Below are positions 1-64,000 of a DNA stretch of 64,000 nt, one piece after another. The notes under the pieces are model-generated. The model was not told the origin of the DNA, did not search any database, and worked only from the letters and a program-made list of their open reading frames with translations. Position 1 is the first letter of the stretch, and every line of letters begins with the position of its first letter. Position numbers and translations under genes: made by a program. The DNA is taken from assembly GCF_001458175.1 (NCBI RefSeq), contig NZ_CYPW01000040.1, positions 220,697 to 284,696 of the forward strand, written 5' to 3'. The DNA is from Shimia marina. GTDB lineage: Bacteria; Pseudomonadota; Alphaproteobacteria; Rhodobacterales; Rhodobacteraceae.

Positions 1-44
1 CCGGAGGCGGCGCCCCCGAGAATGAGACTGAGCTTGGGCAGCAT
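1..44 (-). CDS. cobU: Adenosylcobinamide kinase / guanylyltransferase, first 14 codons only
   Basis: The reverse strand opens with ATG at 44 and reads MLPKLSLILGGAAS before the window ends, with the next two bases (GG) fitting a glycine. This is the start of a Walker A loop of the type GGAASGKS placed about ten residues from the N-terminus, as in the bifunctional CobU/CobP enzyme of cobalamin nucleotide-loop assembly. An ATG six bases upstream runs into TGA at once, so 44 is the likely start. Only the N-terminus is visible, so the identification rests on this short motif. The gene is divergent from the ChaN-like gene. Confidence 0.6.
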   Translation of the reverse strand, partial: MLPKLSLILGGAAS

Positions 45-155
45 CACATGTCCTTTGCGCGTGTTGGCGGGCAAGGTGGGCCAAAGCGGGCGCGGGTGCA
101 AGCCACAAAGGGCGGAGTGGCAAAGCAGAGGCTTGCATCCTGAAGTCAACGGCGT

Positions 156-965
156 ATGTCTGTGCTCATGAAAAATTATATCCTACCATTTATGTCGTCT
201 TTGGTGTTGAGCGTCGTGACAGCGGGGGCGCAGAGCCCTGACTTTGCGGCTTATCCCTCGGTTGATGTGTTCTTCCTCGGCGAAGTGCATGACAATCCGA
301 CGCATCATGAGACACAGGCGCAGGCGGTGCGAGAGATCGAACCGGGCGCGATTGTTTTTGAAATGCTGGTGCCAGAACAGGCTGCGAAGATCACCGAGGC
401 CCTTTTGCAGGATCCGGTGGCGCTTGAGGCAGCCTTGGGCTGGAACGACAGCGGATGGCCGGATTTTGCGATCTATTATCCGATTTTTGCTGCCGCTGGA
501 CGGGCAGATATCTATGGGGCGCAGGTGCCGCGTGGTGCGGCGCGAGATGCGGTGCGCCATGGCGATTTGAGCGGTGCGCTCAATGGAGAGGCCGCGCTTT
601 ATGGGCTGACCGAGGCTTTGCCGGCAGAGCAGCAGGCCACACGTGAGCAGATGCAGATGGAAGCGCATTGCAATGCGCTGCCTGAAGCGATGTTGCCGGG
701 GATGGTCGCGGCGCAGCGTTTGCGGGATGCGCGGCTGGCGCAGGCCACGGTGCAGGCCTGGGCGGAGAGCGGCGGGCCGGTTGTGGTGATCACTGGCAAT
801 GGTCATGCACGCACAGATTGGGGCGCACCCAGCCTTTTGCCGGATATGCTTTCATCGGTTTCATTGGGACAGCTTGAGGCCGAACCTGAAGGGACGCAGC
901 CCTATGATATCTGGGTGGTGACCGCGCCTGCGGACCGTGAGGATCCCTGCGCTGCCTTTCAGTGA
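156..965 (+). CDS. ChaN/Tiki-superfamily putative haem-binding exported protein
   Basis: This 269-residue protein has a hydrophobic N-terminus ending near AGAQS, which looks like a signal peptide for export to the periplasm. There is no lipobox cysteine, unlike many ChaN lipoproteins. The ChaN-family motif GEVHDN lies at about residues 42-47, followed by HH at 50-51, and a second GNGHAR motif is near residue 217. These conserved acidic and histidine positions define the family, some members of which bind haem or belong to the TIKI/TraB metalloprotease-like fold. The substrate here is unknown. An in-frame ATG at 168 (MKNYIL) is an equally possible start, since neither has a clear ribosome binding site. 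The gene precedes coaBC by 72 bases with no visible functional link. Confidence 0.7.
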   Translation: MSVLMKNYILPFMSSLVLSVVTAGAQSPDFAAYPSVDVFFLGEVHDNPTHHETQAQAVREIEPGAIVFEMLVPEQAAKITEALLQDPVALEAALGWNDSGWPDFAIYYPIFAAAGRADIYGAQVPRGAARDAVRHGDLSGALNGEAALYGLTEALPAEQQATREQMQMEAHCNALPEAMLPGMVAAQRLRDARLAQATVQAWAESGGPVVVITGNGHARTDWGAPSLLPDMLSSVSLGQLEAEPEGTQPYDIWVVTAPADREDPCAAFQ

Positions 966-1037
966 GGCGGTTTCTTTGGTTGTTTCTCGTTGCTGAGGGG
1001 CCTAACTTTGGGCAACTTGGCATAAGGGGGCAGCTAA

Positions 1038-2234
1038 ATGCTGACGGACAAACGCATTCTTCTGATCATCGCGGGGGGAATCGCAGCCTATAAAACGCTG
1101 GAGTTGATCCGGCGGTTGCGGGAGCGTGGGGCCTGGGTGACGCCGGTTTTGACGCGGGCGGCTGAGGAGTTTGTTACCCCTTTGTCAGTGTCTTCGCTGG
1201 CAGGCGAAAAAGTCTATCGGGATTTGTTTGACCTGACCGATGAGGCGGAGATGGGGCATATTCAGCTGTCGCGCTCTGCGGACCTCATTGTTGCGGCCCC
1301 GGCAACGGCGGATTTGATGGCGAAGATGGCGCATGGGCAGGCCAATGATCTGGCCTCGACCCTGCTTTTGGCGACGGACACCCCTGTGTTGGTGGCGCCA
1401 GCGATGAACGTGCGCATGTGGGCGCATCCGGCGACGCAGCGCAATCTGGCCCTGCTCAAGCAGGATGGTATTGGCTTTGTTGGTCCCAATGAGGGCGATA
1501 TGGCCTGTGGCGAGTTTGGCCCCGGCCGGATGAGTGAGCCCATGGAAATTGTGCATGCCATTCAGGGGGCGCTGTCAGAGGGGCCTTTGCAGGGGAGGCG
1601 CATATTGGTGACCTCTGGTCCGACCCATGAGCCGATTGACCCGGTGCGCTATATCGCCAACCGGTCGTCTGGGGCGCAGGGCAGTGCGATTGCCGAAGCG
1701 CTGGTGAAGCTGGGCGCGGATGTGGTTTTTGTGACCGGGCCTGCAGATGCAGCACGGCCAGAAGGGGTTACGCTGGTTGAAGTGGAGACGGCGCAGGAGA
1801 TGCTGCGCGCGGTGCAGGGAAGCCTGCCGGTGGAGGCGGCGGTCTTTTGTGCGGCGGTGGCAGACTGGCGCGTGTCCAGCGCGTCAGACAGCAAGATCAA
1901 GAAAACCAAAGGTGGGCTGCCGGTGATGGCGTTTGCCGAGAACCCCGACATTCTGGCCACGGTGAGCCAGATGCCAGAGGGACGTCCGGCGCTGGTGGTG
2001 GGATTTGCCGCAGAAACAGATGATGTGATCGAAAATGCCACTGCCAAACGTATCCGGAAGGGATGTGATTGGATTGTCGCCAATGATGTGAGCCCGGCGA
2101 CGGGTATCATGGGCGGAACAGAAAATGCTGTAACCTTGATTTCTGATGCTGGATCAGAGGCTTGGGAGCGGATGGATAAAGTGGCCGTGGCCGAAAAACT
2201 GGCAGAGCGTGTGGCCGAAGCGCTGGAGGCGTGA
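1038..2234 (+). CDS. coaBC: Bifunctional phosphopantothenoylcysteine decarboxylase / phosphopantothenate-cysteine ligase
   Basis: This cytoplasmic enzyme carries out two successive steps of coenzyme A synthesis: coupling of cysteine to 4'-phosphopantothenate and FMN-dependent decarboxylation. The 398 residues match the usual length of the fused enzyme. The CoaC half holds a catalytic-type histidine at 74, the PAMNVRMW motif at 121-128 and the cysteine flap ACGEFGPGRM at 156-165. The CoaB half starts near 188 with TSGPTHEPID and RSSGA for nucleotide binding and a KIKK lysine motif near 284. The gene is followed after 63 bases by dut, an arrangement common in proteobacteria, and the two may be cotranscribed. 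Confidence 0.95.
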   Translation: MLTDKRILLIIAGGIAAYKTLELIRRLRERGAWVTPVLTRAAEEFVTPLSVSSLAGEKVYRDLFDLTDEAEMGHIQLSRSADLIVAAPATADLMAKMAHGQANDLASTLLLATDTPVLVAPAMNVRMWAHPATQRNLALLKQDGIGFVGPNEGDMACGEFGPGRMSEPMEIVHAIQGALSEGPLQGRRILVTSGPTHEPIDPVRYIANRSSGAQGSAIAEALVKLGADVVFVTGPADAARPEGVTLVEVETAQEMLRAVQGSLPVEAAVFCAAVADWRVSSASDSKIKKTKGGLPVMAFAENPDILATVSQMPEGRPALVVGFAAETDDVIENATAKRIRKGCDWIVANDVSPATGIMGGTENAVTLISDAGSEAWERMDKVAVAEKLAERVAEALEA

Positions 2235-2270
2235 CGCGGGCGGGGCAAGATGCGCTGACGCGCAGCCTCC

Positions 2271-2296
2271 GGCGGGGATATTTGGAGTAAGGGGAA
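2271..2296 (+). repeat. Short intergenic element ending in a dut ribosome binding site
   Basis: The segment contains GGGGATATTT followed by AAGGGGAAG immediately in front of the dut ATG. The same core (GGGATATTT, five bases, CAAGAGGAAG) is found on the minus strand at 51982-52003 with identical spacing. The copy here probably supplies the Shine-Dalgarno sequence of dut. Confidence 0.4.
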
Positions 2297-2297
2297 G

Positions 2298-2765
2298 ATG
2301 GCAGCAGTTTCCATTAAACTGAAGTGGTTGGCGGAGGCCGACCGGGAGGTGGCGCTGCCATCTTATGAGAGCGCCGGAGCGGCGGGAGCGGATGTGCGCG
2401 CGAATTTCCCTGCAGATCAGCGCGAGGGCGTGGTTCTGGCCCCCGGTGCGCGGGCGCTGGTGCCCACGGGGCTGTCGCTGGAAATCCCGCAGGGCTATGA
2501 GGTGCAGATGCGTCCGCGCTCTGGGCTGGCGTTGAAGCAGGGGCTGACGCTGGCCAATAGTCCGGGCACGATTGACAGCGATTATCGCGGTCCCTTGGGG
2601 GTGATTGTGCTGAACGCCGGTCAGGAAGAGATTGTGATCAGCCACGGTATGCGCATTGCGCAGATGGTGGTGGCACCGGTGGTGCTGGCGGCGTTTGACG
2701 TGCAGGAAGATCTGAGCGCAACCGAGCGGGGTGCGGGCGGCTTTGGCTCCACAGGGATCGCGTAA
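2298..2765 (+). CDS. dut: Deoxyuridine 5'-triphosphate nucleotidohydrolase (dUTPase)
   Basis: The enzyme hydrolyses dUTP to dUMP and pyrophosphate, supplying the dTMP precursor and keeping uracil out of DNA. The 155-residue length is typical of trimeric dUTPases. All five family motifs are visible: GAAGADVRA near 29, [11 protein letters not shown] near 74, GTIDSDYRG near 90, a hydrophobic MRIAQMV near 118 and the C-terminal GGFGSTG that closes over the nucleotide. AAGGGGAAG lies directly before the ATG. The stop codon overlaps the next start by one base (TAATG), indicating translational coupling with the MoeB-like gene. Confidence 0.95.
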
Positions 2766-3820
2766 TGCTGTTGGTGCTGGCCATGGCAGCCGGGCTCTGG
2801 GCGATTGGCTGGATTATGGGCGCGCCCAAATCGGCGCGCTGGGCGATGATTGCTTTGCTCTATATGGCTGTGGTGGGGGTGCAGATTGGCTTTCCGGTGG
2901 AGCATCCGCTGGTGATCGCCACCGGGGGCAGCCTTGCGATGTGGTTGCTTCTGGGGGGCGCGGTGGCGCTGGTGTTGGCCTATTCGTCCATGTTGCAGCG
3001 GTTGCGGCGGCGGGCGGATGCCAATCAGGCGGTGCAGGGACAGGAAGACAATGCGCAGGCGCTTTTCAGTGATACGGAGCTCAACCGCTATGCGCGCCAT
3101 ATTGTGCTGCGTGAAGTGGGCGGATTGGGGCAGAAAAAGCTTAAAGATGCCAAGGTGCTTGTGGTGGGCGCAGGTGGTCTGGGCTCACCTGTGTTGCTCT
3201 ATCTGGCGGCGGCGGGTGTCGGGCGCATTGGGGTGGTGGATGATGACGTTGTGGACAATTCGAACTTGCAGCGGCAGGTGATCCACAAAGATGCGGCGAT
3301 TGGCACGCCCAAGGTGCTCTCTGCGGCGGAGGCCATGGTGGCGCAGAACCCCTATGTGGAGGTGGTGCCCTATCCGCGCCGGCTGACGGTTGAGGATGCG
3401 GAGGAGATCATCGGGGAATATGATCTGGTGCTGGATGGCACAGATAATTTTGACACCCGTTATTTGGTGAATGAGATTTGTGTGGCACAGGGCAAGCCGC
3501 TGATTTCCGGGGCTTTGTCTCAATGGGAGGGGCAGTTGAGCGTGTTTGACCCCGCCAATGGCGCGCCCTGTTATCAATGTATTTTTCCGCAGGCCCCGGC
3601 ACCGGGGATGGCACCAAGCTGTGCGGAAGCCGGGGTGATTGGACCTTTACCCGGCGTTGTGGGCACGATGATGGCGGCAGAGGCGATCAAGGTGATCACA
3701 GGCGCGGGCGCGGCGCTGCGTGGGGAGATGATGATCTATGATGCGCTTTGGGGGGAGACCCGCAAGATCGGGTTGAAACCGCGCGCGGCCTGTCCGGTCT
3801 GTGGCACGGGCAAATCCTAA
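2765..3820 (+). CDS. moeB: MoeB/ThiF-type adenylyltransferase with N-terminal membrane segments
   Basis: The C-terminal 250 residues are an E1-like adenylyltransferase that activates the C-terminal glycine of a small sulfur-carrier protein (MoaD or ThiS). It has the glycine-rich nucleotide loop GAGGLGS at 135-141, DGTDNFDTR, a candidate catalytic cysteine in APSCAEAG, and two CxxC zinc pairs (CYQC and CPVC). In front of this, residues 1-80 form about three hydrophobic segments (1-18, 26-43, 53-75) followed by an arginine-rich stretch. Standard MoeB and ThiF are soluble, so the enzyme seems tethered to the inner membrane. The start overlaps the dut stop. The choice of MoeB rather than ThiF or another sulfur-carrier activator is uncertain. 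Confidence 0.8.
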   Translation: MLLVLAMAAGLWAIGWIMGAPKSARWAMIALLYMAVVGVQIGFPVEHPLVIATGGSLAMWLLLGGAVALVLAYSSMLQRLRRRADANQAVQGQEDNAQALFSDTELNRYARHIVLREVGGLGQKKLKDAKVLVVGAGGLGSPVLLYLAAAGVGRIGVVDDDVVDNSNLQRQVIHKDAAIGTPKVLSAAEAMVAQNPYVEVVPYPRRLTVEDAEEIIGEYDLVLDGTDNFDTRYLVNEICVAQGKPLISGALSQWEGQLSVFDPANGAPCYQCIFPQAPAPGMAPSCAEAGVIGPLPGVVGTMMAAEAIKVITGAGAALRGEMMIYDALWGETRKIGLKPRAACPVCGTGKS

Positions 3821-3918
3821 ATTAAGCACCCCTGAGCCTCGGTGAGTGCACAGGGATGTGAGGCGGATTGCACCTCTTCTTTGGGCTGCGTAGGGTGGCG
3901 TCAAAGGAGATATATCTG

Positions 3919-5934
3919 ATGACTAATCCGCTTTTGGCCGACTGGGACACGCCCTTCAAGCTGGCACCCTTTGACACGATTTCAGACGATGATTTTGCCC
4001 CTGCCTTTGAGGGGGCACTGGCGGCGCATAAAGTCGAAATTGCCGCGATTGCCGATCATGCGGAGGCGCCAAGCTTTGCCAATACCATTGAGGCGCTGGA
4101 GAGTGCCGGGGCGGCGTTAGACAAGGTGCTTTCGGTTTTCTTCAGCGTGGCGGGGGCGGAGAGCAATCCGGCGCGTGAGATGTTGCAGCGGGACTTCTCC
4201 CCCAAACTGGCGGCGCATTCGGCGGAGATTTCCGCCAATAAGGCGCTGTTTGCGCGGATCAAAACACTTTGGGAGGCACGGGAAAGCCTTGCTCTGAATG
4301 CGGAGCAACAGCGGGTTTTGATGCTGACCCATCGCGGCTTTCTGCGCGGCGGTGCGGCGCTGGAAGGGGATGCGGATGCCCGCATGAAAGAGATCAAAGG
4401 CCGGTTGGCCGTGTTGGGCACGGAGTTCACGCAGAACCTTTTGGCGGATGAGCGGGATTGGTTCATGCCTTTGGCGGAAGAAGACCTGGAAGGCCTGCCG
4501 GGGTTTGCCGTGGATGCGGCGCGGGCGGCTGGGGCCGAGAAGGGTGCTGAGGGGCCGGTTGTCACGCTATCACGCTCTATCATCGTGCCGTTTTTACAGT
4601 TTTCGCCGCGCCGGGGTTTGCGTGAGAAAGCTCTTGCGGCCTGGGCCGCGCGGGGTGCCAATGGCGGGGAGACGGATAATCGGGAGATTGCCGCAGAAAT
4701 TCTGGCGTTGCGGGAAGAACGCGCCAAGCTTTTGGGCTATGGCAGCTTTGCCGACTACAAGCTGGAAACCGAAATGGCCAAGACCCCGGAGGCTGTCCGC
4801 AGCCTGTTGATGGAGGTTTGGGCCCCGGCCAAAGCGCAGGCGGAGGCCGATGCGGCTGTCCTCACGGAGATGATGCATGCGGATGGGGTGAACGGCGATC
4901 TGGCCCCTTGGGACTGGCGCTATTATGCGGAGAAACGGCGCAAGGCGGAGCATGATCTGGATGAGGCAGCGCTCAAGCCTTACCTGCAGCTGGAGCGTAT
5001 GATCGCGGCGAGTTTTGCCTGTGCTACCAAGCTGTTTGGCTTGGAGTTCAAAGAGCTGGACGTGCCGCTTTATCATGAGGATTGCCAGGCGTGGGAGGTG
5101 ACACGCGGGGGCGAGCATGTGGCCGTGTTCATTGGAGACTATTTTGCACGCGGGGGCAAACGCTCTGGGGCTTGGTGCTCGGCCATGCGCGGGCAGGCGA
5201 AATTCCCTGAAGTGCAGGGGCCTGTGGTGATCAATGTCTGCAATTTTGCAAAGGGTGAGCCTGCTTTGCTCTCCTATGATGACGCGCGCACCCTGTTTCA
5301 TGAGTTTGGCCATGCGCTGCATCAGATGCTGTCCAATGTGACCTATGAAAGCATTTCGGGCACCTCTGTGGCGCGCGATTTTGTGGAGCTGCCCAGCCAG
5401 CTTTATGAACATTGGCTGGAGGTGCCAGAGGTGCTGGCAGAATATGCCATCCATGCGGAAACGGGCGCGCCCATGCCGCAGGAGATGCTTGAAAAAGTGC
5501 TCGGGGCGGCGAATTTTGATCAGGGGTTTGCCACGGTTGAATATGTGGCCTCCGCTTTGGTGGATCTGGCCTTTCATGAGGGGGCTGCGCCGCGTGATCC
5601 TATGGCGAAACAGGCAGAGGTGCTGGCCGAGCTTGGCATGCCAGCGGCGATCACCATGCGCCATGCCACGCCGCATTTTGCCCATGTTTTTGCCGGGGAT
5701 GGCTACAGCTCTGGTTACTACAGCTACATGTGGTCGGAGGTGATGGATGCGGATGCGTTTGAGGCCTTTGAAGAGGTGGGGGATGCGTTTGATCCAAAGA
5801 CGGCCAAGGCGCTGGAGCAACATATCCTGTCGACCGGAGGATCGGTGGAGGCGGATGCGTTGTACACCCGTTTTCGAGGGCGTTTGCCGGGCGTGGAAGC
5901 GCTGTTGAAGGGCCGCGGTTTGGCCGCTGGATAA
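3919..5934 (+). CDS. M3-family zinc oligopeptidase (oligopeptidase A / Dcp type)
   Basis: This 671-residue cytoplasmic metallopeptidase degrades short peptides. The zinc motif HEFGH is at residues 461-465, with the third ligand probably Glu490 in the following FVELPSQ helix, and the downstream substrate-binding GYSSGYYSYMW motif is present near 595. Length and motif order fit the M3A family (PrlC/OpdA and Dcp); the two are not separated here. The start at 3919 was chosen because AAGGAG lies nine bases upstream. An in-frame codon at 3868 would add 17 residues without homology-like features. No signal peptide is seen. Confidence 0.9.
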   Translation: MTNPLLADWDTPFKLAPFDTISDDDFAPAFEGALAAHKVEIAAIADHAEAPSFANTIEALESAGAALDKVLSVFFSVAGAESNPAREMLQRDFSPKLAAHSAEISANKALFARIKTLWEARESLALNAEQQRVLMLTHRGFLRGGAALEGDADARMKEIKGRLAVLGTEFTQNLLADERDWFMPLAEEDLEGLPGFAVDAARAAGAEKGAEGPVVTLSRSIIVPFLQFSPRRGLREKALAAWAARGANGGETDNREIAAEILALREERAKLLGYGSFADYKLETEMAKTPEAVRSLLMEVWAPAKAQAEADAAVLTEMMHADGVNGDLAPWDWRYYAEKRRKAEHDLDEAALKPYLQLERMIAASFACATKLFGLEFKELDVPLYHEDCQAWEVTRGGEHVAVFIGDYFARGGKRSGAWCSAMRGQAKFPEVQGPVVINVCNFAKGEPALLSYDDARTLFHEFGHALHQMLSNVTYESISGTSVARDFVELPSQLYEHWLEVPEVLAEYAIHAETGAPMPQEMLEKVLGAANFDQGFATVEYVASALVDLAFHEGAAPRDPMAKQAEVLAELGMPAAITMRHATPHFAHVFAGDGYSSGYYSYMWSEVMDADAFEAFEEVGDAFDPKTAKALEQHILSTGGSVEADALYTRFRGRLPGVEALLKGRGLAAG

Positions 5935-5941
5935 GGGGGGC

Positions 5942-5962
5942 GGTGCGCGGGGACCGCGCACC
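5942..5962. repeat. Perfect intergenic hairpin GGTGCGCGG / CCGCGCACC
   Basis: A 9-bp perfect stem with a GGA loop lies just after the M3 peptidase stop. It overlaps a second possible pairing, CCCTAC at 5961-5966 with GTAGGG at 5980-5985. It has no T-tract of its own. It may add mRNA 3' end stability ahead of the true terminator at 6022. Confidence 0.5.
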
Positions 5963-6021
5963 CTACATTGCATCAGACCGTAGGGGGCGCCTTAAAAAGC
6001 GTTTCTAGGTTTCAACAAATC

Positions 6022-6059
6022 ACACCTGCCGGGCAGAGATCCCGGCGGGTGTTTTGCTT
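6022..6059 (+). terminator. Rho-independent terminator of the M3 peptidase gene
   Basis: ACACCTGCCGGG at 6022-6033 pairs with CCCGGCGGGTGT at 6041-6052 (12 bp with one G-U pair, 7-base loop) and is followed by TTTTGCTTT. Confidence 0.85.
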
Positions 6060-6098
6060 TGGGTCTGGGGATGTGGTGGTTTGCTGCGTCAGAGAGCG

Positions 6099-6467
6099 TT
6101 AGCCGATCACATCGTGGCCGCGGTTCTGCATGCAGCGGATCAGAACATTGCGCCGCTCGTCCTCCACAGAGGAGGCGTTTTCAGCTGCGCCGACAAGCCC
6201 GCCAATGGCCGCACCGGCCAACGCGCCTTCCAGCTCATCCTCTGCATCCACAGCCCCAATCGCTGCACCGACAAGCGCCCCGGTGGCGGCCGTCTCAGCC
6301 CCAGCGCCATTGGTGAAGCTGGCGGCCTGTGCATGGCAGGCGGTGTAATCATGATCAAAATTCGCATTGCGCGTGCCGTCCACCGTCAGGGGACGATCCA
6401 CCGGAGCGGTGCAGGCGCCCAGAGTGATGACAGCAATCAGGCTGAGGGTCAGGGCATTGTGGGTCAT
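6099..6467 (-). CDS. Small glycine-zipper lipoprotein
   Basis: The 122-residue product starts with a lipoprotein signal peptide whose lipobox LGAC places the acylated cysteine at residue 19. The mature part has a glycine-zipper run of small residues from about 60 to 92 (GALVGAAIGA and GALAGAAIGGLVGAA), typical of outer-membrane-associated Gly-zipper proteins such as the SlyB/OmpA-YmgG-like group. A cysteine pair (Cys44 and Cys112) could form a disulphide. The family is structural with no known enzymatic role, and the specific function is unknown. It is convergent with the M3 peptidase gene and divergent from the DUF2975 gene. Confidence 0.75.
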   Translation of the reverse strand: MTHNALTLSLIAVITLGACTAPVDRPLTVDGTRNANFDHDYTACHAQAASFTNGAGAETAATGALVGAAIGAVDAEDELEGALAGAAIGGLVGAAENASSVEDERRNVLIRCMQNRGHDVIG

Positions 6468-6619
6468 TTTACAGTCCTTTTGGAAATGGATTTGTCTTGG
6501 ATGGCGGCTACCTAAGAGCTGTCGTTTTTCATTTCAAGGTAAAAAATTATTGTTTTACATAAAACATTGCATGTTGATCGTAATTCAATTATTGAGAAGC
6601 AACAGATTTGGAGAGAAAA

Positions 6620-7129
6620 ATGACGCTTGTGGCCCGTCTCGCTATGCTGATCACACTGGTGTATTTCACCTTTGGCTGGGCGCTCCTTTGGATCTTTGCC
6701 TTTCTGGGAGAGGCGGAGATGCTTGCAGATACGTTTGACTTGCCCTTGGACATGGCGGTGCCGCCGGCCATGGCGCTCTATTTGGGCATGGCGATGATGT
6801 GGCCTGCCTTGATCAGCCTGGGCCTTGGCTTCTGGGCGCTAGATCGGATCCTGATGCTGCGCGATCCTCGGGATTTCGCGCGTATGGGGGCGCATTTGCG
6901 GTGGTGTGCCTATGCGTTTTTTGGCTTTTGGGTGCTCAATGCGGTGAATGTGGCCTTGCAACCGGTGGTGTTGAGCGCGCATTTGCCGCCAGAGTTGCGT
7001 CCGGAGGTGACGTATATCGACATTGACATTGATGTGGTGTTTCTGGCTTTGGCAGCGGTCTTTATGGCGATCAGCCGGTCGCTGAAACAAGCGCAAGATA
7101 TTGCTGACGAGAACAGCCAGTTCCTGTAG
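6620..7129 (+). CDS. DUF2975-type inner-membrane protein
   Basis: The 169-residue protein has four predicted membrane segments: about 5-27, 45-68, 95-117 and 138-157. The pattern and the adjacent small XRE-type regulator match DUF2975 proteins, which are nearly always encoded beside such a regulator. The role of the family is unknown; a membrane partner that controls the regulator is one possibility. The ATG at 6620 is preferred because GGAGAG lies just upstream, while the TTG at 6608 would place that sequence inside the gene. Eight bases separate it from the regulator gene, so the two form an operon. Confidence 0.7.
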   Translation: MTLVARLAMLITLVYFTFGWALLWIFAFLGEAEMLADTFDLPLDMAVPPAMALYLGMAMMWPALISLGLGFWALDRILMLRDPRDFARMGAHLRWCAYAFFGFWVLNAVNVALQPVVLSAHLPPELRPEVTYIDIDIDVVFLALAAVFMAISRSLKQAQDIADENSQFL

Positions 7130-7137
7130 GAGGTCCT

Positions 7138-7350
7138 ATGCCCATACGCATCAACCTCGATTTGGAACTGGTAAAACGCAAGATGACCTCGCGCGAGCTG
7201 GCGCAGGCGATTGGTTTGACGGAAACCAACCTGAGCCTGCTGAAATCAGGTAAAGTCAAAGGGATACGCTTTAATACGCTTGAGGCGATTTGCGCACATC
7301 TTGGCTGCCAGCCCGGTGATATTCTGGAGTATGTGCCGGAGGAGGAGTAG
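7138..7350 (+). CDS. Small XRE-family helix-turn-helix regulator (YozG-like)
   Basis: This 70-residue DNA-binding protein is little more than one Cro/C1 helix-turn-helix domain. The core TSRELAQAIGLTETNLSLLK at about residues 17-36 gives the two HTH helices, and GCQPGDILEY near the C-terminus is the usual end of this subfamily. A strong AGGAGGT precedes the ATG by four bases. It is cotranscribed with the DUF2975 membrane protein and probably acts with it. No operator could be assigned. Confidence 0.85.
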   Translation: MPIRINLDLELVKRKMTSRELAQAIGLTETNLSLLKSGKVKGIRFNTLEAICAHLGCQPGDILEYVPEEE

Positions 7351-7378
7351 GGCGCTTTGACGGTGTGGCAGGTGGGTG

Positions 7379-7521
7379 TGCTCCCGCCTGGCCGGATCAG
7401 CCGGTGGGCTGATCGCCCCGTTGGGCCCGGCTCACCCAAGGTGAGCCTAGGCTCAAGCCAAAGGCTTGAGCTGTGCCCAACCGCTGGCAGGGGCCGTCAG
7501 GCCCCGAAGGGGGCGGGAGCA
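7379..7521. repeat. Branched hairpin repeat, copy 1 (apparently full length)
   Basis: The element is bounded by inverted repeats TGCTCCCGCC (7379-7388) and GGCGGGAGCA (7512-7521). Inside are a variable hairpin GATCAGCC/GGCTGATC (7395-7414), the conserved block TTGGGCCCGGCTCACC with its hairpin GGCTCACC-CAA-GGTGAGCC and trailing TA (7421-7449), a variable hairpin GCTCAAGCC-AAA-GGCTTGAGC (7451-7471), a closing GCCCAAC (7475-7481) that can pair with GTTGGGC (7420-7426), and GGGGCC/GGCCCC (7490-7505). It fills the gap between two convergent genes. Related copies lie at 15422 and 17905. Confidence 0.75.
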
Positions 7522-7545
7522 TTTCTCCCGCCATCCATCGTTTCG

Positions 7546-9042
7546 TTAGATTTTTTGGTCGTACTCGCCGACGCCTGGCTCGGTTTGGATAACGGCGTCA
7601 ATCTCGGCAAAGATCTGGCGCATTTCTTCTTCGCTCTGTGCGCTTTCAATCACCACCACGAGGTTCGGGGTATTGGACGATGCGCGCACCAAGCCCCAGC
7701 TGCCGTTGTCGAGGATAACGCGGGCCCCGTTGACAGTGACGACCTCGGTAATGGCGCGCCCAGCGATGGTTTCGCCTGCGTCTTTCTTGGCCACCAATTT
7801 GGCGACCAGACGCTCCAGAATGTCGTATTTTTCTGTGTCCGACGCATAGGGCGACATGGTTGGGGTTGACCAGGTCTTAGGCAGGGCCTTGCGCAGATCG
7901 GACATTTTCATATCCGGGTTGCGGTCCAGCATTTTGCAGACTTCGACAGCCACGCGCATGCCGCAGTCATAGCCGCGCCCGATCGGCTCCGCCAAGAAGT
8001 AGTGACCGGATTTCTCAAAGCCCGCCAGCGCCTTGAGCTCATGCACGCGGCGTTTCATGTGGCTGTGACCGGTTTTCCAGTAATCGGTTTTGGCGCCTGT
8101 GGCGAGCAGATCGGGGTCAGCGGCATAAAGCCCTGTGGACTTCACATCAGCGACAAAGGTGGCATTGGGATAGATCTTGCCCAGATCCTTGGCCATGATC
8201 ACGCCGACCTTATCGGCAAAGATCTCCTCGCCTTCATCGTCCACCACGCCACAACGGTCGCCATCGCCGTCAAAGCCAAGGGCCAGATCGGCACCGGAGG
8301 CTTTTACGCTGTCAGACATGTCGTGCAGCATCAGCATGGCTTCGGGGTTGGGGTTGTAGTTGGGGAAGGTGTAATCGAGTTCACAGTGGCTTTCGACCAC
8401 TTCAACGCCCATGCGCTTGAAGATTTCCGGCGCAAAGGCCGCCGCGGTGCCATTGCCGGTGGCGCAGACCACCTTAAGCGGGCGGGACATTTTGAAATCG
8501 CCCACAAGATCTTCGATATAGGCTTCACGGACCCCATCCACGACCTCATGTTTGCCGCCCTCATGGGCGTCAAAATCGCCATTGAGCACGATGTCACGCA
8601 GCTCGGCCATTTCATCAGGGCCGTGGGTCAGCGGCTTTTCAAAGCCCATCTTCACGCCGGTCCAGCCATTGGGGTTGTGCGATGCGGTGACCATGGCGAC
8701 CGCAGGGGCATTCAGATGAAACTGAGAAAAATAGGCCATCGGGGAGAGGGCCGGGCCAATATCCTTCACGTGGATTCCGGCCTTCATCAGGCCGATGATC
8801 AGCGCCATTTTGATGGCCACGGAATAGTCGCGGTAATCATTGCCAACGGCAATCACCGGCTCGATGCCGCGGCGCTGCATCTGGGTGCCCAGACCAAAGC
8901 CAAGCGCGGTCATGCCCGGCAGGTTGATCTCTTCTGGGAATTGCCAGCGGGCGTCATATTCGCGAAAGCCCGTCGGTTTGATCATAGGATCACGCAGAAA
9001 TTCCCAAGTGTTCGGGCGCACGTCAGGCAAAGGTTTTTTCAT
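7546..9042 (-). CDS. Phosphomannomutase/phosphoglucomutase family enzyme
   Basis: This 498-residue alpha-D-phosphohexomutase interconverts hexose 6- and 1-phosphates, feeding nucleotide-sugar synthesis. The phosphoserine loop TASHNPNGWTG has its catalytic Ser at 121, and the magnesium loop is DGDGDR at 258-263, both intact. The C-terminal phosphate-binding domain contains RASSNTPNLVV near 465. It follows kdsA by 64 bases on the same strand and probably serves the capsule genes upstream, making mannose-1-P or glucose-1-P. The symbol could be manB, algC or pgm; the specificity cannot be read from the sequence. A perfect hairpin (GGCGGGAG/CTCCCGCC, 7512-7532) lies beyond its stop. Confidence 0.9.
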   Translation of the reverse strand: MKKPLPDVRPNTWEFLRDPMIKPTGFREYDARWQFPEEINLPGMTALGFGLGTQMQRRGIEPVIAVGNDYRDYSVAIKMALIIGLMKAGIHVKDIGPALSPMAYFSQFHLNAPAVAMVTASHNPNGWTGVKMGFEKPLTHGPDEMAELRDIVLNGDFDAHEGGKHEVVDGVREAYIEDLVGDFKMSRPLKVVCATGNGTAAAFAPEIFKRMGVEVVESHCELDYTFPNYNPNPEAMLMLHDMSDSVKASGADLALGFDGDGDRCGVVDDEGEEIFADKVGVIMAKDLGKIYPNATFVADVKSTGLYAADPDLLATGAKTDYWKTGHSHMKRRVHELKALAGFEKSGHYFLAEPIGRGYDCGMRVAVEVCKMLDRNPDMKMSDLRKALPKTWSTPTMSPYASDTEKYDILERLVAKLVAKKDAGETIAGRAITEVVTVNGARVILDNGSWGLVRASSNTPNLVVVIESAQSEEEMRQIFAEIDAVIQTEPGVGEYDQKI

Positions 9043-9106
9043 TTTAATAAACTCACTTCGTACAATGGTCTTGTCGTCAAAAAGGTCGGTTTAATGAGGT
9101 GCGGGC

Positions 9107-9940
9107 TCACAGCACAATCGGATTGGCTTTGGCAAGCGCATCAAACTGCATCAATGTGTCAATTAGATGAGGCATATGATCAAGGTAAATCATATTGGGC
9201 CCATCACAGGGTGCATTGTCCGGATCCTGATGGGTTTCGGTGAAAACCGCGCCGATTCCTGTGGCAACTGCCGCACGGGCAAGCACCGGTGCAAATTCGC
9301 GCTGTCCCCCGGATGCACCGCCCAATCCGCCGGGCTGGGCCACGGCATGGGTGGCATCCATCACAACTGGATAACCGGTTTTGGCCATTTCGGGCAGGGA
9401 CTGCATATCCACCACGAGACGGTTGTAGCCAAATGAGGCACCACGTTCTGTGAGCAGAATGCGGTCATTGCCGGTGCTCTCAATCTTGGCCACGACATTG
9501 GGCATGTCCCATGGGGCCAGAAACTGCCCCTTTTTCACATTGATGACAGCACCGCTGCGGCCAGCGGCCAGCAGGAGCGATGTCTGGCGGCAGAGAAAGG
9601 CCGGGATCTGCATCACATCGCAGACTTCGGCCACCGGGGCGCATTGCTCTGGTTCATGGATGTCAGTCAGAACAGGCACATCCAGCGCCTCTTTGACCGA
9701 TTGCAGAACTTTCAGGCCTTCGTCGAGGCCCAAGGCAGGGGCTGCGTTGAGAGAAGTGCGGTTGGCCTTATCAAAAGATCCTTTGAAGATATATTGCGCA
9801 CCGGCGGCGGCGCAGGCCTCTTTCAAGGTGCCCGCAATCATTTGTGCATGATCTGCACTTTCCAGCTGGCAGGGCCCCGCAATCACTGTGAGCGGAGCAT
9901 CGTTTGCAACCGTCAGGTCACCAATGGACACTTTTTTCAT
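9107..9940 (-). CDS. kdsA: 3-deoxy-8-phosphooctulonate synthase (Kdo-8-P synthase)
   Basis: The cytoplasmic enzyme condenses phosphoenolpyruvate with arabinose 5-phosphate to Kdo 8-phosphate, the precursor of the Kdo sugar of lipopolysaccharide and of Kdo-linked capsules. The 277-residue length is standard. Family landmarks are IAGPCQLES near 20, FKGSFDKANRTS near 52, LTDIHEPEQ near 95, and a C-terminal FTETHQDPDNAP. A cysteine and histidine pair fit the metal-dependent class, but the class was not determined. Its ATG overlaps the stop of the KpsE-like gene by one base (TAATG), so capsule export and Kdo supply are translationally coupled. Confidence 0.95.
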   Translation of the reverse strand: MKKVSIGDLTVANDAPLTVIAGPCQLESADHAQMIAGTLKEACAAAGAQYIFKGSFDKANRTSLNAAPALGLDEGLKVLQSVKEALDVPVLTDIHEPEQCAPVAEVCDVMQIPAFLCRQTSLLLAAGRSGAVINVKKGQFLAPWDMPNVVAKIESTGNDRILLTERGASFGYNRLVVDMQSLPEMAKTGYPVVMDATHAVAQPGGLGGASGGQREFAPVLARAAVATGIGAVFTETHQDPDNAPCDGPNMIYLDHMPHLIDTLMQFDALAKANPIVL

Positions 9941-11634
9941 TACGAGGATACCTGTTCTCTGAGGATGGATGCGGTGAGCGAGATCATCAGATAGATGCCT
10001 GAAAAGATCAGGAAGGCCAAGACCGTGTTCTCAAAGCTGCGTGGATAAGAGGGGTCTTCGGAGGCCACAGGGCGCACAGATGTGGTCAGATAACGTACCT
10101 GACGGCTGGCTTCGAGTTCGGTTTGCTTCAAGGTTTGCAGCGCTGATTGCATAATCAGATCCGCCGTGGCGAGATCGGCCTGAGCCATTTGAATTTGCGC
10201 GGTTTTTTGCGCAAGGGAGCTTTCGCCCTCGGTGGCCTCGGTCATTTTGCTTTCCAGACGGGTCAGCAAATTTTGCAAACGGCGGACATCGCCTTGTACC
10301 CCTTCGACGCGGGCCGGGTTCGGGCGGGCATTGTCTTGCAGCGCAGCCAGCTGCAGCTCTTTTTCCTGAAGCTGGATCTGCACATTGGAGATCTGCTGAC
10401 GCAAGGAGGCGATCAGGCCTTCTGGATCCAGCACGCTGGTTTCCTGAAGCGCAACGAGAGCCGCCTGTGCATCGCGGCGTTCCTGCGCGGCTCTGTCCAG
10501 ACTGGTCCGTGCGTCGCGCACATGGTCTTCGCGTTTGCGCCGGGACAGATCGTCCGCGATTTCCTCAGCATAATCGACCAGCGCCACAGAGAAGTCGGCG
10601 GCAATCTGTGGATCGGCGGCGACGACTTCCATGCGGATGGAGCCTTCGGTCGGATCATAGCCAATTTTCACGAATTTCTTGTAGAGCTTGTAGGCTTCTT
10701 CGTTCGTGGGATTGGGATCCAGTCGTTGAATCGGATCAATGTCAGGGCTGGCGAAGTGCGATTTGAACCCCACATCCTGATCCAGACGGATCATAGCCAC
10801 TTTGGATGTCAGGTAATCCTGCACCGCGATGGCATCTCCATTGGCATTGAGTTGAGAGGGCAGCAGGGAGCCGAGCCCTGTGCCACTGTTGCCGTCGGCC
10901 TGTTCCACCATGAAGGAGGATTTGGACGAATACATCGGTGTGGCGACAGAGTAGAAGTACCAGCCCGCAAAGAGCGTGGGCAAAAACACAAAGGCGGACA
11001 GGCGCGCAAACAGCAGCAAGAGACGCTTGCGTCGGCGCCGGGCGATGTCCTTTTGGATTTCCCCAATCTCGATGGCGCGCATCTCAGAGGGGGACATGGT
11101 TTCGGTGGAGGGCAGGGTGGTCTTGCCCAATTCCATGGTCTGCGGCAACTGCACGCGCCCGGTCTTGGCCGGTTGGGTTTCTTTGTCAGAGGGCACCAGA
11201 TCAAGCATGTTGGTGCGTTGGAACGGGTCAATGCCCGCCTCCCGCAGAAGCCGGACGGCATCATAATCGGAGGTCGCTGCAAGGCCGTTTTTCTGTGCCA
11301 TACGGCGCGCCATGCGCAGCTGGCGACCGGTCAGGCCTTCGCGTTTGATGGCGTCAATGGCCGCCTCCGCCCCTTGTGGCGTGGGTTGGTCACTGTTTTG
11401 CTGTGTCGGTGCAGCCGGCTCTTGCGCGCGGCCCGCTTTGCCACCTGCTTTGCCTGCCGCGCTTGGCAGACGCACGGCGCGCGCGCTCTTGCCTGTTGGC
11501 TGTGTTTCGACGTCAGTGGCCACTGCCGTCGTGCCCTCGGTGATAGGCGCGTCTATGGCGTCGGCGCCTTGCGTCTCAGCCCCTTGGGAGGAGCGGCGGA
11601 TGCGGAACTTCTTAGCCTTGGGTTTGGTAGTCAT
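9940..11634 (-). CDS. kpsE: Capsule polysaccharide export inner-membrane protein (KpsE/BexC/CtrB-like) with long N-terminal extension
   Basis: The 564-residue protein belongs to the polysaccharide co-polymerase group that bridges an ABC capsule exporter to the outer membrane channel. It has a membrane segment at about 204-229, a periplasmic region with long coiled coils (about 350-500, rich in Glu, Gln, Arg) and a C-terminal membrane segment ending about seven residues from the stop. About 200 residues precede the first membrane segment; KpsE itself has only a short tail there. That tail is low-complexity, rich in Ala, Thr, Gln and Lys. The start at 11634 (MTTKPK) was chosen over 11742 because the upstream extension lies inside kpsT. 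The gene overlaps kpsT by 23 bases. Confidence 0.85.
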   Translation of the reverse strand: MTTKPKAKKFRIRRSSQGAETQGADAIDAPITEGTTAVATDVETQPTGKSARAVRLPSAAGKAGGKAGRAQEPAAPTQQNSDQPTPQGAEAAIDAIKREGLTGRQLRMARRMAQKNGLAATSDYDAVRLLREAGIDPFQRTNMLDLVPSDKETQPAKTGRVQLPQTMELGKTTLPSTETMSPSEMRAIEIGEIQKDIARRRRKRLLLLFARLSAFVFLPTLFAGWYFYSVATPMYSSKSSFMVEQADGNSGTGLGSLLPSQLNANGDAIAVQDYLTSKVAMIRLDQDVGFKSHFASPDIDPIQRLDPNPTNEEAYKLYKKFVKIGYDPTEGSIRMEVVAADPQIAADFSVALVDYAEEIADDLSRRKREDHVRDARTSLDRAAQERRDAQAALVALQETSVLDPEGLIASLRQQISNVQIQLQEKELQLAALQDNARPNPARVEGVQGDVRRLQNLLTRLESKMTEATEGESSLAQKTAQIQMAQADLATADLIMQSALQTLKQTELEASRQVRYLTTSVRPVASEDPSYPRSFENTVLAFLIFSGIYLMISLTASILREQVSS

Positions 11635-12271
11635 AGAGCTGTTTGGCCTCTTCCAAGGTGTCGAACATATAGAGTTTGCCATTGAGCAGCACGGCCGCAG
11701 ATCTGGCAAATTTTTCCAGCACGTTGGGCTGGTGTGACACAATGATAATGGTGGTTGTGCGCAGGCGCTCGCGCAGTACTTCGCCTGCTTTCTTGTTGAA
11801 TTCTACGTCTGTCGAGGACGGCATGCCCTCATCGATCAGATACATGTCAAAATCGAGCGCCAGCATCAGTGCAAAGGTAAACCGTGATCTCATCCCGGAG
11901 GAATAGGTGCCGAGCGGCTGCTCAAAATATTCGCCGAGATTGCACAGCCAGCGGCAGAAGGCTTCGACATAATCCGGATCAAGACCATAAAGGCGGGCGA
12001 TATAGCGGCTGTTTTCCACAGCGGTATGTTTATTGACCACGCCGCCCATGAAACCCAGAGGAAAAGAAATACGGCAATCCCGGCGAATGACGCCTTCGTC
12101 CGGCTTTTCCAGACCTGCCATCATATTGATCAGGGTGGTTTTGCCGGTGCCATTGGGCGCGAGGATGCCCAGGGAGTTGCCCAGTTCCACACGGAAAGAC
12201 ACACGTTCAAGGATCACCTTGCGCTGTGTGCCGGTCCAGAAGGACTTACTCACGTTGTCGAATTCGAGCAT
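11612..12271 (-). CDS. kpsT: Capsule polysaccharide ABC transporter ATP-binding subunit
   Basis: This 219-residue ATPase powers export of Kdo-linked capsule across the inner membrane. Its Walker A is APNGTGKT at 38-45, with Ala in place of the usual first Gly. The signature is SSGMR at 124-128 and Walker B is DMYLIDE at 142-148, followed by VSHQP for the H-loop. This variant pattern is characteristic of the KpsT/BexA/CtrD group. The partner permease KpsM is not adjacent: the next gene upstream is an unrelated permease. The gene starts the kpsT-kpsE-kdsA-phosphohexomutase operon. Confidence 0.92.
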   Translation of the reverse strand: MLEFDNVSKSFWTGTQRKVILERVSFRVELGNSLGILAPNGTGKTTLINMMAGLEKPDEGVIRRDCRISFPLGFMGGVVNKHTAVENSRYIARLYGLDPDYVEAFCRWLCNLGEYFEQPLGTYSSGMRSRFTFALMLALDFDMYLIDEGMPSSTDVEFNKKAGEVLRERLRTTTIIIVSHQPNVLEKFARSAAVLLNGKLYMFDTLEEAKQLYDYQTQG

Positions 12272-12357
12272 CGACTGCTCCCAATACTGCTCTCGCGTGT
12301 CGCTTATACCACGAAACTGTACGACACGATGGTTAACGCTCTGTCGGCGTTTTCAAC

Positions 12358-12387
12358 ATTATGTGTGATCAGGAGGGGGATGCGCAA
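12358..12387 (-). promoter_or_regulatory. Possible kpsT promoter
   Basis: On the minus strand CATAAT (12363-12358) matches a -10 box at five of six positions, with TTGCGC (12387-12382) 18 bases upstream as a weak -35. The leader would be about 80 bases long. This is a pattern match only. Confidence 0.3.
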
Positions 12388-12520
12388 CTCTCTCCCTGCG
12401 GTTTGCAGGGAGAAGAGAGGAAAAACAGGGGAAATTCTGCGGTTTCCTACACTTGTGAAGGAAGTTGGTCTTTTCGTCGCAGCGCAGATTGTGTGTTTGC
12501 GTCCCATGATTTGGCAATGG

Positions 12521-12550
12521 AAAAGACCGGCGCAGGAGGCTGCACCGGTC
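12521..12550 (-). terminator. Rho-independent terminator of the arsR-arsP-like operon
   Basis: GACCGGCGCAG (12525-12535) pairs with CTGCACCGGTC (12540-12550), with one mismatch and a GAGG loop. On the minus strand it is followed by TTTT. It lies 27 bases beyond the permease stop. Confidence 0.75.
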
Positions 12551-12576
12551 CGTCAGAGCGTTAATGGTGGGCGTGA

Positions 12577-13617
12577 TCAGGCAACGGCCTGCCAGAGGGA
12601 TCCGGCAATCAGGGCTCCGAGCATGGCGTAACCAAAATAGGCGGCAAACACACGGGGTTTGACCAGAGCCCAGACGGCGATGGCGGCTGGGATGCAGCTG
12701 ACGCCGCCTGCGATCATGAAGGACATCGCCGCCCCATTGGACATGCCCTGCTCCAGAAGCCCGCCGACCAGAGGCACCGCCGCATAGCCGTTGAGATAGG
12801 CCGGGGCGCCAACCAATGCGCCCAGCAGGATCGGCTGGAAGCCATCGCCGCCTAAGATCTGCGCGATCCAAGCTGCGGGCACATAGTGGATCATCAGGGC
12901 TTCGATCACATAGGCCAAGGCCAGCCATTTCAACAGGAACAGGCCGTTTTCCAGCGTTGTGGTGCGAAAGAGGCTGCGCCGGTCTGCGTCCTTCCAGAAC
13001 GCCCACTGGGGTTTGGCACCAAAGGGCTTTTTCACCCCGCAGCAGCCGCCAACCTGCGGTTTCTCGCGCAGAGGATCGGCAAAGACAGGTGTGGATTTCA
13101 GCAGCATCGTGCCAAAGCCGCCCAGCAGTCCAAGGCCAATGGCGGACAGGGCTTTGGCAATGGCAAATTCAAAGCCCAGCGTGCCGGAGGTGATGGCAAA
13201 CATCGCGGGATCCATCAGCGGAGAGGCCAGCCAGAAGGCCATGACCGCCGAGAGAGGCGCGCCCACTGCCAGCAGTGCCGCGATGAAAGGGATGACTTCA
13301 CAGGAGCAGAAGGGCGAGAGCCCGCCCAGAGCGGCGGCAAAGAAAATCATGCGGGTCTCGCGCCCTTCAAAAGCTTTCGCCAGAAGGTTCTCCGCCCCGG
13401 TGGCCTTGAGGTAGCCAATTGCAAAGACCGCAAACAGGATAAACGGCGCCGTGTGCAGCAGGGCGTTGGTGGTGAACTGCACCGTGGGCCCAAACTGCGG
13501 TGTATCCAGTGCAGCGACGCAGAGCAAAATCAGCAGGAAGGCCAACCAGGCCTTGTCGAGTTTTGCGAGGCGGGCGCGAAATGGGGAGGGGGAAGGGGAC
13601 TGTGTGGTGTCAGCCAT
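12577..13617 (-). CDS. ArsP-type (PF03773/DUF318) permease, putative organoarsenical efflux
   Basis: The 346-residue protein has about eight to ten hydrophobic segments in two halves joined by a soluble loop. The family motif GGLSPFCSCEVIPF with a CxC pair lies near 105, and the linker carries a GGCCG cluster near 200. ArsP members expel trivalent methylated and aromatic arsenicals, but the wider DUF318 family is mostly uncharacterised. The preceding ArsR with clustered cysteines supports a metalloid role. The ATG at 13617 is chosen because AAGGA is eight bases upstream; the ATG at 13623 would be only two bases from it. It overlaps the arsR stop by eight bases, implying coupled translation. 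Confidence 0.75.
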   Translation of the reverse strand: MADTTQSPSPSPFRARLAKLDKAWLAFLLILLCVAALDTPQFGPTVQFTTNALLHTAPFILFAVFAIGYLKATGAENLLAKAFEGRETRMIFFAAALGGLSPFCSCEVIPFIAALLAVGAPLSAVMAFWLASPLMDPAMFAITSGTLGFEFAIAKALSAIGLGLLGGFGTMLLKSTPVFADPLREKPQVGGCCGVKKPFGAKPQWAFWKDADRRSLFRTTTLENGLFLLKWLALAYVIEALMIHYVPAAWIAQILGGDGFQPILLGALVGAPAYLNGYAAVPLVGGLLEQGMSNGAAMSFMIAGGVSCIPAAIAVWALVKPRVFAAYFGYAMLGALIAGSLWQAVA

Positions 13618-13954
13618 GATCATGGTCCTTACAGTTGTGCACCTCATCGGCGCAGCATTCTCTCAGCAGGAAGGCGGAGAGGTCGCGCACCGCGTCATAG
13701 GCGACGGCGGCGCAAATGATGGAACGTCCCTGTTTTTCCTGCGTCACCAGACCAGCCTGGGCGAGGATTTTCATATGATGTGTCAGTGTTGAGCCTGTGA
13801 CGCCCGTGCGTTTGCCAAGCTCGCCGATAGAGAGCCCCTGATTGCCCGCCCGCACGAGGCAGCGCAGCACGGACAGGCGCTGTTCGGACCCAAGGGCCGC
13901 AAAGGTGGAGGCAGCCACCTCAAGAGAGATATCTGGATGTGTTGTATTTTTCAT
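13610..13954 (-). CDS. arsR: ArsR-family metalloid-responsive repressor
   Basis: This 114-residue winged-helix repressor has its HTH at about 43-68 (SIGELGKRTGVTGSTLTHHM). Cysteines lie at 32, 81, 100, 101 and 108, and the protein ends in HDHG. The triad Cys81, Cys100 and Cys101 resembles the arrangement known for methylarsenite-selective ArsR proteins that control arsP genes; the classical CVC site in the recognition helix is absent. This points to a trivalent (organo)arsenical or related thiophilic ligand, but that is inference. It is the first gene of an operon with the permease, and an inverted-repeat operator candidate lies immediately upstream. Confidence 0.85.
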   Translation of the reverse strand: MKNTTHPDISLEVAASTFAALGSEQRLSVLRCLVRAGNQGLSIGELGKRTGVTGSTLTHHMKILAQAGLVTQEKQGRSIICAAVAYDAVRDLSAFLLRECCADEVHNCKDHDHG

Positions 13955-13968
13955 GATTCTAGAAATAT

Positions 13969-14016
13969 CGAAATAAATCCTTCGTGCAAGGGTTATTTCG
14001 AATGTTGTCGAAATAA
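13969..14016. promoter_or_regulatory. Candidate ArsR operator with three CGAAATAA half-sites
   Basis: CGAAATAA occurs at 13969-13976 and 14009-14016, and its complement TTATTTCG at 13993-14000. The last two form a perfect 8-8-8 inverted repeat, and the outer direct copies are 40 bases apart. The cluster sits between the divergent arsR and uracil-glycosylase starts, so bound repressor could block both promoters. Confidence 0.6.
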
Positions 14017-14040
14017 GTGGGGGGAGATATCACAGGGACC

Positions 14041-14622
14041 ATGTCTTTGAGTGAGGAAATCGCCGCCTGTCAGCTCTGCGCGGACAGGTTTGCCAAAACC
14101 GCGACACGGCATAGGCCGCGCCCTGTTGTCTGGTTTCAGCCGGGGGTGAAAATTCTTGTGGTGGGGCAAGCCCCCGGAGCGCGCGTGCATGAAAGCGGAC
14201 GCCCCTTCACCGATCCCAGCGGGGACCGGCTGCGTGACTGGATGGGCATACAGAGCGATGTTTTTTATGACAAAAACCGCGTTGCGATTGTGCCGATGGC
14301 CTTTTGCTTTCCGGGGTATAATGCCAAGGGCAGCGATCTGCCGCCGCCGGCGCTTTGTGCAAAAACATGGCGCGGCGTGGTGATGGAGGCGCTTGGAGAG
14401 GTGCCGCTGACATTGGTGATTGGGGGCTATGCTCAGAAGTGGCATCTGCGCACAAAGGCCAGTGTGAGCGAGACGGTTGCGGGCTGGCGCGACCATGCGC
14501 CCGACGTCTTTCCCTTGCCTCATCCGTCCTGGCGCAATACGGCATGGTTGAGGAAACATCCCTGGTTTGAAGCTGAGCTGCTGCCGGCGTTGCAAACCCG
14601 AATCAAGGAGGCTCTGGCGTGA
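14041..14622 (+). CDS. Fe-S cluster uracil-DNA glycosylase family protein (family 4/5-like)
   Basis: The 193-residue protein belongs to the uracil-DNA glycosylase superfamily, which removes uracil from DNA. Motif A is GQAPGARVHESGRPF at 43-57 and the minor-groove motif HPSWRN is near 163. Cysteines at 10, 13, 89 and 106 have the C-x2-C, C, C spacing of the 4Fe-4S-binding families 4 and 5. The sequence around the third and fourth cysteines (FCFPGYNAKGSDLPP) has the place of the usual CRPPxNRxP segment but differs from it. ATG 14041 is preferred to the GTG at 14017. The stop overlaps the start of the SseB-like gene. Confidence 0.8.
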   Translation: MSLSEEIAACQLCADRFAKTATRHRPRPVVWFQPGVKILVVGQAPGARVHESGRPFTDPSGDRLRDWMGIQSDVFYDKNRVAIVPMAFCFPGYNAKGSDLPPPALCAKTWRGVVMEALGEVPLTLVIGGYAQKWHLRTKASVSETVAGWRDHAPDVFPLPHPSWRNTAWLRKHPWFEAELLPALQTRIKEALA

Positions 14623-15410
14623 GCGACATGACCCCATTGGATCAGGCCCATGCGGCCATGGAAGCGGCCCCGCAGGATGATGCGGCCCGGTTGCGGTTTT
14701 ATGAACGTCTGGCGGATGCGGAGCTGTTTCTGCTGTTGGAAAAAGAGCCTGAGAATGATCGGATCGCGCCGGAGATCTTTGACACGTCTGATGCGCGCTT
14801 TGTGCTGGTGTTTGATACCGAAGAGCGGCTGGCGCAATTTGTTGGCCGGGTTGCGCCTTATGCCGCGCTTTCGGGGCGGGTGATTGCCAATATGCTCTCA
14901 GAGCAGGGCATTGGCCTTGCGGTCAATCCAGATGTGGCTCCATCGGCCATTCTGATCCCTCATGAAGCGCTGGGCTGGCTCGCGGAGACGCTGACCCATG
15001 CGCCTGATGAGGTGGAGGCCAAGATTGCGCATTTTGAGGCGCCTGCTGGTCTGCCTGAGGCGCTGATCACGGCGCTGGATGCCAAATTGTCGACCACGGC
15101 GGGTTTGGCCAAGATGGCCTATCTGGTGGGCACCACATATGAGAATGGCATGCGCTCTCATATGTTGGGGTTTGTGGAGGTTGTGCCCGGCGCAGAAGGG
15201 GCGCTGGCCAAAGCGGTGAATGAAGCGCTGACCTTTTCGGGCATTGAGGCAGGCGCGCTGGATGTCGGTTTTTTTGCCGCCAATGATCCGGTGGCGGGGC
15301 AATTGGCGCGGGCGGGTCTGCGCTTTGACCTGCCAAGTCCACCCGAAGCGCAGGAATACAAACCTGTTGCACCGGGCAGTGACCCCGATAAGCCGCCGAT
15401 GTTGCGCTGA
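14619..15410 (+). CDS. SseB-family N-terminal domain protein
   Basis: The 263-residue protein begins with an SseB-like domain: residues about 5-115 include DDAARLRFYERLADAELFLLL, then a region with DTEERLAQF, and ALSGRVIANML. The family is widespread and poorly understood; the prototype name comes from enhanced serine sensitivity in E. coli. No signal peptide or membrane segment is seen. The GTG start at 14619 overlaps the previous TGA and has AAGGAGG seven bases upstream, which favours it over the ATG at 14628. The acidic C-terminal tail is proline-rich. Confidence 0.7.
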   Translation: MSDMTPLDQAHAAMEAAPQDDAARLRFYERLADAELFLLLEKEPENDRIAPEIFDTSDARFVLVFDTEERLAQFVGRVAPYAALSGRVIANMLSEQGIGLAVNPDVAPSAILIPHEALGWLAETLTHAPDEVEAKIAHFEAPAGLPEALITALDAKLSTTAGLAKMAYLVGTTYENGMRSHMLGFVEVVPGAEGALAKAVNEALTFSGIEAGALDVGFFAANDPVAGQLARAGLRFDLPSPPEAQEYKPVAPGSDPDKPPMLR

Positions 15411-15421
15411 TCGGAGGGGCA

Positions 15422-15506
15422 GGCTCCCGCGCGGATGCGCGCGCTGACGCGCGCCGATCCCCTTGGGCCCGGCTCACCTCACGGTGAGCCTATCTGCACC
15501 GCAGAT
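15422..15506. repeat. Branched hairpin repeat, copy 2
   Basis: GGCTCCCGC (15422-15430) is followed by a hairpin GCGCGC-TGAC-GCGCGC (15439-15454), the conserved TTGGGCCCGGCTCACC (15463-15478), TCAC and GGTGAGCCTA (15483-15492), then a hairpin ATCTGC-ACC-GCAGAT (15492-15506). The right terminal arm seen in copy 1 is absent. It lies between convergent genes 15410 and 15521. Confidence 0.75.
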
Positions 15507-15520
15507 GTGAGTGCGCTTGA

Positions 15521-16450
15521 TCAGTAGCCTGCGCTGCGATCGACCAGATGCAGGAAGGGCAAGCCACTTTCGCCACGCTGCACATTTTCTGCGATCACCT
15601 GACTGGCGGTTTTCACGCGCGTTTCTGAGGCGATATGCGGGGTCACCGTTACTTTGGGATGTGCCCAATAGGGGTGATCGAGAGGCAGTGGCTCGATGCG
15701 GAAGACATCCAGTGTGGCATGTGCGATCTGCCCGTGATCAAGTGCGGCCAGCAAGGCATCATCATCAATCAGCGGCCCGCGCCCGGGATTGACGATCATT
15801 GCCCCCTGCGGCATCAGCGCCAGACGCTCCGCATTCAGAAGGTTCTCCGTTGCGACTGTCTTTGGCAGCAGCAGAACGAGGATGTCCGCCCGCGAAAGCG
15901 CCTCTGTCAGTCCCGCCTCTCCCGAGAGACAAGTGACATCTGCAAGTGCTTTGGGGCTGCGGCTCCATCCTGTGACGTCAAAGCCCAGCTGCGCTAAGGC
16001 CTGTGCGCAGGTGCTTCCGAGTTCGCCAAGCCCAAGTATGGTCACGCGGCGATCTTGCGCCAGCGGTGGGACATGCGCGGTCCAGTCCCCGTTTTGTCCA
16101 AGAATGTTGCGATCCATGCCCAGATGGTGGCGCATCACATGGCCCACCACCCATTCCATCATGCCCTGTGTCATGCCCGGATCGACCATCCGTGCCAGAG
16201 GCATTGTCAACGTTGTGTTGCCCACCACGTTTTCCACACCCGCCCAGAGGTTCAGCACGGCTTTGCAGCGCGTGTAGGGGCTAAAATCCTGCACTGTGCT
16301 GTTGGGGGCATAGACGATGTAATCGACCTCCTCTGGGGGAAAATCCATCCGCAGATCCACTATGAGGTCTGCCGCTTCAAAAGCTGCTTTGAGGGGGGCT
16401 TCATATTCCGGCCAGCGTTCGGCCTTGGCGGCGAAGAGAACATTGATCAT
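15521..16450 (-). CDS. ghrA: D-2-hydroxyacid dehydrogenase, glyoxylate/hydroxypyruvate reductase A type
   Basis: The 309-residue enzyme reduces 2-oxoacids such as glyoxylate or hydroxypyruvate with NAD(P)H. The Rossmann nucleotide loop GLGELG is at 140-145; the conserved arginine lies in NPGRGPLIDDDAL near 228, the glutamate in FRIEPLP near 259 and the catalytic histidine in TPHIAS near 280. Length and the C-terminal LVDRSAGY ending fit the GhrA group. Substrate specificity is not determined. Its start overlaps the VOC gene stop by four bases (ATGA), so the two are cotranslated. Confidence 0.85.
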   Translation of the reverse strand: MINVLFAAKAERWPEYEAPLKAAFEAADLIVDLRMDFPPEEVDYIVYAPNSTVQDFSPYTRCKAVLNLWAGVENVVGNTTLTMPLARMVDPGMTQGMMEWVVGHVMRHHLGMDRNILGQNGDWTAHVPPLAQDRRVTILGLGELGSTCAQALAQLGFDVTGWSRSPKALADVTCLSGEAGLTEALSRADILVLLLPKTVATENLLNAERLALMPQGAMIVNPGRGPLIDDDALLAALDHGQIAHATLDVFRIEPLPLDHPYWAHPKVTVTPHIASETRVKTASQVIAENVQRGESGLPFLHLVDRSAGY

Positions 16451-16857
16451 GTGGCGAATACTCCGTTCATATCGGAAAAGCCTTTGATTTCAATTGGATT
16501 TCCAAAAGGGTCATTGAAGAACATGGTGCTCTGTGCGCCCGGTTCTCCCGCAAAGCGGGTGAAGGGGTTAAGCACAAACTCCAGATCCGATTGCAGGAGG
16601 CGTTCGGCCAGAGCCTCCCAATCTGTTTTGGGCAGGATCACGCCAAGATGGGGCATGGGCACCAGATGGTCGCCCACATGACCCGTGGCGGCGGTGGCGA
16701 AGGGTTCGCCGAGATGCAGGGACAGCTGGTGACCAAAGAAGTTGTAATCCACCCAAGTGTCGGTGCTGCGTCCTTCCTGGCAACCTAGCAGATCTCCATA
16801 GAAGGCACGGGCCTGTGCAAGGTCGCGCACGTTATAGGCCAGATGGAAAATACTCAT
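16447..16857 (-). CDS. VOC-superfamily (glyoxalase/dioxygenase fold) protein
   Basis: This 136-residue protein has the paired beta-alpha-beta-beta-beta repeats of the vicinal oxygen chelate fold, starting HLAYNVRDLAQARAFYGDLLG and ending FNDPFGNPIEIKGF. The His at 5 and the Glu in the last strand are in the usual metal-ligand positions, and a further His lies near 51. Members isomerise, cleave or bind small molecules; the substrate here is unknown. It is the first gene of a pair with the hydroxyacid reductase and is divergent from a LysR regulator about 100 bases away. Confidence 0.8.
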   Translation of the reverse strand: MSIFHLAYNVRDLAQARAFYGDLLGCQEGRSTDTWVDYNFFGHQLSLHLGEPFATAATGHVGDHLVPMPHLGVILPKTDWEALAERLLQSDLEFVLNPFTRFAGEPGAQSTMFFNDPFGNPIEIKGFSDMNGVFAT

Positions 16858-16960
16858 GTCAGGGGCTCCTTTGGTCGGGACACGACAGTCTGAGCTCGGA
16901 CTAACGGGTCCATGGAAAATAGGCTATGTTGTTTTTGCGTGTTCAAACATAAGAAAAACT

Positions 16961-17824
16961 ATGGATGTGAGATTTGTCAGAACACTTTTGGCTGCGATTG
17001 ATGGCGGGTCTTTGGCGGCTGCCGCGCGGGGGCAGGCCATCACGCCAGCCGCCGCGGCGCAGCGGGTAGGGGCGCTTGAAGCCCAGTTGCGGGTGCCGCT
17101 TCTGGTGCGCGATGGGCGGCGCATGGCCCCAACGCCTGAGTGTGAAGTTTTATTGGCGGATCTGCGCCAGATGGTGGCGCTTGAGGGGGGGCTTTCTGGG
17201 CGGTTGGCTCAGGATCGTTTGAGTGGCACTCTGCGCCTTGGGGCGATCTCCACGGCGCTTGGCGACTATGGTGCCAAGCTGGTGCAGCATCTGGGGGCAG
17301 AGGCGCCGGATGTTGCGCTCAGCCTGATGCCGGGAAGTTCCGCGCAGCTTTATGAACAGTTTGAAGCGGGGCATTTGGATGCGGCGTTGTTGGTCGAGCC
17401 GCCCTTTCCATTGCCCAAGACCATGCAGTTTGATCTGTTGGAACAGCAGGCTATTGGCTGGGTGCGCCAGCCCGCGGCCGCTGCAGATCTGCCGTTGCTG
17501 CTTTACAGTCGGACGGCTTGGGGTGGCGTAACCTGTTGGGAGGCACTTGCGGCGCACGTTGGTCGCGCGCAGGTGCTTTGCGAAATGGATGCAGTCGAGA
17601 TTCTCGCGCAGATGGTGGCGGATGGGCTGGGGCAAGCGGTGCTGCCGCGCTGGGGAGGGTTGCGTCGGCATCACCCGATGCTCACTTTCTCGCCGATCTC
17701 AGGTGCGGTGCGGCAGGTGGGGGTGCTCACATGGCGCCGCGCCCACAGCAGCCCATTGATGCAGTTGTTGTTTGCCGCGCTCACGCGGGGGCGTGGGGCA
17801 TATAGCATTTCGGGCTTAACTTGA
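16961..17824 (+). CDS. LysR-family transcriptional regulator
   Basis: The 287-residue protein has an N-terminal winged HTH (about 1-60: FVRTLLAAIDGGSLAAAARG, then AAAAQRVGALEAQLRVPLLVRDGRR), followed by a periplasmic-binding-like effector domain. It is divergent from the VOC/hydroxyacid reductase pair, the classic arrangement of a LysR regulator and its target, so control of that pair is likely. ATG 16961 (MDVRF) is chosen because the HTH normally begins within the first few residues; an upstream reading from 16856 would cover the intergenic region. The effector is unknown. Confidence 0.85.
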   Translation: MDVRFVRTLLAAIDGGSLAAAARGQAITPAAAAQRVGALEAQLRVPLLVRDGRRMAPTPECEVLLADLRQMVALEGGLSGRLAQDRLSGTLRLGAISTALGDYGAKLVQHLGAEAPDVALSLMPGSSAQLYEQFEAGHLDAALLVEPPFPLPKTMQFDLLEQQAIGWVRQPAAAADLPLLLYSRTAWGGVTCWEALAAHVGRAQVLCEMDAVEILAQMVADGLGQAVLPRWGGLRRHHPMLTFSPISGAVRQVGVLTWRRAHSSPLMQLLFAALTRGRGAYSISGLT

Positions 17825-17904
17825 GACACGAATACCCTGCCATGCCTACAGCACTCTCGGGACATTCGTGTCGTGAGATGATTTAGGTAAACCCCGAAAC
17901 GCTT

Positions 17905-17975
17905 TAGGCTCAGCTTTGCTGAGCCGGGCCCAAAATCCCGATGTCCCCGATAGGGGGCCGCGGGATGCGGGAGCC
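17905..17975 (-). repeat. Branched hairpin repeat, copy 3 (minus orientation)
   Basis: Read on the minus strand: GGCTCCCGC (17975-17967), a hairpin ATCCCG/CGGGAT enclosing CCCC/GGGG (17966-17935), then TTGGGCCC and the hairpin GGCTCAGC-AAA-GCTGAGCC plus TA (17933-17905). The core stem has a compensated base pair relative to copies 1 and 2 (GGCTCACC becomes GGCTCAGC and the other arm changes to match). It lies between the convergent LysR and rodA genes. Confidence 0.7.
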
Positions 17976-18016
17976 TTTGCTTATGCCATAAGCGGGCTGT
18001 TCTGTCAGCGAGGCCA

Positions 18017-19156
18017 TTAGCGGGGGCGGTGGACATGGGCGCTTTGGATGAGGCCAAACCCCACCATCAGCACCAGCATGGCTGAACCACCGTAGCTCAC
18101 CAAAGGCAGCGGCACGCCCACAACCGGGGCGAGCCCCATGACCATCGACATATTGACGGCGAAAAACAGGAAAAACGCGCTGGCGATGCCAAGTGTCAGC
18201 AACGAGGAAAAGCGGTCTTTGTTGGCCAGAGCGGCCGCAATGCAAAACAGGATGATCAGCCCGTAGATCGACAGCAGAGATACGGCGCCGATGTAGCCAA
18301 ACTCTTCGGCCAGCGTGGTGAAGATGAAATCCGTGTGTTTTTCCGGCAGGAAGTTCAGACGGCTCTGGGTGCCCTGCATGAAGCCACGCCCGGTCCAACC
18401 GCCCGAGCCCAGTGCAATCTTGGATTGGGTGATGTGATAGCCTGCGCCGAGCGGGTCTGAGGAAGGATCCAGAAAGGTGTCGATGCGGCGATATTGGTAG
18501 TTGTTGAGCAGTTGCCATTCCGTGTGGCGCGATTGAAATACGGCCGTTACGAGCCCCACACCCAGACCAATGACCGCGGCAAAATAGCCCCAGTGTACGC
18601 CTGCCAGAAACATCACAATCGCGCCCCCGGTCATCAGCAGGATGGAGGTGCCGAGATCAGGCTGTTTCAATACCAGAAAGGTGGGCAGCAGAATCAGGAT
18701 CACGGGCAGAGCCACCCAGAGGGGCCGGGAGGTTTTGTGGGTCGGCAGCCAGTCGTAATAGGCGGCAAGGCACATCACGAGGGTGATTTTCATCAGTTCG
18801 GAGGGTTGCAGCCGCATGAACCCAAGGTCAATCCAGCGCTGGGCACCCATGCCGACGCTGCCCATCACCTCCACCGTCACCAGAAGAATGAGGCTGACCA
18901 GATAGGCAAAGCCAGACACAGAGCGCCAGAACCAGATGGGCACCATGGCCACAAACACCATGACCGACAGGCCCATGGCATAGCGTTTCATTTGCGGCTC
19001 TGACCAGGGTCTGAAAGACCCGCCAGCCACGGAATAGAGCATCAGGAACCCAACCCCGGCCACGGCAGAGACCAGAAGTAGGATGGGCCAGTTGAGATAG
19101 AGTACTTTGCGCAGGCCCGTTGGCACATGTTTGACGTTATATTCCAGATAGCTCAT
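18017..19156 (-). CDS. rodA: Rod-shape peptidoglycan glycosyltransferase RodA
   Basis: The 379-residue integral membrane protein of the SEDS family polymerises glycan strands with PBP2 in the elongasome. About ten membrane segments are visible. SEDS landmarks include QRWIDLGFMRLQPSE near 106, KQPDLGTS near 163 with the conserved Asp, and GVPLPLVSYGGS near 350. The ATG at 19156 lies nine bases after the PBP2 stop. It ends the minus-strand mreB-mreC-mreD-mrdA-rodA set. Confidence 0.95.
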   Translation of the reverse strand: MSYLEYNVKHVPTGLRKVLYLNWPILLLVSAVAGVGFLMLYSVAGGSFRPWSEPQMKRYAMGLSVMVFVAMVPIWFWRSVSGFAYLVSLILLVTVEVMGSVGMGAQRWIDLGFMRLQPSELMKITLVMCLAAYYDWLPTHKTSRPLWVALPVILILLPTFLVLKQPDLGTSILLMTGGAIVMFLAGVHWGYFAAVIGLGVGLVTAVFQSRHTEWQLLNNYQYRRIDTFLDPSSDPLGAGYHITQSKIALGSGGWTGRGFMQGTQSRLNFLPEKHTDFIFTTLAEEFGYIGAVSLLSIYGLIILFCIAAALANKDRFSSLLTLGIASAFFLFFAVNMSMVMGLAPVVGVPLPLVSYGGSAMLVLMVGFGLIQSAHVHRPR

Positions 19157-19165
19157 GGGATCGTC

Positions 19166-21106
19166 CTATGCCCGGTTGCGTCGGGTGATTTCGCGCCCCG
19201 GCACCAGTTTTTGCATCTCTTCCTGTTGTTTTTTGATCTTCTCGCGGTCTTTTGCCGGATAGGCCGACAGCGGCGGCGTGCCGCCATAAAGCGCCTGCAA
19301 AGTGATGTCGCGCCCAATAGGGGTGGCTGATTTGGAGCCACCGCCATGTTCCACCACCACCGCGACGGCGATGCGGGGATTGTCGTAGGGGGCGTAGTTC
19401 ACAAACAGGCCGTGGTCGCGTCGCTCCCAAGGCAGGTCTTCGTTGCGCGTCACACCGCGGGCGCGTTCGGCGGCGGTGATGTTGCGCACCTGAGAGGTGC
19501 CGGTCTTGCCGGCCATCCGAAACTCATCGTCGATGATGCGCTGGCTATAGGCGGTGCCGCGCCGGTGATTTGAGACCTGAAACATGCCGCGTTGCACTTC
19601 GGCGAGATGGGCGGCGTTTAGCTCCAGATTCGGGACAACCGGCAGCGTTTCTTCAACGCCATTGACGGATTTCACAATGCGCGGGTCCAGCGCCTTGCCG
19701 CTGGCCAGGCGCGCGGTCATCACGGCGAGTTGCAGGGGGGAGGCGAGCACAAAGCCCTGCCCAATGGAGGCATTGGCCGTATCCCCAACCACCCAGTCCG
19801 CGCCGCGCACATCTGCCTTCCAGGCGCGGTTGGGGTTCAAGCCCCGCGCCACGCCGGAGAGCGGCAGATCATAGCGTTGCCCGAGCCCCAGTTTGGTGGC
19901 CACTTCGGAAATCTTGTCGATGCCGACCTGAATGGCGAGATCATAGAAATAGACATCGCAGCTTTCGCGCAGCGCCCCGGCGAGATCCATATGTCCGTGC
20001 CCGCCCCGTTTCCAGCAATGAAAGCGCCGGTTGGACACCTTCATGTGGCCGGGGCAGTAGACCGTGCCACCATAGCCGACAATGCCAGCCTCTAGCGCCG
20101 CAAGGGCAGTAATCATCTTGAAGGTGGAGCCGGGCGGGTAGGCTCCCTGCACTGATTTTGCGGCCAGCGGGCGGTGATTGTCGCTGGTCAATGTGCCATA
20201 GTCGGTCACAGAGATGCCCTGCACAAACAGGTTGGGATCAAAGCTGGGCGCGGAGGCCACGGCCAGCAAATCCCCTGTTACACAGTCCATCACCACGGCG
20301 GCCGCGCTTTCATCCCCAAGGCGGGCCTGCGCATAGGATTGCAATTGTTGGTCGATGGTCAGCTGTACGTCATCACCCTGTTGGCCTTCGCGGCGATCCA
20401 GCTCGCGCATCACGCGGCCAACGGCATTGACTTCCACCCGTTTGGTGCCCGCCACACCGCGCAGATCATCCTCCATACGGCCTTCCAGACCCACTTTGCC
20501 GATTTGAAAGCGCGGAATGCGCAGCAGTTGATCAGGATTGTCAATTTTGGAGAGATCATAGTCTGATACGGGCCCAACGTAGCCCAGTACATGGGCCAAG
20601 TCGCCTCGCAGCGGATAGTATCTTGAGAGGCCCACCTCTGGTGTTATGCCGGGAAGCGCGGGGGTGTTAACAGCCACCCGAGAGAGTTCATCCCAACTGA
20701 CGCGATCTGCGATGGTGACGGGCAGAAAGGGAGGAGAACGCCGCATCTCTGTGACGGCGCGATCCAGTTCATTTGGATCGAGCTCGACCAAAGTGGCAAG
20801 TTTTTCGATGACTTTGTCCACATCCCCGGCATCTTCGGGCACCAGGGTGATACGATAGGACGGCTCATTTCGGGCCAGCACAATGCCGTTGCGGTCAAAA
20901 ATTTCCCCGCGGGCAGGCGGGATCAGGCGGATATTGATGCGGTTCTCTTCTGCCAGAAGGCGGTATTGATCCGCTTGATCCAGTTGAAGATGGCGCATGC
21001 GAAAGCCGAGCCCGGTCATGAAGGCCAGCATGGAGCCGCCCAGAAAGAGGGTGCGCCGGGACATGCGGCTGTGAACTTCGGTGATTTCCGTTGGGGTTTT
21101 GCGCAT
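19166..21106 (-). CDS. mrdA: Penicillin-binding protein 2 (elongasome transpeptidase)
   Basis: This 646-residue class B PBP cross-links lateral-wall peptidoglycan and works with RodA. A single membrane anchor lies at about 19-35, followed by the non-penicillin-binding domain. The transpeptidase motifs are STFK with the acylated serine at about 327, an SCD near 375 and KTGTS near 538. ATG 21106 overlaps the mreD stop by one base (TGATG) and is preferred to a TTG one codon upstream. The C-terminus is rich in lysine and arginine. Confidence 0.95.
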   Translation of the reverse strand: MRKTPTEITEVHSRMSRRTLFLGGSMLAFMTGLGFRMRHLQLDQADQYRLLAEENRINIRLIPPARGEIFDRNGIVLARNEPSYRITLVPEDAGDVDKVIEKLATLVELDPNELDRAVTEMRRSPPFLPVTIADRVSWDELSRVAVNTPALPGITPEVGLSRYYPLRGDLAHVLGYVGPVSDYDLSKIDNPDQLLRIPRFQIGKVGLEGRMEDDLRGVAGTKRVEVNAVGRVMRELDRREGQQGDDVQLTIDQQLQSYAQARLGDESAAAVVMDCVTGDLLAVASAPSFDPNLFVQGISVTDYGTLTSDNHRPLAAKSVQGAYPPGSTFKMITALAALEAGIVGYGGTVYCPGHMKVSNRRFHCWKRGGHGHMDLAGALRESCDVYFYDLAIQVGIDKISEVATKLGLGQRYDLPLSGVARGLNPNRAWKADVRGADWVVGDTANASIGQGFVLASPLQLAVMTARLASGKALDPRIVKSVNGVEETLPVVPNLELNAAHLAEVQRGMFQVSNHRRGTAYSQRIIDDEFRMAGKTGTSQVRNITAAERARGVTRNEDLPWERRDHGLFVNYAPYDNPRIAVAVVVEHGGGSKSATPIGRDITLQALYGGTPPLSAYPAKDREKIKKQQEEMQKLVPGREITRRNRA

Positions 21107-21639
21107 CAATTGGCTCCCACAGCAGAGTCATGCACATTGGCGCGGCGCACACCAAATAGGATGTGAGATATGAAGACAACCAGCGGATAGACTGCAATAT
21201 TCATCATCACCTGCATCAGCATGAGGCCCAGAGAGGGCGTTGGCAAGAGCACAAGGGCGGAGATGATGCGGTAGCAGATGGTGATCCCGATCATCAGGAC
21301 CGCGGCATTGAGCCACTCACTTGCAAAGGTAGCGTCACGCATGCGCGGCGCGCGGCTGCGCTGAATTTCGGTGGCAAGCACCACAATTGCCGCCACAAGC
21401 CCCGGTGGACGCAGCAGCAGGAAATCCGCCAAAAGGAAAAGCCCTGCGACCAGCGGGGCCGAGGGGATGTCCGGGCGGCGTCCAGCCCAGGCCAAAGTGA
21501 CGACCAGCATGAAGTCCGGTCCCGCCCAGCGGCGCGGTGTGGTTTCCAGAGGCAGGAGCTGTACAAAAATAAGCGTCAGACAGAGCCCAGCAAAGAGCAG
21601 GCGCATCAACCACTTGCTGGAAAGCGCAGCCTCAGCCAT
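21106..21639 (-). CDS. mreD: Rod-shape-determining protein MreD
   Basis: The 177-residue inner-membrane protein has about five hydrophobic segments and belongs to the elongasome with MreB and MreC. Sequence conservation in this family is low, so the call rests on position between mreC and mrdA, length and hydrophobicity. ATG 21639 (MAEAAL) is chosen: it overlaps the mreC stop by eight bases, whereas a longer reading would run far into mreC. Confidence 0.88.
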   Translation of the reverse strand: MAEAALSSKWLMRLLFAGLCLTLIFVQLLPLETTPRRWAGPDFMLVVTLAWAGRRPDIPSAPLVAGLFLLADFLLLRPPGLVAAIVVLATEIQRSRAPRMRDATFASEWLNAAVLMIGITICYRIISALVLLPTPSLGLMLMQVMMNIAVYPLVVFISHILFGVRRANVHDSAVGAN

Positions 21640-22525
21640 CGCGCCCCTCCAGGAAGGCTTCGGGACCGTCTGGAGCCACAATGGAACCCGGCGTGCCAAC
21701 GGTTTCGCGGCCATGATGGCGCAGCACACGCAGGAATTCCAAGCGCTCGTAATCCGCCGAGAGACGGACCCGCAGACGTCCAGCCGGGTCTGTGGCCACA
21801 TGCCCAATCAACAGGCCGCCGGGGAAGACGCCGCCATCCCCAGAGGTGACCACGCGATCGCCGGGGCGCACCAGATCAGGGGTTTCCAGAAAATCCACAT
21901 GCGGGGCGCTGGAGTTGTCGCCGACAATCAGCGCTGTTTGACCGGATCCCTGAATGCGGGCTGGAATGCGGCTGGAGCTGTCGGTCAGAAGCATCACGCG
22001 TGACGAAGATTGCCCAACGCCAGAAATGCGCCCAACCAGTCCGATCCCGTCCATCGCGGCCCAGCCATCAAGAATGCCGTCGCGCGCGCCGATGTTGAGC
22101 AGCACAGATTGCCGGAAAGGAGAGCCGCTGTCGGCGAGGACCACGCCGGTGACATAGGTCAGTTCCGGATCAAGGCGCACATTGTTGAGATCCAACAGGC
22201 GCGCGTTCTCTTCGCTCAATTGGCTGGCGGCTTCTTTCCAGGCCTTCATTTTCTGCAATTCACGGCGCAGCTCGCGGTTTTGTTCGACGATGCGTTGATA
22301 GCTTTGAAAATCGCGCAGAAGATTGATTGTGCCGGTCACCGGCGCCATGGCCCAGTCAAAATTGGGCACAACAGCATTGGTGATCTGAGCGCGGAACCGC
22401 TCTACCCGGGGACTGTCGATACGCCAGATCAGAAAAAGGCCCAGCAGGCTCAACAGCAGCACACCCAGAAACAACCGCCTCAGCGGTGCCGCGTAATCTT
22501 CGCCCTGGTTGCGGTCTCTGGCCAA
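21632..22525 (-). CDS. mreC: Rod-shape-determining protein MreC
   Basis: The 297-residue protein has one membrane segment at about 16-34, a coiled coil at about 70-105 (VEQNRELRRELQKM) and the beta-barrel MreC domain with the family stretch DGWAAMDGIGLVGRI near 151. It links MreB filaments to the periplasmic PBP2-RodA machinery. The start is TTG: GGAGG lies four bases upstream (22530-22534) and no suitable ATG precedes the membrane segment. It follows mreB by 79 bases. Confidence 0.93.
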   Translation of the reverse strand: MARDRNQGEDYAAPLRRLFLGVLLLSLLGLFLIWRIDSPRVERFRAQITNAVVPNFDWAMAPVTGTINLLRDFQSYQRIVEQNRELRRELQKMKAWKEAASQLSEENARLLDLNNVRLDPELTYVTGVVLADSGSPFRQSVLLNIGARDGILDGWAAMDGIGLVGRISGVGQSSSRVMLLTDSSSRIPARIQGSGQTALIVGDNSSAPHVDFLETPDLVRPGDRVVTSGDGGVFPGGLLIGHVATDPAGRLRVRLSADYERLEFLRVLRHHGRETVGTPGSIVAPDGPEAFLEGRDG

Positions 22526-22529
22526 GGTG

Positions 22530-22534
22530 CCTCC
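22530..22534 (-). promoter_or_regulatory. Ribosome binding site deciding the TTG start of mreC
   Basis: GGAGG on the minus strand, four bases before the TTG at 22525. It supports use of a rare start codon, which may lower MreC output relative to MreB. Confidence 0.55.
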
Positions 22535-22604
22535 GGGTGGTCTGTGATGGGGGCCAGTTTACACCGCCGGTCGGCCTACGCCAATCCGGCGTATGGTGGC
22601 CGGT

Positions 22605-23864
<1,260 letters not shown>

Positions 23865-23877
23865 CTAAAGACGGCAT

Positions 23878-24672
23878 ATGCTGTCTTATCAACATATCTA
23901 CCACGCCGGAAATCTGGCGGATGTTCAAAAACACGCGCTGATGGCGGTGATGCTGGACTATATGACCCAGAAGTCCAAACCCTTGAGTTATCTGGAAACC
24001 CATGCGGCGCGTGGTGTGTATCAGCTTGATGATGCTGCTGCGTTGAAAACCGGTGAGGCTGAAGCCGGGATTGGGCGTGCGCAGGATTGGTTTGCAGCGG
24101 ATCACCCTTACATGCGGGCGCTTGAACAGGTGCGGGCCGTACATGGGGCGGCATCCTATCCGGGCTCACCAGCGGTAGCGGGCGCGCTTTTGCGTCCGGG
24201 GGATTCTGTGCAGCTCTGTGAATTGCACCCACAAGAGGCCGGAGCATTGCGACAGGCGATGCGCACAACCGGGGCGAAAATTCATCAGAAAGATGGTTTT
24301 GAGACCGTGATGGGGATCTGCCCGCCGACACCGCGGCGCGGGGCGCTGCTGATTGATCCGAGCTATGAGATCAAAGACGACTACAAAACGCTGCCGGGGT
24401 GGATTGGGAAGCTGCATCGCAAGTGGAATGTTGGCGTGATTGCCCTCTGGTATCCCATTCTGTCAGATGGGCCCCATAAGCCGATGATTGCGGCGCTTGC
24501 AGCGCAGGGCTTTCCCAAGGTTTTGCATCATGAGGTGGTTTTCCCCCCTGCACGAAAGGGGCATCGTATGGTAGGATCAGGCATGTTTATCATCAATGCG
24601 CCTTTTGGATTACATGAAGAGGCGCAGCGTCTGACGAAGAGATTTGTCGCTCTTCGCGCCCCCATGCGCTAG
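23878..24672 (+). CDS. rlmJ: 23S rRNA (adenine-2030-N6)-methyltransferase
   Basis: The 264-residue enzyme methylates A2030 of 23S rRNA using S-adenosylmethionine. It opens with the family-specific MLSYQHIYHAGNLADVQKH, has LETHAARGVY near 39, CELHPQE near 114 and the catalytic DPSY at 160-163, the RlmJ variant of the DPPY motif of N6-adenine methyltransferases. The length is close to the E. coli protein. It stands alone, divergent from mreB. Confidence 0.93.
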   Translation: MLSYQHIYHAGNLADVQKHALMAVMLDYMTQKSKPLSYLETHAARGVYQLDDAAALKTGEAEAGIGRAQDWFAADHPYMRALEQVRAVHGAASYPGSPAVAGALLRPGDSVQLCELHPQEAGALRQAMRTTGAKIHQKDGFETVMGICPPTPRRGALLIDPSYEIKDDYKTLPGWIGKLHRKWNVGVIALWYPILSDGPHKPMIAALAAQGFPKVLHHEVVFPPARKGHRMVGSGMFIINAPFGLHEEAQRLTKRFVALRAPMR

Positions 24673-24750
24673 CCGTTTGCGGGTATGTTTTCAGCGTTCT
24701 GTCGGTTCAGTTTCACTTTCTGAAATTCAAAAATTATCCAGTAAATTCAA

Positions 24751-24779
24751 TTGACATAAGCGTGAGCCTTCGCGATTTT
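24751..24779 (+). promoter_or_regulatory. Possible promoter of the sulfatase operon
   Basis: A perfect -35 hexamer TTGACA at 24751 is followed after 17 bases by GATTTT, a poor -10. A TATATA sequence lies near 24815. The transcript would start roughly 75 bases before the sulfatase ATG. A weak -10 may mean an activator is required. Confidence 0.35.
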
Positions 24780-24864
24780 TTACGCGTGGTGCCTGTGGGT
24801 GTTTTTATGCCGATATATAGCCAAAAGATATTTTCAGGTGCGCTTTTCTTAAGGGAGTTTTGTT

Positions 24865-26454
24865 ATGGGTTTGAACCCACTTAAGGCCGTCAGAAATGTC
24901 ACGGCCGCTGCTGCTGTTCTGGCGTCCTTTGCGACCGCTCTGACGGCGCAGGAGAAACCAAATGTGCTCGTGATCTGGGGGGATGACATTGGTCAATCCA
25001 ATATCTCCGCCTACACGATGGGTCTGATGGGCTATCGCACGCCAAACATCGACCGTGTGGCCAACGAAGGCATGATCTTCACCGATTACTATGGTGAGCA
25101 ATCCTGTACCGCAGGTCGCGCCTCCTATATCATGGGGCAGTCCGTGTTCCGCTCTGGCCTGTCCAAAGTTGGTCTGCCGGGTGCTGAACTTGGCATGCAG
25201 GAAGAAGATCCAACCATCGCAGGTCTTCTGAAGGCAGAAGGCTACATGACCGGTCAGTTTGGTAAGAACCACCTTGGTGACAAGGATGAGCATCTGCCAA
25301 CCAACCACGGTTTTGATGAGTTCTTTGGCAACCTCTACCACTTGAACGCGGAAGAAGAGCCTGAGAACGAAGACTATCCGGGCGACGCTGTGATGCCGGA
25401 TGGCCGTTCGTTCCGTGAAGCCTTTGGCCCGCGTGGCGTGATCAAGTCTTCCGCTGATGGCGAAATCGAAGACACCGGCCCGCTGACCAAAAAGCGCATG
25501 GAAACCGTTGACGAAGAAACCGTCAATGCGGCCATCGACTTCATCAAGCGTGCCAATGAGCAGGGCAAGCCTTTCTACGTTTGGTGGAATGGTACACGTA
25601 TGCACTTCCGCACTCACGTGAAGGAAGAGATGCGCGGCAAGGCCAACGATCTGGCAGGTCGTCAGCTGGATGAATACAGCGCTGGCATGATCGAACACGA
25701 CATTCAGGTTGGTCAGCTTCTGGACATTCTGGATGAGCTGGGCATCGCCGACAACACCATCGTGCATTACTCCACCGACAACGGCCCACATATGAACACA
25801 TGGCCAGATGCGGGCATGACCCCATTCTGGGGCGAAAAGAACACCAACTGGGAAGGTGCCTTCCGCGTGCCCTCCATGGTGCGCTGGCCGGGCAAGATCG
25901 AAGCGGGCTCTGTCTCCAACGAGATCATGCACCACATGGACTGGCTGCCAACCATTCTGGCGGCTGTTGGACGTGACAACATCAAGGAAGAGCTGAAAGC
26001 GGGTGGTGTTCAGGCCATTGGGCGTGAGTACAAAGTCCACCTGGACGGCTACAACTTCCTGCCAGTGCTGACCGGTGAGGCCGAAGTTGGGCCACGTAAA
26101 GAGATCTTCTACTTCTCTGATGAAGGGGATCTGACCGCGCTGCGTTTCCAGGACTGGAAACTGATCTTCATGGAGCAGAAAGCCTGGGGCACGATGCGTG
26201 CATGGCTTGAGCCTTGGACCGAGCTGCGTGCGCCACTGATCTTCAACCTGCGCCGCGATCCTTATGAGCGGTCTTACCGCACTTCCAACACCTACTACGA
26301 CTGGTGGCTGGATCGCGCGTACTTCCTGGTGCCTGCACAGCAGTATGTGGCCAACTTCCTTGAGACCTTCCAGGAGTTCCCACCACGCCAGAAAGCGGCA
26401 AGCTTCAGCCTCGATCAGGTGATCGAAAAGATGACGGCCCCTGTGGGTGACTGA
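24865..26454 (+). CDS. Secreted type I arylsulfatase-family hydrolase
   Basis: The 529-residue enzyme has a signal peptide (about 1-28) and a sulfatase core. It should hydrolyse a sulfate ester in the periplasm after its Cys81, in the motif CTAGR, is converted to formylglycine. Metal-binding residues include Asp40 and Asp41 (GDD), a KNHLGD motif at 134-139 and TDNGPH near 308; the C-terminal domain has FQDWKLIF. The signature has Ala and Gly where many sulfatases have Pro and Ser. No formylglycine-generating enzyme is encoded nearby. The gene is richer in CTG, AAC, TTC, GGT and CCA codons than its neighbours, suggesting strong expression. The substrate is unknown; phosphonate monoester hydrolase activity is an alternative in this fold. 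It leads the MoxR/Bat cluster. Confidence 0.85.
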   Translation: MGLNPLKAVRNVTAAAAVLASFATALTAQEKPNVLVIWGDDIGQSNISAYTMGLMGYRTPNIDRVANEGMIFTDYYGEQSCTAGRASYIMGQSVFRSGLSKVGLPGAELGMQEEDPTIAGLLKAEGYMTGQFGKNHLGDKDEHLPTNHGFDEFFGNLYHLNAEEEPENEDYPGDAVMPDGRSFREAFGPRGVIKSSADGEIEDTGPLTKKRMETVDEETVNAAIDFIKRANEQGKPFYVWWNGTRMHFRTHVKEEMRGKANDLAGRQLDEYSAGMIEHDIQVGQLLDILDELGIADNTIVHYSTDNGPHMNTWPDAGMTPFWGEKNTNWEGAFRVPSMVRWPGKIEAGSVSNEIMHHMDWLPTILAAVGRDNIKEELKAGGVQAIGREYKVHLDGYNFLPVLTGEAEVGPRKEIFYFSDEGDLTALRFQDWKLIFMEQKAWGTMRAWLEPWTELRAPLIFNLRRDPYERSYRTSNTYYDWWLDRAYFLVPAQQYVANFLETFQEFPPRQKAASFSLDQVIEKMTAPVGD

Positions 26455-26473
26455 TCTTTGATAAAATATGGAG

Positions 26474-26495
26474 GGACGCGCCCAAGGGTGCGTCC
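26474..26495. other. Hairpin between sulfatase and HAD phosphatase genes
   Basis: GGACGCGCCC (26474-26483) faces GGGTGCGTCC (26486-26495) with one mismatch; in practice the loop would open the inner pairs. There is no T-run, only TTCGCTTCT downstream. It may stabilise the upstream message or act as a partial terminator, giving more sulfatase than downstream products. Confidence 0.5.
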
Positions 26496-26538
26496 TTCGC
26501 TTCTATGACTGTTTGATTTCGAAAATCGGAGACTTTTG

Positions 26539-27519
26539 ATGCGGCTTTTTGTTGGTGCTGGCCTGTTGGCGGCTGCTTGGATGGGACCTGTGATGGCGGA
26601 TCCACTGCCTTCTTGGCAGGGCGAGTCCAAAGAGAAGATCATTTCCTTTGTGGAAGCCGTTTCTGAAGTGGGGGGCGCGGATTATGTGACGCCCGCCGAC
26701 CGTGTTGCCGTGTTTGACAATGACGGGACGCTCTGGGCGGAGCAACCGGTCTATTTCCAATTGATTTTTGCGGTGGATCAGGTGGCCAAGCTGGCCGCGC
26801 AAGATCCCTCGATCCTGACCAGCGATGCTCTGAAGGCTGCTGCGGCGGGCGACTATGAGGCGCTGGCAGCGACAGGTAAGGAAGGCCTGCTTGAGGTGCT
26901 CGCGGCCTCCCATACAGAAGTGTCGCTTTATCAGTTCCAGCAGGACGTTTCGGCCTGGCTGGAAGAGGCGCGCCACCCCAAGACTGGCATGCGCTATGAT
27001 GAGATGACCTATCAGCCGATGGTCGAACTGCTGCGCTATCTGCGCGATGAGGGGTTTCAGACCTACATTGTTTCCGGCGGCGGCATTCAGTTCATGCGGG
27101 TTTTTGCGGAGGATGCCTATGGCATTCCTCCACAGCAGGTGATCGGCAGCTCCATCACCTCAAGCTATGAAATGATCGATGGCGTGCCGGTGATCATGAA
27201 AGGTGCAGAGCTGTTCTTCAATGATGACAAGGCTGGCAAGCCTGTGGGCATCATGCACCACATTGGCAAACAGCCCATTCTGGCCGGGGGCAACTCCGAT
27301 GGCGACTTTGAGATGCTGGAATTCACCACCACCGGCGAAGGGGCGCGGCTGGGCGTTTATGTGCATCACACCGATGCGGAGCGTGAGTGGGCCTATGATC
27401 GGGAAGGCCATATCGGTGTCTTGAACCGTGGTCTTGACGAGGCGGATGCGCGGGGCTGGGTTCTGATTGACATGAAAGAGGACTGGAGCCGGATTTTCAC
27501 AGGCGAGGGTGCAGAATAA
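26539..27519 (+). CDS. Exported HAD-superfamily phosphatase
   Basis: The 326-residue protein has a signal peptide (1-20, cleavage after VMA) and haloacid dehalogenase motifs: DNDGT with the nucleophile at Asp60 and acid/base at Asp62, IVSGGG for motif II near 180, a lysine region near 234 and GGNSDGDFEML for motif IV near 254. An exported HAD of this kind probably hydrolyses a phosphomonoester in the periplasm. It sits 84 bases after the sulfatase and two bases before moxR, so it shares their transcript. Its substrate, and whether it acts on a product of the sulfatase, are unknown. Confidence 0.82.
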   Translation: MRLFVGAGLLAAAWMGPVMADPLPSWQGESKEKIISFVEAVSEVGGADYVTPADRVAVFDNDGTLWAEQPVYFQLIFAVDQVAKLAAQDPSILTSDALKAAAAGDYEALAATGKEGLLEVLAASHTEVSLYQFQQDVSAWLEEARHPKTGMRYDEMTYQPMVELLRYLRDEGFQTYIVSGGGIQFMRVFAEDAYGIPPQQVIGSSITSSYEMIDGVPVIMKGAELFFNDDKAGKPVGIMHHIGKQPILAGGNSDGDFEMLEFTTTGEGARLGVYVHHTDAEREWAYDREGHIGVLNRGLDEADARGWVLIDMKEDWSRIFTGEGAE

Positions 27520-27521
27520 TC

Positions 27522-28514
27522 ATGGGCACGATGGAGCAGATCCAAGCGTTAAAAGAGCGCATGCAGCAATCGATTATTGGTCAGGAGGCGGTGATTGACC
27601 GCCTGCTGATCGGGCTGTTGGCCAATGGCAACCTCTTGCTGGAGGGGCTGCCTGGCCTCGCCAAGACCCGTGCGGTGAAGGCCTTGGCGAAAAATATGGA
27701 GTGTGATTACTCTCGCATCCAGTTCACCCCGGATCTTTTGCCGGCAGATGTGACCGGCACAGAGATGTACTTTCAGAGTGACACCGGTGGTCAGTTCAAA
27801 TTTCAGCCGGGCCCGATTTTTGCCAATATCGTGCTGGCCGATGAGATCAACCGCGCGCCTGCGAAAGTGCAGGCGGCGTTGCTCGAAGCGATGGAAGAGC
27901 GGCAGGTGACCGTTGCGGGCACCACGCATAAAATGGCGCCACTGTTTATGGTCTTGGCCACGCAGAACCCGGTGGAGCAGGAAGGCACCTATCCGCTGCC
28001 AGAAGCGCAGATGGACCGGTTCCTGATGCACGTGCGCATTGAGTATCCCCCTCTGGCGGATGAAATCGAAGTGATCCGTCTTGTGCGCCGCGAAGAGCAG
28101 GCGGCGCTGATGGCGCAGACCGAGGAAGGCGGGGCAGAAGCGCCGCGTCCACCGATTGCGCAGGATGTGGTGTTTGACGCGCGGCGCGAGATCGCGGCTT
28201 TGCACTGCGCTGAGGCGATGGAAACCTATATGGCAACCATCGTGCAGGCCACACGCACCCCGGCGGAGTTTGGCGATACCCTTGCCAAATGGATCGAGAT
28301 TGGTGCCAGCCCGCGTGCCTCGCTGGCCTTGGATCGCTGTGCGCGCACCCATGCCTGGCTGGCGGGCCGCGACTATGTGGATCCGGAAGATGTGCGCGCG
28401 ATTGCGCCGGATGTGCTGCGACATCGGTTGGCGCTCAGCTATGAGGCGCAGGGTACGGGCGTGTCTGCAGATCAGGTGGTGGCAGAGGTGCTTGCGCAGG
28501 TGGCCTTGCCCTAA
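27522..28514 (+). CDS. moxR: MoxR-family AAA+ ATPase
   Basis: The 330-residue cytoplasmic ATPase has Walker A GLPGLAKT at 42-49, Walker B IVLADE at 103-108, and sensor 1 around [19 protein letters not shown] near 144. MoxR proteins act with von Willebrand A proteins as chaperones in the maturation or metal loading of enzyme complexes. Here it is followed by the full DUF58, DUF4381, BatA, BatB, BatD set. Its client is not known; the secreted sulfatase and octahaem cytochrome in the same operon are candidates. Confidence 0.93.
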
Positions 28515-28538
28515 GCGGGTTTGCGGAGGCAAGAGACA

Positions 28539-29546
28539 ATGCGATTTTCCATGGGGAAACACCGAGCTGCCCTGTCGCGCATGGGGCTTGGCGCGGCTGC
28601 GTCGGAGAAGACGAGTGCGACAGACCCGCGCATCCATGTGAGCCTGTCACATTTGCGCGGCCTGGCCCCGGCGGCGCGGGCGGTTTCTTTCCTGCCGCGT
28701 CAGCCTGCGACCTCGGTATTGCAGGGGCGGCACCGTTCGCGCATTCGCGGACGTGGGTTGGATTTTGAAGAGCTGCGCGATTATCTGCCGGGGGATGATG
28801 TGCGCGCGATTGACTGGAAGGTCACGGCGCGGGCGGGCAAACCCTATGTGCGGGTCTACACCGAGGAGCGTGATCGCCCCACATTGATTGTGGTGGATCA
28901 GCGCATGTCCATGTTTTTTGGCTCTGTGCGCAACACCAAGGCTGTGACGGCCGCAGAATGTGCGGCCATTGCCGCCCATCGGGTGACGGCGCAGGGGGAT
29001 CGCGTGGGCGGCATTGTCTTTAGCGATCAGGATATGGTGGAGCTGCGTCCCGGACGCGGGCAGGCCGCACTGACGCGTATGTTAACGGCGGTTGCCACCG
29101 CCAATGCCAGGCTGAGTGCTACAGCGCCAACGGTCACACCCATGGCGCTGAATGACGTTCTGAAATCTGTGCGCAAGCTTGCCATACGGGATCATCTCGT
29201 CATCTTGATCAGTGATTTTGATGCGGCTGATGCGGCTGATGCGGCGACAGAGCGCCATCTGGGCACCATTGCGCAACACAATGATTTGGTTTTGGCAGTG
29301 GTGCGGGACCCGACATCGGCGCAGTTGCCGGAAGCGGGCACGATTACCGGGACAGATGGCGCAAAACAGGCGGAGCTGAACATGTCAGATGCGCAGATGC
29401 GCTCTGATGTTCTGGCGCTGTCTGCGGATCGTCTGGCGCAGGTCCGTACATGGCAAAATCGTATTGGCCTGTCTGTTCTGTCGCTCAGCACAGCGGAAGA
29501 GACTTTGCCGCAGGTGGTTCAGGCGCTGGGAGGCGTGAGGCGATGA
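28539..29546 (+). CDS. DUF58 domain protein of the MoxR/Bat system
   Basis: The 335-residue protein carries the DUF58 hallmark GRGLDFEELRDYLPGDDVRAIDW (residues about 71-93) followed by a region with a von Willebrand A-like fold (IVVDQRMSM near 114 and LILISDFD near 211). The first has DxRxS in place of DxSxS, so metal binding there is doubtful. No strong membrane segments were seen, unlike many DUF58 proteins. ATG 28539 is preferred because GGAGG lies nine bases upstream. The stop overlaps the next ATG (ATGA). Confidence 0.88.
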   Translation: MRFSMGKHRAALSRMGLGAAASEKTSATDPRIHVSLSHLRGLAPAARAVSFLPRQPATSVLQGRHRSRIRGRGLDFEELRDYLPGDDVRAIDWKVTARAGKPYVRVYTEERDRPTLIVVDQRMSMFFGSVRNTKAVTAAECAAIAAHRVTAQGDRVGGIVFSDQDMVELRPGRGQAALTRMLTAVATANARLSATAPTVTPMALNDVLKSVRKLAIRDHLVILISDFDAADAADAATERHLGTIAQHNDLVLAVVRDPTSAQLPEAGTITGTDGAKQAELNMSDAQMRSDVLALSADRLAQVRTWQNRIGLSVLSLSTAEETLPQVVQALGGVRR

Positions 29547-30085
29547 ATGAGACCCAAACGCAGCAGGCAGCAGGGACGCAGGCGCAGGGGGACTCAGACA
29601 GCCTCGTCGGCCTGATGAACCAGCTTGCGGAGGTGCCTGACCCGGCGGCTGTTTCTATGATGCCACAGACCGCCGGTTGGGCGGTTCTGGCGGCTGTTTT
29701 GCTTTTGGTTGCGGTTTGGCGTGGCTGGGTGCGCTGGAAAAGATATCAGGCCAATGCCTATCGTCGAGAAGCTCTGCAGGCGTTGAGTGGAGCAGGGGAA
29801 GATGTGGTGATGATCTCCACAGTCCTCAAACGCACCGCGCTGACCGCCTATGGGCGTGAGGCTGTGGCCTCTCTGAGTGGGGCGGCGTGGTTGCGGTTTT
29901 TGGCGCAAACTGGTCAGGAAGCGGCTTTTGAGACCGGGGCAGGGCGGGTGCTTGCAACGGCTGCCTATGTGGCGGGGCCTGTGAGCGGAGGGGCTGAGGT
30001 GGCGCAGCTTGCGCGCAAATGGATCAAAACACATGATCCGACCCATCCCCTGCAAGACGTATTGGCGGAGGCGGCAGATGTTTGA
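29543..30085 (+). CDS. DUF4381 membrane protein of the Bat cluster
   Basis: The 180-residue protein has a polar, glutamine-rich N-terminus, one membrane segment at about 45-62 and a cytoplasmic helical domain with the conserved TALTAYGREAVASLSGAAWLRFL region near 100. This matches DUF4381, a family found almost only between DUF58 and BatA genes. Its role is unknown. The start at 29543 overlaps the DUF58 stop by four bases, and its end overlaps the BatA start by eight bases. Confidence 0.8.
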   Translation: MNETQTQQAAGTQAQGDSDSLVGLMNQLAEVPDPAAVSMMPQTAGWAVLAAVLLLVAVWRGWVRWKRYQANAYRREALQALSGAGEDVVMISTVLKRTALTAYGREAVASLSGAAWLRFLAQTGQEAAFETGAGRVLATAAYVAGPVSGGAEVAQLARKWIKTHDPTHPLQDVLAEAADV

Positions 30086-31061
30086 ACTGACGCATCCCTG
30101 GGTTTTTGTTTTGCTGCCTCTGCCTTGGTTGGTGCGGATTTTGACCCCGGCGTTTCGTCAGCGCGATGATGCGCTGAGATTACCGTTTTTTGCGGCGCTG
30201 ACAGAACGTACCGGCGCTGTCGTACGCGATGGGGCGACGGTTGTTTCCCATAAACGGCGGGCTTTGTTGGTTGGAGCCGTGATCTGGGCGCTTGGGCTTT
30301 TGGCTTTGGCGGAGCCTGTGCGTTTGGGGCCGCCGCAAGAAATCACCAAAGCGACGCGGGATGTGATTTTGGCGATTGATATCTCCGGCTCCATGGATGC
30401 GGTGGATTTCCCCGGGGCAGATGGCGCGCCTCAGCAGCGTCTTGCGGCTGTTCAGGACGTGGTGGCGGAGTTTCTGGAGAAAAGGCAGGGGGACCGGGTT
30501 TCTCTGATTGTTTTTGGATCCCGTGCCTATGTGCAGGCCCCTCTGACCGAAGATCTGGACACCGTCGAAGCGCTGTTGGGGCAGACACAGGTGGGCATGG
30601 CCGGGCCGCACACCGCGTTGGGCGATGCGATTGGCCTTGCGATCCATAGCTTTGAGGCCAGCGAAATCGAAGAGCGGCTGTTGATCCTTCTGTCAGATGG
30701 CAATGATACCGCCAGCCGGATGAGCCCGGTGAATGCAGCGGAGATTGCCAGTGACAAAGGGGTGACCATGTTTGCCATTGGTGTGGGGGATCCGGAGGGC
30801 ACTGGAGAAGAGCGTCTTGATATGGATGCATTGAGTGATTTGGCGCAACGTACAGGTGGAGAAGGGTTCTTTGCCGCTGACAGCGCGGCGCTTGAGGCAA
30901 TTTACAATGAAATCGACGCCCAGACACCGCGCGATCAAGACACGCTGAGCTGGCGCCCACGAGAACCGCTGGGTCATTATGCGCTGATGGGGGCGGTTGC
31001 GTTGGGGATGGTGTTGATGCTGGCTTTCTGGGTGCGTGGCATGCGGAGGCCGGTGCGATGA
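30078..31061 (+). CDS. batA: BatA-like von Willebrand factor A protein
   Basis: The 327-residue protein has membrane segments near 8-26, 62-79 and at the C-terminus (about 298-318), with a VWA domain between. The metal ion-dependent adhesion site is intact: DISGS at 101-105, a threonine in PHTALGDA near 178 and an aspartate in LSDGNDT near 208. VWA proteins of this type partner MoxR ATPases. ATG 30078 overlaps the DUF4381 gene; a start at 30009 would lie far inside it. Its stop overlaps the next ATG. Confidence 0.9.
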   Translation: MFELTHPWVFVLLPLPWLVRILTPAFRQRDDALRLPFFAALTERTGAVVRDGATVVSHKRRALLVGAVIWALGLLALAEPVRLGPPQEITKATRDVILAIDISGSMDAVDFPGADGAPQQRLAAVQDVVAEFLEKRQGDRVSLIVFGSRAYVQAPLTEDLDTVEALLGQTQVGMAGPHTALGDAIGLAIHSFEASEIEERLLILLSDGNDTASRMSPVNAAEIASDKGVTMFAIGVGDPEGTGEERLDMDALSDLAQRTGGEGFFAADSAALEAIYNEIDAQTPRDQDTLSWRPREPLGHYALMGAVALGMVLMLAFWVRGMRRPVR

Positions 31062-32686
31062 CGGGTGAGACGGCAATGGTGTATCTTGATGCGTTTCACT
31101 TTTTGCGGGGCTGGCTGTTTTTGGCGGCGATACCGGTTGTTGTGATCTGGTGGCAGACGCGACGGAAATCCTCTGCCGCTGAGCTGCGCAGTGACTGGAT
31201 CGCACCGCATCTGGCAGCGGCCTTGACCGTGCCGGGAAACAGTTCAAGAGGCGTGCAGCCCATTGATGTGATTGCGCTTGTCTTGCTGTTGCTGATTGGT
31301 GCGGCCGCGGGTCCCACATGGAGCCGTGCGCCTGCGCCTTTTGCGGCGCAGACCGCGCCTTTGGTGATTGTGATGCAGGTCACGCCGTCGATGGAGGGCA
31401 CGGATGTGGCACCCAGCCGACTGGCGCGTGCCAAACAGAAAGCGATGGACCTGTTGGAGTTGCGTGCAGGCGCGCGTACGGCGCTTGTGGGCTACGCAGG
31501 GTCGGCGCATGTGGTGGTGCCGATGAGCGAAGATCCCGGAGTGATGCAGCCCTATCTTGAGGGGCTGTCTCCGGATGTGATGCCCATTGAGGGGCGGGAC
31601 GTGGCACAGGGTTTTGCGCTGGCGCAGAGTTTGCTGGCGCGGGAAGCCAGTGTGGGGGGGATTGTTTTCCTGCTTGATGAACTGGCGGCAGCGGATGTGG
31701 CCGCACTCGAAGACACAAGCGCCACTGGCGCGTCTGTGTCACAGGAAGGCGCGGCGGAAGACGCCCCGCCTGCGGAGGGCCGAAAAGTGGCCTCTTTGAG
31801 CTTTCTGTATCTCTTGCCGGAGGACGCTGCCCTGCCGTCTGGCCCAACCGGCAGCACGGCCCATATCGTGACGCCGGATGGGCGGGATGTGGCGGCTGTG
31901 GAGCGGTCGCTGGCCTCAGCTTATCAACGGGCGCAGTTGGACAATGAGGCCCAGCCTTGGGAAGATCGCGGCGCGTGGCTGGTTTGGCCTGCATTGCTTT
32001 TGTTGCTGTTGTGGTTCCGGCGCGGCATGGCCGTGCGCTGGGCGGCGCAAATGGCTTTTGTTCTGTGGGTCTTACAGCCACAGGTGGCGCATGCAGATGG
32101 CTGGCGAGACTGGTTTTTGACGCCCGATCAGCAAGGCTGGATTGCCTATCAGAACAAAGACTATGCGCGCGCCGCAGAAGCTTTTGCGGATCCGTATCTG
32201 CGGGGCGTCGCGCTTTATCGGGGGGGGCAATATGAGGTCGCGGCTGAGGAAATGTCCCGGCTGGAGACTGCGGATGCCGCCTTTATTGAAGGCATGGCGC
32301 ATTTGAAATCCCGTGGCTACCGAGATGGTGTACGTGCTTTCGAGCGTGCGCTTGCGCTTGATCCGGCACATGAGGCGGCGGCGCAGAACCTGCCTGTGTC
32401 CAAAGAGATCGTGACCTATGTGGAAACCACGCGGGAGCAATCCGACACCGGTGAGGATCGCGGCATCGGCGCGGATGACGTGGTGTTTGACAATGAATCC
32501 GGTAAGGGCGTGGAAACCCAGATTGAGGCGTCTGACGAGGACAGCCCAGAGGCGCATTTGTCCACCGATCAGTGGATGCGCACAGTGGACACGCGTACAG
32601 AAGATTTTCTGAAGCAGCGTTTTCGCCTTGAAGCGGCGCAACGCAAGAGTGCTGAGACTGCGGGTGCGCAGGAGGCAGAGCAATGA
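31058..32686 (+). CDS. BatB/BatC-like protein: degenerate VWA domain plus TPRs
   Basis: The 542-residue protein has membrane segments near 18-32, 68-84, 309-323 and 330-345. A VWA domain lies between the second and third, then TPR-like helices from about 355 to 450 and a charged, acidic tail. The metal-site motif reads QVTPS at 107-111, so the first Asp of DxSxS is Gln; metal binding is probably lost or altered. This looks like a fusion of BatB (VWA) and BatC (TPR), which are separate genes in other genomes. An alternative start is 31076 (MVYLD). It overlaps both neighbours by four bases. Confidence 0.85.
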   Translation: MTGETAMVYLDAFHFLRGWLFLAAIPVVVIWWQTRRKSSAAELRSDWIAPHLAAALTVPGNSSRGVQPIDVIALVLLLLIGAAAGPTWSRAPAPFAAQTAPLVIVMQVTPSMEGTDVAPSRLARAKQKAMDLLELRAGARTALVGYAGSAHVVVPMSEDPGVMQPYLEGLSPDVMPIEGRDVAQGFALAQSLLAREASVGGIVFLLDELAAADVAALEDTSATGASVSQEGAAEDAPPAEGRKVASLSFLYLLPEDAALPSGPTGSTAHIVTPDGRDVAAVERSLASAYQRAQLDNEAQPWEDRGAWLVWPALLLLLLWFRRGMAVRWAAQMAFVLWVLQPQVAHADGWRDWFLTPDQQGWIAYQNKDYARAAEAFADPYLRGVALYRGGQYEVAAEEMSRLETADAAFIEGMAHLKSRGYRDGVRAFERALALDPAHEAAAQNLPVSKEIVTYVETTREQSDTGEDRGIGADDVVFDNESGKGVETQIEASDEDSPEAHLSTDQWMRTVDTRTEDFLKQRFRLEAAQRKSAETAGAQEAEQ

Positions 32687-34005
32687 CGTGGATTTTGAGA
32701 TGCCTCGCGTGCCTTGTGTTGGTGAGCGGCGCAGTTTTTGCCCAAGAGCAGCCTGACCCAGAGGCGAATGCCGCTGCAGGGCAGGCGGCACAGGCGCAGA
32801 TCGAGGTGCAGTTTGAGAAGACGGAAACCGTGCCGGGGCAGCCCCTGACGCTGCGGTTGACTGTTTTTGTGCCCACATTCATGCCGGATCCGCCGATTTG
32901 GCCTGATTTTGAGAGTGCGAACCTCTTGGTGCAATTGCCGAAGAAAGCTAGCACTGCCACAAGCAAAACGGTGGGTGGTGAGACCTGGTCCGGGATCACG
33001 CGGCGCTATCAGATCACACCTTTGGTGCCGGGGACGTTTACCTTGCCTGCCAGCGATGTTCAGGTGCGTTATCAGGCCGAAAGCGGCAGCGATGTGATCG
33101 AAGAAAGCCTTGCAGTGCCTGAGATCACTCTCACTGGGGTGATGCCCGAAGGGGCCGAAAGCCTTGATCCCTTTGTCGCAGCCAATGGTCTCAAGCTGTC
33201 TCAAAAGGTGGAAGGCACGCCCGAAGATCTGAAGGCTGGGGACAGTTTTACGCGGGTTGTGACCGCAGAGATTGACGGCGTGACGCCGATGTTTTTGCCA
33301 TCTTTGGTATCTGAGGAAGCACCCGGCGGGCTGCGTGCCTATCCTGAGACACCGCAGGTGGAGGAGAAAGAAGATCGTGGTCTTCTGTCTGGGCTGCGCA
33401 CAGAAACCGTTGTCTATGTTGCCGAAGGCGGCGTGGATGGGGTTCTGCCTGAGATCACGCTGAGGTGGTACAATCTGAAGACCCAAAGCCTTGAGGAGGC
33501 CACCCTGCCTGAGATCGCTGTCAAAGCGTCTGCGCCTTTGGTTGCGGTTGGGCCTGAGGGGAGAGACTATACACGTCTGATAGCTTGGGTTGGCGTGGCG
33601 GCTTTGCTTCTTGTGCTGGCTTTTGCGGCGCGGATCTGGCTGGCGGAGCCTTTGGCGGCCTATTTGGCCGCGCGCCGCCAAAGACATGTGGCAAGCGCGC
33701 GCTATGCGTGGAAACGTTTGCAAGGCGCTGTGAAACAGCAGGACCTGCTGCAGACGCAGGAGGCCTTTGCCCTCTGGCGTGCGCGTGTTGTGGGGGTAGA
33801 CCCAGCAGCGGAGGCCGCAGTCACGGAGGCGTTTTTTGCCCTTGGGCGTGGTCGCTATGGGCGAGAGACATCATCGCAGGCCGTCGCGGATTGGCGGGCT
33901 TTGGAGCAGAAATTACATGCACTGCACGGTACGGCGCGCTATCCTTTAAGAAATGAGACAGCCGCTTTGAAAGCTCTAAACCCTGTGGCGACACAGCTAA
34001 AGTGA
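32683..34005 (+). CDS. batD: BatD-like periplasmic/membrane protein
   Basis: The 440-residue protein starts with a signal peptide (about 1-20, FAQEQ) followed by beta-rich oxygen-tolerance (BatD) repeats, for example VPGQPLTLRLTVF near 47 and RRYQITPLVPGTFTLP near 106. A membrane segment at about 302-322 precedes a cytoplasmic helical tail of about 115 residues. BatD proteins accompany MoxR/Bat systems; the name comes from aerotolerance in Bacteroides, but the molecular function is unsettled. It overlaps the preceding gene by four bases and is followed after ten bases by the octahaem cytochrome gene. Confidence 0.85.
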   Translation: MTWILRCLACLVLVSGAVFAQEQPDPEANAAAGQAAQAQIEVQFEKTETVPGQPLTLRLTVFVPTFMPDPPIWPDFESANLLVQLPKKASTATSKTVGGETWSGITRRYQITPLVPGTFTLPASDVQVRYQAESGSDVIEESLAVPEITLTGVMPEGAESLDPFVAANGLKLSQKVEGTPEDLKAGDSFTRVVTAEIDGVTPMFLPSLVSEEAPGGLRAYPETPQVEEKEDRGLLSGLRTETVVYVAEGGVDGVLPEITLRWYNLKTQSLEEATLPEIAVKASAPLVAVGPEGRDYTRLIAWVGVAALLLVLAFAARIWLAEPLAAYLAARRQRHVASARYAWKRLQGAVKQQDLLQTQEAFALWRARVVGVDPAAEAAVTEAFFALGRGRYGRETSSQAVADWRALEQKLHALHGTARYPLRNETAALKALNPVATQLK

Positions 34006-34015
34006 AAGACCCCGA

Positions 34016-35974
34016 ATGTTCCGAATGATCGGTAGCCTGCTGTGCGCGGGGGCTCTTGCCGCTGTTGCCGCCGCCACCTCTGCATCTGCGCAAGATACAT
34101 CGCAAGCCGCGCAGGAGGTGCCGGAGTATGTGGGTTCTCAGGCCTGTGTGTCCTGTCACGAAGATGCCGCGGAAAACTGGGAGATGTCCCATCATGCACA
34201 GGCCTGGCGGATGCCGGGGACAGACATGTTGGTGGGGGCGTTTGAAGGGGAGGTCTTTGAACATGACGGGATGCAGGCGACATTTACCACAGAGGGCGAT
34301 GCGCGGATTGTCACTGTGTTGGAAAAAGACGGCATCGAGCGTCGTTACACCGTGCACTCTGTTGGTGGGGTGACGCCACTTGAACATCTGATCCTTGAGA
34401 CTGGCAAAGGCCGGATGCAGAGTTTTGATGTGGTCTGGGATGTTGAGCAGAAGGCGTGGTTCCATCTGTATCCCGATCAGGATCTGCCACCGCAGGATGC
34501 CTATCACTGGAGTGGAGCTTACAAGAACTGGAACGCGCGCTGCGCAGAATGCCATGCTACAGGGTTTGAGAAAAACTACGATTTTCGCACCAAACGCTAC
34601 GCCTCCACACAGGTGGAGATTGGCGTGGGCTGTGAGGCCTGTCATGGGCCGGGGGCGGCGCATCTGGAGATCGTACAAGAGGGGGCGACACCACCCGGGC
34701 GCTATGCGGTTGCGTTAAATGACTGGGGCTTTTCGGCAGAGATGGGGGATCCGCAAGAGGCCATGGAGCAATGTGCGGGCTGCCATTCCCGGCGCGAAGC
34801 CTTTGGAGATGGCAATCCGCTGCCGGGGACAGCTTTTGCGGATGCGTATAATCTCGCAATGCTGCGGCCGGGCTTGTATCACGCGGATGGCCAGATCCTT
34901 GATGAAGTCTATGTCTATGGGTCGTTCAAACAGTCCAAAATGCACGATGCGGGCGTCACCTGTGCCAATTGCCACGAACCCCACAGCGGCGCCCTGGTCG
35001 CGGAGGGCAATGCGATCTGCACACAGTGTCACTCTGAGGCAGGAAATCCTGATTTTCCCACGTTGCGACTGGCAGAATATGACAGTGTTGCCCACACGAA
35101 ACACGCAGAAGACAGCGAAGGTGGGCAATGCGTGAGCTGTCACATGATGGATCAGGTCTATATGGGCAATGACTGGCGTCGCGATCACAATTTCCGCGTG
35201 CCGCGCCCGGATGTCTCCGCAAGATTGAATACTCCGGATGCCTGCACCCGATGTCACAGTGATGAGGATAGTGACTGGGCGGCGGCGCAGGTGGCGGCAT
35301 GGTTTCCCGAAGGGCGCTGGCGCAGCCCGCATTATGGGGACGTTCTGGCGCGAGGGCGCAGCAACTCGCAAGCCACAGCTGGTGAGCTGATGGCGCTGGC
35401 ACAGGACGCCAGTCAGGCGGATCTGGTCAGAGCAACAGCGCTTTGGCTGTTGGGGCCGGGCGCCAATGCGCTGGATTTGGCAGAGCTGGGGGCCTTTTTG
35501 GAGGATCCTGACCCACAGGTGCGGGTTGGCGCGCTGGATGCTTTGAAGGAACGGGCCGCCGTGGCCTCGGCTCCCTATCTGATCAAAGGGCTCAATGATG
35601 AGGTGCGTGCGGTCCGGATCGCCGCAGCGCGGGCGATCATGGGGCAACCTGCCTCGCGGATGCCAGACAGCCTGCGCCCATATGTTGGGCAGGCCTATCA
35701 GGAATTTGGCGCCATGGTGCGCAACCAGTTGGACTTCGCAGAGGCGCATTTGCAGGTGGCGGGCTATTCGATGGTAGCTGGCAATATCCCGGCAGCCATT
35801 GCCTCTTTGAGGGAAGCTGTCCGTATCAATCCTCAAAATGTTCAGGCGTGGCAGTCACTTGTGCGCCTTTCTGCGCAAACTGAGGGGCGGGCCGCCGCTG
35901 CGCGTCATCTGCGAAGAGCGTTGCGCTACAACCCGGAAGATCAGGTGTTGCAGCAAATGGCAGATCAGCTATAG
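34016..35974 (+). CDS. Exported octahaem cytochrome c with HEAT/TPR-like C-terminus
   Basis: The 652-residue protein has a signal peptide (about 1-25) and eight CxxCH haem c sites: CVSCH, CAECH, CEACH, CAGCH, CANCH, CTQCH, CVSCH and CTRCH, the first near residue 43 and the last near 410. The pattern fits cytochrome c554/NrfB-like and paired-CxxCH families. After residue 440 the haems stop and helical repeats follow, HEAT-like (LGAFLEDPDPQVRVGALDAL) and then TPR-like (AIASLREAVRINPQNVQAW). Such proteins carry electrons or reduce small substrates in the periplasm; the partner is unknown. It lies ten bases after batD and ends the operon. Confidence 0.85.
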   Translation: MFRMIGSLLCAGALAAVAAATSASAQDTSQAAQEVPEYVGSQACVSCHEDAAENWEMSHHAQAWRMPGTDMLVGAFEGEVFEHDGMQATFTTEGDARIVTVLEKDGIERRYTVHSVGGVTPLEHLILETGKGRMQSFDVVWDVEQKAWFHLYPDQDLPPQDAYHWSGAYKNWNARCAECHATGFEKNYDFRTKRYASTQVEIGVGCEACHGPGAAHLEIVQEGATPPGRYAVALNDWGFSAEMGDPQEAMEQCAGCHSRREAFGDGNPLPGTAFADAYNLAMLRPGLYHADGQILDEVYVYGSFKQSKMHDAGVTCANCHEPHSGALVAEGNAICTQCHSEAGNPDFPTLRLAEYDSVAHTKHAEDSEGGQCVSCHMMDQVYMGNDWRRDHNFRVPRPDVSARLNTPDACTRCHSDEDSDWAAAQVAAWFPEGRWRSPHYGDVLARGRSNSQATAGELMALAQDASQADLVRATALWLLGPGANALDLAELGAFLEDPDPQVRVGALDALKERAAVASAPYLIKGLNDEVRAVRIAAARAIMGQPASRMPDSLRPYVGQAYQEFGAMVRNQLDFAEAHLQVAGYSMVAGNIPAAIASLREAVRINPQNVQAWQSLVRLSAQTEGRAAAARHLRRALRYNPEDQVLQQMADQL

Positions 35975-36020
35975 GTAGCAGCACAGGCACCCCTGAGCCG
36001 CTTAACCCTTAGGTTTTGCT

Positions 36021-36048
36021 ACAACCTTTCGACGGAGTCGGTTGTTTT
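36021..36048 (+). terminator. Likely terminator of the sulfatase-Bat-cytochrome operon
   Basis: ACAAC (36021-36025) pairs with GTTGT (36041-36045) and CGAC (36030-36033) with GTCG (36037-36040) around a GGA loop, with a CTTT bulge, followed by TTT. It lies 47 bases beyond the cytochrome stop. Confidence 0.5.
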
Positions 36049-36098
36049 AGCTAGGTTGCAAGTCTATCTATCGGAAAACAAATAGGGGGAGAGCGTTG

Positions 36099-38978
36099 AT
36101 GCGCGACGGCAGTATTCTGGCATTCATTGCCATATTGCCCTTTTTGGGTGCTTTGATGCCGGGGATCATGATACGGGCGGGGCGCAATGCCTGTGCATCG
36201 TTCACGGCCGTGCCTACGGTGCTTGCCTTACTCTTGTTGCTGACACAGGCGCCTGCGGTGATGCGCGGCGAAGTCCTGTCCACAACAATAGACTGGCTGC
36301 CGCAACTTGGCCTGTCTGCGAGCTTTTTTCTGGATGGTTTGGGGCTCTTGTTTGCGGGGATGATCCTCGGCGTTGGGCTCTTGGTCATCCTTTACGCGCG
36401 TTTCTACCTATCCGCCAAAGATCCGATGGGGCAGTTTTACACGTATCTGTTGCTGTTCCAGGGGGCGATGCTGGGCATTGTCCTGTCTGACAACATCCTG
36501 CTTTTGCTTATCTTCTGGGAGATGACCTCTCTCTCCTCTTTCCTCTTGATTGGCTATTGGAAACATCTGCCGGAAGGGCGGCAGGGCGCGCGCATGGCAC
36601 TGACAGTGACGGGGGCCGGAGGGCTCGCGATGATTGGGGGCATGCTGATCCTTGGCAACATTGTTGGCAGCTACAACCTGACCGACATTTTGGCACAGGG
36701 CGATGTGATCAAGGCGAGCGAGTGGTATCTGCCTGCGCTCATTCTGATCTTATTGGGGGCGTTCACGAAGTCTGCGCAGTTCCCTTTCCATTTCTGGTTG
36801 CCACATGCCATGGCCGCGCCGACGCCGGTTTCGGCCTATCTGCACAGTGCAACGATGGTGAAAGCCGGTGTCTTCCTGATGGCCCGGATGTGGCCCGCCC
36901 TCGCTGGCACCGACGCGTGGTTTTATCTCGTGGCAACCACAGGTCTGATCACTATGGTGCTGGGCGCTGTGATCGCTTTGTTCAAGGATGACTTGAAGGG
37001 GCTTTTGGCGTTCTCAACGGTCAGCCACTTGGGTTTGCTGACCATGTTGCTGGGCTTTGGCACCAAAGCGGCGGCGATTGCAGCTGTGTTTCACATCATC
37101 AACCATCTGACCTTCAAAGCCGCGCTGTTTATGACGGCAGGGATTGTTGATCACGAGGCGCACACACGCGACATCAAGCGTTTGGGCGGTCTGGCAAAGC
37201 TGATGCCGATTACCGCCATCATTGGCACGATCACGGCCTTGTCCATGGCGGGGATTATTCCTCTCAATGGCTTTATTTCCAAAGAGATGATGCTGGAAGA
37301 GACGCTGCATACCACATGGTATCACAACCCCTGGCTTGTGCCGGTTCTGGCGACGCTGGGGGCGAGCTTTTCTGTTGCGTATTCCTTCCGGTTCATTTTC
37401 CATGTGTTTGGCGGCCCGGTGCGCGATGATTACCCGGCCAAGCCGCATGATCCGCCCTTTGGTCTTTACGCCGCGCCTGCGATTTTGAGCGTTCTGGTGG
37501 TGGTGATTGGTCTATTGCCACATCTCGCGGAACCTTTGGTGAAGGTGGCCTCCAGTGCCGTAGTAGGTGCTGAAACCAAGCCGTACCTGAAAATTTGGCA
37601 TGGTTTGAACACAGCGCTGTTCATGTCCGCTGTGGCCGTGGTGTTGGGTGTTGTGCTCTTTCTGCTGCATGGCGGCTTGGACAAGATCTGGAACCGCATG
37701 CCCCGCCCGGAAGCCAAAGACATGTTTGATCGCGCCATGGCGGCGGCGGTTGCGACGACACGCAAGATAACGGAGGGCACCCACAATGGGGTGATGAGCC
37801 GCTATCTCGCTGTCTTTGTGGTGTTTACCGTTGGGCTAGGCTACCACGCCTATGCAACCGGTGGACTTGGGCCTGTGACACGCGCGCTTCTGCCTGTGCC
37901 GCCTCTTGTCTGGGTCGGATGGGTGGCGATGATTGCGGCGGCCTGGCTTGTGGTGAGCCAGCATCGCAATCGCTTCCGCTCCCTGATCTTTATTTCCATT
38001 ATCGGTTTGATGATTTCCGGTGGCTTTGTCTATCTGTCTGCGCCCGATCTGGCGCTCACACAAATCTCCGTGGAAACCGTGACCATTCTGCTTTTGCTGT
38101 TGGCGCTTTACTTCTTGCCCAAGGAAACACCCGCGGAAAGCAGCACAAGCAAGCGTCTGCGTGATGGGGCGATTGCCGTGACAGCGGGCGTGGCTGTGGC
38201 AGCTTTGGCGATGGCGTTTCTGTTGCGCGATGGCGAGAGCATTTCGGCTTATCACCTTGCCAATTCCTACAAAGGGGGCGGGGGCACCAATGTGGTCAAC
38301 GTCATCTTGGTGGATTTCCGGGGCTATGACACCTATGGCGAGATCATCGTTTTGGGTATCGCGGGGCTGACCATTTATGCGCTGATGGACGCGCTGTTGC
38401 GCGGGCCTGCGGCCAAACGGCTGCGCGACAGAACCTTCTCACCTGACCGTTCGCGGGATCGCCACCCGTTGATGATGGTGGTGGCCACACGTGCCATGCT
38501 GCCGATTGCGCTGATGGTTGGGGTCTATATCTTCCTGCGCGGTCACAATCAGCCCGGCGGTGGCTTTGTCGCGGGGCTCGTGGTCTCTATTGCGCTGTTG
38601 ATGCAGTATATGGCTTCTGGCTTTGCCTGGACACAGCTGCGCCAGCGTATGGAGTATCACACGATGATCGGCTGGGGCGTCTTGATTGCCGGGCTGACCG
38701 GTGTGGGGGCCTGGCTGGCAGGCAAGCCTTTCCTGACAAGCGCGTTTGGATATCTGCACTTCCCGCCTATCGAGGAATTTGAATGGGCCACGGCGATTGC
38801 CTTTGATCTTGGCGTGTTCCTTGCAGTGCTGGGGGCGGTGATGCTGATGCTTTACAGCCTGTCGCGGATTGCACGGTTTGCGGGGGAGACGGTGAACGTG
38901 GAGCCGATGGATTATGATCCATCCACGCAAGCAGAGGAGGCGTCAGAGGCGCCGCAGGCACAGAAGGAGGGCCAGTGA
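36099..38978 (+). CDS. mrpA: Mrp-type Na+/H+ antiporter subunit A fused to subunit B
   Basis: The 959-residue membrane protein is the large subunit of the Mrp/Mnh/Pha cation:proton antiporter, related to the NuoL subunit of complex I. Proton-channel motifs include FLLIGYW near 149, the key lysine region around GAFTKSAQFPFHFWLP near 226 and HSATMVKAG near 252. From about residue 785 the sequence is an MnhB-type domain (RHPLMMVVATR, HNQPGGGFVAGL), so A and B are fused, as in PhaAB of rhizobia. ATG 36099 has GGGGGAGAG just upstream. Six mrp genes follow each other with tiny gaps or overlaps. Confidence 0.95.
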   Translation: MRDGSILAFIAILPFLGALMPGIMIRAGRNACASFTAVPTVLALLLLLTQAPAVMRGEVLSTTIDWLPQLGLSASFFLDGLGLLFAGMILGVGLLVILYARFYLSAKDPMGQFYTYLLLFQGAMLGIVLSDNILLLLIFWEMTSLSSFLLIGYWKHLPEGRQGARMALTVTGAGGLAMIGGMLILGNIVGSYNLTDILAQGDVIKASEWYLPALILILLGAFTKSAQFPFHFWLPHAMAAPTPVSAYLHSATMVKAGVFLMARMWPALAGTDAWFYLVATTGLITMVLGAVIALFKDDLKGLLAFSTVSHLGLLTMLLGFGTKAAAIAAVFHIINHLTFKAALFMTAGIVDHEAHTRDIKRLGGLAKLMPITAIIGTITALSMAGIIPLNGFISKEMMLEETLHTTWYHNPWLVPVLATLGASFSVAYSFRFIFHVFGGPVRDDYPAKPHDPPFGLYAAPAILSVLVVVIGLLPHLAEPLVKVASSAVVGAETKPYLKIWHGLNTALFMSAVAVVLGVVLFLLHGGLDKIWNRMPRPEAKDMFDRAMAAAVATTRKITEGTHNGVMSRYLAVFVVFTVGLGYHAYATGGLGPVTRALLPVPPLVWVGWVAMIAAAWLVVSQHRNRFRSLIFISIIGLMISGGFVYLSAPDLALTQISVETVTILLLLLALYFLPKETPAESSTSKRLRDGAIAVTAGVAVAALAMAFLLRDGESISAYHLANSYKGGGGTNVVNVILVDFRGYDTYGEIIVLGIAGLTIYALMDALLRGPAAKRLRDRTFSPDRSRDRHPLMMVVATRAMLPIALMVGVYIFLRGHNQPGGGFVAGLVVSIALLMQYMASGFAWTQLRQRMEYHTMIGWGVLIAGLTGVGAWLAGKPFLTSAFGYLHFPPIEEFEWATAIAFDLGVFLAVLGAVMLMLYSLSRIARFAGETVNVEPMDYDPSTQAEEASEAPQAQKEGQ

Positions 38979-38979
38979 C

Positions 38980-39348
38980 ATGGAAATGATTGTGGCCAGT
39001 GCCATTGGTGTTTTGACCGCCAGCGGGATTTACCTGATCTTGCGCTTGCGGGCCTTCCCGGTGATCCTTGGGATGGCGATGCTGTCTTATGCGGTGAACG
39101 TCTTTCTGTTTGCGACGGGGCGGCTGGCTGTCAATGCGCCACCGATCCTCAAAAAATACGCGGATTTGGCCTATTCCGACCCTCTGCCACAAGCGCTGGT
39201 TCTGACAGCGATTGTGATCAGTTTTGGCATGACGGCGGTTTTGGTGATGATTGCGCTGGGCGCCTATCTCGAAGCGGACAATGACAAGATCGATATGACA
39301 GAAGATGCGCCTGAAAATGCGTCTGAGCAGAAAGGGCGGGGCGCATGA
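38980..39348 (+). CDS. mrpC: Mrp antiporter subunit C
   Basis: The 122-residue protein has three membrane segments and resembles NuoK. The N-terminal MEMIVASAIGVLTASGIYL and the central NVFLFATGRL with the PP-containing loop are typical of MnhC/PhaC. ATG 38980 starts one base after the mrpA stop (TGACATG) and GAAGGAGG lies upstream. It ends in an acidic cytoplasmic tail and overlaps mrpD by four bases. Confidence 0.93.
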   Translation: MEMIVASAIGVLTASGIYLILRLRAFPVILGMAMLSYAVNVFLFATGRLAVNAPPILKKYADLAYSDPLPQALVLTAIVISFGMTAVLVMIALGAYLEADNDKIDMTEDAPENASEQKGRGA

Positions 39349-40898
39349 ACCACTGGATTATTGCACCGGTTGTGCTTCCGGCGCTTCTCGCGCCGATCAT
39401 TGCCTATGTGATGCGCCACGACATTGTCTTGGCGCGCTGGGCTTCGACGGCGGGCACTGTTGCCCTCGCGGCGATTGCGCTTGGCCTTGCTGTGCTGGCC
39501 TCTGATGGGGCCACGCATGTCTACTATCTTGGCAATTGGACTGCTCCATTCGGGATTGTGCTTGTGTTGGACCAGCTGTCGGCGATCATGGTGTTGCTGA
39601 CCTCTGTGCTGGCGTTGATTGTGCTCTGGCATGCGATGGCCACGGGATGGGACAATCGGGGGCGGCATTTCCACGCGCTGTTTCAGTTTCAGCTGATGGG
39701 GGTCTGCGGGGCCTTTTTGACCGGGGATGCGTTCAACCTGTTTGTGTTCTTCGAAGTGCTTTTGATTGCCTCTTATGGTCTGATGATCCATGGCGGCGGC
39801 AAGGTGCGGCTGAAGGCTGGTCTGCAGTATGTGGTGATGAACCTTGCCGGCTCCACGTTGTTTCTGTTTGCGCTTGGGACGCTTTATGCGGCGACCGGAA
39901 CGCTCAACCTTGCCGATCTGGCGGAGAAAGTACGCCTGTTGCCCATTGAGGATGCGGCGCTTTTGCGTGTGGCGGCGGTGCTTTTGCTGATGGTGTTTGC
40001 CATCAAAGCCGCGCTGTTTCCGGTGCAATTCTGGTTGCCGGGCACCTATGCTAATGCGCCAGCGCCGGTGGCGGCGCTTTTTGCCATCATGACCAAGGTC
40101 GGTGCCTATGCCATCATCCGCTTTTACACGTTGGTATTTGGGCCGGATGTGGTGGCCACACAGGGGCTTGCGGGCAGCTGGCTGGTGCCCGGGGCGATCA
40201 TAACACTGGCGGTAGGGGCCTTTGGGGTTCTGGCGGCAAGGCGACTGATGCCGATGCTGTCTTTTGCTGTTGTCGGCTCAATGGGTACGTTGATGTTGGC
40301 TGTGGCGGCATTCACGCCGGAGGCCATTGCCACAGCGATCTATTATCTTGTGCATTCCACCTTTGCCGCGGCGGCGCTGTTTCTGTTGGCGGATTTGGTG
40401 GTCAGCCGACGGCGGGATGACGCTTTGCATCACCAGCCACCGGTTGTGCAGAATGGGATGTTCGCAGCGCTGTTCTTTGTGACGGCTATCGCTATGACAG
40501 GCATGCCGCCTCTGAGCGGGTTTCTGGGCAAGCTGCTGGTTTTGGACGCTGTGCAGGGCATGAGCTGGATGACAGCGGCTTGGAGCGCCATTCTGATTGG
40601 GTCACTGATCACGATTGTTGGTTTTGCGCGGGGCGGCAGCGTTTTGTTCTGGAAGGCGACCTCGCTGGTTGTCGCCGAGGATGGTAGCTCTGACATGGTG
40701 ACCCCCAAGGCGCAGGAGGCTGCACCAGCGACGGTGTTGCAATTTGCGCCGGTGGCACTGTCATTGGTATTGCTGGGGTTTCTGGCAGCGTTGGCAGGGC
40801 CGTTGATGGGCTATTTCGATAGCGCAGCGGCGCAGTTGTTTGATGTTGAGCATTATGTATCTGCCGTGCTGGGCGGCAATGGGGAGGTGTTAAAATGA
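39345..40898 (+). CDS. mrpD: Mrp antiporter subunit D
   Basis: The 517-residue membrane protein is homologous to NuoM/N and forms the second proton-translocating subunit. About fourteen membrane segments are evident. Conserved features are FEVLLIASYGLMIHG near 139 with the membrane glutamate, KAALFPVQFWLPGTYANAP near 220 with the channel lysine, and HSTFAAAALFLL near 334. It overlaps mrpC and mrpE by four bases each, so stoichiometric translation is likely. Confidence 0.95.
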   Translation: MNHWIIAPVVLPALLAPIIAYVMRHDIVLARWASTAGTVALAAIALGLAVLASDGATHVYYLGNWTAPFGIVLVLDQLSAIMVLLTSVLALIVLWHAMATGWDNRGRHFHALFQFQLMGVCGAFLTGDAFNLFVFFEVLLIASYGLMIHGGGKVRLKAGLQYVVMNLAGSTLFLFALGTLYAATGTLNLADLAEKVRLLPIEDAALLRVAAVLLLMVFAIKAALFPVQFWLPGTYANAPAPVAALFAIMTKVGAYAIIRFYTLVFGPDVVATQGLAGSWLVPGAIITLAVGAFGVLAARRLMPMLSFAVVGSMGTLMLAVAAFTPEAIATAIYYLVHSTFAAAALFLLADLVVSRRRDDALHHQPPVVQNGMFAALFFVTAIAMTGMPPLSGFLGKLLVLDAVQGMSWMTAAWSAILIGSLITIVGFARGGSVLFWKATSLVVAEDGSSDMVTPKAQEAAPATVLQFAPVALSLVLLGFLAALAGPLMGYFDSAAAQLFDVEHYVSAVLGGNGEVLK

Positions 40899-41386
40899 GG
40901 CGTCGTTTGCTACCGCACCCACTTTTCAGCCTGTCACTTCTCGTGGTCTGGCTGATGCTTGTGAATAAAGTCACGCCGGGCAATGTCCTTTTGGGAGCAA
41001 TCCTTGGGGTGTTTGTGCCGATGTTGACAGCACCTTATTGGCCGGGGCAGCCGCACATCAAAAAACCACTGAAAATGGTGGAATATGTTCTGGTGGTGAT
41101 CTGGGACATTGTGGTCGCCAACTTTCAGGTTGCACGCATCATTCTGTTCAAACGCAATGAAGATATTCGATCCGGCTGGGTCTGCGTGCCGCTTGAGATC
41201 ACCGCACCAGAAGCCATCACACTTTTGGCGGGTACCATCACGATGACGCCGGGCACGGTTTCGGCCATGTTGTCGGCCGATGGCACAAGCATTCTGGTGC
41301 ATTACCTGCATGATGATGATCCCGATACAATCGTTGAAGAGATCAAGACCCGCTATGAACGCCGTTTGAAGGAGATGTTCCCATGA
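40895..41386 (+). CDS. mrpE: Mrp antiporter subunit E
   Basis: The 163-residue protein has two or three N-terminal membrane segments and a cytoplasmic C-terminal domain. The family stretch SGWVCVPLEI and TLLAGTITMTPGT near 108-123 is clear. The role of MrpE in the antiporter is structural, with no known catalytic function. Four-base overlaps join it to mrpD and mrpF. Confidence 0.93.
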   Translation: MRRRLLPHPLFSLSLLVVWLMLVNKVTPGNVLLGAILGVFVPMLTAPYWPGQPHIKKPLKMVEYVLVVIWDIVVANFQVARIILFKRNEDIRSGWVCVPLEITAPEAITLLAGTITMTPGTVSAMLSADGTSILVHYLHDDDPDTIVEEIKTRYERRLKEMFP

Positions 41387-41652
41387 TCAGCGTCGCCTTG
41401 TTCTTCGCATTTGCCTGTTTTGGTTTGGGGCTTTTGCTGTGTGTCTATCGTATCGCCATGGGGCCAACAGCTGCGGATCGCATTCTGGCGTTGGACACGA
41501 TGGTTATCAACGTCATCGCGCTCTTGATCCTATATGGCATCCTCAAAGGCACGGCGATTTACTATGAGGCTTCCATGCTGGTGGCGATGGTCGGCTTTGT
41601 TTCCACGGTTGCCTACTGCCGCTTTGTGCTGCGCGGCGACATCATTGAGTGA
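41383..41652 (+). CDS. mrpF: Mrp antiporter subunit F
   Basis: The 89-residue protein has three membrane segments. The motif GPTAADRILALDTMVINVIAL (about 27-47) is diagnostic for MnhF/PhaF, including the conserved Asp residues. The start overlaps the mrpE stop (ATGA). Confidence 0.93.
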   Translation: MISVALFFAFACFGLGLLLCVYRIAMGPTAADRILALDTMVINVIALLILYGILKGTAIYYEASMLVAMVGFVSTVAYCRFVLRGDIIE

Positions 41653-41658
41653 AGGCGT

Positions 41659-42033
41659 ATGAACATGTTTGTAGAGATTGTCATTTCTTTCTTCCTTGTG
41701 GTGGCGGGTATCTTTGGGCTTGTCGGCAGCTTTGGCATGGTCAAGTTGAAGGACACCATGCAGCGACTCCATGCGCCAACCAAGGCGACAACAGTGGGCG
41801 TTGGTGGGGTGTTGATTGCTTCGATGGTGTATTTCCTTCTCGTGAAGGGAACCCTGTCGTTTCATGAACTGCTGATCACCCTGTTTTTGTTCCTGACGGC
41901 GCCTGTAAGTGCTCATTTCATCGCCAAGACCTTCATTCAGGCCAAGATGAAGCCAGAGGAGTTGCCCGGATCAGAAAGCGACTATGGCTGGGCGATTTAT
42001 GATGATCCGCCAACCTACTACGACAAAGACTGA
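41659..42033 (+). CDS. mrpG: Mrp antiporter subunit G
   Basis: The 124-residue protein has three membrane segments and the MnhG/PhaG motif GLVGSFGMVKLKDTMQRLHAP at about 21-41. The C-terminal tail is acidic and tyrosine-rich. It lies six bases after mrpF and ends the operon, which is closed by a strong terminator. Confidence 0.93.
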   Translation: MNMFVEIVISFFLVVAGIFGLVGSFGMVKLKDTMQRLHAPTKATTVGVGGVLIASMVYFLLVKGTLSFHELLITLFLFLTAPVSAHFIAKTFIQAKMKPEELPGSESDYGWAIYDDPPTYYDKD

Positions 42034-42066
42034 ATAGGTGACCTAGGGTCAGATTTTGCCTTAAGA

Positions 42067-42102
42067 AACGCACGCAAACTCTTTTGCGTGCGTTATTTTT
42101 TT
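42067..42102 (+). terminator. Strong Rho-independent terminator of the mrp operon
   Basis: AACGCACGCAAA (42067-42078) pairs perfectly with TTTGCGTGCGTT (42083-42094), 12 bp with a CTCT loop, followed by A and seven T. Confidence 0.95.
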
Positions 42103-42240
42103 GCCCAAAGCGCTTTCGAGTGGCGTTCAAGCTTGCCGCATGGCGCGCCGCGTGTTTCTATAAAGCGATTGTTACCCGAGTTGAGTCCCCAAGTGGAGCA
42201 CTCATGGCATCGGCACCTAGAGAATGTGGGAACAAATACC

Positions 42241-43377
42241 ATGAAACTTGTTCATTTCACCCCTTTTGCAGCCGCTTTGATTTCGGCGAGTTTGACTGCA
42301 CCAATCGCTCTCGCACAGGATGCGCCGGCCCCAAAAGTGTCTGTGGCTGCGGCCTATACGGACGAACTGGTGGATGAAGCGATTTTCATCGGCAAAGGCG
42401 AGGCGGTGAACAAGGTTGACCTTGTGGCGCGGGTCAGCGGCTTTGTGGAAGATATCCTCGTGCAGGATGGCGATGACGTATCCGCTGGGGATCTACTTTT
42501 TGAAATTGAGCCTGAGGTTTATCAAGCGACATTGACAGCGCGTCAGGCCGATTTGGCGCAGGCGGAAGCCAATCTGCGGCTGAGCGAAGTGGAGCTTGTG
42601 CGCAAGACAGAGCTATTTGAGCGTGATGTAGGCACCGAGGCAGATCGGGATGTAGCGCTGGCCAATAATGAGGTGGCCAGGGCGCAGGTGGAAATGGCCA
42701 AAGCCGCCATTGAGCAGGCGCAGCTCGATCTGGATTACACACATGTGCATGCTCCTTTTGATGGCCGGGTGGGGCGCGCCAATGTGAGCGTTGGCGAATT
42801 GGTTGGCCCCAACAGCGCCACGCTGATCAACATTGTCAGCACGGCGCCGATCTATGCCGAGTTCTCTTTGACGGAACGGCAGCTCGTCAATGTGATGGAG
42901 CAATATGAATCCTCCATTGCGGAGTTGACAGAGCGCGGACGTGCGCCTGAAGTCTATGCGATTTTGCCAAATGGCGAAGAACTGGAAGAAGCCGGACAGG
43001 TGGTCTTTGCGGACAACCGGATCAATTCGGCCACAGGCACAATCACTCTGCGGGCGGAATTTGCCAATGAACGCGGGCTGTTGTTGGACGGCGCTTTCCT
43101 GAACCTGCGGATTGCCAGTGCGGAGCCCTCCAAGGTTCTGATGATCCCTCAGGCGGCGGTGCAACGGGACCAGCGCGGTGATTTTGTTTTGGTCGTAGGT
43201 CAGCAACAGACGGTGGAACAGCGGTATGTTACGCTGGGCCGTCAGGTGGAGACCGCCGTGGTTGTCGAAGATGGCATGCGCGAAGGGGAGACCGTGATTG
43301 TTGAGGGGCTTCAGCGGGTGCGCCCTGGTGTGACTGTGGATGCAGTTCTGGCCGGTCAGCCGACAGAGGAGCAATAA
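42241..43377 (+). CDS. RND efflux periplasmic adaptor (membrane fusion protein)
   Basis: The 378-residue protein has a signal peptide (about 1-26, IALAQDA) and the usual adaptor order: a barrel-sandwich half-motif (VARVSGFVEDILVQDGDDV near 63), a helical hairpin (about 100-165), the second half-motif (HAPFDGRVGRANVSVGELV near 170), a beta-barrel and a membrane-proximal domain. There is no lipobox cysteine. It links the inner-membrane pump encoded next to an outer-membrane channel, which is not in the window. ATG 42241 begins the signal peptide; upstream in-frame codons give no plausible sequence. Three bases separate it from the pump gene. Confidence 0.93.
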   Translation: MKLVHFTPFAAALISASLTAPIALAQDAPAPKVSVAAAYTDELVDEAIFIGKGEAVNKVDLVARVSGFVEDILVQDGDDVSAGDLLFEIEPEVYQATLTARQADLAQAEANLRLSEVELVRKTELFERDVGTEADRDVALANNEVARAQVEMAKAAIEQAQLDLDYTHVHAPFDGRVGRANVSVGELVGPNSATLINIVSTAPIYAEFSLTERQLVNVMEQYESSIAELTERGRAPEVYAILPNGEELEEAGQVVFADNRINSATGTITLRAEFANERGLLLDGAFLNLRIASAEPSKVLMIPQAAVQRDQRGDFVLVVGQQQTVEQRYVTLGRQVETAVVVEDGMREGETVIVEGLQRVRPGVTVDAVLAGQPTEEQ

Positions 43378-43380
43378 GCC

Positions 43381-46300
43381 GTGTTTTCAGCGATCTTTAT
43401 CCGACGCCCGAAAACGGCGTTTGTGATTTCACTGGTGCTCTCCATCATGGGGTTCATCGGGTATAACGCACTGCCTGTGGAACAGTTCCCTGACATCACG
43501 CCACCGGTTGTGACTGTCTCGACCAACTACACAGGCGCAAGCTCGGAAACCGTGGAAAACACGGTTGCCGCGCCGATTGAGGCGCAGGTGAACGGCGTGG
43601 ATGACATGATTTACATGTCCTCTGACAGCACCGACACGGGCTCCTATAACCTGTCTGTGACCTTTGAGGTTGGCACAGATCCGGATATTGCCTCGGTGAA
43701 CGTGCAGAACCGTGTGGCGCAGGCGACATCTCAGTTGCCGACCGAGGTGACCAACAATGGTGTTGTGACGCAAAAATCCTCGACCAACATGTTGTTGATC
43801 GTGACGCTGGCGTCTCCCAATGGCACCTATGACGAAGTCTTCCTGTCCAACTATGCCTCGATCAATATTCGGGATGCTCTGGCGCGGGTGAAAGGCGTTG
43901 GTAATGCCGACGTCATGACCAATTTTGAGTACTCCATGCGGATGTGGATGGATCCGGATCGCATGGCGAGTTTGGGTCTGACCCCGGCTGATCTGGTGGC
44001 GGCGATCCGCGAGCAGAACCTTGAGGTGTCCGCCGGTCAGATCGGGACCCCGCCGATCAAATCCGGTCAGCAGTTTCAATACACCATCAAATCCAAGGGC
44101 CGTCTGACCACGGTGGATGAATTTGAAAACATCGTGCTGCGCACCGGTGAGGCCGGCAGCATTGTGCGCATGAAAGACGTCGCCCGCGTTGAACTGGGGG
44201 CAAACTACTACAACGCCTCTGGCCGGGCTGATGGCAACCCAGCGACGGTTCTGGCGATCTATCAGGCACCGGGCGAGAACGCGCTTGCGGTGGCGGAAAA
44301 GGTCAAATCAGAGATGGAGCGTCTGGCGCGCGCCTTTCCGGATGATGTGACCTATGCCATTCCCTATGACAGCACGCTGTTTGTGGAACAGTCTCTCAAT
44401 GATGTGGTCTCGACACTGATCCTGACCTTCATTCTTGTGATTTCTGTGGTGTTCATTTTCTTGGGCAACCTGCGTGCAACAGCCATTCCGGCTGTGGCCA
44501 TTCCTGTCTCGCTGATTGGGGCATTTGCCTTCCTGCTGCTGTTTGGCATGTCGCTGAACACCATCTCGCTGTTTGCGCTGGTTCTGGCGATTGGGATCGT
44601 GGTGGATGACGCCATTGTTGTTGTGGAAAACGTGGAGCGGATCATCGCAGAAGAAGGGCTTCCGGCGGCGGAGGCGACCCGGAAAGCGATGGGGCAAATC
44701 ACTGGTCCGGTGATCGCCACGACGTTGGTTCTGTTGGCTGTGTTTGTCCCCGTTACCTTCATGCCGGGGATCACGGGACGGCTTTATACGCAGTTTGCAG
44801 TGACCATTTCGACCGCAGTTGTGATTTCTTCGATAAACGCGTTGACCCTGTCTCCGGCCCTGTGCTCTCTGATCCTGAAACCCCGAGATCCAGCTGGGCC
44901 CAAGGGGCTGATGGCGGTGTTTGAAAAGGGCGTGGACGGTGCGCGTTCTGGCTATGTGGGCATCGTGAAACGTATGGTGCGCGTGCCTATTCTGGCGCTG
45001 GTCATTCTGGGGGCGCTGATGCTGGGCTCCGGGACGCTGCTGAAATCTCTCCCTGCCGGGTTTATCCCGCTGGAAGATAACGGCACGCTGTTTGTCGATG
45101 TGCAGCTGCCGGATGCGGCCTCGCTGGAACGCACCGAGACCGTGACAGAGCGGTTGAATGCACAATTGGCGGAAATTCCGGGCGTCGCTGGCTCTGTTCA
45201 GGTGAATGGTTTCAGCCTGCTCAATGGGGCGGGCTCCAACGTGGCGCTGATCATTCTGAACCTTGAGCCGTGGGATGATCGCACAACCGATGAACTCAGC
45301 GCCGATGGCATTCTGGCCAAAGTCTATGGCATCGCCAATCAGGAGATTTCTGCCAGTGTGATCGCCTTCAACCCGCCGCCGATTTCGGGCCTTGGTCTGA
45401 GTGCTGGTGTGGAAATGAAGGTGCAGCAGACCGGAGGCGGCACCGCGCAAGATCTCGCCGCCGCTGTGGGATCTCTTGTGTATGCCGCCAATCAACGTGA
45501 GGAGATGGCGCAGAGCTACTCGACCTTCCGGGCCAATGTTCCCAAGGTTTATGTGGATCTGGACCGCGAGAAAGCCAAATCGCTGAATGTCTCCATCGCG
45601 GATATTTTCACAACGCTTCAGGGCTATATGGGGTCAATTTACGTCAATGATTTCAACCTCTTTGGTCGGGTGTATCGCGTGATGATCCAAGCGGATGGCG
45701 ACTATCGCTCTCAGGTGGAAGACATCAATGGGCTCTATGTCCGTTCCAAGGACGGTGAGATGGTGCCGATGGGCACTTTGGTGGATATCAAGAATGAGCT
45801 GGGGCCCGTGGCGCTGAACCGCTACAACATGTTCCGTTCTGCCACCGTGACGGGGGTGCCAAAAGAAGGGCTCTCAACCGGGGATGCGATCCGTGTGCTT
45901 GAGGAGGAGGCCGCGACGGCGCTGCCACCGGGCTATGCCTTTGAATGGACCGGAACCGCACAGCAGCAGCAGGCAGCCGGGGGGCTTGTGGTGATCATTC
46001 TGATCATGGCGGTGATCTTCGGCTATCTGTTCCTTGTGGCGCAGTATGAAAGCTGGACCATGCCGGTGGGGATTCTGTTGTCTGTTACGGTGGCGCTCTT
46101 TGGGGCTTTGGCCGCCGTGGCGGTCTCTGGCGGGGATGTGAACCTCTACACGCAGATCGGGATGATCATGCTGATTGGTCTGGCGTCCAAAAACGCCATT
46201 CTGATCGTGGAGTTCGCGATGGAGCGCCGCGCTGCTGGATTGTCGATCAAGGAGGCAGCTATCGAGGCAGCCACTCAGCGTTTCCGTGCGGTGATGATGA

Positions 46301-46518
46301 CGGCCCTGTCCTTCTTGCTGGGCGTTGTGCCTCTGCTGGCCGCCAATGGTGCAGGTGCGGCGAGTCAGAAAGCCATCGGTATTGCCGTGTTTGGTGGCAT
46401 GCTGGCGGCGACTGTCATTGGCGTGGTTCTGGTCCCGATCCTCTATGTGCTCCTGCAAGGGATGCGTGAACGGATTAAGGGAACCCACAAGACGACAACG
46501 TCCACAGAAGCTGGATAA
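43381..46518 (+). CDS. RND multidrug efflux pump (HAE1 family, AcrB/MexF-like)
   Basis: The 1045-residue inner-membrane transporter is driven by the proton gradient. Typical landmarks are [12 protein letters not shown] at the start, the proton-relay aspartates in [16 protein letters not shown] near 405, [14 protein letters not shown] near 439, and in the second half [14 protein letters not shown] near 940. Length and the two-fold repeat fit hydrophobic/amphiphilic efflux pumps. The start is GTG with GAGGAGC upstream, because the next in-frame ATG would remove the first membrane helix. No local regulator or outer-membrane factor gene is present. Confidence 0.95.
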
Positions 46519-46798
46519 ACTTCTATTGGAGGCTGACCTGGGTGTTGGCCTCCATCCCCCATTTTGCCCGACCTCGTTCTGCTGGCGAGGAGATACACTG
46601 CGGATGTTGCGGGATTAATCTTTGCTGAGAGGCGTGAAACACCGTCGGTATTGCGTCGGTATCGCCTCCGTAAAGTGACGGTGCATTTTGGCGACAGACA
46701 GGGTTGATCAGGCGCGCGGTGCATATGGGCCATGCGCAACAGCTTATGAGCTGCCTGGTGATCTTCAAGGTGTTTGAGAGGCCTGCGGCGCGGTGGTT
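46519..46798. other. Intergenic region between convergent RND and VOC genes
   Basis: No gene is credible in these 280 bases. A 7-bp stem TGGAGGC/GCCTCCA (46527-46554) with a 14-base loop follows the pump stop and may help end its transcript, though there is no T-run. CGTCGGTAT occurs twice with an 11-base period (46643 and 46654). Confidence 0.45.
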
Positions 46799-47185
46799 TC
46801 ATGCCCGGCTGGCGAGCCACCAGATGTTGCCAAAGGGATCGGTGATCCCGGCCATATGCTCTCCGTGTGGGCGCAGGTTTGGCGACATCAGAGAGATGGC
46901 GCCCAGTTCCAGAGCTTTGGCATAGGCCGCCGCCGCATCAGACACCTGAATGTGTATCTGGGAGATGTTTGCGGGGTAATCCCGGGTGGCTTGATTGAGC
47001 ATCAGAACCGACGTGCCAATGCGCAGGCGAGCGTGTTGGATCGTGCCGTTGTCGTAGCGGGTGTCTTTGATCAGCTCTGCGCCAAAGAGGGCGTGCAGGA
47101 AAGTGATAAACCCATCCGCGTCTGGCACCGTAAAATAGGGGGTCACGGTGCTGAGACCTTGGGATGGGTTCGTCGGGGCGCTCAC
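46799..47185 (-). CDS. VOC-superfamily PhnB-like protein
   Basis: The 128-residue protein has the glyoxalase/bleomycin-resistance fold: TPYFTVPDADGFITFLHALFG near 15, HIQVSDAAAAYAKALELGA near 77 and the closing ITDPFGNIWWLA near 114. It fits the PhnB-like branch of the VOC superfamily. Its function is unknown. The start overlaps the trpE stop by four bases, so it is translated with trpE, although no role in tryptophan synthesis is known. Confidence 0.8.
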   Translation of the reverse strand: MSAPTNPSQGLSTVTPYFTVPDADGFITFLHALFGAELIKDTRYDNGTIQHARLRIGTSVLMLNQATRDYPANISQIHIQVSDAAAAYAKALELGAISLMSPNLRPHGEHMAGITDPFGNIWWLASRA

Positions 47186-48693
47186 GTATTGCCATTGCCG
47201 GTGAAGCGCGCGGCGTCTGCGGCGGCGCGGCGGATGGCGTTGGATTTGTGGACGGTCTCCATATATTCAGCCTCCGGGTCGCTGTCATAGACAACGCCGC
47301 CACCGGCCTGAATGTAGAGCTTCTGATCTTTCACAATCGCGGTGCGCAGCGCGATGCAGATGTCCATGTCGCCGCCGGAGCTGAAGTAGCCCACGCCGCC
47401 GCCATAGATGCCGCGTTTTTCCGGTTCCAGCTCGTCGATGATTTCCATGGCGCGCACTTTGGGCGCCCCGGAGACGGTGCCTGCGGGCATGCCTGCAAAG
47501 AAGGCATCAAGCGCGTCTTTGTCCTCGGCCAGTTCGCCCACGACGTTGGAGACGATGTGCATCACGTGGCTGTAGCGCTCGATGATGAATTTCTCGGTTG
47601 GGCGCACGGTGCCGACTTTGGCGACGCGGCCAGTGTCGTTGCGGCCCAGATCAAGCAGCATGAGGTGCTCGGCCAGCTCTTTCTTGTCGGCCAGCAGATC
47701 TTCCTCCAGCGCCTTGTCCTCTTCGGGCGTTGCGCCACGGGGGCGGGTGCCTGCGATCGGGCGGATGGTGACTTCGTCGCCAAACACCCGCACGAGGATT
47801 TCGGGGCTTGCACCGACCACCTGAAAACCGCCGAAGTTGAAATAGAACATGAAAGGCGACGGGTTGGTGCGGCGCAGGGAACGGTAGAGCGCGAAAGGCG
47901 GCTGTGGAAATTCCTGTGTCCAGCGCTGTGCCGGGACCACCTGAAAGATGTCGCCTGCCTTGATGTAGTCTTTGGCCTTCTCCACCGCGGCCATATAGCC
48001 TTCTTTGGTGAAGTTGGAGGTGGGCGGGGAGACCTCATGGGCTTCGCCCAGATCGCGCGCGGCCTGTGGCATGGCGCGTTCCAGATCGCGCACCGCATCC
48101 ATCACGCGCTCAGCAGCCTGCGCATAGGCGGCTTTTGCGGATTGGCCGTCGCTTACCCAGGCGGGGGAGACCACGGTGACCTCACCTTTCACACCATCCA
48201 GCACGGCAACCACAGAGGGGCGCAGCATGCAGGCATCGGGCAGGCCAAGGGGATCCGGGTTGATGTTGGGCAGATGCTCCACCAGCCGGATCATATCATA
48301 GCCGAGATAGCCAAAGAGACCGGCGGAGGCCTGTGGCAGGTCTTCGGGCAGGTCGATGCGGCTTTCGGCGATCAGGGCGCGCAGGTTGGTGAGCGGGTCA
48401 CCCTCCTGTGGGGTGAAGCCATCGGGATCGAAGCGTGCAGAGCGGTTGATGCGGCTTTCTGTGCCATGGGTTTGCCAGATCAGGTCCGGCTTCATGCCAA
48501 TGATGGAATAGCGCCCGCGCACTTCGCCGCCGGTGACAGACTCCAGCATGAAGGCGTCCTTATGGGCGCCTGTCAGCTTGAGCATGAGTGACACGGGCGT
48601 GTCGAGATCGGCAGCAAGCCGGGTGTAGACAACCTGATTTTGGCCAGCCTCATAGGCTTTGGCAAAATCTTCATATGACGGGGTCAGGTCCAC
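47182..48693 (-). CDS. trpE: Anthranilate synthase component I
   Basis: The 503-residue enzyme makes anthranilate from chorismate with the glutamine amidotransferase TrpG, the first step of tryptophan synthesis. The feedback-site motif LLES (here MLES) is near 49 and the chorismate-binding half holds PAQRW near 257, PSPFMFYF, IAGTRPRGATPEEDKALEEDLL near 317, and GTVSGAPKVRAMEII near 415. The start is GTG 48693. It follows ppiD by 14 bases, a pairing usual in Rhodobacterales, so there is no room for a trp leader attenuator directly ahead. Confidence 0.95.
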   Translation of the reverse strand: MDLTPSYEDFAKAYEAGQNQVVYTRLAADLDTPVSLMLKLTGAHKDAFMLESVTGGEVRGRYSIIGMKPDLIWQTHGTESRINRSARFDPDGFTPQEGDPLTNLRALIAESRIDLPEDLPQASAGLFGYLGYDMIRLVEHLPNINPDPLGLPDACMLRPSVVAVLDGVKGEVTVVSPAWVSDGQSAKAAYAQAAERVMDAVRDLERAMPQAARDLGEAHEVSPPTSNFTKEGYMAAVEKAKDYIKAGDIFQVVPAQRWTQEFPQPPFALYRSLRRTNPSPFMFYFNFGGFQVVGASPEILVRVFGDEVTIRPIAGTRPRGATPEEDKALEEDLLADKKELAEHLMLLDLGRNDTGRVAKVGTVRPTEKFIIERYSHVMHIVSNVVGELAEDKDALDAFFAGMPAGTVSGAPKVRAMEIIDELEPEKRGIYGGGVGYFSSGGDMDICIALRTAIVKDQKLYIQAGGGVVYDSDPEAEYMETVHKSNAIRRAAADAARFTGNGNT

Positions 48694-48707
48694 CTTGGCG
48701 GCCTTTC

Positions 48708-50549
48708 TTATTGGAACTGCGCATGCACTGCGTTGAGTGCCTGCTGATTGATTTCTGCCGGATACATGGCCTGCAGCGCTTCGGCATAGGCCTGAAACAC
48801 ATCCTGCGCGATGCTGGAAGACAGTTGCGCGGTGATGCCTTCTTTGAGGCGGGCCACTTCGGGATCTTCGGTGTCTGGTGCGGAGATGGCATTCAGACGC
48901 ACAAGGATCAGACCCTCGGCGCTGGGCACGGTGCGCAGCTCACCGGGGGTCATTTCAAAGACTGTGGTGAGCAGGGCGCGCGGCGTGCTTGGAATGAAAG
49001 CGCCGCGGTCGATGCCGGTTTCTTCATTGGCGGTGAAACCAAAGGAGGTGAAGCTGGTGCCATCGTTCAGGCGCGGGCGCAGGCTTTCCACCATTTTTTC
49101 AAGGGCTTCGGTGGCGCGCTCTGCGGTGATCGCAGCGATCGCCTCTTCGCGCACATCCTCCAAGGGGGCCGGGCGGGCCTCTGTCTCGCCTTCCAGACGC
49201 AGCGCAAAGATGCTGCCATCATCCAGCACGTCCACCTGCGGGAAATCATCTTCCGTGACCGCCGCAGCGACCGCGCGGAAGCCTTCATAGCCTGCCAGCG
49301 GATGGGTCGCGGTGGGGTGCCACTCCAGTGTGCCAAGGGTCATGTCGGTTTCATCGGCCACTTCCTCAAGCGTGGCGCCACCGGCCAGAAGATCGTCGAT
49401 GTCGCCAATCTGTGTGTCAATCAGGCGACGGGCACGATCGGCTGCAAGCTCTTCGCGCAGCATGTCGCGCGCCTCTTCAAAAGAGGTGTTCTGTGCAGGC
49501 AAAATGCCGTTCACGCGGAAGATGGCCGGGCCAAGAGAGGTTTCAGCCGGGCCTGCCACGGCGCCTGCTGGTGTTAGGAAGACAGTGGGGCCTGCGGCGC
49601 CCAGTTCGGCCTCGGTCACATCGCCCAGATCCACATCCGAGAGCGCCAGACCTCGGGCCTCTACCAGCGCTTCGAAGGTTGTGGTGCCAGCGGCAATGTC
49701 ATCCAGCGCCTTTTGCGCAGCGGCTTCGTCGGCAAAGGCCAGACGCTCAACCAGACGGCGCTCTGCACGGTTGAATTCGGCATCACGATCTTTGTAGAGC
49801 TGTTCCAGCGCGGTTTCGTCGATCTCCACCTGGTCAAGGATCATGTCTGGGCTCAGCCAGACGTAGGTGATCTGACGGCTGGCGGGCAACATGAAGCGGG
49901 CTTGATTGTCCTCATAGAAAGCGGCGATGTCCTCTTCGCTTGGTGCGGTGACCGGGCGGATCAGGTTCTCTGCGGTGAGGGGGGCCCATGTGAAATCCCG
50001 CTCTTCGCCCACATAGGTGATGACCGTATCCGCATAGGCGGCTGGCATTTGCAAACCGGAAATTATGGCGCCTTGCAGCAGGCTGCGGGCGGTGTCTTCG
50101 CGGACGGTGTCTTCAAAATCGGCTTCGCTCATGCCCGCCTGATCAATGGCAAAGCTGTAAGCGTCGCGATCAAAGGAGCCATCCAGCCCCTGAAACGCCG
50201 GAATGGCCATCAGTTCCTGACGCAGGTTTTCATCGCCAATGGAAATGCCGAGGCGCGCGTTTTCCGCATCCATCGAACGGGTGGTGGTCAGGCGGGCCAG
50301 CACAAGGCGGTCGATGCCGAAGGCCTGCGCCTGTGCAAAGGGCAGAGACTGGCCTGTTTGGGCTTCCAGAGCACGCAGCTCTTCTTGAAGAGCGCGGCTG
50401 TAGTCATTGACAGATATGTCTTTTTCGCCAACGGAGCCCACCGAATGGATGGTGCCGGACAAATTGGTCACGCCAAAGCCGCCAAGCCCAAGAATGAGCA
50501 AGGCCATGAGGATCCAGACCATCGTTTTTGAGGTTTTGCCCTGCGCCAT
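48708..50549 (-). CDS. ppiD: Inner-membrane periplasmic foldase PpiD (SurA N-terminal/rotamase)
   Basis: The 613-residue protein has an N-terminal anchor (about 8-27), a SurA-like chaperone region and parvulin-like domains in the periplasm. The N-terminal KTMVWILMALLILGLGGFGV and the following SVGEKDISVNDYSRALQEEL are typical of PpiD, which helps fold outer-membrane and secreted proteins at the Sec exit. The parvulin signature is weak, as in E. coli PpiD, so prolyl isomerase activity is doubtful. It precedes trpE on the same strand. Confidence 0.9.
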   Translation of the reverse strand: MAQGKTSKTMVWILMALLILGLGGFGVTNLSGTIHSVGSVGEKDISVNDYSRALQEELRALEAQTGQSLPFAQAQAFGIDRLVLARLTTTRSMDAENARLGISIGDENLRQELMAIPAFQGLDGSFDRDAYSFAIDQAGMSEADFEDTVREDTARSLLQGAIISGLQMPAAYADTVITYVGEERDFTWAPLTAENLIRPVTAPSEEDIAAFYEDNQARFMLPASRQITYVWLSPDMILDQVEIDETALEQLYKDRDAEFNRAERRLVERLAFADEAAAQKALDDIAAGTTTFEALVEARGLALSDVDLGDVTEAELGAAGPTVFLTPAGAVAGPAETSLGPAIFRVNGILPAQNTSFEEARDMLREELAADRARRLIDTQIGDIDDLLAGGATLEEVADETDMTLGTLEWHPTATHPLAGYEGFRAVAAAVTEDDFPQVDVLDDGSIFALRLEGETEARPAPLEDVREEAIAAITAERATEALEKMVESLRPRLNDGTSFTSFGFTANEETGIDRGAFIPSTPRALLTTVFEMTPGELRTVPSAEGLILVRLNAISAPDTEDPEVARLKEGITAQLSSSIAQDVFQAYAEALQAMYPAEINQQALNAVHAQFQ

Positions 50550-50655
50550 CTCTGCGTTCCGCCCTGTGTTTGTTCGAGTTTCTCGGCAGAAGGTCTACGC
50601 GGTTGGGGCAAGGGGGGCAAGCGTGATTGCCGTGCCCCTGATCTGCGCAGTGGCG

Positions 50656-51843
50656 TTATTTTGCGTGCGGCGCATCCACCGCAGCGATGCGATCAAAGAG
50701 AACGCCAATTTCCTCGCGATCGACATTGGCAAAGGCGATGCGCAGGGAGCGTTTTCTTAAGGGATCTTCATCTGGTGTAAACATTGTGCCGGGCAAAGTG
50801 AGCACCGCGTGCTCGCGCACCAGCATTTTGGCCAGCGCATCGCTGTCCATTTCGAAAGGATGTTCGAAATAGGCAAAATATGCGCCTGCACCAAGCAATT
50901 TCCAGCCATTTTTGTCGATTTTGTGGAGGTTGTCTGTGATAGCCTGACGGCGATCCAGTATCTCCAATCGCTCCTGAGCGAGCCAGTCGGACAGGTTTTT
51001 CATGCCCCAGAGCGCGGCGTGCTGGCCCAGTTGGTTGGGGCAGATGGCGACAGTGTCCAGAAACTTTTCGGCCTCAGCCAGCGTCTCTGTGTTGCAGACC
51101 ATGGCACCGACGCGGTGACCGGTGAGGCGGTAGGCTTTGGAAAAAGAGTAGAGCTGGATCAGGGTTTGGTCCCAATCGGGATCGCTGAAGAGATCATGGG
51201 GCGCGCCGCTGCGAGAATCAAAATCGCGGTAGGTTTCATCCACGATCAGTTTGACGCCTTTGCTCCGGGCATGGGTATAGATGGCGCGCACCAGCTCTGC
51301 CGGGTATTCCACACCGCCGGGGTTGTTGGGGGTGACCAGCACAATGGCGCGGGTGCGGGGCGTCATCAGGCGCAGGATCTGGTCTGGATCAGGCAAAAGA
51401 TCCGCGCCGGTGGACAAGGGAACAGCGGTGACACCTTGCATGTCCAGCCACATTTTATGATTGAAGTACCAAGGTGTTGGGAGGATAATCTCATCTCCCT
51501 CACCCGCGATGGCGGCAAGAGCTGCGCTAAAGGCCTGATTGCAGCCGGAGGTGATGCCAACCTGCGCCGCCGTGATCTTGCCGCCATAAGCGGCGCACCA
51601 GTGATCTGCAACTTCCGCGCGCAGCTCAGGTAGCCCAAGCACCGGACCATAGAGATGTGTTTCAGGATTGCTCACCGCAATCTCAGCAATGTGGCGGCGC
51701 AGCCCTTCTGGGGGTGGGGCCACTGGAGCGGCCTGGCTGACATTGATCAGAGGTTTTTCGGCGGTGAAACTCACCCCTTTAAGCCAGCGACGGGCCTCCA
51801 TCACAGGTGGCGCGAATGTGGCGTTGGTGCGAGAGAGGGTCAT
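50656..51843 (-). CDS. Class I/II pyridoxal-phosphate aminotransferase
   Basis: The 395-residue enzyme has the type I fold: GCNQAF near 99 for the cofactor phosphate, NNPGG at about 173 for substrate recognition, VDETYRDF near 201, and the PLP lysine in YSFSKAYRLTGHRVG near 236. A C-terminal arginine (SLRIAF) binds the substrate carboxylate. The amino acid and keto acid used cannot be told from the sequence. It stands alone between ppiD and gpt, both on the same strand but with gaps of 106 and 247 bases. Confidence 0.88.
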   Translation of the reverse strand: MTLSRTNATFAPPVMEARRWLKGVSFTAEKPLINVSQAAPVAPPPEGLRRHIAEIAVSNPETHLYGPVLGLPELRAEVADHWCAAYGGKITAAQVGITSGCNQAFSAALAAIAGEGDEIILPTPWYFNHKMWLDMQGVTAVPLSTGADLLPDPDQILRLMTPRTRAIVLVTPNNPGGVEYPAELVRAIYTHARSKGVKLIVDETYRDFDSRSGAPHDLFSDPDWDQTLIQLYSFSKAYRLTGHRVGAMVCNTETLAEAEKFLDTVAICPNQLGQHAALWGMKNLSDWLAQERLEILDRRQAITDNLHKIDKNGWKLLGAGAYFAYFEHPFEMDSDALAKMLVREHAVLTLPGTMFTPDEDPLRKRSLRIAFANVDREEIGVLFDRIAAVDAPHAK

Positions 51844-51980
51844 GGCGGCTTCCTGGCGTCTGAGGTTGGGCCGACCCTATGCGCGGGTTGCGCGATGGTC
51901 AGCGGCTTTCACGCAGAAAAGCCACCAATTCAGTGATGTGCAAGCGATTGTTTGCTCTTGCGTCTATATCTCCCGGTCTT

Positions 51981-52040
51981 CCTCTTGAAAGAAATATCCC
52001 GGGGTGGCCGCATCGCAGATGCGGCAGGGGCAGCGCCCCT
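51981..52040 (-). repeat. Tandem hairpin element with GGGATATTT core
   Basis: GCCGCATC-GCA-GATGCGGC (52007-52025) is followed directly by AGGGGC-AGC-GCCCCT (52026-52040). On the minus strand these lead into CCCCGGGATATTT and CAAGAGGAAG. The GGATATTT and AAG-GGAAG spacing equals that at 2271-2296. The rest of the 247-base gap holds no gene. Confidence 0.6.
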
Positions 52041-52090
52041 AAGACAGCCTTAGCCGAAATAGAGTGCGCTCACCTCAAGATCGCCAAGGA

Positions 52091-52609
52091 TCAGTCGTTG
52101 CCGCGGTAGGGCTCGACATATTGCAGGGCCATGTCCCATGGGAAGAAGATCCATGTGTCCTGGCTGACGCCGGTGATGAACGTGTCCACCTGCGGCTCGC
52201 CCTGTGGTTTGGCATAGACCGTTGCAAAATGCGCCTTCGGGTAGGTGTCGCGCACCAGTTCCAGCGTTTTGCCGGAATCCACCAGATCGTCGATGATCAG
52301 CACGCCTTCGCCGTCGCCCATCAGCGCAGCGTCGGGCGCTTTCAGAATTTCGGCCTCACGGCGCTGATCAGCCTTGCCGCCGCCGGAGTGGTAGGATTTC
52401 ACGGAGATGGTGTCGACCACGCGGATGTCGAGTTCGCGGGCCACGATCATCGCAGGCGCCATGCCGCCGCGGGTGATGGCAACAATCGCGCGCCATGCGC
52501 CATCGTCCGGGCCTTTGCCGTCCAGACGCCACGCCAAAGCCCGACTGTCGCGGTGGATTTGATCCCAGCTGATGTGGAAGCCTTTTTCGTGTGGCAGACG
52601 CTCGCTCAT
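52091..52609 (-). CDS. gpt: Xanthine (guanine) phosphoribosyltransferase
   Basis: The 172-residue purine-salvage enzyme transfers ribose 5-phosphate from PRPP to xanthine or guanine. The PRPP loop is [13 protein letters not shown] near 103-115, RGGM is near 47 and the C-terminal DTWIFFPWD matches the E. coli Gpt group. It lies 68 bases after the AEC carrier start region on the same strand and 247 bases upstream of the aminotransferase gene. Confidence 0.93.
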
Positions 52610-52677
52610 GGTGGACTCACCCCTTTGTCGCAGATTTTGGCTCTTCTATCAGAAGCACATTGTGGCGCAAACCGTCT

Positions 52678-53601
52678 TTAGATGAGGGGCAAGACAGAAA
52701 TATAAAGCGGGAGGATCCCCATCGATAGGATGGTTTGCCATGACAGGATATCTGCATAGAGATCCGCGTTACCCCCCATCTGCTTGGCAACAATATAGCC
52801 GTTGGAAGCGGCGGGCACGGCCAACACCATGAGCCCGGCCAATGTTTCTAGAGGGGACAAGCCGAAGCCTTTTGAGAGCAGCAGAAAGATCAACGGACAA
52901 AGAATTAGTCGAAAAGCAATGCCTGTGGCGATGGTTGGCGTGATGTGCAAGAGGCGCTTGATTGACAAGGCTGCCCCAACGGTCAAAAGGCCAATGCCCA
53001 GTGCAGCCCGGCCAATCAAATCAAGCGTTTGAGAGGCCACAGGGGGCAGATCCAAGCCAGACAGGTTAATCACAAGCCCAATTGCACAGCCCTGTACCAG
53101 CGGATTCTTGGCAATTTGCAAAACGACCGCCTGTGGCGTCAGGGAGACGGTGCCATAGCGGGCCAGCACGACGATATTAAAGATGTTGATCAGCGGAATC
53201 AGGACGGCCATGGCTGCGGCAATAAGGATCAGGGTTTCAGGACCACTCAAAAGCTCTGCCGCCGCCAGAGCAATAAAGGCGTTCCAGCGGGTCGTGGTCT
53301 GCATCAGAGTGGTGAAGTCTTGATCGGGCAGGCGGCCCTTTCCGCGCAGGGCACGAAAGATAAATACAGCCATCGCGCAGATGCCGAGGGTCAGAACTGT
53401 TGCGCTGATGACGCCCGCGAATGCGACGGGCGCAAGATCAGACTGGGCAATGGAGCGTATCAGGACAACGGGAATGAGCAGCTTGAAGCTCAAGGTTTCA
53501 ATTGCGGTCCAGCCCGCCTTGTCGATCACGCCGCGCAGGGCGAGACCGTAGCCACAGAGCATGGTCAGGATGATTGGGAGAAAGGCAGCCGTCACATTCA
53601 T
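52678..53601 (-). CDS. AEC-family (auxin efflux carrier-like) transporter
   Basis: The 307-residue protein has about ten membrane segments in two inverted repeats. The N-terminal ILTMLCGYGLALRGVI and the C-terminal VLAVPAASNGYIVAKQMGG (near 262) are characteristic of AEC carriers, which include malonate, malate and other organic-anion transporters. Its substrate is unknown. It is on the same strand as gpt, 68 bases upstream of it. Confidence 0.85.
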   Translation of the reverse strand: MNVTAAFLPIILTMLCGYGLALRGVIDKAGWTAIETLSFKLLIPVVLIRSIAQSDLAPVAFAGVISATVLTLGICAMAVFIFRALRGKGRLPDQDFTTLMQTTTRWNAFIALAAAELLSGPETLILIAAAMAVLIPLINIFNIVVLARYGTVSLTPQAVVLQIAKNPLVQGCAIGLVINLSGLDLPPVASQTLDLIGRAALGIGLLTVGAALSIKRLLHITPTIATGIAFRLILCPLIFLLLSKGFGLSPLETLAGLMVLAVPAASNGYIVAKQMGGNADLYADILSWQTILSMGILPLYISVLPLI

Positions 53602-53671
53602 TCATATTCTCCCGCACGCGTGATTGCCCGTCTTCTAGCAAAGCTTTCGGTGGGGACAAGCCATGGCGGTA

Positions 53672-54421
53672 TCAGGATGCAGGAGAGACGATGTAGCGAT
53701 CCCGCTGCACCGATATGTGCGGCGGGCGGCGGCTTTGTTCGAAGGTGCCATAAGCGGGCGCGAGGCTTTGCCAGTAGCTTTCCCATGGGTGCCCAGCTGC
53801 ACGGGCCATGCGCGCCTCGGTGGGGCGAAAAGGGAAGGCGTGGACCGGTACAAAGGGTTGCCCGGCGTTCAGCGCGGCTTCTACGGTGACATAGATCTCT
53901 TCGATCATCGGATCGGTCATCGCGTAGCACCCCACAGAGACACAATCGCCGTGCACCATCAGGTAGCTGCCGGTGCGCCCCTTTGCGCGGTCGTAGGCAT
54001 TGGGGAAGCCCAGATTGAAGGACAGGTGATAGCTGCTGTTTGGATTGAGCGCGGCTTTGTCCACGCGGTAGAAGCCTTCGGGCGACTGGCGGTCGCCTTC
54101 CTTCAGTTTGGGGCCAAGCGCGCCAGAGTGGTTGCAGATCGGATAGGTTCTGAAGAGCGCATAGGGCCCTGCCTCTGATTGCAGCCAGAGTTCGAGGATT
54201 TTTTCTTCTTTGAAGATGCGGATGTAGGTTGGGGCCCCCAGGTGGAGATCGGCCTCGGCCATGGCTGCGCGGAGCTTGGGCGTTTGATAGGCGCGGATCT
54301 CACCGATGCCTGTGCGCGGGGAGCGCAGATCAGGCTTTGGAGCCGGGATCTGAGGAGGGTATTGGAGTGCAAGCCACGCAAATGCGCCGCATGCCACAAA
54401 GAGTGCGAGAAGGCGGCGCAT
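53672..54421 (-). CDS. L,D-transpeptidase (YkuD/YafK-type)
   Basis: The 249-residue protein has an N-terminal membrane segment (about 3-20) and a YkuD catalytic domain with HGDCVSVGCYAM near 158-169; the second cysteine is the predicted nucleophile. The YafK/DpaA group, to which the overall pattern is close, cuts or forms links between peptidoglycan and attached proteins. Which of these activities applies is unknown. ATG 54421 overlaps the LysE stop by one base (TGATG). Confidence 0.85.
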   Translation of the reverse strand: MRRLLALFVACGAFAWLALQYPPQIPAPKPDLRSPRTGIGEIRAYQTPKLRAAMAEADLHLGAPTYIRIFKEEKILELWLQSEAGPYALFRTYPICNHSGALGPKLKEGDRQSPEGFYRVDKAALNPNSSYHLSFNLGFPNAYDRAKGRTGSYLMVHGDCVSVGCYAMTDPMIEEIYVTVEAALNAGQPFVPVHAFPFRPTEARMARAAGHPWESYWQSLAPAYGTFEQSRRPPHISVQRDRYIVSPAS

Positions 54422-55035
54422 CACAGCGCGGCGATTTTCACGCCAAGGGCTGCGAGCAGCCCGCCGAAGATGCGGTCAATCCAGTATTTCAGCCCGATGT
54501 AGACTTCGCGGGTTTTGCTGAGTGAGAACAGACGCGCCACGGCCGTGTTCCAGAGGAACTCACCCAGAAAAATGCACAGGAGCACCAACGCCAGAGCCGG
54601 AGGTGTTGCATCTGTGGGGACGGTGCCCACAAAAACCGCACCAAAGAAAACTGCGGGTTTGGGATTGGCGAGCTGTGTCCAGATGCCAAGGCGCAAAGCA
54701 GACCAGAGCGAGGGCAGGGCGGCGGCATCTTCACCGTCTTCCAGCGGCACATCTGCGGCGCGCCACATTTTGATGGCGGTCCAGATCAGGAAGCCTGCGC
54801 CGCCAATTTTCAGCGCCGTCAGCAGGAAGGGGGCGTATTCAAACAGAAGCGCAAGACCAAAGAGTGCGGCACCGGCCCAAAAAACGGCCCCCAGACCGAT
54901 GCCTGCGGCCAGTGCTGCGCCAGTTTTGAGCCCGTCGCGCAGCCCCACGCGCGCCGCCATCAAGACGGCTGGGCCGGGGCTGATGGCGGCCATGAGGCAG
55001 AGCGAGATTGTCGCAACAAAAGCTGCGACGCTCAT
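54421..55035 (-). CDS. LysE-family amino acid exporter
   Basis: The 204-residue membrane protein has about six hydrophobic segments. It opens with AAISPGPAVLMAARVGLRDG (about 17-36), the RhtB/LysE motif, and ends FGGLLAALGVKIA. These carriers export amino acids such as lysine, homoserine or threonine; specificity is not visible. It overlaps fabI by four bases and the L,D-transpeptidase by one, so the three are cotranslated. Confidence 0.88.
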   Translation of the reverse strand: MSVAAFVATISLCLMAAISPGPAVLMAARVGLRDGLKTGAALAAGIGLGAVFWAGAALFGLALLFEYAPFLLTALKIGGAGFLIWTAIKMWRAADVPLEDGEDAAALPSLWSALRLGIWTQLANPKPAVFFGAVFVGTVPTDATPPALALVLLCIFLGEFLWNTAVARLFSLSKTREVYIGLKYWIDRIFGGLLAALGVKIAAL

Positions 55036-55850
55036 TTGCGGCCCACTTCTGTGTCGATGTCTGGTGCATCCACCGCCTTCATGCCGACAATATGATAGCC
55101 AGAATCCACATGCAGGTTTTCGCCGGTGACGCCGCTGCTTAGATCGGACAGCAGGTAGAGGGCAGAGTTGCCCACGTCATCAATGGTGACGTTGCGGCGC
55201 AGGGGCGAGTTCAACTCATTCCATTTCAGAATATAGCGGAAGTCGCCAATGCCTGCGGCGGCGAGGGTTTTGATCGGGCCTGCGGAAATCGCGTTGACGC
55301 GGATGCCGTCTTTGCCGAGATCTTCGGCGAGGTATTTCACGGAGGCTTCCAGCGCGGCTTTGGCGACGCCCATCACGTTGTAGTGCGGCATGACCTGCTC
55401 AGCCCCATAGTAGGTGAGTGTCAGGGCAGAGCCGCCGTCTTTCATCAGCTTTTCCGCGCGCTGCATCACGGCGGTGAAGGAATAGACGGATACGTCCATG
55501 GTCATCAGGAAGTTGTCTTTAGATGTATCAACGTAACGACCGCGTAGCTCGTTTTTGTCAGAGAAGCCAATGGCATGAACGATGAAGTCAATTTTGCCCC
55601 ATTTGGCTTCGATTTCAGCAAAGGCTGCATCAATGGAGGCCGGGTCGGATACGTCGCAGTCAATCAGCGTGTCTACGCCAAGTTTTTCGGCGAGCGGAAC
55701 CACGCGCTTTTTGAAAGCGTTGCCCATGTAGGTGAAGGCCAATTCGGCGCCAGCATCGGCACAGGCTTTGGCGATGCCCCAAGCGATAGACTTGTCGTTG
55801 GCAAGGCCCATGATCACGCCGCGTTTGCCGGTCATGAGGTGATTTGACAT
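55032..55850 (-). CDS. fabI: Enoyl-[acyl-carrier-protein] reductase (NADH)
   Basis: The 272-residue short-chain reductase carries out the last reduction of each fatty-acid elongation cycle. The nucleotide region GVIMGLANDKSIAWGIA is at about 11-27; the active site has Tyr in TYYGAEQVMPHYNVMGVAK with the Y-x6-K spacing near 155-162, the FabI pattern. ATG 55850 is supported by GGAG eight bases upstream; a GTG three codons earlier is less likely. It is divergent from pdxH, 125 bases away. Confidence 0.95.
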   Translation of the reverse strand: MSNHLMTGKRGVIMGLANDKSIAWGIAKACADAGAELAFTYMGNAFKKRVVPLAEKLGVDTLIDCDVSDPASIDAAFAEIEAKWGKIDFIVHAIGFSDKNELRGRYVDTSKDNFLMTMDVSVYSFTAVMQRAEKLMKDGGSALTLTYYGAEQVMPHYNVMGVAKAALEASVKYLAEDLGKDGIRVNAISAGPIKTLAAAGIGDFRYILKWNELNSPLRRNVTIDDVGNSALYLLSDLSSGVTGENLHVDSGYHIVGMKAVDAPDIDTEVGRK

Positions 55851-55975
55851 CCGGTCCACTCCGTCCCACTTCGTTATGGCAGACGTTTAGGCGATTGCTC
55901 TTGACGCATCAAGGGCTTCACATTGGTGAGGAGACGGGCAAGGGTGGTCCGTGATTCAGAATTCCGGAGGCAGAA

Positions 55976-56581
55976 ATGACTGAACGCGGCGGTATATTTG
56001 CGGGCGATGATCCTTTTGCGATCGCGCGTGCCTGGCTGAAAGAGGCGGAGAAAAGCGAACCAAATGATCCCAATGCCATCGCGCTTTCGACGGTGGACGG
56101 AGCGGGCATGCCCAATGCGCGCATGGTGCTGCTCAAGGATATCGAGGAGGCGGCCTTTGTTTTCTATACGAATTACGGCAGCGTGAAGGCGCAGGAAATC
56201 GATGCCAGCGGGGCGGCGGCCTTTGTGATGCACTGGAAGTCTCTGCGGCGTCAGATCCGGGTGCGCGGACACGTTATGCGCGAAGAGGGGCCGCAGGCCG
56301 ATGCCTATTTTGAGTCGCGCAGCCTGAAGAGTAAATTGGGCGCTTGGGCCTCGGAGCAATCAAAACCGCTCAATTCTCGGGCGGAATTGATGGCAAAAGT
56401 GGCAAAAATGACAACACAGCACGGCACCCACCCCAAACGCCCTGATTTTTGGGGCGGATTTCGTATAATTCCTACGGAGATTGAGTTCTGGGCCGATGGT
56501 GCGTTTCGCTTGCATGATCGGTTCCGCTGGACCCGCGAAACACCTGAAAAACAGTGGGAAATCCTTCGCCTTAACCCCTAA
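55976..56581 (+). CDS. pdxH: Pyridoxamine 5'-phosphate oxidase
   Basis: The 201-residue FMN enzyme oxidises pyridoxamine or pyridoxine 5'-phosphate to pyridoxal phosphate. Motifs include [14 protein letters not shown] near 43, [10 protein letters not shown] near 62, [10 protein letters not shown] near 97 and the C-terminal RFRWTRE with WEILRLNP at the end, all standard for PdxH. CCGGAGGC lies upstream of the ATG. Confidence 0.95.
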
Positions 56582-56671
56582 GTGGGGCGGAAATCAACGA
56601 GCAAGCGCATGAAATGCATGGAATTTTTGCGCTTGCTGATTTGTGCGGAATGCCGCACAGTTTAGTTCATC

Positions 56672-57235
56672 ATGGGGATGATACAAACTAAGGTTGAGGC
56701 ATTGAGTACTCTAGAGAAAGACACCACCCGCGTTGCAGGCGTGGTGAAGTGGTTCGATCCGGTCAAAGGTTTCGGATTCATTGTTTCGGATGCAGGTGGG
56801 CCGGACATTCTTTTGCACGCCAACGTGCTGCGCAATTTCGGTCAGAGCTCTGTTGCGGATGGATCCGCGATTGATGTGTCGGTTCAGGTGACGGACCGAG
56901 GCTCGCAGGCCGTTGAAGTGCACCGCATTGATGCGCCGGAAACAGAGAGCCCGGTGGCCCTGTCCGATTTTGAAGGTATGGATCTGGATGACATCCGTGC
57001 CACGCCTCTGGAGCCTGCACGGGTGAAGTGGTTTGACAAGGGCAAGGGCTTTGGCTTTGCCAATGTGTTTGGTCGCCCGGAAGATATTTTCCTGCATATT
57101 GAAGTGCTGCGTCGCTCTGGCCTGAGCGATCTTCAGCCCGGCGAAGCCTTGGCGCTGCGTGTGATCGACGGTAAACGTGGTCGCATGGCAACTGAGGTAT
57201 TGGCGTGGGAAAACGCAGTTTTGGACAACTCCTAA
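56672..57235 (+). CDS. Protein with two cold-shock domains
   Basis: The 187-residue protein holds two cold-shock domains that bind single-stranded RNA or DNA. The first, about 22-90, has [15 protein letters not shown] and DILLHANVL; the second, about 114-180, has [16 protein letters not shown] and DIFLHIEVL. Linkers are acidic. Twin-domain forms are common in alphaproteobacteria, besides the single-domain CspA type at 59034. The start is uncertain: ATG 56672, ATG 56678 or TTG 56702 (with AAGG upstream) are all possible. Its end overlaps the DUF192 gene by 31 bases. Confidence 0.88.
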
Positions 57236-57726
57236 AATTTGGCGGCGCCGGTCGTGGGATCGGCGTCATTCTGGCAGCTGCGCTGATTGGCGCGCTGCCG
57301 CGTGCGGGGCACGCACAGGGCGCCTGTCGAGAAGACACCCTTTGGCTCAAAGGGGACTGGGGGCAGGCGCGATTCACCGTAGAAGTGGCTGACACACGCA
57401 GCGCGCGGGCTGAGGGGCTGATGCATCGCAGCGCCATGCCAGCCAGTGCGGGGATGATCTTTGTTTATGACCGTACGGGGCCCGTGTCTTTCTGGATGCG
57501 CAATACGTTGATTCCCCTCGATATGCTGTTTGCAGACGAACATGGGGTGATTCAGCGCATTCATCATGAGGCGATTCCCCTTGATGAGACCCCGATTCCA
57601 GGTGGTGAGGCCATCCGCTATGTTCTTGAGATCAATGGCGGAATGGCAAAATCCCTAGGAATTACTGAGGGTAGCGCCATGCGCCATCCAAGTTTTTTGC
57701 AAGAAATTGCAAATTGGCCATGTTAG
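57205..57726 (+). CDS. Exported DUF192 protein
   Basis: The 173-residue protein has a signal peptide (cleavage near HAQGA) and one DUF192 domain: [20 protein letters not shown] near 54-73, [24 protein letters not shown] near 86-109 and [14 protein letters not shown] near 138. The function of this family is unknown. The start is GTG 57205, the only in-frame start codon before the signal peptide, inside the end of the cold-shock gene; TGAGGT lies upstream. Overlap suggests coupled translation. Confidence 0.8.
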
Positions 57727-57771
57727 GGGTTTTCATTCCCGAACAGTGGGGGTAAACGGTGCTCCACGGAT

Positions 57772-57848
57772 CGGGGCGTAGCGCAGCCTGGTAGCGCACC
57801 TGTTTTGGGTACAGGGGGTCGCAAGTTCGAATCTTGCCGTCCCGACCA
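57772..57848 (+). tRNA. tRNA-Pro (anticodon TGG)
   Basis: The 77-base gene folds as a cloverleaf: acceptor CGGGGCG with CGTCCCG (one G-U), D-loop AGCCTGGTAG, anticodon stem-loop CCTGTTTTGGGTACAGG with TGG, and T-loop GTTCGAATC. CCA is encoded at the 3' end. A strong terminator follows 27 bases later. Confidence 0.97.
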
Positions 57849-57875
57849 TATTTCCTCTGAGAGGAAAAGAAAAAA

Positions 57876-57903
57876 GGCGTCACCTTCGGGTGGCGCCTTT
57901 TTC
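57876..57903 (+). terminator. Rho-independent terminator after tRNA-Pro
   Basis: GGCGTCACC (57876-57884) pairs with GGTGGCGCC (57889-57897) over a TTCG tetraloop, followed by five T. A-rich sequence on the other side makes it potentially bidirectional. Confidence 0.93.
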
Positions 57904-58046
57904 TGTTGCATGTCTCTTGCAGCGCAATGACCGGTTCCGCTGAATGGCCAAGCAGGTGGTGATGGCATGCGCCGGAGTGCGATGCGCGGGGACGTGGGCC
58001 TGTGTGACAGGGTCCAGCTGTCCCGGTTGCGTTTGTTAAAGCAGTG

Positions 58047-58742
58047 TCAGCGCCGCTTCTCTTTGGGGATTTGGGCGTGGGTCAGCTTATTGCCGAGGAT
58101 CTGGTCCAAATCCTCTTGCGACAGCCTGTTGTTCAGAAAATCAAACAGGCGGTCAAAGCTGCACGGATCTGCGACATAGTCATCGTAGTGCATTTTCAGC
58201 CCGCGATCCGGAAAGGCAGTCAGATATTTATCAAAAGCTTTTTCAGTGTTTGAGAGCTTTCGAATGACCTGCGCGCGCGGTTGCTGTTGCCACCAGCCGG
58301 ATTTTGCAACGCTGTCGAGATTGCGCGTGTTGAACACAAATTTTGCGTTTGGAAAATAGCGGTGGATGAAATTCAGATACGGGGTGAGCAGGGGGAGATT
58401 TTCATTGTATCGCACTTCTTTGAAGCCCGAGACGCTTACGCCCTCTGACGGTTGCAGCACGGTTTTGATGAAGGTCTCTGCAAGGCTCTTGCCGAAGACA
58501 TCGGGATCGACAAGCTCGCCTCCGAACCAAGGATGAGAGGAGGCTGTGGCGGTGTTGTGCTGGCGCAGCCCGTTCATGGGGCCGCTGTTTGAGATCTGTC
58601 GCCAAGATTGGAATAGATAGAATAGGGCGTGCGCATTTTCGCCACGGATTTCGTAGCCGGGAAGGGCGTTTATGACATTTTGTAGAAGGGTGGAGCCGGA
58701 GCGCCCGTAGGTTACGATAAAAACGTAGGAATTGGGGAACAT
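58047..58742 (-). CDS. Sulfotransferase-family protein
   Basis: The 231-residue protein starts with the 5'-phosphosulfate loop TYGRSGSTLLQ (about 7-17), expected to bind PAPS, and contains a 3'-phosphate region FVFNTRNLDSVAKSGWW near 136. The acceptor may be a polysaccharide, lipid or small molecule; nothing visible decides it. ATG 58742 (MFPNSY) puts the loop close to the N-terminus as usual. A reading to 59018 would add 92 residues, part of them covering the cold-shock terminator. A structured element lies about 130 bases upstream. It faces the tRNA gene. Confidence 0.75.
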   Translation of the reverse strand: MFPNSYVFIVTYGRSGSTLLQNVINALPGYEIRGENAHALFYLFQSWRQISNSGPMNGLRQHNTATASSHPWFGGELVDPDVFGKSLAETFIKTVLQPSEGVSVSGFKEVRYNENLPLLTPYLNFIHRYFPNAKFVFNTRNLDSVAKSGWWQQQPRAQVIRKLSNTEKAFDKYLTAFPDRGLKMHYDDYVADPCSFDRLFDFLNNRLSQEDLDQILGNKLTHAQIPKEKRR

Positions 58743-58873
58743 TATATTTGAACTGTCGTTTTGAGAGTTTGCTAATTGAACGGATTGAGTGATCGGATCA
58801 GTAAGGAGCGCTGGTGAAACTCCGAAGTGCGGTAAGCGCGGTGGATGTGATTTCGACCGTACTTTGGGACATA

Positions 58874-58901
58874 CAGCCGGGTCTGTCCAGACCGACGGCT
58901 G
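58874..58901. other. Strong isolated hairpin upstream of the sulfotransferase gene
   Basis: CAGCCGGGTCTG (58874-58885) and CAGACC plus CGGCTG (58888-58901) form a 12-bp stem with a 2-base GA bulge and a TC turn. There is no T-run on either strand. It could be a leader structure, a protein-binding palindrome or part of a small RNA. Confidence 0.45.
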
Positions 58902-58984
58902 CACGCCCATGGGAAAGCGCAGGGGCAGGCGGCGATCTGACCATATTTGAACGTTGGCACCTGCGCCAAGTCTGTTGCGCAAAT

Positions 58985-59010
58985 AAAAAAGGCGCTGCAG
59001 ATACAGCGCC
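58985..59010 (-). terminator. Rho-independent terminator of the cold-shock gene
   Basis: GGCGCTG (58991-58997) pairs with CAGCGCC (59004-59010) over a six-base loop; on the minus strand it is followed by six T. It lies 24 bases after the stop of the cold-shock gene. Confidence 0.9.
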
Positions 59011-59033
59011 TTTTCCAAATGGTTGTGATCAGA

Positions 59034-59240
59034 TCACAGCAGTGCCAGATCGACGGCGCTTTCGCGGCCGTCACGGCCAGCTTGCAGCTCGTAGCTGACT
59101 TTCTGGTTGTCCGCGAGGCCGGTCAGGCCGGAGCGCTCTACTGCGGAAATGTGAACAAAAACGTCCTTGCCGCCATCTTCTGGGGCAATGAAGCCGAAAC
59201 CTTTGGTGGTGTTAAACCATTTGACGGTGCCTGTAGCCAT
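59034..59240 (-). CDS. CspA-type cold-shock protein
   Basis: The 68-residue protein is a single cold-shock domain with RNP1 KGFGFI at 13-18 and RNP2 VFVHI at 27-31. It binds single-stranded nucleic acid and probably acts as an RNA chaperone. GGAG lies seven bases before the ATG. The 440 bases between it and preT leave room for a long leader of the kind that regulates csp genes, but no cold-box was identified. Confidence 0.95.
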   Translation of the reverse strand: MATGTVKWFNTTKGFGFIAPEDGGKDVFVHISAVERSGLTGLADNQKVSYELQAGRDGRESAVDLALL

Positions 59241-59680
59241 CGTCTGTCTCCATAATTTAGTGCTGTCCGCGTCATGCGACAGCCCGGCGGGTATCTTGAT
59301 CGAAAAGCTGAGCCGGTTAGGAGCAGAGGGTCGACATTAGAAACTGCGCACCCCACATCTGAGGAGATACGCCGCAGAAAACAAGGCCGCTTTTTGCTCA
59401 AAGCGACCATTTTGGGCATTTTTTGCAGAATATTCACATAAACCCCACCGGGTCAGGGCGGATGTGCGCCTGCCGCGCGCCGGGAGCGGACGGTTGCGCC
59501 TGACAATTGGCAGGCATGGGGTGATCAACAATTGGTCACAGTGCGGGAGAACCCGAAGCAAAATTCCGCAAAATTCAGTAGAATCCTGACTTTGACCGTA
59601 TGGTAAAAAAATTTATTGATCGGTGACGGGGCCTGTGCCAGCCTGATGCCTGTAGCCAACAAGGTGTATGGGGAGGTTTC
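59241..59680. other. Intergenic region between the divergent csp and preT genes
   Basis: These 440 bases have no credible protein gene. They contain the csp leader and promoter (not resolved), a stretch rich in A and T around 59570-59620, and the RutR-like operator at 59592. The csp side may hold a long structured 5' untranslated region. Confidence 0.5.
59592..59607 (+). promoter_or_regulatory. RutR-like operator overlapping the preT promoter
   Basis: TTGACCGTATGGTAAA matches the RutR consensus TTGACCANNTGGTCAA at 12 of the 14 fixed positions. TTGACC also serves as a -35-like hexamer (five of six), with TATTGA 16 bases later as a weak -10. Binding would block RNA polymerase. A RutR-type gene lies at the end of the same module. 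Confidence 0.7.
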
Positions 59681-61006
59681 ATGTCCAACACACCCTTTAG
59701 CGACGGCATTCAGGCAGGGCGATTGAGCTCAGCGGAACTGTCCGAAAATTTCGGGGATTTGCATCCTCGCTATGATGTTCATGAGGCGCTGGTGGCGGCG
59801 GATCGCTGTTACTTTTGCCATGATGCGCCCTGTATGACGGCCTGTCCGACAGACATTGATATTCCTCTGTTCATTCGCCAGATCGCCACAGGCACGCCGG
59901 AAGCGGCAGCGAAGACCATTTTCAGTCAGAATATTCTGGGCGGGATGTGCGCGCGGGTGTGTCCAACGGAGACGCTTTGCGAGCAGGTCTGTGTGCGTGA
60001 GACAGCAGAGGGGGCGCCGGTGGAGATTGGCCGGTTGCAGCGCTATGCCACCGATGTTTTGGTGGAGCGTGGGGCGCATCCGTTTGTGCGGGGGGCCTCG
60101 ACAGGAAAGAAGGTCGCAGTTGTGGGCGCGGGGCCGGCGGGTCTGTCTGCGGCGCACCGTCTGGCGCTGCATGGTCATGACGTGACGGTGTATGATGCGC
60201 GCGCCAAGGCGGGCGGACTGAATGAATTTGGCATCGCGGCCTATAAGTCTGTCGACAGTTTTGCCGAACGCGAGGTGGATTGGCTGCTGAAGATCGGCGG
60301 AATCACCATCGAGACAGGCAAGAAGCTGGGCGAGGGGCTGTCGTTGGACGGTCTGAAAGCGGCATTTGATGCGGTGTTCCTGGGCATTGGTCTGGGCGGT
60401 GTGAATGCGCTGGGTGTTGAGGGCGAAGACAAGGACGGCGTGGAGGATGCGGTGGGTTTCATCGCGGAGCTGCGTCAGGCCAAGGATCTCACCCAGTTGG
60501 AAATCGGGCGTGATGTTGTGGTGATTGGCGGCGGGATGACGGCGGTGGATGCCGCTGTGCAAGCCAAGCTGTTGGGCGCGCTGAATGTGAGCCTTGTCTA
60601 TCGCCGTGGCAAAGACCGCATGAACGCCTCGGAGTTTGAGCAGGATCTGGCCGCCTCCAAAGGGGTGCGGATCATCACCAACGCCGCGCCCAAAGCGGTG
60701 ATCGGCAATGGCGCGGTGCGCGAGATCGAATTTGAGTACACCGACAATGATCTGAAACCGACCGGCCAGAGCGTGCGGTTGCTGGCGGATCAGGTGTTCA
60801 AGGCGATTGGTCAGACGCTGGTAGGCGAAGGCCTGCCCACGCTGGAGCGGGGCAAGATCAAGGTGGATGAGACCGGTCGGACCTCTGTGGAGGGCATCTG
60901 GGCCGGGGGTGACTGCGCCACGGGTGGCGATGATCTGACCGTGACCGCAGTGGCGGAGGGCCGTGATGCGGCTGAGGATATTCATGCGGCTTTGAGGGCC
61001 GATTGA
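59681..61006 (+). CDS. preT: NAD-dependent dihydropyrimidine dehydrogenase subunit PreT
   Basis: The 441-residue flavoprotein is homologous to the small subunit of glutamate synthase and to the N-terminal part of mammalian dihydropyrimidine dehydrogenase. It takes electrons from NADH and passes them to PreA. Two cysteine clusters lie in the N-terminal domain (CYFCHDAPCMTACP near 41-54 and CARVCPTETLCEQVC near 89-103), followed by an FAD site GAGPAGLSAAH near 149 and an NAD site GGGMTAVDAA near 283. The RutR-like operator in front suggests induction by uracil or thymine. PreA follows after 116 bases. Confidence 0.93.
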   Translation: MSNTPFSDGIQAGRLSSAELSENFGDLHPRYDVHEALVAADRCYFCHDAPCMTACPTDIDIPLFIRQIATGTPEAAAKTIFSQNILGGMCARVCPTETLCEQVCVRETAEGAPVEIGRLQRYATDVLVERGAHPFVRGASTGKKVAVVGAGPAGLSAAHRLALHGHDVTVYDARAKAGGLNEFGIAAYKSVDSFAEREVDWLLKIGGITIETGKKLGEGLSLDGLKAAFDAVFLGIGLGGVNALGVEGEDKDGVEDAVGFIAELRQAKDLTQLEIGRDVVVIGGGMTAVDAAVQAKLLGALNVSLVYRRGKDRMNASEFEQDLAASKGVRIITNAAPKAVIGNGAVREIEFEYTDNDLKPTGQSVRLLADQVFKAIGQTLVGEGLPTLERGKIKVDETGRTSVEGIWAGGDCATGGDDLTVTAVAEGRDAAEDIHAALRAD

Positions 61007-61020
61007 CAGCATAGATTCCC

Positions 61021-61089
61021 GTCCCGGGCGAGACCCGGGACCTCGCGCCGGGTGCGTGATGGCCAGAGGCCCCGGATCAGGTCCGGGGC
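61021..61089. repeat. Two perfect hairpins between preT and preA
   Basis: GTCCCGGG-CGAGA-CCCGGGAC (61021-61041) and GCCCCGGA-TCAGG-TCCGGGGC (61069-61089) are both perfect 8-bp stems with 5-base loops. No T-run follows either, so they probably protect or process the preT message within a single operon. Confidence 0.6.
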
Positions 61090-61122
61090 GCGGGGGAACC
61101 AACCAAAAAGGAGATAAGCGAT

Positions 61123-62427
61123 ATGGCCAATCTCGAAAGTGATTTTGTCGGGATCAAATCCCCAAACCCGTTCTGGCTCGCATCCGCGCCGCCGACGGAT
61201 AAGGAATATAACGTGCGCCGCGCCTTTGATGCGGGCTGGGGGGGCGTTGTCTGGAAGACGCTGGGGGCGGAAGGCCCGCCGGTGGTGAATGTGAACGGGC
61301 CGCGTTACGGGGCCATTCACGGCGCAGACCGGCGCCTGCTGGGGCTCAACAATATCGAGCTGATCACTGACCGTCCGCTGGAGGTGAACCTTGAGGAAAT
61401 GGCGCGGGTGAAGCGGGATTATCCGGATCACGCGCTGATCGCGAGCGTCATGGTGCCCTGTGAGGAAGACGCGTGGAAGCGCATTCTGCCGATGATCGCG
61501 GAAACCGGTTGTGACGGGTTTGAGCTGAACTTTGGCTGCCCGCATGGGATGGCCGAGCGTGGCATGGGCTCTGCTGTGGGGCAGGTGCCGGAGTATATCG
61601 AGATGGTGTCGCGCTGGTGCAAGGCGGCCACCGACCTGCCGGTGATTGTGAAGCTGACGCCCAACATCACCAATATTCTCTATCCAGCCGAAGCGGCGCT
61701 GCGCGGTGGGGCGGATGCGGTGAGCCTGATCAACACGATCAATTCGATCACCTCGGTCAATCTGGATGCGATGAGCCCGGAGCCGATGATTGATGGCAAA
61801 GGCACGCATGGCGGCTATTGCGGCCCTGCGGTGAAGCCGATTGCGTTAAATATGGTGGCAGAGATCGCGCGGAACCCTGAAACCGCACGCCTGCCGATTT
61901 CCGGCATTGGTGGCGTGACCACTTGGCGTGATGCGGCAGAGTTCATGGCGCTGGGGGCGGGCAATGTGCAGGTCTGTACGGCGGCGATGACCTATGGCTT
62001 TAAGATTGTGCAGGAGATGATCTCGGGTCTGTCTCAATGGATGGATGAGAAGGGTTATACCTCAACAGCGGATTTTGTTGGCATGGCGACGCCGAATGTC
62101 ACCGACTGGCAGTATCTGAACCTCAATCACGTCACAAAGGCTGTGATCAATCAGGATGATTGCATCAAATGCGGACGCTGCTATGCGGCCTGTGAGGACA
62201 CCAGCCATCAGGCGATCGAGATGTCTGAGGACCGTGTGTTCACCGTGAAGGATGATGAATGCGTGGCCTGTAACCTTTGCGTCAATGTCTGCCCGGTGGA
62301 GAATTGCATCACCATGCGCACGCTGGACGCGGGCGAGATGGATGAGCGCACAGGGACGCCGGTTGCCGCCGAATATGGCAATTGGACCGCGCATCCGAAC
62401 AATCCGGCGTCGACTGCGGCGGAGTGA
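61123..62427 (+). CDS. preA: NAD-dependent dihydropyrimidine dehydrogenase subunit PreA
   Basis: The 434-residue protein reduces uracil and thymine to dihydropyrimidines in the reductive pyrimidine pathway, or runs in reverse. An FMN barrel of the dihydroorotate-dehydrogenase type covers about 1-310 (NPFWLASAPPTDKEYNVRRA near 12, NFGCPHGMAERGMGSAVGQ near 137, GIGGVTTWRDAAEF near 261). A ferredoxin domain follows, with CIKCGRCYAAC near 347 and CVACNLCVNVCPVENC near 382 for two 4Fe-4S clusters. AAGGAGAT precedes the ATG. Together with PreT it forms the complete enzyme. Confidence 0.95.
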   Translation: MANLESDFVGIKSPNPFWLASAPPTDKEYNVRRAFDAGWGGVVWKTLGAEGPPVVNVNGPRYGAIHGADRRLLGLNNIELITDRPLEVNLEEMARVKRDYPDHALIASVMVPCEEDAWKRILPMIAETGCDGFELNFGCPHGMAERGMGSAVGQVPEYIEMVSRWCKAATDLPVIVKLTPNITNILYPAEAALRGGADAVSLINTINSITSVNLDAMSPEPMIDGKGTHGGYCGPAVKPIALNMVAEIARNPETARLPISGIGGVTTWRDAAEFMALGAGNVQVCTAAMTYGFKIVQEMISGLSQWMDEKGYTSTADFVGMATPNVTDWQYLNLNHVTKAVINQDDCIKCGRCYAACEDTSHQAIEMSEDRVFTVKDDECVACNLCVNVCPVENCITMRTLDAGEMDERTGTPVAAEYGNWTAHPNNPASTAAE

Positions 62428-62451
62428 TTATGCGTGTTTTGGAAATAAGAG

Positions 62452-62477
62452 CGGCCGGGAATGTCCCGGCCGTTTTC
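62452..62477 (+). terminator. Terminator after preA
   Basis: CGGCCGGGA (62452-62460) pairs perfectly with TCCCGGCCG (62464-62472) over ATG, followed by TTTTC. It lies 24 bases after the preA stop, between convergent genes. Confidence 0.88.
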
Positions 62478-62505
62478 TATTGGATGTGTTTGGGGGGGAT
62501 CGGTG

Positions 62506-63189
62506 TCAGGCGGCGTCGCCCATGGCAATCTGCAAATCTGCGCCGTCGTCCTGCCAGCCTTTTTTCTCGACAATCCGGTCGGTGCTGCGCACCTCTGCCC
62601 AGTGGCTTGTGTCGAGCGGAAACTCCGGCGCAGCGAAATCCACCAGTTTCTGAATGTCGTCCTTGTCGGTGTTGAAGACCAAAAGACGATCCGCCTCCCC
62701 TTTAAAAAAGCTACGGACCTTGCGCAGGTGGCGGTCAAAATCAGAGGACCAAGCGGCCACAACCTCATCAGAGGACAGGTTTTTGCGGGCCATTTCCTGT
62801 TTGAGGTACAGCCCGTTGGCATGGCGCACCCGACTGCGCAGCCAATCGTCCTTGTCACGGGTGTTCATCAGGAATTTGGCGTTGGGGTAGTGGCGGGCAA
62901 AGGTGGCGTAGCGTTTGAAATTCTCCACCACATCGGAGCCACGTTTGTATTCCATGTCAAAAAACGCGGTGAAGCGTTCCAGCCCCTCAAGTGGGGCGTG
63001 GCCATTCAGAATGTTGTCGTGAATGCGCTCCTGTGGGCTGCGCATGCCCAGAAAGCCTTTGTGGTGGCGTTTCCAGTAACGCCCACCGCTGTGCAGTGCC
63101 ATGTGATGGGAGCGAAGGAATAGAAAGAAAAGGGCGCTCGTGGCACATTTGTTGTGCCCGATCTGAAACAGAAGCGGTTTCGTACTCAT
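62506..63189 (-). CDS. Sulfotransferase-like P-loop protein
   Basis: The 227-residue protein opens with QIGHNKCATSALFFLFLRSH (about 9-28), a phosphosulfate-loop variant seen in a branch of sulfotransferase-like proteins, and has FLMNTRDKDDWLRSRVRH near 106, matching the 3'-phosphate region. It lacks the GRSGST loop of the gene at 58047, so the two are only distantly related. The acceptor is unknown. It interrupts the pyrimidine module, between preA and rutR, and its relation to that pathway is unclear. No ribosome binding site was obvious for ATG 63189. Confidence 0.65.
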   Translation of the reverse strand: MSTKPLLFQIGHNKCATSALFFLFLRSHHMALHSGGRYWKRHHKGFLGMRSPQERIHDNILNGHAPLEGLERFTAFFDMEYKRGSDVVENFKRYATFARHYPNAKFLMNTRDKDDWLRSRVRHANGLYLKQEMARKNLSSDEVVAAWSSDFDRHLRKVRSFFKGEADRLLVFNTDKDDIQKLVDFAAPEFPLDTSHWAEVRSTDRIVEKKGWQDDGADLQIAMGDAA

Positions 63190-63355
63190 TTGCCTGCCTA
63201 CAATTTTATTTTTAGTTTATTTATTTTTTAGGCAGCTTAGCCAATTTCGGCAGATGCCCAAAAGGAAAATGGCAGGTGGGGGAAAGGTGTCGCTTCTTTG
63301 CCGCAGTGGGCTCAGGGCCCCTTCATGTTCCCGATCCGGTACAACATCAATGGAT

Positions 63356-63377
63356 CTGAGCCAGATATCTGGCTCAG
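63356..63377. other. Perfect 22-bp palindrome beyond rutR
   Basis: CTGAGCCAGAT (63356-63366) is followed at once by its exact complement ATCTGGCTCAG (63367-63377). It starts 12 bases after the rutR stop on the minus strand, with no T-run. It could be a factor-dependent terminator, a mRNA end or a protein site. Confidence 0.55.
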
Positions 63378-63388
63378 GAACGGCTGGA

Positions 63389-64000
63389 TCAGCGCGTGAG
63401 GAGTTTGCGGAACAACATGTCCAGATAGGCATCGGCGCCCTCTGTTGGGCTGCTGGCCTCTGGCATCAAAGTACGCACCTGCACGGCAAAATCTGCATAA
63501 TGTTGCGTGGTGGCCCAGATCGAAAAAATCAGGTGGCGCGGATCTACATCGGCCAATTTGCCTTCGGTGATCCATTGGCGGATCACGGCGGTCTTGCGAT
63601 CCACCAGCGGTTTGAGATCACTTTCCAGATGGGGGGCCATGCGCGGGGCGCCTTGGAGGATTTCGTTGGCGAAGAGGCGGCTTTCACGTGGGAATTCACG
63701 GCTCATTTCCAGCTTGCGGTGGACATAGGACATGATCTCCTCAATCGGGTCGCCGTTGGGATCCATATCTTCGAGCGGATCGAGCCAGGTTTCCATCAAT
63801 TGGTTGAGCAGGGTTGTGTGAATGTCTTCTTTGCCACTGAAATAATAGAGGATGTTGGGCTTGGAGAGCCCGGCCTCCTCGGCGATCAGATCAAGCGTGG
63901 CCCCCCGAAACCCCTGACTGGAAAAGACTTCCAGTGCGGCTTCAAGGATGCGCTTGCGATTGCGTTGTTGAATGCGGCTTGGCTTGCGTGCCGGGGCCTG
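63389..64000 (-). CDS. rutR: RutR-type TetR-family regulator, 5' end outside the window
   Basis: The frame is open from 64000 to the stop at 63389, giving at least 203 residues. The HTH is near the start (GATLDLIAEEAGLSKPNILYYF), followed by GKEDIHTTLL and a RutR-like effector domain: DPRHLIFSIWATTQHYADFA is the family hallmark near the C-terminus. RutR senses uracil and represses pyrimidine-use genes; a matching operator lies before preT. The true start is beyond the window. Confidence 0.88.
   Translation of the reverse strand, partial: QAPARKPSRIQQRNRKRILEAALEVFSSQGFRGATLDLIAEEAGLSKPNILYYFSGKEDIHTTLLNQLMETWLDPLEDMDPNGDPIEEIMSYVHRKLEMSREFPRESRLFANEILQGAPRMAPHLESDLKPLVDRKTAVIRQWITEGKLADVDPRHLIFSIWATTQHYADFAVQVRTLMPEASSPTEGADAYLDMLFRKLLTR

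Follow-up and report, generated by a model that had tools for sequence, protein, structure and literature searches.

Why would Shimia marina encode an exported sulfatase, a MoxR-Bat set and an octahaem cytochrome in succession on a single strand? The window analyzed here, a stretch of 64,000 nucleotides from this bacterium, carries nine plus-strand genes between positions 24865 and 35974, in the order sulfatase, HAD, MoxR, DUF58, DUF4381, BatA, BatB, BatD, cytochrome (Table 1). A 264-amino-acid gene (23878-24672) lies upstream of the sulfatase, and an Mnh-type antiporter gene begins downstream of the cytochrome at 36096. A sequence-only reading had described these nine genes and knew of no machine joining a sulfatase to a multihaem cytochrome; our ORF and Pfam checks agree with its coordinates and assignments, and the block is a conserved system linking the two proteins that is undescribed in the literature searched.

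Table 1. Features of the sulfatase-cytochrome cluster in the window.
Feature	Position	Strand	Evidence and remarks
Exported type I (formylglycine) arylsulfatase, 529 aa	24865..26454	+	Pfam Sulfatase 1.3e-46; motif
RNA hairpin between sulfatase and HAD genes	26471..26498	+	12-pair stem; fold
Exported HAD-like hydrolase	26539..27519	+	Pfam HAD 1.7e-11; ATG start, in-frame TTG at 26536
MoxR AAA+ ATPase	27522..28514	+	AAA_3 2.8e-63
DUF58 protein	28539..29546	+	Pfam 5.3e-40
DUF4381 protein	29543..30085	+	Pfam 5.9e-31
BatA-like VWA protein	30078..31061	+	VWA 1.2e-19; DxSxS (DISGS) by eye
BatB-like VWA and TPR protein	31058..32686	+	VWA_2 4.3e-12; TPR below cut-off
BatD-like protein	32683..34005	+	BatD 6.6e-4, 20.7 bits, and cluster position
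Exported octahaem cytochrome c	34025..35974	+	8 CXXCH; ATG also at 34016

Organization of the cluster

With the likelier ATG starts, 84 nucleotides separate the sulfatase from HAD, 2 separate HAD from MoxR and 24 separate MoxR from DUF58, while the junctions from DUF58 through BatD overlap by 4, 8, 4 and 4 nucleotides. The overlapping and tight junctions reported earlier thus stand, except that the 10-base gap between BatD and the cytochrome holds with the earlier ATG at 34016 and becomes 19 with the likelier start. The sulfatase-HAD intergenic stretch, taken as 86 nucleotides, folds at -29.2 kcal/mol (z -3.7), and its hairpin is absent from the output of a terminator scan. Because of this hairpin, the sulfatase and the other genes may not form a simple single transcription unit.

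The sulfatase and its association with the cytochrome

By domain, motif and residues the window protein is a type I formylglycine sulfatase, the formylglycine itself being predicted. Its motif SCTAGRA, at Cys81, fits the C/S-x-P/A-x-R requirement of this type, and a signal peptide was judged present by eye. Ten positions are invariant in an alignment of 13 sequences (D40, D41, C81, R85, K134, H136, H247, D305, N306 and K325), which correspond to the conserved metal and catalytic residues of this enzyme type. Two arylsulfatases were found in the window's genome, both with the cysteine motif CTAGR.

Among 149 genomes of the order, the cytochrome occurs in 28, a sulfatase of this kind in 29, and both in 28 (Fisher p ~2e-29, for related genomes that are not independent trials), a co-occurrence beyond chance. 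A class-wide sample of 289 genomes gave nine cytochromes, eight sulfatases and five genomes with both. The pair is also present in other Alphaproteobacteria and in Gammaproteobacteria, including Vibrio, where it is accompanied by the whole MoxR-Bat set. Different genomes place the cytochrome beside several sulfatase subfamilies; the order sulfatase-HAD-cytochrome recurs with a CTPGR subfamily in Sinorhizobium, Rhizobium and Roseibium. In Sinorhizobium meliloti this triple was seen in strain RCAM1750, and a plasmid record of strain 2011 contains a cytochrome homologue at 34.6% identity; according to PMC6189696, S. meliloti also possesses a putative FGE. Across 80 named and 40 phylum-sample loci chosen by their cytochrome, 71 of 76 sulfatase motifs are of the cysteine type, four were not found and one was an odd match; 40 of the named and 13 of the phylum-sample loci have no sulfatase within the stretch examined.

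The octahaem cytochrome

All 112 cytochrome relatives kept have exactly eight CXXCH motifs, under a filter that demanded at least eight and dropped split or partial sequences such as L212 and L213. A structure model built from 56 sequences (pLDDT 89.9, pTM 0.90) replaced a poor one built from 14 (pLDDT 58.4). The best fold match of this predicted model is OcwA (6i5b; E 4.8e-10, TM 0.40/0.52), and the haem core also matches OcwA (2.9e-11), c554 (1e-4) and MccA (0.0011) in sequence, so that both sequence and fold place it with the OcwA/MccA/NrfA/HAO multihaem enzymes. A C-terminal arm of HEAT and TPR repeats follows. The model itself contains no haems; the invariant candidates for ligands outside the motifs are six histidines together with Met306 and Met380, which for eight haems would leave room for a candidate open haem. 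For comparison, PMC6703420 assigns OcwA six bis-His haems, one His-Met haem and two open ones.

Exchange of putative maturation partners

Which enzyme, then, matures the sulfatase? The window's genome, 99.99% complete, contains no match to PF03781 (FGE) or TIGR03942 (anSME) at E 1e-5, and neither does the single-contig genome G638, which carries sulfatase, cytochrome and Bat; fragmented assembly was rejected on these grounds as the source of the absence. Poor searching for FGE was rejected as well, since the searches recovered true copies from other genomes, told from paralogs by their cysteine pair. Of the 66 genomes with the cytochrome, 46 lack both a true FGE, with its cysteine pair, and an anSME above cut-off; a true FGE is present in 12 and an anSME in 8. 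FGE status was judged from each genome's top one or two matches. In G663, G752, G633 and G751 it follows from Pfam score alone (35.6-89.8 bits, where pair-bearing copies reach 219 or more); in G155, G332 and G330, whose best matches score 205-215 bits and lack the pair, a weaker true FGE may have escaped notice. Six-frame ORFs and home-made profiles were used in the later scans because the gene caller, trained on the window, misses genes elsewhere.

FGE adjoins the sulfatase in all four sampled genomes that have the sulfatase and no cytochrome, and in none of 31 that have both (p 1.9e-5). None of the 80 and 40 cytochrome-chosen loci contains FGE (profile E <1e-60) or anSME (E <1e-20). Within one sulfatase subfamily, Skermanella has the order sulfatase-HAD-FGE, with FGE where the cytochrome stands in the sulfatase-HAD-cytochrome loci of G018 and G031, two genomes of the order; Methylobacterium has FGE-sulfatase-HAD, and Paraburkholderia has anSME-sulfatase with the same subfamily. 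HAD is found beside both FGE and cytochrome partners. At least 6-7 partner changes fall on the sulfatase tree, which includes 47 of 50 table rows (L039, L070 and L204 left out); the table holds matches <1e-180 only, the weaker L205, L206, L208 and G039 being dropped, although the sulfatases of G039 were covered by a separate scan.

The exchange has exceptions. In one genus, anSME and cytochrome lie ~10-20 kb apart in five genomes and ~39 kb apart in a sixth; a Rhizobium sullae plasmid carries cytochrome and FGE within 21 kb, and G529, which does carry the cytochrome, has FGE next to a related sulfatase. Of 13 plasmid loci, four lack a maturase candidate within 10 kb. These loci were picked one per genus from 215 records, leaving out the five best matches (H101-H105); the set leans against the cytochrome because four of those five records also carry it.

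A putative haem-based sulfatase maturase

What would the cytochrome do for the sulfatase? We regard it as nearly an even call that it is a periplasmic sulfatase maturase, or the redox core of such a system, replacing FGE and anSME. The arguments come from co-occurrence and co-location, the cysteine motifs, the absence of FGE and anSME from many genomes, the exchange of partners and the presence of HAD beside both kinds. In a specific form, which we put forward tentatively and with some doubt, the cytochrome would be a third, haem-based formylglycine-generating enzyme that needs neither O2-activating copper nor S-adenosylmethionine, oxidizes the sulfatase cysteine in the periplasm, delivers the electrons to the respiratory chain and has clients in several sulfatase subfamilies of Alpha- and Gammaproteobacteria. 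The HEAT/TPR arm would hold the exported sulfatase while a haem with an open site would take two electrons from Cys81; the oxidized cysteine would hydrolyze to formylglycine, and the remaining haems would pass the electrons on. MoxR and Bat, as an optional helper, might present or refold the sulfatase. HAD, whose nearest solved relative is 4ovy (2.1e-97), or a PF01663-type enzyme in its place, may be an accessory phosphatase that accompanies the sulfatase. HAD was rejected as the core of the cluster: it is present in 21 of the 28 genomes of the order with cytochrome and sulfatase, and a PF01663-type gene takes its place in 5 of the remaining 7 (one assigned by Pfam, the other four by clustering with it).

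Against a maturase we count the true FGE in 12 and anSME in 8 of the 66 cytochrome genomes, R. sullae, G529 and the loci without a sulfatase in the stretch examined, as well as the small inorganic substrates of the relatives with known activity, as given in PMC6703420. Escherichia coli has an unexplained activity of its own, according to PMC6189696, so the absence of FGE and anSME is no proof that the cytochrome does the job.

Could the cytochrome instead belong to the substrate pathway of the sulfatase, oxidizing or drawing electrons from a periplasmic product of desulfation or dephosphorylation? The tight co-occurrence and co-location of the two genes and the exported phosphatase-like enzymes in the cluster would suit such a role. 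We consider it unlikely, given that the cytochrome trades places with FGE beside one sulfatase subfamily and that none of the transporter or catabolic genes around the cytochrome seems constant by eye. Its position beside several subfamilies is also easier to reconcile with a maturase than with a single substrate pathway. An indirect contribution to maturation or folding, for example as a thiol/disulfide redox partner or as an electron acceptor or protector for another maturase, is similarly improbable in our estimate: the phyletic and slot data are the same as for a maturase, and the TPR/HEAT arm suggests protein binding, but among the families scanned for, sulfatase and cytochrome looked more constant across the clusters than any other.

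The sequence-only reading had placed MoxR and the Bat proteins at the center, assembling or metal-loading the sulfatase or the cytochrome. In its favor, 18 of the order's 28 cytochrome-sulfatase genomes carry a close MoxR (at least 68% identity), and a MoxR gene accompanies the cytochrome in 15 of 40 phylum-sample loci. The model is nevertheless very unlikely, and Bat as an essential core is rejected: close MoxR is missing from the other 10 genomes, and in Paracoccus yeei a sulfatase-MoxR-to-BatD block has FGE ~5 kb away and no cytochrome within its 21-kb locus. From the same two observations, Bat appears to track the sulfatase rather than the cytochrome. All 18 close-MoxR genomes, among the 149, also carry sulfatase and cytochrome, so the loss of either gene from most close relatives of the Bat set, which the reading had said would refute the link, is not seen there. 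Taken together, the genomic distribution points to a cytochrome that acts on the sulfatase, with Bat as an optional aid.

If the maturase assignment is correct, a concrete and widespread gene would fill a third sulfatase-maturation role, which would explain how bacteria without FGE and anSME could use exported sulfatases, tie sulfatase activation to respiration, supply a client for a MoxR-Bat set and possibly offer a new means of aldehyde-tagging proteins. In the open-licence literature searched, we found no paper linking a multihaem cytochrome to sulfatase maturation; one paper there, PMC5573963, contains the terms sulfatase, formylglycine and multiheme cytochrome.

Comparison with known systems

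The cytochrome resembles the class of OcwA (6i5b), MccA sulfite reductase (4rkm), cytochrome c554, NrfA and HAO in its haem-core sequence, and differs in its C-terminal HEAT/TPR arm and its sulfatase linkage; it has eight haems where OcwA has nine. After the first haem motif it bears a beta-rich insert of the kind that PMC6703420 describes as common to OcwA and MccA, a likeness noted without superposition.

MoxR, DUF58, two VWA proteins and BatD stand together in the cluster, as in the MoxR-Bat (Bacteroides aerotolerance) operons, with BatD below the Pfam cut-off (24.1 bits) and placed by position. The BatA-like protein matches BatA_Lepto at 3e-37, below the family cut-off, and the metal motif of the BatB-like protein is degenerate by eye. 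Unlike those operons, the window cluster adds DUF4381 and is placed with a sulfatase, often with the cytochrome, and the set is not universal across the sulfatase-cytochrome system.

FGE/SUMF1 (PF03781), a copper- and O2-dependent formylglycine-generating enzyme, is a neighbor of the same subfamily of sulfatases, where it occupies the slot held here by the cytochrome, and acts on the cysteine motif that is also the site proposed for the cytochrome; some of its copies look exported by eye. The two belong to different families, the cytochrome being a haem c protein without PF03781 among its Pfam matches. anSME (TIGR03942), which adjoins the same subfamily in Paraburkholderia, is a radical SAM protein and presumably cytoplasmic, unlike the exported cytochrome. 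A third sulfatase maturation system was reportedly inferred in E. coli by Benjdia et al. in 2007. PMC6189696 counts two established types of sulfatase-activating enzyme; for E. coli it adds a third system, inferred since 2007, whose machinery it does not name. Like the route proposed for the cytochrome, that system would form formylglycine without FGE or anSME.

Gene order and linkage

The sulfatase and the octahaem cytochrome form a conserved system, to which Bat and phosphatase-like genes are common extras; we found no description of it in the open-licence literature searched. What does the cytochrome do? The best reading, which we hold tentatively, is haem-based sulfatase maturation: the cytochrome would be a periplasmic maturase, or the redox core of one, standing in for FGE (PF03781) and anSME (TIGR03942), the two known formylglycine-forming enzymes.

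Gap lengths in the window bear out the sequence-only reading that the junctions from DUF58 to BatD overlap or touch, and that 2 bases separate HAD from moxR and, with the start at 34016, 10 bases batD from the cytochrome gene. The terminator scan of the window did not report the hairpin, which may stabilise the mRNA or mark a site of processing. Among named sequences, the cytochrome's closest relatives come from Shimia (63-75% identity).

Features of the sulfatase-cytochrome cluster (window positions)
Feature	Position	Strand	Remark
Nine-gene cluster	24865-35974	+	
Arylsulfatase, exported; HAD hydrolase, exported		+	First two products
MoxR, DUF58, DUF4381, BatA, BatB, BatD-like proteins		+	Middle six products
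Octahaem cytochrome, exported, with HEAT and TPR repeats	34016-35974	+	Last product
Hairpin	26471-26498		12 pairs, strong; between sulfatase and HAD genes

In a single sample of 149 Rhodobacterales genomes, the cytochrome (E 1e-20) occurs in 28, the sulfatase (E 1e-40) in 29 and both in 28 (Fisher p 2e-29, which overstates independence because the genomes share kinship). HAD is present in 21 genomes, every one among these 28. MoxR of any kind is found in 148 of the 149, and its close copies (at least 68% identity) in 18, all inside the 28. Layouts differ, from the full block through Bat-less sulfatase-HAD-cytochrome (G018, G031) and divergent pairs to pairs apart in the genome; in 5 of the 28, a PF01663-type enzyme adjoins the sulfatase and HAD is missing.

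Linkage extends beyond the order. Among 289 alphaproteobacterial genomes, 9 have the cytochrome (E 1e-40), 8 the sulfatase (E 1e-100) and 5 both. Across Pseudomonadota, the cytochrome (E 1e-60) lies at 40 places in 35 of 398 genomes and 21 of 212 genera; the stretch examined holds a sulfatase at 27 places (19 within 1.5 kb), and MoxR accompanies the cytochrome at 15. Several loci outside the class, and a named Vibrio plasmid, share the order sulfatase-cytochrome-MoxR-DUF58-DUF4381-BatA-BatB-BatD. Roseibium, Rhizobium and Sinorhizobium plasmids are annotated with the run sulfatase-HAD-cytochrome; on plasmids of Methylosinus, Methylocystis, Vibrio and Pseudoalteromonas, annotation places sulfatase and cytochrome side by side, apart from one intervening gene in Vibrio. 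At 80 named loci chosen by cytochrome, the stretches examined contained a sulfatase in 40, MoxR in 33, HAD in 27 and a PF01663-type enzyme in 6. The 40 named loci and 13 phylum-sample loci where no sulfatase was found in the examined stretch count against a maturase. Cytochrome relatives in Alteromonas (L161) and Granulicella (L162) have no sulfatase within 10 kb; both lie close to sugar-polymer-use genes.

By tblastn, a CRP/FNR-type regulator lies in or near the cluster at 17 of the 80 named loci (e.g., L055, L056, L086) and may indicate oxygen or redox control.

Exchange of the sulfatase partner

According to PMC3920027 and PMC6189696, type I sulfatases require formylglycine, which FGE or anSME generates from a Cys or Ser residue. 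The window's genome encodes two arylsulfatases with CTAGR, and profile searches matched neither maturase there. We checked 66 cytochrome genomes (28 from the order, 7 further from the class, 31 further from the phylum), telling true FGE from paralogues by its cysteine pair, or in some genomes by score alone: 12 had FGE, 8 had anSME above cut-off and 46 had neither. At 13 FGE loci from those 12 genomes, a sulfatase was present in 10 and the cytochrome in none. At 21 second-sulfatase loci, FGE, anSME and cytochrome were all not found; one of these, in the window's genome (L199, G000:C9; 49% identical), had no maturase, cytochrome or Bat gene in its 20-kb stretch.

Does the cytochrome take the place of FGE beside the sulfatase? 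In all four sampled genomes with this sulfatase and no cytochrome (G010, G425, G295, G291), 24-174 bases separate FGE from the reading frame of the sulfatase; FGE is that close in none of 31 genomes with both. Thirteen plasmid loci chosen by sulfatase, one per genus, gave FGE in seven (Methylobacterium, Azospirillum, Leptolyngbya, Skermanella, Sinorhizobium medicae, Paracoccus yeei and Rhizobium sullae; the S. medicae frame is broken), anSME in one (Paraburkholderia) and the cytochrome in two (Vibrio and R. sullae, the latter also counted under FGE). The reading frame of the S. medicae FGE-like gene (L290:3963-5834) departs from the family ahead of the active-site cysteines. Among 50 tabulated sulfatases, the stretch examined held the cytochrome in 24, FGE in 11 and anSME in 1, one of these having both; of the 15 without a partner, 11 come from genomes with the cytochrome elsewhere. 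A quick tree of 47 tips, with some weak branches and with FGE and anSME pooled as one state, requires at least seven partner changes across 42 labelled rows, or at least six across 32 when 10 distant-cytochrome rows are omitted. HAD and Bat are found alongside both kinds of partner; thus the varying element is the cytochrome, FGE or anSME.

Several observations argue against the maturase reading. Four of the 13 plasmid loci lack any nearby maturase candidate; anSME lies about 10-20 kb from the cytochrome in five genomes of one genus and about 39 kb in a sixth; in G529, a genome with the cytochrome, FGE nevertheless adjoins a related sulfatase; and R. sullae carries FGE and cytochrome inside 21 kb. 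That plasmid stretch (L283) also holds three sulfatases, HAD and a complete Bat set. At 21 second-sulfatase loci, FGE, anSME and cytochrome were all not found; one of these, in the window's genome (L199, G000:C9; 49% identical), had no maturase, cytochrome or Bat gene in its 20-kb stretch.

By eye, cytochrome-adjoining sulfatases carry signal peptides wherever the start is readable. Three sulfatases are leaderless and presumably cytoplasmic (L073, L292, L289); two adjoin a leaderless FGE (G010) or anSME (Paraburkholderia), and the third (Neorhizobium) has no maturase nearby. This pattern suits a periplasmic cytochrome, which is not bound to one subfamily, since it adjoins CTAGR, CTPGR and CSPTR sulfatases.

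The cytochrome protein

All 112 cytochrome relatives passing a filter of at least eight motifs have exactly eight CXXCH. When 62 and 56 sequences were aligned, the invariant His outside the motifs numbered only six; Met306 and Met380 were invariant too. In the predicted structure, a beta-rich segment is inserted between the first two haem motifs, and helical repeats make up an arm. Weak matches to UshA-like PCGU and ExtKL, both (seleno)protein families of NCBIfam, and to the multihaem selenoprotein MccSep (PDB 9wt8) hint at selenocysteine relatives.

How does the protein compare with known multihaem cytochromes? OcwA, c554 and MccA are among its sequence matches, and OcwA is the best fold match of the model. 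PMC6703420 describes a beta domain common to OcwA and MccA, and OcwA haems of which six are bis-His, one His-Met and two open. The same ligand arithmetic would leave room in our cytochrome for one open, catalytic haem.
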